This document shows positions 1 through 36,248 of a stretch of DNA of 36,248 bases, piece after piece. A program made the position numbers and the translations under genes. The number at the start of each line of letters is the position of its first letter. Positions within the stretch are counted from its first letter, which is position 1. Source of the DNA: an uncultured SAR86 cluster bacterium. GTDB taxonomy: Bacteria; Pseudomonadota; Gammaproteobacteria; Magnimaribacterales; D2472. The notes under the pieces were generated by a model. That model had not been told where the DNA came from. It worked only from the letters and a program-made list of their open reading frames with translations, and made no database searches. The stretch lies in the NCBI GenBank assembly GCA_902541175.1, contig CACBPP010000009.1, positions 1 through 36,248 of the forward strand. Direction: 5' to 3'.

Positions 1-1
1 A

Positions 2-1660
2 GTTTTTAACATTAGTGTTCTTGAAAACCAGACATCAGCTTTTACAGTTAATGCAGAGGATCCTGATGGAAACACAATAACATACTCAATTTCTGGGACT
101 GATAGCAGTCTTTTTGGTATTTCCATGACTGGCGTAGTTACATTTAACAATGCTCCAGATTTTGAAAATCCAAGTGATTCCGACACAAATAATGTTTATG
201 AAATAACTGCAATGGTTTCTGACGGTACATTATCAGATTCAAAAAATTTTACTGTTACCGTAACGGATGATTCATCTGATAATGCGACATCTGCATCATA
301 TGATGGAACATACATAGGTGCTGGACCTATTCAAAGCGCAACTGTCTGTATTGAAGCGACTGCTGGAACATGCACTGGAGCTACAACTGCAACAACAGCT
401 CAAGATGGAACCTTTTCAATAACAGTTGACTCAAGCGTAACTGGAGTCCTCCGAGGCGAAGGTGGATTTGACCCTGTTACAAATCTTCAATTTAGTGAGG
501 GTGATAGTCTCGCCTTGAGTCAACCTGTTACTGATCAATCTATTGTTGTTTCGCCTATCAGTTCATTAATGAATGAATATAACAAAAGCACTGACTATGA
601 TACTTTCAAAACAAAACTTGGATTGGACTCATCGTTTATGATTCGATTTAACAATCCTTTTTCAAATTTGGATAACTCAATTTTAAATAAGGCTGCTGTA
701 GTTAATACTCAATTGTTAGTTCTTAATGAAGTATTAAATGGAGTCTATAGTTTTTCATCTGATAGTCCTGGAAATACAGTTGCTAAAGCTCTTATAAATA
801 GATCAAGTTCAGAGACTTCATTAGGAGACACTACATTCATAAAAGATATGTTGACGAGTTTATCTGAAGATACTGACTTTGCTCCAACAAGCGACCAATT
901 AGTAGATCTTTCTGCTGGCATATCAGCTTACATGCAAAAAATAAATGCAAACTCTTCAAATTCTCATTCACATTTTGCTAAGGCTGGTGTTTCAGAACTT
1001 AAAGCTTTAATGACATCGGTTATGGATGGAACAGCCTCCTCAACTTCTATTGATAAGCTAGTTTTCAATACCATAGATTGGATCAACCAAGACACTTCAT
1101 GGGACGGAGGCACTATAACTGACAATGAAGCTGACATTACTACTACGACATATGCTCTATCCAATAATAGTAGTACAAATTACGTCGTTGATAATGTAAA
1201 TACAAGAAGTACTGAATTTATTATTTATGTCAAAGAAGGTGATGTAATCAAATTTGATGCTGCTAGTTCAGTAACCTCAGGTCATCCTTTTAAGATTTCT
1301 ACACAACAAAATGCTACTGACTCAGATACTGGCGAAATTGGAACAGCAGAAGGATGGAATAAAGATACATTAACTTTAACTGTAGGCTCTGATACACCAG
1401 ATACACTTTATCCCTACTGTGATTTCCATAATAATATGTATGCTGGTGGCAAAATAGTTAAAGTCTCTTCATTTGAACAAGCAAAAATTGACATTACCAG
1501 TGCATCTGGTGCGCTACAAATAAAAGGAACTGTTTCAACTGGTCCTTTTAAAGGTGCCTCAGGATATACACATAAAGTATATTTGACACGTCAAAGTGAT
1601 GATGATCACACACATACTTTTCATGAATATCCAGGTTTAACTTTTTTATATGCCAGGTAG
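2..1660 (+). CDS. Secreted cadherin-like / cupredoxin-like surface protein, 5'-partial and frameshifted at 3' end
   Basis: The reading frame is already open at base 2, so the gene begins outside the window; the Met at 125 lies inside a cadherin-like beta-sandwich domain (about 5-275: AEDPDG, then a YEITAMVSDG strand and TVTVTD) and is not the true start. A Ser/Thr-rich middle part follows. At about 1190-1480 there is a plastocyanin-like fold: GHPF gives a His codon at 1283, and YPYCDFHNNM gives Cys at 1418, His at 1427 and Met at 1436, the C-x2-H-x2-M spacing of a type 1 copper site. A His-rich patch (DDDHTHTFHEYPG) follows at 1600-1640. The frame then ends with LYAR and TAG at 1658-1660, but the next frame continues the domain to 1790. 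Probably extracellular and calcium/copper binding; no function is recognised. Domain calls rest on motifs only. Confidence 0.75.
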   Translation, partial: VFNISVLENQTSAFTVNAEDPDGNTITYSISGTDSSLFGISMTGVVTFNNAPDFENPSDSDTNNVYEITAMVSDGTLSDSKNFTVTVTDDSSDNATSASYDGTYIGAGPIQSATVCIEATAGTCTGATTATTAQDGTFSITVDSSVTGVLRGEGGFDPVTNLQFSEGDSLALSQPVTDQSIVVSPISSLMNEYNKSTDYDTFKTKLGLDSSFMIRFNNPFSNLDNSILNKAAVVNTQLLVLNEVLNGVYSFSSDSPGNTVAKALINRSSSETSLGDTTFIKDMLTSLSEDTDFAPTSDQLVDLSAGISAYMQKINANSSNSHSHFAKAGVSELKALMTSVMDGTASSTSIDKLVFNTIDWINQDTSWDGGTITDNEADITTTTYALSNNSSTNYVVDNVNTRSTEFIIYVKEGDVIKFDAASSVTSGHPFKISTQQNATDSDTGEIGTAEGWNKDTLTLTVGSDTPDTLYPYCDFHNNMYAGGKIVKVSSFEQAKIDITSASGALQIKGTVSTGPFKGASGYTHKVYLTRQSDDDHTHTFHEYPGLTFLYAR

Positions 1661-1790
1661 CCAAGGCTACCATGGAGCAGAAAATTCATCATCTGATGAA
1701 ATGTTTAAAGCAAAATCACACTATGTCGCAAATAGCAGCGGTGGCAGCGGTGGCAGCGGCGGCGGTGGCGGTGGTGGTGATGGATACTAA
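1645..1790 (+). other. Out-of-frame 3' continuation of the surface protein with Gly-rich tail
   Basis: If one T of the six-T run at 1642-1647 is skipped, translation passes through FYMPGSQGYHGAENSS to a low-complexity Ser/Gly tail ending DGY and TAA at 1788-1790. The joined text around GLTF/YMPG reads as one domain, and the stop is followed directly by the terminator, so this is the natural C-terminus. It could be a real inactivating +1 indel, a sequencing or assembly error in the homopolymer, or, less likely, +1 recoding: six T is short for transcriptional slippage. Confidence 0.65.
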
Positions 1791-1814
1791 AACGCCTAAT
1801 TTTATATAATTCTT

Positions 1815-1842
1815 AAATGCGGTCTTATAGGCCGCATTTTTA
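1815..1842. terminator. Bidirectional intrinsic terminator
   Basis: An 8-bp stem (ATGCGGTC / GGCCGCAT with one G-U pair) encloses the loop TTATA at 1817-1837. It is followed by TTTTTAT on the + strand and preceded by an A-rich stretch that gives a U-tract on the - strand. It sits 25 bases after the tail stop of the surface protein and touches the stop of the - strand gene at 1840, so it can end transcription from both sides. Confidence 0.8.
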
Positions 1843-2058
1843 TTTAAAACGTCGCAAGTTTTTAGCTAGTTTCTTAGCAAATTTCTTAAATTGTGTAAGA
1901 GCGATATTGTAGTCTTTGGTCTCAGACTTTTCTGCTAATGAATAACCATCCCAATAATAAATAAAATAGTCAACATCATTAAATTCTAACTGTACTGATG
2001 CTGGATCAGGATTTTGTTTAGAAATCTCATTAATAATCACATTTTTATCAGAAACCAC
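1840..2058 (-). CDS. Hypothetical small protein (72 aa)
   Basis: Not recognised. The product is 72 residues with a Tyr/Trp-containing beta-like middle (DYFIYYWDGYSLA) and a strongly basic C-terminus (FKKFAKKLAKNLRRFK) that could form an amphipathic nucleic-acid- or membrane-binding helix. The start used is GTG. The frame stays open for 23 more codons upstream with plausible protein sequence but no ATG, GTG or TTG, so a rare start (ATT/ATA) or a 5'-damaged gene is possible. It is the last gene of a leftward run and abuts the bidirectional terminator. No signal peptide. Existence moderately likely, function unknown. Confidence 0.45.
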   Translation of the reverse strand: MVSDKNVIINEISKQNPDPASVQLEFNDVDYFIYYWDGYSLAEKSETKDYNIALTQFKKFAKKLAKNLRRFK

Positions 2059-2123
2059 ACAGACAGTGTTATCTAGGTCATTAAAAAAATGATTTATGAA
2101 GATTATAGAATTTGATCTTATCG

Positions 2124-2375
2124 TTACTTATGTTTGTTTTGGTCATGTGAATAATGTCTGCCAACTTTAAAGTCTCTCAACTCTGAGTGTTTTGTTTTTC
2201 TTCCTCTTACTCTTTTACGCCACAAATTAAAGCTGTTTTTGCTTAAATTATTTCTCATAATTTTCACAACATCATCATGAGAAAAATTGAACTGGGCTTG
2301 TATTGCATCAAATGGAGTTCTGTCCTCCCAGGCCATTTCTATAATCCTTGATATGTCGGCTTTAGATAATTTCAC
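2124..2375 (-). CDS. TIGR03643 / DUF2805 family protein
   Basis: Small basic protein of 83 residues that matches the TIGR03643 family in length and in its landmarks: an N-terminal helix-turn-helix-like part with IIEMAWEDRTPFDAI (residues 11-25), then IMRNNL, and a basic LWRKRVRGRKTKH (52-64). Its biochemical role is not established; the tri-helical basic layout suggests nucleic-acid binding (inference). The start is GTG, and its first base directly follows the TAA of the oxygenase gene upstream, so the two are almost certainly translated from one mRNA. Confidence 0.8.
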   Translation of the reverse strand: MKLSKADISRIIEMAWEDRTPFDAIQAQFNFSHDDVVKIMRNNLSKNSFNLWRKRVRGRKTKHSELRDFKVGRHYSHDQNKHK

Positions 2376-3443
2376 TTAATGTGACAATAAAACAATATTG
2401 TTAGCAGCATTATCATAGGTGAAGTAGGCGTCCTGTAAATGTCTTTTTCCATTTGGAACAAAAGGTTCACGGGCATGTAAAACTCTCAAGCTTGCAACTA
2501 CTAGAGCCTCTCCCCCATTAAGTCTGAAAGTTGAACGATATTTTTTGTCATGAACTCTCATTGAAATTTCATGATACGCTTCATAAAATTCTCTAACGCC
2601 CTCTTTTCTTGGATCTATCATTTGCATTAATTGATTTGAAAATCTAAAACTTTCGATTGCTCCATCTGTAGCGCACTTAATAAGTGGTGCTTCAGCATAT
2701 GTTTCATTTTCTTCATCGAATTCTCTAAATGGCACATTAAAATTTTGAAGTATTGAGAAATATTTAGGCATATCATCTTTTAAATCTTTTGCCACTTGCC
2801 AACCATCAACAATTATAGATTCCCCTCCTTCACACTCATTTTCTAACATATGCAAAACCTGAACACTTGGTTGTGACATATAACTTGCAAAATCGTTGTG
2901 AGGAGGAAGCCCTTTTGGTGTATGTGCAACATTGTATACATGACCTGTTACAGAAACATTATGAATTCTTTCAAAAAGAACTTCATTTATTGGTCCAAGT
3001 CTTTTAGCTAGGAGTTCCAATGAATTTGATTCCTTTGGCGCATCCTTAAGAACAATAACACCGTATGTTACAAAAGTTTTTAAAGCTTCTAGTGCTATTT
3101 CATTACTATCTAAAAATTCTGTCCAGCTGTATTTTTCAGGCTGAAATCCTTCAGGCCATTCGCTTTGATCAGGATATCGTGGTAGATAAGAATTTTTGAT
3201 TAAATCTATTGGAATAAATGATTCATGATCATCAGGCCAAATAATCTTAATTTTATTATCAATTTCTTCAGCATGCTTTGGAGCTATATCCACAGGAACT
3301 GTATGTAATAAAAACTGTTTTTCCTGTGTCTCAGTAATTCTGCATTCATCGCACTGACAATTATCTCTGAGCCATAAAAAAGGCAGATCAAATTCATTTT
3401 TGTTTACAGTTAAAATTATTGAATCTTCTTTAATTTCTATCAT
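2376..3443 (-). CDS. Gamma-butyrobetaine hydroxylase-like Fe(II)/2-oxoglutarate dioxygenase
   Basis: This 355-residue protein has the two-domain layout of gamma-butyrobetaine dioxygenases. The N-terminal zinc domain (DUF971-like, residues 1-85) has Cys29, Cys31 and Cys34 in LRDNCQCDEC and His73 in WPDDH, with the 39-residue Cys-to-His spacing of human BBOX1. The C-terminal TauD/TfdA double-stranded beta-helix carries the iron triad His182-x-Asp184 (PPHND) and His323 (RVLHARE), with a distal Arg for 2-oxoglutarate probably at 334. The family hydroxylates gamma-butyrobetaine to carnitine or trimethyllysine; substrate choice cannot be read here, and use of a betaine or quaternary amine is inference. 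The start codon overlaps the rsmJ stop by 4 nt. Confidence 0.88.
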   Translation of the reverse strand: MIEIKEDSIILTVNKNEFDLPFLWLRDNCQCDECRITETQEKQFLLHTVPVDIAPKHAEEIDNKIKIIWPDDHESFIPIDLIKNSYLPRYPDQSEWPEGFQPEKYSWTEFLDSNEIALEALKTFVTYGVIVLKDAPKESNSLELLAKRLGPINEVLFERIHNVSVTGHVYNVAHTPKGLPPHNDFASYMSQPSVQVLHMLENECEGGESIIVDGWQVAKDLKDDMPKYFSILQNFNVPFREFDEENETYAEAPLIKCATDGAIESFRFSNQLMQMIDPRKEGVREFYEAYHEISMRVHDKKYRSTFRLNGGEALVVASLRVLHAREPFVPNGKRHLQDAYFTYDNAANNIVLLSH

Positions 3444-4171
3444 AAGTAAATATCAAATCTTGTTGTTTTACCTAATACCTGATAATTAATATTACTATAG
3501 TTTTTTCTGTGTTTTAAAGGTCTTTTTAAGATAATTTTTTTATATTCAAGATCAAGAAAATCTTTAACTAATTTTTCACCGTTTTCTATTAAATTTTCAA
3601 TCTCTAAAATCTTTTTAATATTTTCTATTCTGCCTGATTTTTTATTTTTTTTATTTAAAGTTGGATACATAGGATCCAAATAAATAATATCAAATTCTTT
3701 TGACATGCTTTTATAAGCATCCAATGAATTACCATTTAAAAATATTAAATTTTTTAATTCAGGTATCTTTTTTTTAGCCCTTAATATTGCATCTTTAACC
3801 AAAGAGAAAATAATTTTACTTTGCTCTACAGCAACAACTTTGTGACCCAATGAAAGAAAAATCATAGTATCCGTTAGCAAGCCTGCAGTTGCGTCAAATA
3901 TTGAAAGTTGATTATCAGTCTTGCCTAAAGCTTTTCTTAGATTTTTCTCATGATTGACTCTTTTAAGCCTCCATCCAAGTGAACCTTTCAAAAAATCTAT
4001 ATGTAAAACCTCTTTTGGATTAACAGAATCTTTTACAAAAGATAGTCCATTTATGTCATATACAAAATAATTATTAGCAGTTGGTTTATCTGAAACCTTT
4101 TCTAATTTTGAAAAGTTTGCAAGACTTTTATATGCTTCTTTGGAGATATCATCCTTGATAAAGATTTGCAT
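3440..4171 (-). CDS. rsmJ: 16S rRNA (guanine1516-N2)-methyltransferase RsmJ
   Basis: SAM-dependent class I methyltransferase of 243 residues that adds the N2 methyl to G1516 of 16S rRNA. Recognisable are the SAM-binding motif FDATAGL (92-98), the acidic end of strand 2 (VVAVEQS, 112-118), the catalytic YLDPMYP (164-170) and the family's C-terminal KRPL and RFDIYL segments. The N-terminal region (1-60) is divergent, as usual in this family. It starts one base before the stop of uppP and overlaps the following oxygenase gene by 4 nt, so it is part of a tsaB-uppP-rsmJ-oxygenase run. Confidence 0.85.
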   Translation of the reverse strand: MQIFIKDDISKEAYKSLANFSKLEKVSDKPTANNYFVYDINGLSFVKDSVNPKEVLHIDFLKGSLGWRLKRVNHEKNLRKALGKTDNQLSIFDATAGLLTDTMIFLSLGHKVVAVEQSKIIFSLVKDAILRAKKKIPELKNLIFLNGNSLDAYKSMSKEFDIIYLDPMYPTLNKKNKKSGRIENIKKILEIENLIENGEKLVKDFLDLEYKKIILKRPLKHRKNYSNINYQVLGKTTRFDIYL

Positions 4172-4957
4172 CTAAACAATCAATAAAAATATGCCCAGCA
4201 AAAACCTGTATACAACAAAAGGAATCATCCCTATCTTTTCAACAAGCTTAAGAAATAACTTTATTGTGAAAAAAGCAAAAATCATTGATGTAAAAAAACC
4301 GATGCTTATATTAAGCAGATCAAAACTAACATTTTCATTATTTAAATCAAAAATTAGTAAAGTTAATGCACCAAGAATAGTTGGAATTGCAAGCAAAAAT
4401 GCAAATTTAGAAGCATCTTTTAGACTTAATCCAATCAAAAGACCTGCTGTAATTGCTGCTCCAGATCTCGAGGCGCCAGGTATTAAAGCAAAACATTGAA
4501 ATAGTCCTATAAAACATGCTCCTAAGATAGTTATATTAATTAGAGTTTTTTTACCTTTGTTGTTTAGAAAAGCAAAAAGCAATATTGTTGCAAAGATTAT
4601 GTTTGAAATTGCAATGTCATTAGTGCTAAATATCCTCTGACTAATTAAATCTTTAAAAATAAATCCTAAAATAACTATTGGTACAGTGGCGATTATTAAT
4701 TGAATTGCTAAGTTTTTATCTTCATTAAAATTATTAGTTACAAGAAGTGATTTACTCATCAGAAAGATTTCATTTCTAAAAAAATAAATTACTGCTATCA
4801 ATGTTCCAGCATGAACTGAAATATCAAAATATAATCCTAAATCATTTGAACCAAATATAAGTGTTGGAAACAACAAATGTGCAGAACTAGAAATTGGTAA
4901 AAATTCAGTTAAGCCTTGAACTAAGCCTAAAATAAAACTCAATAATATATCATTCAT
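4172..4957 (-). CDS. uppP: Undecaprenyl-diphosphate phosphatase UppP (BacA)
   Basis: Polytopic inner-membrane enzyme (261 residues, about eight hydrophobic segments) that dephosphorylates undecaprenyl pyrophosphate to recycle the lipid carrier for peptidoglycan and other envelope polymers. Both signature motifs are present: GLTEFLPISSSAH (residues 15-27, with catalytic Glu18) and PGASRSGAAIT in the middle of the chain. Length is close to E. coli BacA (273). The ATG lies 8 nt upstream of the end of tsaB, so translation is probably coupled. The stop abuts the rsmJ start. Confidence 0.93.
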   Translation of the reverse strand: MNDILLSFILGLVQGLTEFLPISSSAHLLFPTLIFGSNDLGLYFDISVHAGTLIAVIYFFRNEIFLMSKSLLVTNNFNEDKNLAIQLIIATVPIVILGFIFKDLISQRIFSTNDIAISNIIFATILLFAFLNNKGKKTLINITILGACFIGLFQCFALIPGASRSGAAITAGLLIGLSLKDASKFAFLLAIPTILGALTLLIFDLNNENVSFDLLNISIGFFTSMIFAFFTIKLFLKLVEKIGMIPFVVYRFLLGIFLLIV

Positions 4958-5381
4958 TTAATTTTCTAAATTTAACGTCTTCTTTATAAGTTGGATTAAC
5001 GTTTTTAGGATTAAATCTTTTATCTGCACATTCAGCAGATAAAAATTTCTCTTTGGCAATAATCACAAGCTCCTCAACATCAAGATTATTTTCAGAATTA
5101 TCTTCAATTGAAATTAGTGGTTTTTTAAGTGCAGTTGCAATACCTTTTAAATAACTAGCTGCAATTCTTGTGGCGGTAAATGAATTTTGATTGTTCTCAA
5201 ATGCAAATAGATCTATTTCAGCTAGATTAAAAATTTTTTTATGACCTATGTTATCTAAAAACAAATTCCAATTTGGTCTATCCTTTCGGCCATGATCCAT
5301 TGTGAACGAATTAATTTCGTCATTCAGCATTAAACTTATACCGGTTCTATCACCAGAACTTTTTATGGCTAAAATTTTCAT
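4950..5381 (-). CDS. tsaB: tRNA threonylcarbamoyladenosine biosynthesis protein TsaB, short form
   Basis: TsaB is the non-catalytic partner of TsaD in making t6A37 in tRNA. This copy has 143 residues against about 230 in E. coli. The N-terminal ASKHA-type lobe is recognisable: MKILAIKSSGDRTGISL at the start and the segment FENNQNSFTATRIAASYLKG (61-80), which corresponds to the usual GPGSFTGxR region with the Gly-Pro lost. After residue 92 most of the C-terminal lobe is missing; only a PTYKEDVKFRKL-like tail remains, matching the normal family C-terminus. So it looks internally shortened, not simply truncated. It overlaps adk by 4 nt and uppP by 8 nt. An intact frame in an operon argues for function. 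Confidence 0.75.
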   Translation of the reverse strand: MKILAIKSSGDRTGISLMLNDEINSFTMDHGRKDRPNWNLFLDNIGHKKIFNLAEIDLFAFENNQNSFTATRIAASYLKGIATALKKPLISIEDNSENNLDVEELVIIAKEKFLSAECADKRFNPKNVNPTYKEDVKFRKLNE

Positions 5382-6028
5382 ATCTTTATTTGAGATGATA
5401 TTGCTCTAAAAACTTCATCTACAGAATTAGAACCATCGACCTTTATGAATTTTAAAAGTCCAGAGTCACTTTGACCTTTATAAAAAGTTGTAAGAGGTTT
5501 TGTTTGTTCATGATATACATTCAATCTCTTTAGGACTGTATCAGGCTTATCATCCTCTCGTTGCACTAACGGCTCACCAGTTTCATCGTCTAATCCAGTA
5601 TTTTTTGGTGGGTTATGATCAATGTGATAATTTCTCCCTGATGCAGGATGGACTCTTCTTCCAGACATTCTTTTAACAATGATTTCATCCTCTACAAAAA
5701 TTTCAATTACATGTGTAAAGTTAATTTTCATGTCAGCAAGCTGCTCAGCTTGTCCTATTGTTCTTGGAACGCCGTCAAACAGAGATCCATTTTCACAATC
5801 TGGTTTTAGAAGCCTTTCTTGAATTAAAGAGCCAATAATATCATCAGAGACTAAGCCACCAGAATCAAGAATCTCTGAAACCCTTGAACCTAGGTCACTG
5901 CCTGATGCAACAGCCTCTCTAAGCATATCGCCAGTACTGATTTTTGGAATATCACACAAATCGCATACCAAATCTGCTTGAGTACCTTTGCCTGCTCCAG
6001 GAGGCCCTAATAAAATAATATTATTCAT
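5378..6028 (-). CDS. adk: Adenylate kinase
   Basis: Cytosolic AMP + ATP = 2 ADP phosphotransferase, 216 residues, long (LID-containing) form. The P-loop GPPGAGKGT is at 8-16. The AMP-binding region includes STGDMLR, and DGVPRT replaces the usual DG(F/Y)PRT. The LID begins GRRVHPASGRNYH, without zinc-binding Cys, as in E. coli. RMSGRR supplies Arg residues of the active site. It overlaps acpS by 4 nt on one side and tsaB by 4 nt on the other. Confidence 0.96.
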   Translation of the reverse strand: MNNIILLGPPGAGKGTQADLVCDLCDIPKISTGDMLREAVASGSDLGSRVSEILDSGGLVSDDIIGSLIQERLLKPDCENGSLFDGVPRTIGQAEQLADMKINFTHVIEIFVEDEIIVKRMSGRRVHPASGRNYHIDHNPPKNTGLDDETGEPLVQREDDKPDTVLKRLNVYHEQTKPLTTFYKGQSDSGLLKFIKVDGSNSVDEVFRAISSQIKI

Positions 6029-6402
6029 TTTTCTAATACCGCAATAGCAATCGCATAATCTCTTTCATCTGCAAGACTAACATGTGTTTTAGTTATACCC
6101 AAGTCGCTAACAATTTTCTCAAGTTTATTGAGCGCATTAAAAATTGGAGCTCCGTTTTTATCTCTTAGTATTTCAATATTTTTAAAATGAGCATCATTCC
6201 GAATGCCTGTTCCAATTGCTTTTGCAATTGCTTCTTTAGCTGCAAATTGTTTTGAAATATATTTAATTTGTTTTTCATTTGTTAAAGAATCATAAAATTC
6301 TTTTTCATTATGACTAAGTATTTTAGATGCAAACTTGTCTAATGACTTCATGGTCTCAATTCTCTTAATTTCTATTATGTCTGTTCCAATTCCAAATATC
6401 AT
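6025..6402 (-). CDS. acpS: Holo-[acyl-carrier-protein] synthase
   Basis: Transfers 4'-phosphopantetheine from CoA to ACP. At 125 residues it has the family length, the magnesium-binding GIGTDI (Asp8) and the FAAKEAIAKAIGTG motif (Glu57). The C-terminal HVSLADERDYAIA corresponds to the usual HVSxSHE segment. It overlaps recO by 4 nt. In E. coli and relatives pdxJ normally stands between recO and acpS; here there is no room for it. Confidence 0.93.
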   Translation of the reverse strand: MIFGIGTDIIEIKRIETMKSLDKFASKILSHNEKEFYDSLTNEKQIKYISKQFAAKEAIAKAIGTGIRNDAHFKNIEILRDKNGAPIFNALNKLEKIVSDLGITKTHVSLADERDYAIAIAVLEK

Positions 6403-7094
6403 TTTTTTATTGGTTTAAAGATTTTTCGACTAGTCAGGTCTTTTCCTTCAAGGCAAATACCTATTGCTTTGGTTGTGATTTCTTTAAGATATTTTAAAGG
6501 AACATCTTCAAGCTTTCGTTTTTTAATACTCAAAATATCTTTGCCCTTGAAGCTTGAGCTATTTGATTTCCTAAATCCTCTCTCCGATACAAATACATAT
6601 GATAATTCTGCTTCAATTGGTTCATTTGAATCAATTTCTGAGTCATAATCAAATCCATATCCAAGCATATCAAGTAAATCTAGCTCAAAATGTCTAAGAG
6701 AAATCTCAAGATTATTATTTTTATTAATTTTTTTTAGAAATTCGTCATATAAAACAAATAATTCCTCATGTTTAGCATCTTTTGGAAGAAGTTTTATAAG
6801 AAGTTCATTAATATAGAGCAGACTATAGCTCACCTTTGAAAAAGTATTAGAGTTATTTGCTAAATCCCTATCAATACTTGTAAGTGTTTTTAATTCAGAT
6901 CTTCCTGAGTAAGTTATTTTTAATTTTTGAAATGGTACTAAATAACCAAAAAATTTAGATTTTGGTTTTTTTGCACCTTTAGCTATAAAAGATATCTTGC
7001 CACTTTTTTGAGTAAAAACATCTGCAATAATACTTGTTTCACCATAGGATCTTTGATGTAAAAGGAAACAATTATCATTGTTACTTTGACTCAT
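6399..7094 (-). CDS. recO: DNA repair protein RecO
   Basis: Recombination mediator that helps load RecA on SSB-coated single strands in the RecFOR pathway. The N-terminal OB fold is clear: FLLHQRSYGETSIIADVFT, then SGKISFIAKGAKKPKS. The rest is a helical domain with the family-typical LLYINELLIKLLP and LRHFELDLLDMLGYG. I set the start at the ATG at 7094 (231 aa), not the TTG at 7106: a strong GGAGG at 7101-7105 lies 6 nt before the ATG and includes part of the TTG. This start is inside the era 3' end, overlapping by 14 nt. Confidence 0.88.
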   Translation of the reverse strand: MSQSNNDNCFLLHQRSYGETSIIADVFTQKSGKISFIAKGAKKPKSKFFGYLVPFQKLKITYSGRSELKTLTSIDRDLANNSNTFSKVSYSLLYINELLIKLLPKDAKHEELFVLYDEFLKKINKNNNLEISLRHFELDLLDMLGYGFDYDSEIDSNEPIEAELSYVFVSERGFRKSNSSSFKGKDILSIKKRKLEDVPLKYLKEITTKAIGICLEGKDLTSRKIFKPIKK

Positions 7095-7989
7095 AATTGC
7101 CTCCAACTCCGAGGCTTTGAATAAAACCTGAGTCTGTGTTCCAGTTCTTTTTGACTTTTACCCAAGTTTTAAGAAAAACTTTTTTATTAATAAGTTTTTC
7201 TATGTCAGACCTAGCCTGCTTACCAATTTGTTTGAGCACTTCTCCACCAGAGCCAATTACAATTTGTTTTTGTGAGTTTCTATTTACATATATAGTTGCA
7301 TAAATTTCAGTTAGATCATTTTTATCATCAATTTTTTCTATTTCAACAAAAGTATCATGCGGAAGCTCATCTCCAAGCTTTCTGATAATTTTTTCTCTTA
7401 TTAGCTCAGAAAAAACAAATTTTTGATCATTTTTATGAAAAATTAAGTCATCTGAATAGATATGAGGATTTTGTGGAATATTTTTTTTAATAATGGATAT
7501 AAGCTGATCTATGCCATCTTTTGTCTTTGCAGATACCAACATAATTTCTTGAAACGCATGAATTGAAGCAATCATTTCCAGAAATGGAAGAAATTTATTT
7601 TTATTTTCAACTTGATCGATTTTATTTATCACGCAAAAGACTTTTTGATTTGTATCTTTCAACTTTTTAATAATTAATTCATCATTTTTGTCAAAACTTA
7701 GTCTTTGAATGACAAAAAGAACTAAATCTGAATCCTCAATGATACTTTGCGCTGATCTATTAAGAATCTTATTCATAGTCTTTTCTGATTTGATATGCAT
7801 TCCAGGAGTATCAATAAAAATCATCTGTTTATTTTTATGGGTTTTAACTCCAAGAATATTATTTCTTGTAGTTTGAGATTTTCTTGAAGTGATAGACACT
7901 TTTTTTTCTAAAATTGCATTGAGAATTGTAGATTTACCAACATTAGGCTTACCTATAATTGAAATATAACCACAATATTCTTTAGGCAT
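7081..7989 (-). CDS. era: GTPase Era
   Basis: Ribosome-assembly GTPase that binds the 3' end of 16S rRNA. From the ATG at 7989 the protein has 302 residues, the normal family size. G1 GKPNVGKST is at 13-21, G3 DTPG at 60-63, G4 NKID at 122-125 and G5 SAK near 150. The C-terminal KH domain has IGSGGEVLKQIG and ends in VKVKKNW. The frame is open upstream to 8100, but those 37 codons lie entirely inside rnc and read as an out-of-frame shadow. The start overlaps the rnc stop by 8 nt. Confidence 0.95.
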   Translation of the reverse strand: MPKEYCGYISIIGKPNVGKSTILNAILEKKVSITSRKSQTTRNNILGVKTHKNKQMIFIDTPGMHIKSEKTMNKILNRSAQSIIEDSDLVLFVIQRLSFDKNDELIIKKLKDTNQKVFCVINKIDQVENKNKFLPFLEMIASIHAFQEIMLVSAKTKDGIDQLISIIKKNIPQNPHIYSDDLIFHKNDQKFVFSELIREKIIRKLGDELPHDTFVEIEKIDDKNDLTEIYATIYVNRNSQKQIVIGSGGEVLKQIGKQARSDIEKLINKKVFLKTWVKVKKNWNTDSGFIQSLGVGGNYESK

Positions 7990-8641
7990 TATTCTTTTTA
8001 AGATGTGATAAGGCTTCCTTAGCAGCTGCGATCTCAGCCTGCCTTTTAGAATTGCCAGAAGCCTCAAATAGACCTTCAGGTAATTCGAGTCTGCAATCAA
8101 AGCCGCTATTAGATTCGCTTGTTATGTATATAGGGAGTTTTAACTTTTTTGATTGAAGCAGTTCCTGCAGTTCTGTTTTAGAATCTCTAAACTCTTGATC
8201 TGCTTCAATAATTGATAGTTCTGAAGAAAATAATTTTAGGATAAAGTTATCTACGCTATCCCAATTGCTATCAAGAAATACTGCTCCAATAATAGATTCA
8301 ATTGATCCTTCTAAAATTGAGAATTTTCTGCTGTCTGATAAATTTGCAGTGCCTTTGGATATTTCAATATATTGAGCTAAATTTAATTCAGATGCTTTTT
8401 TTGAAAGAGTTTCTCCTTTGACAATAAATGATCTCATTCTTGTCAATAATCCCTCTCTTTCATTAGGAAATTTTAAAAAAAGATATTTCGATATAGACGA
8501 ATTTAGAATTGAATCACCTAAGTATTCTAATCTCTCATTATTACTTTTATTATTGAAGCTTTTATGAGTTAAAGCTAACTTTAATAGACTGATGTCTTTA
8601 AATTCATAATCGATACTTTTCTGAAGGTCTTTAAATGACAT
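7982..8641 (-). CDS. rnc: Ribonuclease III with substituted catalytic Asp
   Basis: Double-strand-specific endoribonuclease for rRNA and mRNA processing, 219 residues. The signature NERLEYLGD (35-43) keeps Glu36, Glu39 and Asp43, and Glu63 is present. With a constant offset of two residues from the E. coli enzyme, the metal ligand Asp114 falls at Gly112 (ILEGSIESIIG), while the Glu117 equivalent, Glu115, is kept. A C-terminal double-stranded RNA-binding domain (about 148-217) is intact with its KRQAEIAAAKEAL helix. The gene overlaps lepB by 1 nt (TAATG) and era by 8 nt. Family assignment is firm; cleavage activity is in doubt because of Gly112. Confidence 0.93.
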   Translation of the reverse strand: MSFKDLQKSIDYEFKDISLLKLALTHKSFNNKSNNERLEYLGDSILNSSISKYLFLKFPNEREGLLTRMRSFIVKGETLSKKASELNLAQYIEISKGTANLSDSRKFSILEGSIESIIGAVFLDSNWDSVDNFILKLFSSELSIIEADQEFRDSKTELQELLQSKKLKLPIYITSESNSGFDCRLELPEGLFEASGNSKRQAEIAAAKEALSHLKKNNA

Positions 8642-9588
8642 TACTTAATTTTTCCAGCTTTCTCAAATGATGGAAGGCAAAACCAACACTCCCAAGTCAT
8701 CCATAGGTAATCTGCCCTGCCAAAGAAATTTTCTCTTGGAACAAATCCAACATCTTTAGTGCTATCATTAGAATTATCTCTATTATCGCCCATTACAAAA
8801 TAATGACCCTCAGGTATAGTCCATTCTTGAGGGTACTGCTTGTTTTGTCCTCTTGTATTCCTAATAACATAGCTTGCATTTCCAATATTTTCTGAATACA
8901 AGTCCCCTATAGCTTCTAATTCTCTGGTTTCAATAGTTCCATTACTAAGTCTATATCTTTTTTTTAAGATAATTTCTTCAGATTCAATAAATTTTCTATC
9001 TAAAGCTTCTCCATTTATATAAATTTGCTTGTTAATAATTCTTACCACATCTCCAGGCATTCCAATAAGTCTTTTAATATATGGAACAGGATTGTGTTTT
9101 GGAATAATTACAACGGTATCTCCATACTGTGGATCTTTAACAAAAAATTTTGGCATGCCTATTCTTTGTACCTTAAGACCATATGCAAATTTATTTACTA
9201 ACAAAAAATCTCCCTTCTTTAACTGAGGCTCCATTGATCCGGATGGAATTTGATATGGCTCATATAAGAAAGTTCTCAAAATAAAAATCAAAAATATTGG
9301 TATAAAGTAGCCTCTTGAGGTTGAGACTATTTCTTTATTTTTTAAAAGATAACCAATTAATATTACTATCAAGGATATTAAAGATCCAAAAAGTAAAACA
9401 ATACCCAAGTCACCTGAGTTATAAAAAATACTCAGTAATAAAGCTAAACCAGATATAAGAGAAATAGACGAAATATACCTTACAACAAAAGGCTCTACTT
9501 CATTTTTTTCAATAGTGAATTTTATCCAACTAAAAAGGCAAACGGCCATGCCTATAAATCCTAAAATAAATAGTGGATCAGTTAACAT
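8641..9588 (-). CDS. lepB: Signal peptidase I
   Basis: Inner-membrane serine/lysine protease that removes signal peptides from exported proteins. The N-terminal third holds about four hydrophobic segments (5-22, 37-57, 62-81, 95-107), more than the two of E. coli LepB. The catalytic domain has Ser118 in PSGSMEP, general base Lys172 in YIKRLIGMPGD and the box GDNRDNSNDS at 267-276. Total 315 residues. Stop and start abut lepA and rnc, and the pairing with lepA is the usual one in Proteobacteria. Confidence 0.95.
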   Translation of the reverse strand: MLTDPLFILGFIGMAVCLFSWIKFTIEKNEVEPFVVRYISSISLISGLALLLSIFYNSGDLGIVLLFGSLISLIVILIGYLLKNKEIVSTSRGYFIPIFLIFILRTFLYEPYQIPSGSMEPQLKKGDFLLVNKFAYGLKVQRIGMPKFFVKDPQYGDTVVIIPKHNPVPYIKRLIGMPGDVVRIINKQIYINGEALDRKFIESEEIILKKRYRLSNGTIETRELEAIGDLYSENIGNASYVIRNTRGQNKQYPQEWTIPEGHYFVMGDNRDNSNDSTKDVGFVPRENFFGRADYLWMTWECWFCLPSFEKAGKIK

Positions 9589-11376
9589 TTATTGCTCCGA
9601 GTTAAAATAATTTAAAAAAGCGTCTTGAGGTATTGATACTTTTCCAAGTTGTTTCATTTTCTTTTTACCTTGTTTTTGTTTTTCTAACAATTTCATTTTT
9701 CTAGTAACATCACCACCATAAAGCTTAGCAGTTACATTTTTTCTATAAGCTTTCACCGTCTCTCTAGATATAATTTTAGCACCAAGCGCTACCTGTATAG
9801 GAACATCAAACATTTGTCTTGGAATTAATTTTTGAAGATTCTTTGCTATTTCTCTGGCTTTTGATGTAGAAAATGATTTATGAACAATCATTGATAACGC
9901 ATCGATCTTATTGTTATTTATTAGAACATCGATCTTGGTTAAATCTGACTTTTGAAAGCCCAATAAAGAGTATTCTATTGAAGCAAAACCTTTAGTCGAA
10001 GATTTAATTTGATCAAAAAAGTCAATAATTACTGAAGACAATGGCATTTCAAACATAATTGAAACCTGATTACCAAAATATTTCATATCTTTTTGAGTGC
10101 CTCTCTTTGAGGTACACAATGTAATAATATTTCCAACATATTCATTTGGAGAAATGATTGTGATATTTACTATAGGCTCCCTGATTTCATCTATTTCGTT
10201 AGGGGTTGGCAGTTGGGAGGGGTTATCACACTTTAAAATCTCTCCATCAGTTTTTAATACCTCATACTCCACTGAAGGTGCTGTTGATATTAAATCAAGA
10301 TCATATTCTCTCTCAAGTCTCTCTCGAACAACCTCCATATGGAGTGTGCCAAGAAAACCGCATCTAAAACCAAAACCCAATGCATCTGAAACTTCGGGCT
10401 CATATATTAAAGAACTATCATTTAATACTAATTTTGATAAAGCATCTCTAAATTTTTCATAATCGTCTGAGTTAAGTGTGAATAAAGATGCAAAAACTTT
10501 TGGATTTACTTTCTTAAAGCCCGGTAAAGCATTAGTAGACTCATCATTGAAATCAATTAAGGTATCACCAACCGGAGCTCCCTTAATATCTTTTATTCCC
10601 GCAACTAGATATCCTACTTCACCTGCAGAAAGTTCTTTTTTTGATACCTTTTTAGGAGAAAAAATTCCAATATCATCAACGATGTGTGATTGACCATTTG
10701 AGTGAATTTGGAACTTTTGACCTTTTTTAATAGTTCCATTCTTAATTCTTATCAATGAAACCACTCCTAAATATGAGTCAAACCAAGAATCGACTATCAA
10801 CGCTTGTAATTTTGCATTAGGATCGCCTTCAGGACCTGGAATCTCATCTACCAATTTTTCTAATAAGTCATCTATTCCGACACCAGTTTTTGCGCTAACC
10901 AAAGGTGCCTCAGAAGCATTGATACCAACCATTTCTTCAATCTCTAATTTCACTCTTTCTGGCTCAGCTTGAGGTAAATCAATTTTATTAATAACTGGAA
11001 CAACTTCTAGTCCTTCTTCAACAGCTGTGTAACAATTGGCTAGTGTCTGAGCCTCAACGCCTTGTGATCCATCAACAACCAAAAGAGCACCTTCACATGC
11101 AGATAGTGATCTTGAAACTTCATAAGAAAAATCAACATGTCCTGGGGTATCAATAAAATTTAAAAGATATTCCTTACCATCTTTTTTATATGTCAGAGAC
11201 ACTGCCTGAGCTTTGATCGTTATTCCGCGCTCTCTTTCAATGTCCATAGAATCAAGGATTTGGTCGGCCATTTCTCTTGATGAAAGCCCTCCACAAACCT
11301 CAATTAATCTATCAGACAGTGTCGATTTACCATGATCGATGTGTGCTATGACTGAAAAATTTCTAATGTTCTTCAT
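9589..11376 (-). CDS. lepA: Translation elongation factor 4 (LepA)
   Basis: Translational GTPase that acts on stalled or assembling ribosomes. It has 595 residues with G1 AHIDHGKST (11-19), the switch I region [10 protein letters not shown]3 DTPGH (76-80) and G4 NKID (130-133). The LepA-specific C-terminal domain includes [17 protein letters not shown] and [12 protein letters not shown]. The 54-nt gap to degP upstream holds an inverted repeat (TTTGCAG/CTGCAAA, 16-nt spacing, 11379-11408) just before the start codon; its role is unknown. Confidence 0.97.
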
Positions 11377-11430
11377 AATTTGCAGCTATTTTACAAGCAA
11401 ACTGCAAAAATAAGTAAAGAATAGTATTTA

Positions 11431-12825
11431 TTAATTAAGTGTTACTGAGCGAATTAGCCTAGTGCCATTTCTTATTAAATGAATGGCTATCTTGTTATTA
11501 GTAGAAAAATTACTCAGGGCTTCATTAAATGAAGCTACATCATAAACCATATATTTTTGCCCTTTGTATTGGATCATTGTGATTACGTCGCCACGATTAA
11601 CTTTACCTGATGCTGCTGAGTTAGGATTTACTCTAGAAACTATTACACCATCTGGCATATTTGTCATTGAGGGATTGTCTCTATCAATATCAGCAACTTT
11701 TAATCCAAGAGGATCTGATGATTGTTGTGTTTTAGCTGGAATAAATTGCTCACTAGTCATTGGGAGTTCACCTAGTACAAAATCTAAAGTTATTTCTTTT
11801 CCATCTCTAATAACTTTTGCTTTTGCTCTTGAATCAGGCTTAATCTGACCTACAACATGCGGAAGATCAGAACTGAACTTAATTTCTTTACTATCAAATT
11901 CAATTATTACATCTCCAGGAACCAATCCTGCATTGTCAGCTGATTCACCCTCTTCTACATCATTAATAAGAGCTCCATAAGGCTTATTCATACCTAAAGC
12001 ATCTGCTAAATCACTATCAACTTCGCTCATTCTTACTCCTAAGTAGCCCCTTGATACTTCACCATTGTTAATGATCTGGTCTGCTACATCCAAGGCTACA
12101 TTTATAGGAATTGCAAACGCTAAACCTTGATATCCACCACTCCTTGAGTATATTTGAGAGTTGATGCCCACAACATCTCCATCGAGGTTAAAAAGCGGTC
12201 CACCAGAATTTCCTGGATTTATAGCAACATCGGTTTGGAGAAATGGAACATAATTACCGATATTATTATTTTGAATACTTCTCCCCTTAGCGCTTACGAT
12301 TCCAGCCGTAACTGAAAAATCAAAGCTAAATGGTGATCCAATAGCTATTACCCAATCGCCAACATTTAATCTATCACTATTGCCTACATTCACAGCAGGT
12401 AAATCTTTTCCATCTACCTCTAGTACAGCAAGGTCTGACAATGGATCAACGCCAACAACCTCCGCTTTGTATTCACGCCTGTCTGATAGGGAAACAACAA
12501 CTTCGGTTGCATCTTCAACAACATGAAAATTGGTAAGAATATAGTTACTTTTAAGAATAAATCCTGAGCCAAATGAAACTGATTCTCTTCTTTGTTGAGG
12601 CATTTCACGAAAATCTCTAGGAATTCCAAATCTTTCAAGCATTTCATCAGGTATGCCACCGTAACCAAAAGAAGATCTTTGCGAAATCTCTTTCTTTGCT
12701 GTGATATTAACAACTGCAGGAGCAGATTGATCAACTAATTCTGAAATATTGTCTGGAAGTTGAGCATAAAGACTTGAAGAAGATGCAAGAGTAATGATTA
12801 AAAAGCTTTTTATTAATGTTTTCAT
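11431..12825 (-). CDS. degP: Periplasmic serine endoprotease, DegP/MucD (HtrA) family
   Basis: HtrA-family protease/chaperone that degrades misfolded envelope proteins. Residues 1-21 form a signal peptide ending SSSLYA. The trypsin-like domain has the triad His101 (TNFHVVE), Asp131 (SDLAVLEV) and Ser207 (NPGNSGGP). Two PDZ domains follow (about 250-345 and 375-460, with YLGV and a VNPNSAA-type loop). At 464 residues it has full family length. It lies 13 nt after the anti-sigma gene, as mucD follows the algU-mucABC cluster in Pseudomonas, so it is probably part of the sigma-E stress response. rseB and rseC homologues are not between them. Confidence 0.93.
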   Translation of the reverse strand: MKTLIKSFLIITLASSSSLYAQLPDNISELVDQSAPAVVNITAKKEISQRSSFGYGGIPDEMLERFGIPRDFREMPQQRRESVSFGSGFILKSNYILTNFHVVEDATEVVVSLSDRREYKAEVVGVDPLSDLAVLEVDGKDLPAVNVGNSDRLNVGDWVIAIGSPFSFDFSVTAGIVSAKGRSIQNNNIGNYVPFLQTDVAINPGNSGGPLFNLDGDVVGINSQIYSRSGGYQGLAFAIPINVALDVADQIINNGEVSRGYLGVRMSEVDSDLADALGMNKPYGALINDVEEGESADNAGLVPGDVIIEFDSKEIKFSSDLPHVVGQIKPDSRAKAKVIRDGKEITLDFVLGELPMTSEQFIPAKTQQSSDPLGLKVADIDRDNPSMTNMPDGVIVSRVNPNSAASGKVNRGDVITMIQYKGQKYMVYDVASFNEALSNFSTNNKIAIHLIRNGTRLIRSVTLN

Positions 12826-12838
12826 AAGTTTACAGGTG

Positions 12839-13525
12839 TTATCTATCTAATGATTTAGCAATTTCTATAGCTGATGTTATAGATATATTGCCATATAGTG
12901 TTACTACTTTTCCATTTTCAAGTGGAACGAGATAAATCATTTTATTTCCATGTTTCCAATATCTTACTTTTTTAAGACCAAAATCTTTATTTTCAATACG
13001 TAACTGAAATTTTTCTTTTCCTTTTGTAAATGAAATGCCATCACTCGTATTGATATTAAATCCAACATTTCTTAAATCAATTTGACTTGATGAGTTCATA
13101 TAATTTGGATCATTTAACACCTTCATAACATGGTCAGTTATATATTCCTCAGATCTTTGAGCAATTAATTGTGCTTCTTTACTATTTATAGCAGAAGATA
13201 TTTGATTCGTTGAATCGATATTTTCATTCAATCTAGAGAAATCTGAAAAATTCATAAACGTAAGAGTTAGTAGGACTGTTGCAGCAGCTGTAAGCCCATT
13301 AGAAAACCAAACGTTAGAGAAAATGTTCTTAAATGAGTGTTTGTGAACAGTTTTTGGTTTTAATTTAGTAGATCCTTGATTAACGGCGACATTTATAAGA
13401 CTGTATAAAGATAATTGCTTTTGCATGTCTTTGTTGATGTTAACAATTTCAATCAATTCATCAATTTCTGAGCTATCAAGCTCTCCGTCGTACATTGCAG
13501 AAATTTTTTCTTTGATGTTATTCAT
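12839..13525 (-). CDS. rseA: Sigma-E anti-sigma factor, RseA/MucA-like with RseB-like C-terminus
   Basis: Predicted single-pass inner-membrane regulator that holds the adjacent sigma factor. The N-terminal cytoplasmic part (1-50) starts with the RseA/MucA pattern IKEKISAMYDGELDSSEIDEL. A hydrophobic segment spans about 75-93. The periplasmic part has a helix QRSEEYITDHVMKVL (123-137), similar to the MucA segment before its C-terminus. Residues 155-228 (GFNINTSDGISF, then GKVVTLYGNISITSAIEIAKSL) resemble the C-terminal domain of RseB/MucB, giving a possible RseA-RseB fusion. No separate rseB is nearby. It overlaps rpoE by 8 nt. The anti-sigma role is well supported by context; the fusion is inference. 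Confidence 0.8.
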   Translation of the reverse strand: MNNIKEKISAMYDGELDSSEIDELIEIVNINKDMQKQLSLYSLINVAVNQGSTKLKPKTVHKHSFKNIFSNVWFSNGLTAAATVLLTLTFMNFSDFSRLNENIDSTNQISSAINSKEAQLIAQRSEEYITDHVMKVLNDPNYMNSSSQIDLRNVGFNINTSDGISFTKGKEKFQLRIENKDFGLKKVRYWKHGNKMIYLVPLENGKVVTLYGNISITSAIEIAKSLDR

Positions 13526-14093
13526 TATTAGTTATTTCCTTTTCGATAAATTCAACTATTAATTCTCTAGCTCTAAAAATTCTAGAGCGAACTGTTCCTA
13601 TTGGTGTTTCAGTAATTGCAGCAATATCTTCATAGCTCTTTCCCTCTGATTCTCTTAAAACAAATGCGGTCTTCAGTGATTCAGGCAATGAATCTATAAA
13701 ATTATTTATCTCCTTAAGTGACTCATTATGAATTACAGCTGATTCAATATCATCAAAAGAACTAATGTCTATTTCTGCATCTTCAATTGAAGTATTTATT
13801 TTTTGTTTTTTAAACCCTGAGCTAGTAACAAAGTTTTTGGCTAGATTAATGGCAATTCTGTAAACCCATGTGAAAAAAGCACTATCTCCTCTAAATGTGT
13901 GGAGTTGTTGCCAAACTTTGATGAAAGTTTGTTGTGACAAATCTTCAGAATCCTCTTTTGATTTGATAAAAGAAAAAATAGAAGCATAAACCCTTGGATA
14001 ATATTTGTTCATCAGAATATTAAATGCTCCATGATTGCCTTTTTTTGCCTTTTTTATTAATTCGGAATCAATATCATGTGAATTTTCTTTCAT
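13518..14093 (-). CDS. rpoE: RNA polymerase sigma factor RpoE (ECF family)
   Basis: ECF sigma factor of 191 residues for envelope stress. Region 2 includes FNILMNKYYPRVY, the helix SEDLSQQTFIKVWQQL, and FFTWVYRIAINLAKN for promoter melting. Region 4 has LPESLKTAFVLRESEGKSYE and the recognition helix IGTVRSRIFRARELI. The order sdhE, rpoE, rseA, degP fits RpoE/AlgU and not another ECF group. It starts 37 nt after sdhE, with no convincing own promoter seen in that gap. No clear sigma-E-type (GAACTT / TCTGA) promoter was found by eye. Confidence 0.93.
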   Translation of the reverse strand: MKENSHDIDSELIKKAKKGNHGAFNILMNKYYPRVYASIFSFIKSKEDSEDLSQQTFIKVWQQLHTFRGDSAFFTWVYRIAINLAKNFVTSSGFKKQKINTSIEDAEIDISSFDDIESAVIHNESLKEINNFIDSLPESLKTAFVLRESEGKSYEDIAAITETPIGTVRSRIFRARELIVEFIEKEITNNE

Positions 14094-14130
14094 ATAAATA
14101 TGTTTCCTATTTTTCTGACAAGTAAATTGC

Positions 14131-14388
14131 CTAAAAGTTTCCTTGTTCCGTAAAATTTTTTAAATTTTTAATAATAAAACTTTCGTGATCTTTATTACCT
14201 ATGGGACAATTCTTAAAAATAAAGTCATATAGTTTTTGATCATCATAATCTAGAATCTCATCAAATAGAGATAAATCGTTATTACTGAGATTTTTTATAG
14301 AATTTTTTGAAAACTCTCTTAAAAGTAAGTCGATTTCTCTCATTCCTCTTCTACATTTCCACTTAATTCTGTTTATTTCGTTACTCAT
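14131..14388 (-). CDS. sdhE: FAD assembly factor SdhE (YgfY family)
   Basis: Small cytosolic protein (85 residues) that promotes covalent FAD attachment to the succinate dehydrogenase flavoprotein. The hallmark RGxxE is in KCRRGMREIDLLL (Arg14-Gly15-Met-Arg-Glu18). The C-terminal four-helix layout, with LFDEILDYDDQKLYDFIF, is typical. It is divergent from ygfZ with a 33-nt gap, the same arrangement as in E. coli. Confidence 0.9.
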   Translation of the reverse strand: MSNEINRIKWKCRRGMREIDLLLREFSKNSIKNLSNNDLSLFDEILDYDDQKLYDFIFKNCPIGNKDHESFIIKNLKNFTEQGNF

Positions 14389-14421
14389 TGGTTAAAATAA
14401 AGTTTTGTTTCATAATTTTAC

Positions 14422-15213
14422 TTGAAAATAGACACTGATAATAATCTTATAATCCCAGGATCACTTGAAATAAGTGACTTGAAAGCTATAAAAGTTGTAG
14501 GAGAACTCAATAAAGTTAAAGATTTCCTTCAAGGACAGCTTACATCTGATATAAGTCTACTAAATAATGGCGCGTCTCAATTGTCTTGCATATGTGATCA
14601 CAAGGGACAGGTTTTGGCTGATTTTATTGTCTTAAAGCAAGATAATGACTTTTTTATAATAATTCAAAAAGATTTCGTTAGCATTTTTACAAGTGAGTTA
14701 GAGATCTTTGCAAAATTTGGATCTGTGAGCTTTGACATTTGTGATCATAAGATTATTGGTGAAATTTATAATAAAGGTGATTCAAACAATTATTACTATT
14801 CTAATGATCAGTTTGAATTGAGCTTATACCTAAAAAAGTCAAATTATAAGAACAAAAATTCTATTAATTTAGATATGTGGAATGCTGCCAACAAAATATT
14901 AGGTATTTTACATCTTGATAAATCTGATTCTGGTAAGTTTAGACCGCTTGAAATAAATTTCGATAAGCAGAGGGTCTCTTTTGAAAAAGGATGCTTTAGA
15001 GGGCAGGAGATTGTCGCTAGGATGAAATATTTAGGTATTGATAGAAGAAGATTTTGTACTTTTATAGTTAATAATGATTTTGTTGAAAATAATCTTATTA
15101 AATCTATTGGAGAAATTATTAATTTAGATGATAAAAAAATCTTTAATGGAATTTTAAAAAAAGATGATATTGAAGAAGTGAAGAAAATTTCTGGAATTAT
15201 TTCAATTTTATAA
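14422..15213 (+). CDS. ygfZ: tRNA-modifying / Fe-S cluster repair protein YgfZ
   Basis: Folate-binding GcvT-like protein involved in maintaining certain Fe-S enzymes such as MiaB. It has 263 residues with the conserved motif KGCFRGQE (189-196), whose Cys191 is the functional residue. The segment FLQGQLTSDI (35-44) is also typical. The start must be TTG at 14422, because an in-frame TAA stands at 14413-14415 and no other start fits. The C-terminal part is shorter than in E. coli (326 residues). It converges with ung, 2 nt apart. Confidence 0.88.
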   Translation: MKIDTDNNLIIPGSLEISDLKAIKVVGELNKVKDFLQGQLTSDISLLNNGASQLSCICDHKGQVLADFIVLKQDNDFFIIIQKDFVSIFTSELEIFAKFGSVSFDICDHKIIGEIYNKGDSNNYYYSNDQFELSLYLKKSNYKNKNSINLDMWNAANKILGILHLDKSDSGKFRPLEINFDKQRVSFEKGCFRGQEIVARMKYLGIDRRRFCTFIVNNDFVENNLIKSIGEIINLDDKKIFNGILKKDDIEEVKKISGIISIL

Positions 15214-15215
15214 AA

Positions 15216-15893
15216 TCACCAAATAATTTTATCTAAATTATGTTTTTCTAGATATTTATTACATTGTGAAAAATGTTTTGAACCAAAAAACCCCCTGTAT
15301 GCAGATAATGGTGATGGATGTGCAGACATTAAAATTAAATTATGTTTGCAATCAATAAATTCAAAATATTTTTTTGCATGATTACCCCATAAAATAAAAA
15401 CTATATTTCTTTTGTTTTGCAAAACTTTTAAAGTTTCTCTAATAAAAATTTCCCAACCAATATTAGAATGTGATCCAGGTTTTGATTCCTCAACAGTCAA
15501 AGATGAGTTTAGTAAAAGTACGCCTTGTCTCGCCCAGCTTTTTAAACAACCATCACGATTTTTAGATTTACCAACATCATTTTCAATTTCTTTATAAATA
15601 TTTTTCAAAGAAGAAGGTATTGGTTTATTTGGTCTTACTGAAAAAGCTAAGCCATTTGCTATACCTTTTTGAAAGTATGGATCTTGGCCAAATATCACCA
15701 CTTTTGTTTTTGAAAAAGAACAGTATTTGAATGCGTTAAAGATTTCATTGTAAGGCGGACAAATAGTTTTATTTTTTTCAATTTCTTTAGTTATAAATTT
15801 AATTGGGGCATCAATAAGTGAAGAAAATTTAGCCTTTTCAAATAAATTTTTCCAATGTTCTGGTATATGTGAATCAATGTTTTTTTTATTCAT
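15216..15893 (-). CDS. ung: Uracil-DNA glycosylase
   Basis: Family 1 UDG that removes uracil from DNA. It has 225 residues with the water-activating motif GQDPY (69-73, Asp71), the Ser/Pro region LLLNSSLTVE and the minor-groove loop SAHPSPLSAYRG (190-201) with His192. The product is complete. Immediately upstream (15-50 nt before the ATG) is a cluster of DnaA boxes, so its transcription may respond to DnaA (inference). Confidence 0.95.
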   Translation of the reverse strand: MNKKNIDSHIPEHWKNLFEKAKFSSLIDAPIKFITKEIEKNKTICPPYNEIFNAFKYCSFSKTKVVIFGQDPYFQKGIANGLAFSVRPNKPIPSSLKNIYKEIENDVGKSKNRDGCLKSWARQGVLLLNSSLTVEESKPGSHSNIGWEIFIRETLKVLQNKRNIVFILWGNHAKKYFEFIDCKHNLILMSAHPSPLSAYRGFFGSKHFSQCNKYLEKHNLDKIIW

Positions 15894-16188
15894 TTTTGTT
15901 ATAAATTTTATCCACAGAAACTGTGGATAAAGTTATGGATAACTTTATTTATACCATATTAAGTGGCTTAAAATAAGGATTTTTTCTAAGTTGTATAAAT
16001 TTTGTACAAAAAACATAAAAATAACCCTATATCAATAGTTTAGGTATTTTTTATAAATTGTATGTATAAAATTTATAACAAAATAAAGACCCTTCAATAA
16101 CACTCTTTTATTCTGTTGACAAGTATATTTTTAATAAAGTTATAAAAATTAAATATTAAGACAAATGTTTTTATTAGATTTGGACTTT
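15894..16188. other. AT-rich intergenic region with inverted repeats
   Basis: This 295-base gap between serA and ung has no gene. Besides the DnaA boxes it holds TTATAAATT at 15899-15907 and again at 16051-16059, where it faces an exact inverted copy AATTTATAA at 16070-16078. There is also a TTGTA-N9-TACAA palindrome at 15991-16009. A + strand promoter-like TTGACA (16116-16121) stands 18-19 nt before TTATAAA but points into the antisense of serA. No clear serA terminator was seen. The layout recalls a DnaA-dependent control or unwinding region. Confidence 0.4.
15908..15942. promoter_or_regulatory. DnaA-box cluster upstream of ung
   Basis: Two exact consensus DnaA boxes TTATCCACA form an inverted pair, + strand at 15908-15916 and - strand at 15922-15930, with a perfect 11-bp palindromic arm (TTTATCCACAG). 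A third, near-consensus box TTATCCATA lies on the - strand at 15934-15942, 12 nt from its neighbour. They occupy the likely promoter or leader of ung. Confidence 0.6.
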
Positions 16189-17361
16189 TTAGCAAACTCT
16201 TACACTAAAAACTCTTTTCATTTTTTTTATATTATCTATTAGTTTCTTTGATGGTTCTAACTGAATATCAATCAAAGTTATAGCAATTTCATTTCTACTT
16301 TTGTTAATCATGTCAGCAATATTAAGATTTTCTGAAGCAATTTCTCCAGTTATTCGACCTATTACTCCAGGCTCATCTTTATGAACTATAACTAGCCTAT
16401 TTTCTGTTGTCCTTCCAAGTTTAACTCTCGGAAAATTAACAGAATTTATTATTTCTCCATCTTTTAAAAATCTATTTGCTTGTTCTGCTGCCATGATTGC
16501 ACAATTAACTTCTGCCTCTTGAGTGCTTGCACCAAGATGAGGCATTAAAATAACATCTTCATGTTCATTTGATCTTTTTATCATTTCTGGTGTTGGGAAA
16601 TCAGTCACAAAACAACTGATATTTTTATTTGAGAGAGCCTCTAAAACATCTTCGTTATTTACAATAGCTCCCCTAGATAGGTTAATTAATTTAGCTCCTT
16701 TTTTTATATGCTGAAGATTTTCTTTTGCAATTAAGTCTTGTGTTTCATCAACCAAAGGAACATGAATTGAGATGTAATCAGAATTAGATAATAGATATTT
16801 TAAATCGTCTGCTTTCTCAACTTCTTTTGGTAATTGCCAAGCAGAATCGATAGAAATATTTGGATCATATCCAATAATTTTCATTCCCATGCTCTCAACT
16901 GATTGGGCTAAAAGAGATCCAATTGATCCTAATCCAATTATTCCAATTGTTTTGCCTTTTAACTCACTCCCTTTAAACGTTTTTTTATTTGATTCAACTA
17001 GATTAGTTACATCATTACTATTTGTTTCTTCAATATTTTGCGTAAATTTGTGGCCTTGAATAATGCCTCTCGAAGATAACAGCAACCCACATATAACAAG
17101 TTCTTTGACTGCATTAGCATTTCCTCCAGGAGTATTAAATACTACAACACCCTTTTTAGTAGCCATTCTTAAAGGAATGTGATTAACACCTGCACCTGCT
17201 CGACATATACATTTTAGTGATGGATTAAAGTCTTTCTCAATAAGATCATGACTTCTTATTAAAAGTGCATCTGGATCATTTTCATTTTCTATAAACCCAT
17301 TGTCTTTTAGACAATTTATTCCTTGCAGAGCAATGTTATTAAAGATTTTATATGTATACAT
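16189..17361 (-). CDS. serA: D-3-phosphoglycerate dehydrogenase
   Basis: First step of serine synthesis, oxidising 3-phosphoglycerate with NAD+. It has 390 residues, the short type with one ACT domain, like eukaryote-like or Bacteroides SerA forms. The NAD site GLGSIG is at 143-148. Catalytic residues are Arg230 (NLSRGAIV), Glu259 (DFPTPE) and His275 (MPHLGAST). The ACT domain (about 320-390, VIVHKDEPGVIGRITGEI) suggests feedback by serine. It is divergent from the ABC ATPase gene. Confidence 0.92.
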   Translation of the reverse strand: MYTYKIFNNIALQGINCLKDNGFIENENDPDALLIRSHDLIEKDFNPSLKCICRAGAGVNHIPLRMATKKGVVVFNTPGGNANAVKELVICGLLLSSRGIIQGHKFTQNIEETNSNDVTNLVESNKKTFKGSELKGKTIGIIGLGSIGSLLAQSVESMGMKIIGYDPNISIDSAWQLPKEVEKADDLKYLLSNSDYISIHVPLVDETQDLIAKENLQHIKKGAKLINLSRGAIVNNEDVLEALSNKNISCFVTDFPTPEMIKRSNEHEDVILMPHLGASTQEAEVNCAIMAAEQANRFLKDGEIINSVNFPRVKLGRTTENRLVIVHKDEPGVIGRITGEIASENLNIADMINKSRNEIAITLIDIQLEPSKKLIDNIKKMKRVFSVRVC

Positions 17362-17402
17362 TTCGATTAGATTAATAAAAACAATAGTAGAAAAACAGAA
17401 GC

Positions 17403-17408
17403 ATTATA
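17403..17408 (-). promoter_or_regulatory. Possible -10 element for serA
   Basis: On the - strand an exact TATAAT lies 42 nt before the serA ATG. No good -35 hexamer is present at 16-18 nt, so this is only a candidate. Confidence 0.3.
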
Positions 17409-17437
17409 TACAAAATTGACATATATTAACTGTACAT

Positions 17438-18058
17438 ATGAGTATTCACATTAGTAATTTAACTTTTTCTCATGATGATTCTTCTTTATTGCAAGATTTA
17501 TCTTTCTCTATTGAAAAAAATCAAATTGGTTTCGTGTCAGGAACTAGTGGAATTGGTAAAAGCACACTCTTTAATATAATTGCAGGACTTATTCTGCCTG
17601 AAAATGGCAAAATAATGCTTGATGATATTCTTCTCAATGATAAAAATTTCGCACTAGAGACTGAAAAAAGGAAAGTTGGTTATGTTTTTCAAGATTTTGC
17701 ACTATTCCCTCACATAAATGTTAAAAGAAATATTCAATATGCAATTTCTTCCGAAGTTAGTGAACTTTTTGATGAATTAATATCAAAACTGGGTCTACTT
17801 GAGCTTTTAGATAAAATGCCCCATGAATTATCTGGTGGTCAACAGCAAAGAGCGGCTCTGTTAAGAGCTATTTTAATGAAACCAAAAATTCTTCTCTTGG
17901 ATGAGCCGTTTTCGAATCTTGATAAAGATAATGTTATTGCTGCACAAAAAATAATTAGTCAAATCATAAGCTTATTTGATATACCTTGCCTACTAATATC
18001 TCATGACATTCAATCAACTCAAAATTTTCCAATAGATAAAGAAATTGTAATCAGCTAG
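17438..18058 (+). CDS. ABC transporter ATP-binding protein (orphan)
   Basis: Complete 206-residue ABC nucleotide-binding domain: Walker A GTSGIGKST (35-43), Q-loop Gln85 (VFQDFALFPH), signature LSGGQ (131-135), Walker B ILLLDE (151-156) and switch His189. It resembles the small ATPases of thiamine (ThiQ) or iron/molybdate importers but lacks any extra regulatory domain. No permease or binding protein is next to it, so substrate and partner are unknown. The last 8 nt overlap the 3' end of the convergent glpK. Confidence 0.85.
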   Translation: MSIHISNLTFSHDDSSLLQDLSFSIEKNQIGFVSGTSGIGKSTLFNIIAGLILPENGKIMLDDILLNDKNFALETEKRKVGYVFQDFALFPHINVKRNIQYAISSEVSELFDELISKLGLLELLDKMPHELSGGQQQRAALLRAILMKPKILLLDEPFSNLDKDNVIAAQKIISQIISLFDIPCLLISHDIQSTQNFPIDKEIVIS

Positions 18059-19505
18059 TTGTTAGTGATTTTTCAACGTATGATTTCCAATCATTAAAAG
18101 CACTATCATAAGTTTTTGTTAATTCAGTATTTGGTGTAAAAACATTCACATCATCATTTTTTACATTATTAATATTCAATCCAGATGCAAGCATGCAAAC
18201 TTTACACGCGCCAATAGCAGTTGACTCAACATTTTTTGGTTGAATAATTTTTTTATTTAGAGTATCTGCAAGTAATTGACAAAATGAGTTATTTTGCACC
18301 ATGCCGCCGTCTACTGACAGATTGGTTATTTGAATATCATATTCTTGCAAAATAGAAGTAATTTCTTTAGTTTGAAAAGAAACTGAATGAAATGCAGCAG
18401 TGACCATATCTTCGATTGAGGAATCCTGAGTAAGCCCATAGAAACCCCCTCTGATATCTGAATTCCAATAAGGAGCACCCAAACCATTAAAAGCTGGCAA
18501 AAAAAGAACATTATTGCTATTTCCTTCTTTATTAAGATATTTCTCGCTATCTTTGGCGCTTTCAAAGAATTTCATTTTATCTCGTAGCCATTTAATTATG
18601 GTTCCTGATGAGTAAATGCTACCTTCAATAGCATAATGAACTTTATCATCTAATTGATATGCCACTGTTGTTAGCAGGCCTTCATCTACATTTAAGGGCT
18701 TTTCTTCTGTATTTACCATTAAGAAGCAACCCGTACCGTATGTAGATTTCATATCGCCATTTTTAAAGCAACCTTGTCCAACAAGAGCTGCTTGTTGATC
18801 TCCAATAACACCTCTAATGGGAATCTCACAATCATTTATTTTTAAATTACCAAAATCGCCATCACAACTTAACACTTCAGGCATCATGGTTTTCGGTATT
18901 TCAAATAATTCCAATAGCTCATCATCCCATTCCATACTTTTTATATTAAAAAGTAATGTCCTCGACGCGTTTGTAACATCTGTGAAATGATTCTTTTCTT
19001 GAGAAAGCATATAAATAAGATATGAATCAACAGTTCCAAACAATAACTCACCTTTACTCGCTTTTTCTCTTGCGCCGTCAACATTATCTAGAATCCACTT
19101 AATTTTTGTTGCTGAGAAATATGGATCAAGAAGCAATCCTGTTTTTTCTTTTATGACTGGTTCATGACCATTTGATTTCAGATATGAGCAGTATTCATGT
19201 GTTCTTCTATCTTGCCAGACAATTCCAGGATAAATTGCTTCACCAGTTGATTTTGACCAGACTATTGTCGTTTCTCTTTGATTTGTAATACCACACGCTT
19301 CAAGACCTATATCAGCGCTTACAACTTTATTAAGTGTATTTGTAACTGTTTCTATTATTTTCTTTGGCTCTAACTCTACCCAGCCATCTTCAGGATAAGT
19401 AAGATCATATTCTTCTTGTGCATCTGTCACTAAATTTAAATTTGCATCAAAAATTATTGATCTTGAACTTGTGGTTCCTTGATCTATTGATAAAAAGTTT
19501 TTCAT
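18051..19505 (-). CDS. glpK: Glycerol kinase
   Basis: FGGY-family kinase that phosphorylates glycerol to glycerol 3-phosphate. The N-terminal ATP-binding segment FLSIDQGTTSSRSIIFD and the substrate region VWQDRRT are intact, as is the GVIGDQQAALVGQGC strand. A C-terminal nucleotide motif DGGMVQNNSFCQLLAD is present. At 484 residues it is slightly shorter than E. coli GlpK (502). No glpF or glpD is beside it. A good GGAGTGAT ribosome-binding site precedes the ATG. Confidence 0.94.
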   Translation of the reverse strand: MKNFLSIDQGTTSSRSIIFDANLNLVTDAQEEYDLTYPEDGWVELEPKKIIETVTNTLNKVVSADIGLEACGITNQRETTIVWSKSTGEAIYPGIVWQDRRTHEYCSYLKSNGHEPVIKEKTGLLLDPYFSATKIKWILDNVDGAREKASKGELLFGTVDSYLIYMLSQEKNHFTDVTNASRTLLFNIKSMEWDDELLELFEIPKTMMPEVLSCDGDFGNLKINDCEIPIRGVIGDQQAALVGQGCFKNGDMKSTYGTGCFLMVNTEEKPLNVDEGLLTTVAYQLDDKVHYAIEGSIYSSGTIIKWLRDKMKFFESAKDSEKYLNKEGNSNNVLFLPAFNGLGAPYWNSDIRGGFYGLTQDSSIEDMVTAAFHSVSFQTKEITSILQEYDIQITNLSVDGGMVQNNSFCQLLADTLNKKIIQPKNVESTAIGACKVCMLASGLNINNVKNDDVNVFTPNTELTKTYDSAFNDWKSYVEKSLTTS

Positions 19506-19524
19506 ATCATCACTCCAATACTAA

Positions 19525-19533
19525 TTATCCACA
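19525..19533 (+). promoter_or_regulatory. DnaA box
   Basis: Exact TTATCCACA in the glpK-nrdA intergenic region, 20 nt upstream of the glpK start and 240 nt upstream of nrdA. Confidence 0.5.
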
Positions 19534-19572
19534 ATTTATACACTTATTTCCAACAGTATAAAAACACCTTTT

Positions 19573-19588
19573 ATACACTATATTGTGT
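19573..19588 (+). promoter_or_regulatory. nrdA: NrdR box 1
   Basis: Fits 14 of 16 positions of the NrdR consensus acaCwAtATaTwGtgt. It lies 31 bp, three helical turns, from box 2, the usual phasing of tandem NrdR sites upstream of ribonucleotide reductase genes. nrdR itself is not in the window. Confidence 0.75.
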
Positions 19589-19603
19589 AAAAAAATAAAA
19601 TTG

Positions 19604-19619
19604 TCACAATATATTGTGT
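19604..19619 (+). promoter_or_regulatory. nrdA: NrdR box 2
   Basis: TCACAATATATTGTGT fits 15 of 16 consensus positions and is nearly palindromic. Together with box 1 it forms the expected operator for repression of nrdAB by NrdR when dATP/ATP binds the repressor (family knowledge). Confidence 0.8.
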
Positions 19620-19627
19620 TTTTTTAC

Positions 19628-19655
19628 TTGATTCTTTATCCACAATAAGTATAGT
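19628..19655 (+). promoter_or_regulatory. nrdA: Candidate nrdAB promoter
   Basis: TTGATT (19628-19633) and TATAGT (19650-19655) are spaced by 16 nt, close to the sigma-70 consensus. This would start a leader of about 100 nt before nrdA. The DnaA box at 19636-19644 lies within the spacer and the NrdR boxes lie just upstream, so both proteins could act on this promoter. Confidence 0.4.
19636..19644 (+). promoter_or_regulatory. DnaA box in the nrdA promoter region
   Basis: Exact TTATCCACA, 17 nt downstream of NrdR box 2 and 121 nt upstream of the nrdA start. E. coli nrdAB is known to have DnaA boxes in its promoter region. Confidence 0.55.
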
Positions 19656-19765
19656 TAGTCGGTAGGAGAAAAAATTTACGTTACTGCAGAATTACTTAAA
19701 TTTTTCCAAAAAAAAGAAACAACAAAACTTTTTATAAAAGAAGACGGTTAGCGGATAAAGAAAAA

Positions 19766-22636
19766 ATGGAAGTTCAACAACAAAATCAAAAAGAAAATAT
19801 TAATCAATCCATAAGCGAAATAGAAACAACAGCACCAGGAAAACTAAGAGTCATAAAAAGAAATGGGAAAGTTGTTCCTTTTGAGGACGACAAGATAAAA
19901 GTGGCTATAACAAAAGCATTTTTAGCTATTGAATCTGGAAATGCGGCAGCAAGCGAAAGAATACATAAAAAGGTTGGTGAACTTACAGATGCCGTTGTAG
20001 AGGTTTTTAAAAGACGAATGCCCTCAGGAGGAACTCTTCATATAGAAGAGATACAAGACCAAGTAGAGCTTCAGCTCATGAGGTCTGAAGAGCTTGATGT
20101 TGCAAAAAGTTACATACTATATAGAGCAGAAAGAACACAAGAAAGAAAAAAAGAAAAGGTTGAAATAGATCTACCTGATGTTCCCAGTATAAATATTACA
20201 AAAAGTGATGGAAGCTTGGTACCCCTTGATGTGGAGAAAGTTGCAGGATTGATAAGTGATGCGTGTCAAGACTTGGAAGAAGTATCAGTTAATGAAGTTT
20301 TAGATGAAGCTTTAAAAAATTTATATGATGGAGTGTCAATTTCAGACATGAGAACAAGTCTTGTTATGTCAGCAAGAACAAAGGTTGAGAAAGAACCTAA
20401 TTATTCTTTTGTAACAGCAAGAATACTCATGGATCAAATAAGAAGTGAAGCATTAAATTTTCTTGGCGTTGCTGAAGAATCAACATATCAAGAAATGGAA
20501 TCAAACTATCCACAAGCATTTAAGGCGTACATAGATAAAGGAATAGAGCTTGATATATTAAATCCTGAACTTAAAACCTTTGACCTTGAGAAGCTTGGAA
20601 AGGCAATAGATTTTACTAGAGATAATCAATTTACATATTTAGGCCTTCAAACTCTTTATGACAGATATTTTATTCATTGTGATGATGTAAGATATGAGCT
20701 ACCTCAAGTGTTTTTCATGAGAGTTTCAATGGGACTTGCCATAGAAGAAGAAAACAGAGAAGAAAGAGCAATAGAGTTCTACAAGCTTCTTTCTAGTTTT
20801 GATTACATGAGTTCTACACCAACTTTATTCAATTCTGGAACAAAAAGACCACAATTGTCTTCATGTTATTTAACAACAATACCTGACGACTTAGATGGTA
20901 TCTTCTCAGCAATGAAAGATAATGCATTATTGTCAAAATGGGCTGGAGGCTTAGGTAATGATTGGACTCCAGTAAGGGCGATGAACTCTTACATCAAAGG
21001 TACAAATGGAAAAAGTCAGGGAGTGGTTCCTTTCTTAAAAGTTGCAAATGATACAGCTGTTGCAGTAAATCAAGGCGGTAAAAGAAAAGGTGCTATGTGT
21101 GGCTATTTAGAGACTTGGCATTTGGATATTGAAGAGTTTTTAGAGCTTAGAAAAAATACTGGCGACGAAAGAAGAAGAACTCATGATATGAACACTGCAA
21201 ACTGGGTGCCTGATTTATTTATGAAAAGAGTTGAAAAAGACGAAAACTGGACACTTTTTTCACCTGGAGAAACACCAGAACTGCATGATCTAATTGGTAA
21301 AGCTTTTGAAGAAAAGTATGAAGAATATGAAGAAAAGGCAAAAAATGGTGAGATGGATCAATTCAAATCTGTTCCGGCAAAAGAGCTATGGAGAAAAATG
21401 CTTACAATGTTATTCGAAACAGGCCATCCTTGGATTACATTTAAAGACTCTTGCAATCTAAGATCTCCACAACAGCACTCAGGAGTTGTTCATTCATCAA
21501 ATCTTTGTACCGAGATCACCCTTAATACAAGTGCTGATAATGAAATTGCTGTTTGTAATTTAGGCTCTGTTAATCTTGCAAATCATATGAAAGATGGAAA
21601 GCTTGATGAAGAAAAGATTAAGCGAACTGTTTCTACAGCTATAAGAATGTTAGATAACGTCATAAACATTAATTATTATTCTGTTGATACTGCTAAAAAT
21701 TCAAACTTAAAACACAGGCCAATAGGACTTGGTCTTATGGGTTTCCAAGATGCACTTTATTTACAAAATATTCCTTACTGCAGCGACGAGGCTGTAGAGT
21801 TTGCAGATAGAAGTATGGAACTAATAAGTTATAACGCAATATATGCTTCAACAGAGCTGGCTAAAGAAAGAGGTGCATATGAGAGCTTTGACGGATCCTT
21901 ATGGAGCAAGGGGATACTTCCAAAGGATTCATTAAATATCCTTGAGGAAAACAGAGGAAGTGAGTATTTAAATGTTGACAGATCTGAAACATTAGACTGG
22001 GAGACGCTAAGAAAGAAAGTTAAAAAAGATGGGATGAGAAATTCAAATGTTATGGCGATTGCGCCAACAGCTACCATTTCGAACATAACTGGAATAACAC
22101 AATCAATTGAACCCACATATCAAAACTTATATGTAAAATCTAACCTGTCAGGTGAGTTTACTATTGTAAATCCTCATCTTGTAAGAAAATTAAAAGAATT
22201 GGATTTATGGGATGATGTAATGATTAATGACCTTAAATATTTCGAAGGAAGCTTATCGGAGATTTCAAGAATACCTGAAGACATCAAAAAGCTATTTTCC
22301 ACTGCATTTGAGGTTGAGCCAAGGTATATCGTTGAATCTGCTAGCAGAAGACAAAAATGGATAGATCAAGCTCAATCACTAAATTTATATATTGGAAATG
22401 CTGATGGTAAAAAGCTAGACATAACATACAGAATGGCATGGTATTCAGGTTTAAAAACAACCTATTATCTAAGGTCGATTGCAGCAACATCAACAGAAAA
22501 ATCTACAGTTCAACAGGGTAAATTAAACGCAGTAAGTTCTGATGCAAGTCAGGCTTCAACAAAGGAGCTCGGTGCACCTGCACCAGTTCCAACAGCATGC
22601 TCACTGGATGATCCAGATTGTGAAGCATGTCAATAA
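19766..22636 (+). CDS. nrdA: Ribonucleoside-diphosphate reductase, class Ia alpha subunit
   Basis: Large subunit of the aerobic enzyme that reduces NDPs to dNDPs. It has 956 residues against 761 in E. coli, because it carries two N-terminal ATP cones (about 27-125 and 140-232), as in Pseudomonas NrdA. The first, with KLRVIKRNGKVVPFEDDKI, looks complete and should mediate dATP inhibition. Active-site residues are Cys367 (SSCYL), Asn579-Cys581-Glu583 (NLCTE) and Cys597 (VCNLGSVNL). The paired radical-transfer Tyr are in KTTYYLRS. The C-terminal swinging arm ends in Cys952-x2-Cys955. The ATG has a weak ribosome-binding site (AAAGAAA). nrdB follows after 17 nt. Confidence 0.97.
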   Translation: MEVQQQNQKENINQSISEIETTAPGKLRVIKRNGKVVPFEDDKIKVAITKAFLAIESGNAAASERIHKKVGELTDAVVEVFKRRMPSGGTLHIEEIQDQVELQLMRSEELDVAKSYILYRAERTQERKKEKVEIDLPDVPSINITKSDGSLVPLDVEKVAGLISDACQDLEEVSVNEVLDEALKNLYDGVSISDMRTSLVMSARTKVEKEPNYSFVTARILMDQIRSEALNFLGVAEESTYQEMESNYPQAFKAYIDKGIELDILNPELKTFDLEKLGKAIDFTRDNQFTYLGLQTLYDRYFIHCDDVRYELPQVFFMRVSMGLAIEEENREERAIEFYKLLSSFDYMSSTPTLFNSGTKRPQLSSCYLTTIPDDLDGIFSAMKDNALLSKWAGGLGNDWTPVRAMNSYIKGTNGKSQGVVPFLKVANDTAVAVNQGGKRKGAMCGYLETWHLDIEEFLELRKNTGDERRRTHDMNTANWVPDLFMKRVEKDENWTLFSPGETPELHDLIGKAFEEKYEEYEEKAKNGEMDQFKSVPAKELWRKMLTMLFETGHPWITFKDSCNLRSPQQHSGVVHSSNLCTEITLNTSADNEIAVCNLGSVNLANHMKDGKLDEEKIKRTVSTAIRMLDNVININYYSVDTAKNSNLKHRPIGLGLMGFQDALYLQNIPYCSDEAVEFADRSMELISYNAIYASTELAKERGAYESFDGSLWSKGILPKDSLNILEENRGSEYLNVDRSETLDWETLRKKVKKDGMRNSNVMAIAPTATISNITGITQSIEPTYQNLYVKSNLSGEFTIVNPHLVRKLKELDLWDDVMINDLKYFEGSLSEISRIPEDIKKLFSTAFEVEPRYIVESASRRQKWIDQAQSLNLYIGNADGKKLDITYRMAWYSGLKTTYYLRSIAATSTEKSTVQQGKLNAVSSDASQASTKELGAPAPVPTACSLDDPDCEACQ

Positions 22637-22653
22637 ATTAAAAGGAGAAAGAA

Positions 22654-23922
22654 ATGTTAAATTGGGATGAATACGGAAAAGATGAAAATTCCTCACCTCC
22701 GGTTGTATCACAGCCAAAAACTGAAGTGGTTGATCAAACTACTGAGGTTAAACAACCTGAACCTCCTCAGCCAGCTGAATCTGCAGTATCTACCGAACCA
22801 TCTAATATTGGTGAAGGATCTAGAGCAGAAGCAGCTCGTAAAGCTGTAAATAGCCTAGATGAAACAGCTGGCAACGAGGAACTCGATGAAATGATGGCTA
22901 ATGCAGGTCGGGTGCAAGTTGATCAAAAAATGATGATTAATTGTAAAGCTGACCTAAATCAATTAGTACCATTCAAGTATGATTGGGCATGGCAAAAATA
23001 TCTTGATGGAAGTGCTAACCACTGGATGCCACAAGAAATAAATATGACAAATGATATTGTCTTATGGAAATCTGAAGACGGATTAACAGAAGATGAGAGA
23101 GTAATTGTAAAAAGAAACTTAGGCTTCTTCTCAACAGCAGATTCTCTTGTTGCAAATAATCTTGTGCTTGCGCTATATAGGTTAATTACAAATCCTGAGT
23201 GCAGACAATATATACTCAGACAAAGCCTTGAAGAGGCAATTCATACTCATGCATATCAGTATTGTATTGAATCTCTAGGAATGGACGAAGGAGAAATATT
23301 CAATATGTACAGAGAAGTTCCATGCGTTGCAAGAAAAGCATCATGGGGCCTTAAGTACACTCAAGAAATTTCTGATCCAGACTTTAAAACAGGCACTGTC
23401 GAAACAGATAAGCAACTACTAAAAAATCTCATAGCATTTTACTGTGTTTTAGAAGGTATTTTCTTTTATTGTGGTTTTACACAGATTCTTTCCATGGGAA
23501 GAAGAAATAAAATGACAGGAACAGCAGAACAGTTTCAATATATCTTAAGAGACGAATCTATGCATGTAAATTTTGGTATCGATGTAATTAATCAAATCAA
23601 AATAGAAAATCCTCATTTATGGGATGATCAAATGAAAGCTGATGCGGCGCAGATGATTCTTGAAGGAACTGAGTTAGAGATTCAATACGCGAGAGATACT
23701 ATGCCAAGGGGTGTATTAGGAATGAATGCATCTATGATGGAAGAGTATCTAAAATTTATTGCAAATAGAAGACTCACACAGCTTGGTCTAGATGAAGAGT
23801 TTACTGGAGTATCAAATCCATTCCCATGGATGTCAGAAATTATTGATTTAAGGAAAGAGAAAAATTTCTTTGAAACAAGAGTTACTGAATATCAGGTTGG
23901 TGGTGCATTAAACTGGGAATAA
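22654..23922 (+). CDS. nrdB: Ribonucleoside-diphosphate reductase, class Ia beta subunit
   Basis: Ferritin-like radical-generating subunit, 422 residues. Diiron ligands are Asp163, Glu194, His197, Glu267, Glu301 and His304. The radical Tyr201 sits in EAIHTHAY, matching E. coli E115-x2-H118-x3-Y122, so this is a normal Tyr-radical class Ia beta. Before the ferritin fold lies a 90-residue N-terminal part, partly disordered and Pro/Glu/Gln-rich (about 10-60), similar in layout to the Pseudomonas enzyme. AGGAG at 22643-22647 is placed ideally before the ATG. Confidence 0.96.
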
Positions 23923-23925
23923 AAC

Positions 23926-24534
23926 TTGAAACTTTATTCAAGCCCAGTTGCTCCTAGCCCGAGAAAGGTTCTTATCTTCATTGCTGAAAAAGGTATTACA
24001 AATATAGAAGTTAAGAACCTCGATATAGGTAAGCTAGAGCACAAAACACCAGAATATAAAAAAATTGCTCCGAATTCTCGTATACCTGCTCTCGTTTTAG
24101 ATAATGGAGAAGTAATACTTGAAACAACTGCTATATGTAGATATTTAGAGTGCTTTCATCCTGAACCAAACTTGTTTGGAGATAATGCAGATGAAATCGC
24201 ACAAATTGAAATGTGGTATTCAAGAATTTCTTTTGAGTTAATGATGCCTTTAATGCATGGATTTAGACATACTCATCCCCATATGAGTGCACTTGAAAAT
24301 CAAAATAACGAATTTGGATTGGCTCAAAGAGAATTAGCGGTTAAATCACTAAAATATTATGATGAAGTAATGGCGGATAAAGAATATATAGCCTGCAATA
24401 AATTTTCATATGCTGACATCCAAGCTGTAACATCACTTCAGTTTCTTGTGCGTCTTAACAAGATAGATATAAATGATTATAAAAATTTATCTAATTACAT
24501 AAATAATATTGCAAAAAGACCTAGCTTTTCTTGA
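23926..24534 (+). CDS. Glutathione S-transferase family protein
   Basis: Two-domain GST fold, 202 residues. The N-terminal thioredoxin-like domain has KLYSSPVAPSPRKVLIF, the cis-Pro strand SRIPALVLDNGEVILET and the glutathione-binding ETTAICRYL. The C-terminal part is helical (about 85-202) with the N-capping-type SYADIQAV. There is no Cys in the active-site loop, so it is not a glutaredoxin-like thiol donor; Ser5/Ser6 may serve. The start is TTG, 3 nt after nrdB, so it is probably in the nrdAB operon. Substrate unknown. Confidence 0.8.
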   Translation: MKLYSSPVAPSPRKVLIFIAEKGITNIEVKNLDIGKLEHKTPEYKKIAPNSRIPALVLDNGEVILETTAICRYLECFHPEPNLFGDNADEIAQIEMWYSRISFELMMPLMHGFRHTHPHMSALENQNNEFGLAQRELAVKSLKYYDEVMADKEYIACNKFSYADIQAVTSLQFLVRLNKIDINDYKNLSNYINNIAKRPSFS

Positions 24535-24539
24535 TAAAG

Positions 24540-25439
24540 CTATTTGTTGATTAATTCAAAAAATTTGAGAGTTTGTTCTCCTCCATTCTGTAAAGCTCGT
24601 GCATCTGTCATATCAGAAATTTTGTCCCAATTAGCTTCGATGTTTTCAGGTGTCATGTCTTCACCCATACCCAGAGATACTCCCATAGTTTCATGTATAA
24701 ATATTCTAGAGAAAACTCCTGCACCAGCAGCCATAATGGCTCCGTTAGGTGCATTTTCACTTGATAAATAGATTACTGCAGGTGTAACAAACTCTGGTTG
24801 AAGATTTTTGCCAAAGTCTTCTGGAATTAAACCTTCAGTCATTCTTGTATAAGCAACAGGTGTAATTGAGTTTGTAAAAACATTTTTACTTTGACCTTCA
24901 ATTTTTAAGGTATTCATAAGGCCGACCATTGCCATCTTTGCAGAGCCGTAATTGGTTTGGCCAAAGTTACCAAAAACACCGCTCGAGGAGCTTGTAAAAA
25001 CAATGCGGCCATACTCTTGTTCTCTCATAATAGGAAAAATTGTATGTGTGCAATTTAAGCTTCCTTGAAAATGAACATCCATTACCAAATTGAAATCTTC
25101 AAGAGTTACTTTATGAAAACTTTTATCTCTAAGAATTCCAGCATTATTTACCAAAATATCTATTCTTCCCCACTTTTCCATGGTTTGATTAGTCATTTCT
25201 TTTACTGCATCCAGATCGGTGACGCTAGCACCATTTGCAATAGCCTCGCCACCTTCAGATTTAATAATATCTACAACTTCATTTGCTGCATCACTGGCAC
25301 CACTGCCATCAACACTTCCACCAAGATCATTTACAACAACTTTTGCTCCTCGTCTTGCTAACTCAAGTGCATGTTCTTTGCCAATACCACCACCAGCACC
25401 TGTGACAATTGCAACCCTATCATCAAATCTTATTGACAT
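24540..25439 (-). CDS. Short-chain dehydrogenase, MFE-2 type 3-hydroxyacyl-CoA dehydrogenase-like
   Basis: Classical-fold SDR of 299 residues. The cofactor site GAGGGIG (14-20) and NNAG (98-101) are present, and the catalytic set Ser151, Tyr164 and Lys168 falls at the same numbers as in the dehydrogenase domain of peroxisomal multifunctional enzyme 2. The segment VVVNDLGGSVDGSGAS after strand 2 is characteristic of that group. The acidic Asp38 region favours NAD(H). Likely acts on a 3-hydroxyacyl-CoA in fatty-acid or sterol side-chain oxidation (inference). It stands alone, converging with the GST gene and divergent from mdh. Confidence 0.82.
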   Translation of the reverse strand: MSIRFDDRVAIVTGAGGGIGKEHALELARRGAKVVVNDLGGSVDGSGASDAANEVVDIIKSEGGEAIANGASVTDLDAVKEMTNQTMEKWGRIDILVNNAGILRDKSFHKVTLEDFNLVMDVHFQGSLNCTHTIFPIMREQEYGRIVFTSSSSGVFGNFGQTNYGSAKMAMVGLMNTLKIEGQSKNVFTNSITPVAYTRMTEGLIPEDFGKNLQPEFVTPAVIYLSSENAPNGAIMAAGAGVFSRIFIHETMGVSLGMGEDMTPENIEANWDKISDMTDARALQNGGEQTLKFFELINK

Positions 25440-25551
25440 GTTCTTTCTCCAAAATAATAAAGTAAATTTGAAATCGAATTTGAGATATTTTAATCAAAAA
25501 AAATCCCATTTACTACGATATAAAACTAAGGATTACAATTCAATTTAAGAA

Positions 25552-25557
25552 TATAAT
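25552..25557 (+). promoter_or_regulatory. mdh: Possible -10 element for mdh
   Basis: Exact TATAAT 30 nt before the mdh ATG in the 147-nt divergent intergenic region; no good -35 at the right distance. The ATG is preceded by AAAAGGG. Confidence 0.35.
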
Positions 25558-25586
25558 GTACTATCAGTTTTTTAAAAGGGTTTTTA

Positions 25587-26585
25587 ATGAGTAAATCTAT
25601 AAAAGTTGTTGTTACTGGAGCTGCAGGACAAATTGCCTATTCTTTAATACCAAGATTAGTCGATGGAAATACATTTGGAGATAAAATCGTTGATCTTGCA
25701 TTAGTTGAAATTCCTCAAGTTGTTGATAAGTTAAAGGGTTTAGTCATGGAGCTTGAAGATTCTTATTTTCCAAAAATGGGTAAAGTTACATATACCGATA
25801 ATTTTGAAGAGGCATCAAATGATGCTGACTGGTTCTTGCTAGTTGGAAGTATACCTAGAGGTATTGTCTATAACGGAAAGAAGATTGAAGAAAGATCAGA
25901 TCTTTTAAGTATTAATGGTGGTATTTTTGTTCAACAAGGTGAAGCAATTGGAAAATATGGAAAAGATGATGCTAAGATCTTAGTTGTTGGTAATCCTGCA
26001 AATACAAATGCTTTCATTGGAAAAGATGCTGCTAACAATGACAATCAACTTTGGATGGCAATGACAATGCTAGATTCTAATAGAGCTAAGTCTATTCTTG
26101 CGAAAAAAACAAACAATAATGTTTCTGATGTTAAAAATATGATTATTTGGGGAAATCATAGTCCAACTATGTATCCAGACGCAGAAAATACACTAATCTC
26201 AGGAAAGCTTGGTAGCGAAGTAATAAATGATATGAATTGGATAGAATCTGAATTCATTCCCACAGTGCAACAAAGAGGAAAAGCGGTTATAGATGCCAGA
26301 GGCGCATCTTCTGCGACATCAGCAGCAAAAGCAGCAATAGATACTGTTATTGCTTGTGAAAACCCAACTGATTCAGGTGATTGTTTTAGTGCAGCTATTG
26401 CAAGTGATGGTTCATATGATGTTCCTGAGGGCATTATCTGTGGTTATCCCTTAATTACTTTGGATGATGGATCAATAGAAATTAAAAGAGACATATCATT
26501 ATCTGAGTTTGCGAAATCTAAATTTAAGATATCTATAGATGAACTTTTATCAGAAAGAGAAGCCGTAAAACATCTCTTAAAATGA
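25587..26585 (+). CDS. mdh: Malate dehydrogenase
   Basis: NAD-dependent oxidation of malate to oxaloacetate in the TCA cycle. It is the type-2, cytosolic-like form (332 residues) and not the E. coli form. The cofactor site is VTGAAGQIAYSL (9-20). Substrate Arg91 (SIPRG) is present, as are Asp163 and Arg166 (LDSNR) and catalytic His191 (IIWGNHSPTMYPD). The mobile loop after Arg91 (GIVYNGKKIEER) is somewhat longer than the usual KxGMER form. It overlaps the next small gene by 4 nt. Confidence 0.92.
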   Translation: MSKSIKVVVTGAAGQIAYSLIPRLVDGNTFGDKIVDLALVEIPQVVDKLKGLVMELEDSYFPKMGKVTYTDNFEEASNDADWFLLVGSIPRGIVYNGKKIEERSDLLSINGGIFVQQGEAIGKYGKDDAKILVVGNPANTNAFIGKDAANNDNQLWMAMTMLDSNRAKSILAKKTNNNVSDVKNMIIWGNHSPTMYPDAENTLISGKLGSEVINDMNWIESEFIPTVQQRGKAVIDARGASSATSAAKAAIDTVIACENPTDSGDCFSAAIASDGSYDVPEGIICGYPLITLDDGSIEIKRDISLSEFAKSKFKISIDELLSEREAVKHLLK

Positions 26586-27043
26586 CAAAAAAAGAAAAAA
26601 TTCTTCATAGTTATATTGCAAATATTATTGAAGATGAAAATCCAAAAAATATTTTCATATTGACATCACAAGATGTGTCTAAGCTTATTAAAAGAATAGA
26701 GAAATTAAGTGTTAATGGATTATCTATTGGTCCTAATATTGAAAAATTATTAGATGAAAACTTTGATTTATTTATTATCTTGGATGATATATATGCATCT
26801 GAATCAAATATTGGAACAATAAAAAATCTTTTAAGTCATAAAATCGCAATTTTTACTAACTTTGAAGATGATCAAGAAACAAATGAAGTTATGCTTAAAC
26901 TTGGGTTTCAAACAGAATTAATTGATAAAAATAATAAATTAAAATGTTTCTCGTATAATTTAAAAACTTATAACAATAAAAGAACCTGGAACAATCCAAA
27001 GGGTTGGGCTAATCCTGAAAATTTTGATAAGTTTAGATGGTGA
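26582..27043 (+). CDS. Hypothetical protein, possibly DUF6231-like
   Basis: The 153-residue product is not firmly recognised. It has an alpha/beta pattern (NIFILTSQDV, FDLFIILDDIY, HKIAIFTNF) like a Rossmann-type fold without a visible SAM- or nucleotide-binding Gly motif. It ends in an aromatic, conserved-looking tail KRTWNNPKGWANPENFDKFRW, which recalls the gammaproteobacterial DUF6231 group (from memory, unverified). Its ATG overlaps the mdh stop (ATGA), so it is co-translated with mdh. It converges with lysS, 10 nt away. Confidence 0.7.
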   Translation: MTKKEKILHSYIANIIEDENPKNIFILTSQDVSKLIKRIEKLSVNGLSIGPNIEKLLDENFDLFIILDDIYASESNIGTIKNLLSHKIAIFTNFEDDQETNEVMLKLGFQTELIDKNNKLKCFSYNLKTYNNKRTWNNPKGWANPENFDKFRW

Positions 27044-27053
27044 TAGATTTAAA

Positions 27054-28544
27054 CTAAGATTTCAATTGAGGGAATAACAACACATCTCTAATAGAAGACT
27101 GATTAGTCAATAACATAACTAGCCTATCTACACCCATTCCAACTCCTACTGCTGGTGGCATGCCGTGTTCAAGCGCTGTAATATAGTCTTGGTCATAGTC
27201 CATGGCTTCTTTATCTCCAGAGTCTTTTGCGGCTACTTGTTCTTCAAATCTAGTAGCTTGATCATCAGGATCATTAAGTTCACAAAAACCATTAGCAAAC
27301 TCTTTTCCACCAATAAATAATTCAAATCGATCGGCATAATCTGGATTTTCTTCATTTCGTCTAGATAATGGCGAAACTTCAACAGGATATTCTGTAACAA
27401 ATGTTGGATCTATTAATTTGCTCTCTACAGTTGCTTCAAATACCTCTAAAAGAATTCTTCCAATACCCCAACTTTTTTCAACTTTTACTTTATTGCTGGT
27501 TAAAATATTTTGAAGTTTTTTCTTATCACTTAAATCATCTTTACCTAATTCTTTATTAAACTCTATAACTAAATCTGACAGAGTTGATTGTTTAAAATTA
27601 CTGAGGTCAACTTTAATATCTCCCCATTCAATTTTTGATTCACAGTCAGCTGCTTTAGCAGCATTTAAAATAATATCTTTTGTTAGATCCATTTGATCTT
27701 GCATGCTTGCATAGGCTTGATACCACTCCATCATGGTAAATTCTGGATTATGTTTAGTAGACAAGCCTTCATTTCTAAAACTTCTATTAATTTCAAAAAC
27801 GCGTTCAAAACCTCCAACTAATAATCTTTTTAAATATAGTTCTGGCGCGATCCTTAAATAAAGATCTTGTCCGAGGGCATTATGTTGAGTTACAAATGGA
27901 CGTGCTACTGCACCACCAGCTAAAGGATGCATCATTGGCGTTTCAACTTCTAAATAGCCTGATTCATTCATTTTCTTTCTAAGAGAATCAATTATTTTTG
28001 TTCTTTTAATAAAAACTTTCTTAGTATCATTATTTGTCATTAAGTCCAGATACCTTTGTCTATACCTTGCTTCTATATCTGTTAAACCCTTAAATTTTTC
28101 GGGCATTGGTCTTAATGATTTAGTAATCATTTCTAAATCCCATACATCTATGGTTAACTCATCTGTTTTAGTGCGAAACAGAGAGCCAGATACGCCAACA
28201 ATATCTCCAAGATCCCATGTTTTAAAATCTTCATAAACACTCTCATCAACATTATTTTTTGTTACATAGATTTGAATGTCGCCAGATGCATCTCGTAAGG
28301 TTGCGAAACTTGCATTACCCATGACTCTTTTTAAGACAATTCGACCAGCCACAGAAATATTTTTGATATTCTTTTCTGCTAGATCGTCTTTTGAGAGGTC
28401 ACCATATTCTTCATGAAGACTTAATGCATTATTTTTTGGTTTAAATGAATTGCCGTATGCATCTCCTCTGTCTCGAAGTTGATCTAACTTTTTCCGTCTC
28501 TCTTCAATGAGGGCTTTTTCGCCACTTATATTTTCTTTATCCAT
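27054..28544 (-). CDS. lysS: Lysyl-tRNA synthetase, class II
   Basis: Charges tRNA-Lys. It has 496 residues: the N-terminal OB anticodon-binding domain (about 60-165, with VAGRIVLKRVMGNASFATLR), then the class II core. Motif 2 contains FEINRSFRNEG, and motif 3 is GMGVDRLVMLL. The lysine pocket region FIGGKEFANGFCELNDP is intact. It abuts prfB (stop at 28545), the same pair as in E. coli. Confidence 0.97.
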   Translation of the reverse strand: MDKENISGEKALIEERRKKLDQLRDRGDAYGNSFKPKNNALSLHEEYGDLSKDDLAEKNIKNISVAGRIVLKRVMGNASFATLRDASGDIQIYVTKNNVDESVYEDFKTWDLGDIVGVSGSLFRTKTDELTIDVWDLEMITKSLRPMPEKFKGLTDIEARYRQRYLDLMTNNDTKKVFIKRTKIIDSLRKKMNESGYLEVETPMMHPLAGGAVARPFVTQHNALGQDLYLRIAPELYLKRLLVGGFERVFEINRSFRNEGLSTKHNPEFTMMEWYQAYASMQDQMDLTKDIILNAAKAADCESKIEWGDIKVDLSNFKQSTLSDLVIEFNKELGKDDLSDKKKLQNILTSNKVKVEKSWGIGRILLEVFEATVESKLIDPTFVTEYPVEVSPLSRRNEENPDYADRFELFIGGKEFANGFCELNDPDDQATRFEEQVAAKDSGDKEAMDYDQDYITALEHGMPPAVGVGMGVDRLVMLLTNQSSIRDVLLFPQLKS

Positions 28545-29642
28545 CTATATGCCCGCTTTTAAGGATGATTTCATAAAATCATCTAAATCACCATTTAAAA
28601 CTGCTGTTGTATTTCCTGTTTCATAATTTGTTCTCAAATCCTTGATTCTTGACTGATCCAGTACATATGATCTAATTTGACTACCCCATCCTATGTCTGA
28701 CTTACTGTCTTCAAGAATTTGCTGTTCTTCATTTTGCTTTTGTAATTCTAACTCGTAAAGCTTAGATTTTAATTGTTTTAATGCATTTTCTTTGTTTTTA
28801 TGTTGAGATCTATCACTTTGTGATTGAGCAACCAGTCCAGTTGGTACATGAGTTAATCTTACGGCTGAGTCTGTTTTATTTACATGCTGTCCACCAGCTC
28901 CTGAAGCTCTATAGGTATCTACTCTCAAATCTGCCTTGTTAATGTTTATCTCAATGGAATCGTCTATTTCAGGTGAGATAAATACTGAGGCAAATGAAGT
29001 ATGTCTTCTATTTCCCGAATCAAATGGAGATTTCCTTACTAGTCTATGTATTCCAGTTTCAGTTCTTAACCATCCATATGCATGGTCACCATCAACATAG
29101 AGTGAGGCTGACTTTATACCAGCAACATCACCATGTGATATTTCAACCAAATCAGTAGCAAAACCCCTACTTTCTGCCCATTTGGTATACATTCTTAAAA
29201 GCATTTCAGCCCAATCTTGAGCTTCAGTTCCTCCTGAACCTGATTGAATTTCTACAAACGCAGATGATGGATCCATTTTATTGCCAAACATTTTGCTAAA
29301 TTCAAGCTCTTCAAGTGCGGACACAATTTCATTTCTTTCATTTAAAATATCATCTATTGAGCTATCATCATTTTCCTCAATAGATACCTCGAGCAGAACA
29401 ACTGAATCAGATAATTTTCTAGATACCTCATCAAATGATTTTATACTTTTTTCTAATGTTGTTTTTTCTTTGCTGAGTTTTTGTGAAAGTTCTAAATCAG
29501 ACCATACCTCTTCTTTAGATAGTTCACTATCGATTTCATTTAATCTGGTTTTTTTATTATCGATAAGAAGAATATTGTCTTTAATATCTTGTAATCTTGC
29601 TTCCATTTCTGATAAAGAAAGTTTTAACTCTTGAAAGTCCAT
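28545..29642 (-). CDS. prfB: Peptide chain release factor 2, without programmed frameshift
   Basis: Recognises UGA and UAA stop codons. It has 365 residues with the codon-recognition tripeptide SPF (205-207) and the catalytic GGQ (250-252). E. coli prfB has an in-frame UGA at codon 26 and needs +1 frameshifting; here the corresponding place (about 29558-29573) reads Ile-Leu-Leu-Ile-Asp in one continuous frame with no stop and no strong Shine-Dalgarno-like element. So the autoregulatory frameshift is absent. It follows thrC by 2 nt; recJ, often upstream of prfB, is missing. Confidence 0.96.
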   Translation of the reverse strand: MDFQELKLSLSEMEARLQDIKDNILLIDNKKTRLNEIDSELSKEEVWSDLELSQKLSKEKTTLEKSIKSFDEVSRKLSDSVVLLEVSIEENDDSSIDDILNERNEIVSALEELEFSKMFGNKMDPSSAFVEIQSGSGGTEAQDWAEMLLRMYTKWAESRGFATDLVEISHGDVAGIKSASLYVDGDHAYGWLRTETGIHRLVRKSPFDSGNRRHTSFASVFISPEIDDSIEININKADLRVDTYRASGAGGQHVNKTDSAVRLTHVPTGLVAQSQSDRSQHKNKENALKQLKSKLYELELQKQNEEQQILEDSKSDIGWGSQIRSYVLDQSRIKDLRTNYETGNTTAVLNGDLDDFMKSSLKAGI

Positions 29643-29644
29643 AA

Positions 29645-31030
29645 TTAATTATTATCTTTTATAAATTCAAAAATTGAATTATCAAATGGGCTTAATTTAA
29701 ATGAAATTTCTTTCTTATTTAGAACCTTTTGCAAATTTTTAGGTACGTTTGTTAAATTAATATCTGCTTTTTCGAGAGCATTTGGAAATTTAGCTGGATG
29801 AGCTGTTGCTAAGATAATTGTATTATTTTCTAATCTATCATTAAGCTTAGAAACGGCATCAGCAGCTACAGCTGTATGAGGATCCATTATGTAGCCTGAA
29901 TTTTCGAAGTATGTTTTCATGCAATTGAATGTTGAGTTATCATCAATGCTATAGCTCAAGAAAAGACTTGCTGACTTTTTCCAAATGTCTTCATCTAATC
30001 TGATGCTTTCTGTAGGAAATTTAGAGTATAAATTTGTGCACTTGTCTGAATCTCTATTAAGGTAAAAATCATAAATTAATCTTTCAAAATTGCTTGCAAC
30101 GCTGATATCCATGCTTGGTGATATTGTTTCACTTACCTTATCTTTAGAGTAATCATTATCTTCAAAAAACCTATGTAAGATATCATTGCTGTTAACTGCA
30201 ACGATTATTTTTGACAGCGGCATTCCCATTTTTGAAGCTGCGTAGCATGCAAACACATTTCCAAAGTTGCCTGTTGGAACTGAAAAATTTAATGGTTTTG
30301 AAAATTCATTTGCTTTCAATGCAGCATAAAAGTAATAACATATTTGACCTATGATTCTCACCCAATTTATTGAATTTACTGCCAACAGATACTGGTTATC
30401 TTTTAGGAAAGATCTATCTTTAAATCCCTTTTTTACAACATCCTGACAATCATCAAAAGAACCGCTTGCAAGAATGGGAAAAACATTTGATTTATTCACA
30501 GTAGTCATCTGTTTTCTTTGAATCTCCGACATATTGCCATCTGGTATAAGAATAAAGCTTTTAATGGCGCTAAATTCTTTACATGCATCAATCGCAGCCG
30601 AGCCGGTATCACCAGAGGTTGCACCAAAAACAATGGCAGTTTTGTTTTGATCTACTAATGTTTTATTAAAGAACGCGGCAGCAAGTTGTAGCCCAAAATC
30701 TTTAAATGCTGCGGTGGGACCATGAAACAACTCAAGCACAGACAGAGATTCATTTATATCAACAATTTTTAAATAATCTTTTTCTTCAAAGTCATGCCAA
30801 GTGTTTTCTAAGACCTCATGCACTTCGTCTTTTGAAAATGATGAATCTGTATACATTGGCACTATATATTTTGCTACATCAATAAAAGATTCCAGACTTT
30901 TTAACTGGTTTAAGTCCACTTGAGGCCAAGAATCAGGCATAAATAGACCGCCATCATCTGCTAAACCTTGCATCAAAACCTCTTCAAAGGTCTTGTTATT
31001 ATCATTACCCCTTGTGCTATGAAATAACAT
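29645..31030 (-). CDS. thrC: Threonine synthase
   Basis: PLP enzyme that converts O-phosphohomoserine to threonine. It has 461 residues, the long type, with PLP Lys110 in HGPTAAFKDFG and the phosphate loop GATSGDTGSAAI. The N-terminal segment MLFHSTRG and DGGLFMP are typical. It lies 1 nt downstream of hom, so homoserine production and use are co-expressed; thrB is not in the window. Confidence 0.95.
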   Translation of the reverse strand: MLFHSTRGNDNNKTFEEVLMQGLADDGGLFMPDSWPQVDLNQLKSLESFIDVAKYIVPMYTDSSFSKDEVHEVLENTWHDFEEKDYLKIVDINESLSVLELFHGPTAAFKDFGLQLAAAFFNKTLVDQNKTAIVFGATSGDTGSAAIDACKEFSAIKSFILIPDGNMSEIQRKQMTTVNKSNVFPILASGSFDDCQDVVKKGFKDRSFLKDNQYLLAVNSINWVRIIGQICYYFYAALKANEFSKPLNFSVPTGNFGNVFACYAASKMGMPLSKIIVAVNSNDILHRFFEDNDYSKDKVSETISPSMDISVASNFERLIYDFYLNRDSDKCTNLYSKFPTESIRLDEDIWKKSASLFLSYSIDDNSTFNCMKTYFENSGYIMDPHTAVAADAVSKLNDRLENNTIILATAHPAKFPNALEKADINLTNVPKNLQKVLNKKEISFKLSPFDNSIFEFIKDNN

Positions 31031-31031
31031 T

Positions 31032-32291
31032 TTATTGTGGCTCGATCCTAATAGACCTTATTTTATTTACTGAATCCAGCGCCAGCAGATTATCAACTAG
31101 TTCTTGATAATCTTTTTCTTTAAAAGGATCTGTAATAATTATAATTGGCACTAAATCATCGTTAAGATTTTCTTTTTGACTTATTGACTCAATGCTAATA
31201 TCTTTATTTGCAAAAATAGAGGAAATAGAAGCCATCACACCTGATACATCACTTGCTTCAATATAAAAATAATATTGAAAGTCTAAATCAAAAAAATCAA
31301 TCAGCTCGCTGCTCTCATTAATATTGTTGACTTCTCTTATTTTTGAATCTGATAAATAAATTAAGTCAGAAATAACACCAGAAGCAGTTGCTTCCTGTCC
31401 AGCTCCTGATCCTGCAATATGTAGAGTGCCCAATAAGTCAGTTTCTACTTCAATACCATTCCTAACTCCTTTTAAATTAGCAAGATACGAATCAAGCTTC
31501 ACAAGAGATGGGTGTGCCCTTAAATCTATTGTATTATTTGTTGATTTTGCAATTGCAAGATGTTTAATTGTGTAACCCATTTCATAGGCATACTTAAAGT
31601 CATCTTTATAAATTCCATTAATACCCTCAATATAAAAATCTTTTGGAGGTAAGGAGCTTCCAAAAGCAAGTGAAGACAAAATGCCTATTTTATGAGCAGC
31701 ATCTGTACCCTCAATATCAAATGAAGGGTCAGGTTCTGCGTATCCCTTTTCTTGAGCTAGTTTTAAAGTTGGCTCAAATTCCATTCCCTCTTCCATATTG
31801 GATAAAATAAAATTAGAGGTTCCATTTAGCATACCTGAGATCTTAGAGATTTTACTTGCAGCAAGCTCCTGATTAAGAAGTTTAATTATTGGTGTGCCAG
31901 CGCAAACAGAAGACTCATAAAGTAACTTTACTCCGTTTTTGTTTGCTACACTAAAAAGCTCATCTCCGTGGTTAAATATAACCGCTTTATTGGCAGTAAC
32001 TACGTGTTTTTTGGCATTGAGTGCTTTGAGAATTAGTTCTCGCGCAACATCAACACCACCAATAAGTTCAACAATAACATCGATATCATGATCTATAATT
32101 TTAAAAATATCTCTTTCTATAATTACATTGCCAGGATCACATTTTGGATTATCTCGTCTTGCTCCAATTGCAATAATTTCAATCTCCAAATTACTACTTT
32201 TTTTTATTTCTGCTGCATTGGTTTGAAGAGTTTTAAAAAGACCTGTAGCAACATTTCCCCACCCGCATATTCCTATTTTTAGCTTATTCAT
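31032..32291 (-). CDS. hom: Homoserine dehydrogenase
   Basis: Reduces aspartate semialdehyde to homoserine for threonine and methionine. It has 419 residues, monofunctional without an aspartokinase domain. The NAD(P) site is GICGWGNVATG (8-18). The catalytic-domain signature GMLNGTSNFIL and the active-site region GYAEPDPSFDIEGTDAAHKI are present. The C-terminal ACT domain (about 340-419, ASDVSGVMASISSIF) suggests feedback by threonine. It sits in the xerD-dsbC-hom-thrC run. Confidence 0.95.
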   Translation of the reverse strand: MNKLKIGICGWGNVATGLFKTLQTNAAEIKKSSNLEIEIIAIGARRDNPKCDPGNVIIERDIFKIIDHDIDVIVELIGGVDVARELILKALNAKKHVVTANKAVIFNHGDELFSVANKNGVKLLYESSVCAGTPIIKLLNQELAASKISKISGMLNGTSNFILSNMEEGMEFEPTLKLAQEKGYAEPDPSFDIEGTDAAHKIGILSSLAFGSSLPPKDFYIEGINGIYKDDFKYAYEMGYTIKHLAIAKSTNNTIDLRAHPSLVKLDSYLANLKGVRNGIEVETDLLGTLHIAGSGAGQEATASGVISDLIYLSDSKIREVNNINESSELIDFFDLDFQYYFYIEASDVSGVMASISSIFANKDISIESISQKENLNDDLVPIIIITDPFKEKDYQELVDNLLALDSVNKIRSIRIEPQ

Positions 32292-32293
32292 TT

Positions 32294-33112
32294 TTAACTC
32301 TTTAGTTTTTTTAGTAAATCTTGTGGTGAATAATATCCAGGTAAAAGTTCACCTTCATTTGTAATAATTGCAGGAGTACCTGTAATACCTAATTTCTTTC
32401 CAATAGCATAATGTTTTGCAACAGGTTGAGATTCACAAAATTCAAGCCTCGGCTCTTTTCCATCTTTTAGGCTTGTAAGAACTGCTTTTGTGTCCTCTGA
32501 ACACCATGCACCTACCATTTTTGTAAATGTATCAGTTCCCAAGCCTGATCTTGGAAATGCAGCATATCTAATGCTAATTCCTAAATCATTATATTCTTTA
32601 ATTTGCTTATGTAGTTTTCGACAATATCCACAATCTACATCAGTAAAAATAGTCAGACTATGTTTTTCGTTAATTGATTTAAAAGTAATTAATTCACTTT
32701 CTTGAATTTCTTTCATCAATGATCTTCTTTTTTCAAACATATCCATGTCTGTTAAATTTTTTACTGAAGGTTCTAAACTCTTGTATGATCCATACAAATC
32801 TGCACCTACGTTTGCTGTCTGCAAATCAATCTTAAACATTTGGCCATATAAAAAATATCTTCCATCCTCAGATACATAAAGTGGCTGCAAATCACCAAAA
32901 TATACTTTATAAACACCTGGAAATTCTGACTTTTCAATTGACTCAATTTTTGATTCCTCGGGAAGAATAAGAGATATTATTTTTTCAATTTGATCTTTAT
33001 AACAATTTTCATGATTACACCTATCAATAAAATCCTCACTGATAGCATCCTGCGAAAAAATATTTATTGAAAATAACAATAAAAGTGAAAATGCGAAATA
33101 GTTTTTAAGCAT
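32294..33112 (-). CDS. dsbC: Thiol:disulfide interchange protein DsbC
   Basis: Periplasmic disulfide isomerase. I place the start at the ATG at 33112 (272 aa): it gives a clean signal peptide (MLKNYFAFSLLLLFSINIFS) and is preceded by AGAGGAT; the open frame up to 33148 lies inside xerD. The N-terminal dimerisation domain leads to a thioredoxin-fold domain with the catalytic Cys161-Gly-Tyr-Cys164 and the cis-Pro loop TGTPAI. An extra Cys pair (RCNHENC) near the mature N-terminus is unusual. It follows xerD by 1 nt. Confidence 0.92.
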   Translation of the reverse strand: MLKNYFAFSLLLLFSINIFSQDAISEDFIDRCNHENCYKDQIEKIISLILPEESKIESIEKSEFPGVYKVYFGDLQPLYVSEDGRYFLYGQMFKIDLQTANVGADLYGSYKSLEPSVKNLTDMDMFEKRRSLMKEIQESELITFKSINEKHSLTIFTDVDCGYCRKLHKQIKEYNDLGISIRYAAFPRSGLGTDTFTKMVGAWCSEDTKAVLTSLKDGKEPRLEFCESQPVAKHYAIGKKLGITGTPAIITNEGELLPGYYSPQDLLKKLKS

Positions 33113-33113
33113 A

Positions 33114-34001
33114 TTATCCTCTTGGATGATGTTTTTTAAGAACATCACTTAACCTTTGTTTTGCTATATGAGTATATATTTGAGTAGTTGATAAGTCACT
33201 ATGACCTAAAAGAAGTTGAACAGATCTAAGGTCAGCTCCTCTATTTAGAAGGTGTGTTGCAAAGGCATGTCTTAGGGTATGTGGAGATATGGAATTTTTT
33301 AAATTCTCCCTTATCAGATAAATCTTCACCCTTTGCCAAAATGCAACTCTAGTCATTTTTTTTCCTCTATTTGAAAGAAAAATTTCCTTTGATGAAGATT
33401 GTTCTCTGTCATTTAAATAAGATTTTAAAGAATCTAGAGCTGTCTCCCCAAAAGGAACTAATCTCTCTTTAGATCCTTTCCCAAAAACTTTTACTACACA
33501 TCTTTTCATATCAACATCAGTTATCTTTAGATTTACTAACTCAGATATTCTCATACCTGTAGCGTATAACATTTCAATCATTGCCTTATCCCTATTTTCA
33601 ATTTTATTTGAGACATCAGGACTGTTAAGTAATTTATCAACTTCAGCTTCAGACATAGACTCTGGTAAATATTTCTCTTGCTTTGGTGTAACTAAGTCGT
33701 TTAGTGGAGAGTTTTTTAAAAAATTTCTTTTAACTAAAAATATATAAAAAGATTTGATTGATGATATTTTTCTATTAACTGAGGAACTTCTCATTTTCCT
33801 TTGAAATAAGAACAATATATATTTATTAATATGATCCTCTTGAAGATTTTTATATTTAAGATCTTCATTATCCAGCCATTGAAAAAAAGATGAGATGTCG
33901 GCTTCGTAAGCTTTTACTGTATTATTAGAAAGTCCCTTATCTACTAAAAGATAATTCAAAAAAGATCTAAGATTAGAATCTTCCTTGTTAGATGTTTGCA
34001 T
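33114..34001 (-). CDS. xerD: Tyrosine recombinase XerD
   Basis: Site-specific recombinase that resolves chromosome dimers at dif with XerC. It has 295 residues: the N-terminal SAM-like DNA-binding domain (about 10-95) and a catalytic domain with Arg151 (TGMRISEL), Lys175, His241-x2-Arg244 (HTLRHAFATH), His267 (LLGHSD) and nucleophile Tyr276 (IYTHI). The neighbours dsbC and hom support XerD over XerC. No dif site was seen nearby. Confidence 0.93.
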   Translation of the reverse strand: MQTSNKEDSNLRSFLNYLLVDKGLSNNTVKAYEADISSFFQWLDNEDLKYKNLQEDHINKYILFLFQRKMRSSSVNRKISSIKSFYIFLVKRNFLKNSPLNDLVTPKQEKYLPESMSEAEVDKLLNSPDVSNKIENRDKAMIEMLYATGMRISELVNLKITDVDMKRCVVKVFGKGSKERLVPFGETALDSLKSYLNDREQSSSKEIFLSNRGKKMTRVAFWQRVKIYLIRENLKNSISPHTLRHAFATHLLNRGADLRSVQLLLGHSDLSTTQIYTHIAKQRLSDVLKKHHPRG

Positions 34002-34005
34002 TTTA

Positions 34006-34935
34006 TTATTCTAGACGTTCTTTGATTCTTGCAGATTTACCGGATCTTTCTCTAAGATAAAATAACTTAGCCTGACGAACATCACCTTTTCTTTTTACTT
34101 TGATAGAATCTATCATTGGGCTATGAGTTTGGAATGTTCTCTCTACACCGATTCCACTTGAAATCTTTCTCACTATAAAAGACGAGTTTAGTCCAGCTTT
34201 TTTTACACCCATCACGACCCCTTCAAAAGCTTGTAATCTTGTTCTTTCTCCTTCCCTAACTTTCACAGATACAACAACAGTATCTCCTGGTCTAAATTCG
34301 GGAAGATCAGTTTTCATTTGTTTTGATTCAAATTCATTGATTATTTGAGAAGGAGTTTTCTCCTCTAAAGAAACTGAAAGCGCCTCTTCAGCAGCTGCTT
34401 CTTCTCCTTCGGGAGATTCTTCTTCTACAGGAACTTCTTCTTCTACAGGAGCTGCTTCTTCTTCAGGAGCTGCTTCTTCTTCAGCAGGAGCTTCTTCTTC
34501 AGCAAGAGCTTCTTCTTCTTCAGCAGGAGCTTCTTCTTCTAAAGGAGCTGCATCTTCAGCAGGTGCCTCTTCTTCAGTAGTAGCTACTTCTTCGACTGGA
34601 ATATCTTCGTCAATAGATTCTTTTTGACTAGCAGCGGATTCAGCCATTGCTGTTGCTGCATCATCAACTGCGCTTGGTGATGGTGATTCGTTAAAATGAA
34701 TATCCCAAGCATCTAGTAATTTTGCTTTTGTTAGATTGATATCTAGTTCAAGTCCATTTTCTTTTGCTACCGCAACTATGTCAGCTTTTTTCATTTTGTT
34801 AAGAGCTGATTTTGTAGGAAATTCTCTAGTATCTTCTATCCTAGTTTCTTCTTTTTTTGGTTCTTCAGGCGCAGATGAACCACCAAATAATCGGGAAAAA
34901 AAACCTTTTTTCTTGTTTTCTTTACTATCGCTCAT
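34006..34935 (-). CDS. rplS: 50S ribosomal protein L19 with a long FtsY-like N-terminal extension
   Basis: The last 116 residues (about 194-309) are a normal L19: [40 protein letters not shown] and [20 protein letters not shown]19 is usually about 115 residues. Here 190 residues precede it in one open frame. Residues 1-20 have basic-aromatic [12 protein letters not shown], very like the membrane-binding helix at the FtsY N-terminus; 39-78 form a SAP/Rho-N-like helical unit ([19 protein letters not shown]); and 110-192 are an Ala/Pro/Glu repeat. No ATG, GTG or TTG stands at the normal L19 start, so the extension is probably translated. It could be removed by proteolysis later. It lies 19 nt after trmD, as in other Proteobacteria. 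Confidence 0.93.
34366..34578 (-). repeat. rplS: Acidic Ala/Pro/Glu-coding repeat inside rplS
   Basis: A degenerate repeat built of units such as EEEAPAEEE, read from GAA/GAA/GAA-GCT/CCT codons, covers about residues 120-190. On the + strand it shows as recurring CTTCTTCTTCAGCAGGAG blocks. It can expand or contract by slippage without breaking the frame. Confidence 0.8.
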
Positions 34936-34946
34936 AATATTCGCCT

Positions 34947-34967
34947 AAAAAGGGCTATAGGATAGCC
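34947..34967 (-). terminator. Possible attenuator/terminator between trmD and rplS
   Basis: On the - strand GGCTAT-CCT-ATAGCC forms a 6-bp stem that includes the trmD TAG, followed by CTTTTT, 12 nt before the rplS start codon. The stem is short, so strength is uncertain; it could reduce read-through into rplS or separate the two expression levels. Confidence 0.4.
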
Positions 34968-35686
34968 TTAGATGACCATTCTTCCAAGAGTTTTTTTTGT
35001 TTTTTTGTTAATTTTATTTTTTCAAGTAAATCAGGTCTTTTTTTAAATGTTTTAAGTAATGATATCTCAGATTTCCATGCCTTAATCTTTTCGTGGTTTC
35101 CGGATAATAATATTTCAGGAACCTTGTTAGAATCAAAAATTTCAGGTTTTGCATAAACATCTTCTTTAAGTAATCCATTAGAAAAAGTATCTTTCAGATA
35201 TGAATCCTTATTTCCAAGAGTTCCAGGTAAATGTCTCGAAATTGCATCAATTAAACATATTGCTGCGTACTCTCCACCACTCAAAATAAAATCTCCTATT
35301 GATACTTCCTCATCTACATAGTTATCAATTACTCGTTGATCAATTCCTTCATATCTTCCGCAGATTACTGTCATATTTTTGAGTTTAGATAATGAAATTA
35401 CTTTTTTTTGAGTTAGTAATTGTCCCTGTGGTGACATATAAATAATTGGTCCAAGTTTTCTTTTATGAATACTTTTAATAGTCTTAATCAATGGTTCTGC
35501 CATAATAACCATACCTTCCCCACCCCCATATGGCTTTGAATCAACATTTTTATGCTTATTAGTAGTGTTTTTTCTTATATCAAAAGCTTTGATTGACAAT
35601 ATGTCTTTTTTCATAGCTTTAGAAATTACACCAGAATTTAAAATTTCAAATATTTCTGGAAAAATTGTTAAAACATTTATATTCAT
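34955..35686 (-). CDS. trmD: tRNA (guanine37-N1)-methyltransferase TrmD
   Basis: SPOUT (trefoil-knot) methyltransferase that makes m1G37 and prevents frameshifting. Starting at the ATG at 35686 gives 243 residues beginning MNINVLTIFPEIFE, the normal N-terminus; the frame open to 35737 lies in rimM. Landmarks are KPYGGGEGMVIM, SPQGQLLTQ, CGRYEGIDQRVI and the knot GDFILSGGEYAAICLIDAISR with the catalytic Asp. It follows rimM by 1 nt. Confidence 0.95.
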   Translation of the reverse strand: MNINVLTIFPEIFEILNSGVISKAMKKDILSIKAFDIRKNTTNKHKNVDSKPYGGGEGMVIMAEPLIKTIKSIHKRKLGPIIYMSPQGQLLTQKKVISLSKLKNMTVICGRYEGIDQRVIDNYVDEEVSIGDFILSGGEYAAICLIDAISRHLPGTLGNKDSYLKDTFSNGLLKEDVYAKPEIFDSNKVPEILLSGNHEKIKAWKSEISLLKTFKKRPDLLEKIKLTKKQKKLLEEWSSKAIL

Positions 35687-35687
35687 T

Positions 35688-36209
35688 CTAGTAATCGCTT
35701 TGCCAATAAACTTTAAGAACCCTCTCTTTCTTATCAACAGAGTCTATAAATTTTTCTTTTATAAATGGTATAAGTCTTTCTTTTTCATCAACGGAATCAG
35801 GTGTTGGCTTAACTATTAAACAATCATTAGCACCAAAGTTATTAAGTTCTTTCACTTCTCCTAAAATTTCATTTTTGTTGAGTCCAATTACGATCATTCC
35901 TTTTAAATCATGCCAATATACCTCTTCAGATTTAAGCTCAGGAAGATTTTCAGAAGAAATATAAAGCTTTATGTTGGTGTATTCTTTAATTTCATCAACA
36001 CTATCTATGTTTTTTAGTTTAGCTAAAAATTTTGAATTAATTTTTTTAATGTATTCGATTGATAATTTATTTTCATTATCTATAAAAATATCATCTATAT
36101 AGTTGAGAATATTTTCCTTTGGAGAGCAGAATGAGTTTAGGAAAAATTCTCCCTTAAGACCTCTAGGTTTTCCTATGTTGGCAACACAAACTGATTTATT
36201 TTTTTTCAT
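35688..36209 (-). CDS. rimM: 16S rRNA processing protein RimM
   Basis: Assembly factor for the 30S head that binds S19. The start at 36209 gives 173 residues with MKKNKSVCVANIGKPRGLKGEF, the usual beginning; an ATG at 36224 is possible but lies deeper in rpsP. The C-terminal PRC-barrel part (about 95-170) includes WHDLKGMIVIGLNKNEILGE and ends VLKVYW. The start overlaps the rpsP 3' end by 14 nt. Confidence 0.92.
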   Translation of the reverse strand: MKKNKSVCVANIGKPRGLKGEFFLNSFCSPKENILNYIDDIFIDNENKLSIEYIKKINSKFLAKLKNIDSVDEIKEYTNIKLYISSENLPELKSEEVYWHDLKGMIVIGLNKNEILGEVKELNNFGANDCLIVKPTPDSVDEKERLIPFIKEKFIDSVDKKERVLKVYWQSDY

Positions 36210-36248
36210 CTTCTGAAGAATCATCTTCAGCTGGAGCTTCGTCTTCTG
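36196..36248 (-). CDS. rpsP: 30S ribosomal protein S16, C-terminal tail only (partial)
   Basis: Only the last 16 codons are in the window, reading EDEAPAEDDSSEDEKK and TAA at 36196-36198. The S16 identity is inferred from its place upstream of rimM-trmD-rplS, the universal order in Proteobacteria; no S16 core is visible. An acidic Ala/Pro/Glu/Asp tail is not part of ordinary short S16 and resembles the L19 extension. Confidence 0.6.
   Translation of the reverse strand, partial: EDEAPAEDDSSEDEKK

Follow-up and report, generated by a model that had tools for sequence, protein, structure and literature searches.

The ribosomal protein bL19 of one SAR86 family carries an N-terminal arm of about 195 residues whose tip resembles membrane-targeting peptides, in a group of bacteria that, judged by its genomes, seems to live without the signal recognition particle (SRP). 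We observed this arm in a 36,248-nucleotide stretch of a SAR86 genome (the window). We tentatively read it as a flexible tether with which ribosomes of an SRP-less lineage are fastened to the membrane, at somewhat less than an even chance.

The gene, rplS, is one open frame of 309 codons in which the arm precedes the L19 core (Table 1), as the preliminary description had claimed, and the span that it gave for the arm was correct. A same-frame stop lies four codons further upstream of the start ATG. The core was matched by PF01245 (E about 1e-47 to 9e-47, Pfam) and TIGR01024 (1e-45, NCBIfam), and it is the only bL19 match in its own genome. For the 309-residue protein as a whole, Pfam returned L19 alone, and NCBIfam returned L19 plus one match far below its cut-off. 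The full core and, where relatives were read, the gene order rpsP-rimM-trmD-rplS are as in ordinary bL19; the arm is what sets the protein apart. From its N-terminus, the arm runs from a short polar start through a basic/aromatic peptide, a three-helix unit and a Glu/Ala/Pro stretch into the core.

The absence of an alternative start had been described slightly wrongly, as an in-frame ATG (Met207) sits near the usual L19 start; by comparison with E. coli L19, we take it that initiation there would cut off the beginning of the N-terminal L19 helix. A core-only L19 with a separate gene for the arm upstream was not found in family f1, to which the genome belongs, and in the window trmD ends 19 bases before rplS. 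Upstream of trmD lies a gene that we call rimM-like from gene order; the window stops short of rpsP and of the usual ffh site. Downstream of rplS are xerD and a gene whose top NCBIfam match, DsbC, is below the cut-off.

Table 1. Positions of the features discussed (window coordinates, except for the uS2 genes, which are given by locus).
Feature	Positions	Strand	Basis or remark
rplS (bL19), 309 aa with N-terminal arm	34006..34935	(-)	one open frame and L19 models
Start ATG of rplS	34933..34935	(-)	
Arm, residues 1-196	34360..34935	(-)	
Membrane-targeting-like basic/aromatic peptide [12 protein letters not shown], residues 8-19	34879..34914	(-)	sequence likeness
SAP/Rho-N-like three-helix unit, residues 42-82	34690..34812	(-)	AF2, Ku70 SAP match, fold matches
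Glu/Ala/Pro linker, residues 104-190	34366..34626	(-)	AF2 pLDDT below 50; strains differ in its length
Degenerate DNA tandem repeat	34385..34593		periods 18 and 39, in the acidic part
L19 core, residues 197-307	34015..34347	(-)	PF01245, TIGR01024
Internal in-frame ATG (Met207)	34315..34317	(-)	kept in 15/30 arm-bearing frames; not conserved
trmD, directly upstream of rplS	34955..35686	(-)	NF000648, E 4e-86
rimM-like gene, upstream of trmD	35688..36224	(-)	open frame; named by gene order
xerD, directly downstream of rplS	33114..34001	(-)	TIGR02225 above cut-off
uS2 with SAP end	L203:1098-2126		PF02037, E 1.3e-4, under gathering score
uS2 with SAP end	L215:363-1391		PF02037, E 4.8e-4, under gathering score

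How far does the arm extend among the relatives? We searched for L19, blind to the arm, in the own genome and 60 relatives from SAR86 families f1-f4 and found it in 53 of the 60. The related rplS genes of the same family do carry the extension: all 20 intact frames in f1 have it (own genome and 29 f1 relatives with L19; nine further frames are interrupted by a contig end and one is unread). In families f2, f3 and f4, the L19 open frame has an ordinary length of 116-138 residues (23 genomes). Similarly, an arm profile matched 42 of 203 genomes from the order at E <= 1.4e-21, and every one of these belongs to f1 (profile matches, with frames read in part). Weaker matches came from two f4 genomes at about 1e-5 and from six genomes at 0.009-0.06, the latter treated as chance.

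When loci fetched with the whole protein or the arm as query are included, 31 distinct intact frames were read, one of which (L047) lacks the peptide and the SAP-like unit. The other 30 comprise 24 and a further six fetched because of their arm-profile matches, so that some were located via the arm itself. Could the arm be an artefact, with a separate gene fused to rplS by a frameshift, a misassembly or a wrong start? In its favor, assemblies often end in the repeat of the acidic part, but the identical architecture of 30 distinct frames, with the start ATG at one place in all of them, led us to reject this explanation, to which we give practically no weight.

Among the L19 frames read outside SAR86 family f1, no comparable arm was found. 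A 312-codon frame in G176 appears to be a GC-rich open frame in which an ordinary L19 start lies further inside, and the additional length of a long L19 in G104 is C-terminal. On our reading, seven more long L19 frames, from SRP-bearing genomes, were likewise of open-frame or C-terminal length.

The tip peptide is present with small changes in 30 of the 31 intact distinct frames. Pooled over the 30 sequences, pN/pS was 0.16 for the peptide (11 codons), 0.29 for the SAP-like unit (37 codons) and 0.10 for the core (95 codons), values that are rough, as pS is almost saturated and the sequences come from relatives. Judged by its codons, the tip peptide is maintained as protein sequence by purifying selection. 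The repeat in the acidic part differs in length among near relatives, and several SAR86 contigs or assemblies end inside it; therefore, the absence of the arm from a draft genome means little.

Another idea is that L19 has merely gained a low-complexity add-on of little or no importance to the ribosome (solubility, assembly buffering), grown as part of a general spread of Glu/Ala/Pro tails on ribosomal proteins of the operon. Tandem-repeat DNA of variable length would suit such an origin, and in the loci read from f1, f2 and f4, bS16 of the same operon ends in a tail rich in E/A/P. Furthermore, L047 (AG-325-C22) retains the acidic part only. The add-on accounts for the linker, but leaves unexplained why the tip and SAP blocks are conserved and under purifying selection, and we regard it as unlikely. 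In a tree of TrmD and the L19 core (24 of 25 loci, f2 locus L085 left out, only the neighborhood of L047 used), L047 is a neighbor of genus g1 and is surrounded by lineages that have the arm. Consequently, L047 is likely a secondary loss of the peptide and SAP unit, with a weak outgroup placement, as the f3 and f4 outgroups were nested in f1 at low support.

A pro-segment, removed before or after assembly to leave an ordinary mature L19, is very improbable. Eukaryotic ribosomal proteins are described as being made as cleaved ubiquitin fusions, which would offer a precedent, but none of our observations favors cleavage directly. No cleavage site or protease is known for the SAR86 protein, and the conservation of the core extends to the junction block VSLxEKxPSQII.

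We compared the tip with known membrane-targeting peptides. The MinD-derived tag KGFLKRLFGG, which is reported to anchor a fusion protein at the membrane of E. coli (PMC5471200), is identical to [10 protein letters not shown] of the arm at 8 of 10 positions. The pattern G-[FLVIWM]-[FLIW]-x-[RK]-[LIVM] stands ahead of the GTPase P-loop in 22 of 27 FtsY proteins (30 FtsY loci from the gammaproteobacterial class, 27 readable), and a stricter pattern does so in 19. Among 534 background ORFs, a partly redundant set, the signature occurred in the first 150 residues of eight and the stricter pattern in one; in the first 30 residues, neither occurred (0/534 each). The likeness of the tip to membrane-targeting peptides is, at the level of sequence, more than chance, and the FtsY-like basic-aromatic start that had been claimed for the arm holds up.

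Common descent with the FtsY A domain gained no support from the searches. In a comparison of the arm profile with PDB sequences, FtsY chains reached E = 1.2, behind a Ku70 SAP chain (0.0017) and a BamC chain with GFFSRLFGG (0.011), and a single one of the 27 FtsY proteins, L092, reached 8e-5 (561-sequence set). FtsY and the arm have in common a basic/aromatic G-F-F-x-R-L peptide and an acidic low-complexity region, but the arm protein has no NG GTPase domain (TIGR00064 not matched). In FtsY, the signature lies directly before the N domain and after any acidic region, whereas in the L19 arm it is N-terminal, with the acidic region behind it and, unlike in FtsY, the SAP unit in between. Similarly, the membrane-targeting sequence of MinD is C-terminal, whereas the apparent counterpart in the arm is N-terminal and on a ribosomal protein.

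As the BamC chain has the same peptide, membrane binding cannot be deduced from the motif alone. At 0.37, the tip has an ordinary hydrophobic moment: it is equalled or exceeded by 26% of the 11-mers of the window, and 25 of 31 window ORFs attain it within their first 30 residues. The AF2 model of the arm has no helix at the tip. Membrane-targeting peptides of the MinD type often fold only once they are on membranes.

The three-helix unit behind the tip was modeled confidently, with an AF2 pLDDT of 89-91 in ten-residue blocks over residues 41-80. In fold comparisons, the top matches included Rho, T4 endonuclease VII and SAP chains, none of them strong (Foldseek E 0.56 at best; Z up to 5.9, with 5.5 and 5.2 for Rho). 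The unit has its three helices in common with SAP and Rho N-terminal domains, but Pfam matched no family at E <= 1 on the arm of the window, and SAP (PF02037) was matched by none of 22 arm members. From the model, the fold class is likely SAP/Rho-N, so that the helical unit noted in the preliminary description was borne out as a likeness, by the Ku70 SAP and Rho/SAP matches.

This unit gives rise to the main rival of the tether, which we consider possible but less than likely: the arm might be a nucleic-acid holder, in which a SAP/Rho-N-like unit on an acidic leash captures mRNA or nucleoid DNA. With a similarly limited chance, such an arm might serve mRNA recruitment, coupling to transcription or subunit assembly, with the basic tip assisting. 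No other part of the arm is modeled as well folded as the SAP unit (pLDDT about 90), and both SAP domains and the Rho RNA-binding domain are among the closest matches of this unit. Furthermore, SAP units appear on ribosomal proteins twice in the order, in the L19 arm of f1 and in uS2 of f4, which together point to nucleic-acid holding. On the other hand, the tip is under tighter constraint than the SAP unit, the fold matches are as weak as given above, and we know of no nucleic-acid role for the G-F-F-x-R-L signature.

In two genomes of family f4, the end of uS2 is formed by an acidic linker with a SAP domain. As for bS16, a long C-terminal tail was observed at loci L083 and L085-L090 and also at L134 and L137; in G062 and G200, it is made of other repeats. 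No such tail is present at the f3 locus or in G065, and control bS16 proteins are at most 106 residues long (16 readable of 20 SRP-bearing controls).

The preliminary description had raised a loss of the A domain from FtsY of the same genome; the outcome was stronger, as neither FtsY nor Ffh nor 4.5S RNA was found at the cut-off. For FtsY (TIGR00064), there was no match in the own genome and none above the cut-off in the 60 relatives, and the same was true of Ffh (TIGR00959). The 4.5S RNA (RF00169) was found neither in the own genome nor at the cut-off in any of the 60, in a search with stricter filters that may lose weak matches. In 14 control genomes, the FtsY and Ffh models matched 14 each (above the cut-off in 14 and 10), and 4.5S RNA matched in 11 (above the cut-off in nine). 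FtsY was above the cut-off in 130 of 143 genomes of a class-wide sample.

Divergent, hidden copies were considered. Below the cut-off, at E <= 0.001, the models matched in 30 of the 60 relatives for FtsY (partial matches) and in three for Ffh. Six of the weak-match loci were read, the remaining ones being unread, and all six look like other genes, which we take to be RecG, PriA (two), a guanylate kinase, an ABC ATPase and a CobW-like GTPase. It is also unlikely that FtsY is missing through poor assembly, as five single-contig genomes (G034, G037, G039, G041 and G044, 93-97% complete) are without FtsY, Ffh and 4.5S RNA at the cut-off too. At its usual site beside rpsP, ffh is absent in all eight SAR86 loci read, from four families. 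All eight lead from what we would call a corC-like gene, joined in the five f1 loci by a presumably ypjD-like one, to rpsP with nothing in between. Of 20 loci from SRP-bearing genomes, 12 showed an ffh-like frame in a pattern search of the 5 kb before rplS.

On this genomic evidence, the SAR86 cell seems to be without SRP, and the loss appears to span the four sampled families. To our knowledge, SRP is treated as near-universal among bacteria. We found no report of SRP loss or of an L19 extension in SAR86 among open-licence PMC papers. A cultured SAR86 isolate has been reported (PMC11582366), and the main text of that paper makes no mention of SRP, ffh or signal recognition.

YidC, which was present in 26 of 26 genomes tested, could have compensated for SRP by a long basic tail that holds ribosomes, as in Oxa1. 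No such tail was found in the six f1 genomes read, and this explanation was rejected for them. Six genomes from other gammaproteobacterial families (G062, G065, G097, G104, G176 and G200; 94-99% complete) also had no Ffh or FtsY above the cut-off, with one weak FtsY match in G200. At two of their loci, L135 (G065) and L137 (G200), there are corC-like genes near rpsP and no ffh, and on reading all six have an ordinary L19 N-terminus. In a YidC tree (25 of 26 rows, G038 left out, two rows short, long branches), SAR86 forms one clade (98/98) and these six lie outside it without resolved positions, so that the number of SRP losses cannot be counted.

Could the arm hold ribosomes at the membrane in such a cell? 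The tip peptide might partition into the inner membrane, or bind near SecYEG or YidC, as the MinD and FtsY peptides do. The long, acidic, disordered linker would provide reach and keep the tip off the rRNA, and the SAP/Rho-N-like unit might make a second contact, perhaps to mRNA. The outcome would be a pool of ribosomes at the membrane and less need for SRP-type delivery of the ribosomes that make membrane proteins. Membrane binding, an effect on targeting and any compensation for the loss of SRP are what we infer here. A mechanism of ribosome placement is plausible because the in vitro insertion of one small E. coli protein is reported to be largely SRP-independent if its mRNA is at the membrane beforehand (PMC10066597). 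The constraint on the peptide, close to that on the core, favors the tether as well.

Other observations stand against the tether: L047 does without the peptide and SAP unit, the moment is ordinary, the modeled tip has no helix, and the six genomes outside SAR86 without Ffh or FtsY have an ordinary L19 N-terminus. Furthermore, SRP loss is common to all four SAR86 families sampled and the arm is confined to one, so that the other three manage without it, which disfavors a simple replacement of SRP. At most, the arm would have been added later, as a refinement of a cell that already lacked SRP. bL19 is located away from the exit tunnel; as a consequence, such a tether would keep the ribosome in place and do little to orient it. 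Mitoribosome membrane receptors (Mba1/mL45 and others) embody the same idea of membrane-fixed ribosomes where SRP is mostly missing (PMC8321541), although the same paper reports mitochondria that retain Ffh and FtsY. They are unrelated proteins near the exit tunnel, whereas in SAR86 f1 a core ribosomal protein itself bears the element.

A dedicated replacement is also not strictly needed, because E. coli (laboratory suppressors; PMC8299109) and Streptococcus mutans (laboratory mutants; PMC8546722) are reported to survive the loss of SRP. Life without SRP is alike in these strains and in SAR86, but they are laboratory mutants, as opposed to an apparently natural, order-wide loss. The fullest form of the tether reading, that SAR86 gave up SRP and that in one family bL19 with an FtsY/MinD-like element does part of the receptor's job, with ribosomes resident at the inner membrane, is one that we hold to be doubtful. 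The L19 arm nevertheless offers one directly testable idea on how membrane proteins may be inserted without SRP. If SRP is truly absent, this abundant, free-living marine order would be a natural experiment on SRP-free membrane-protein insertion.
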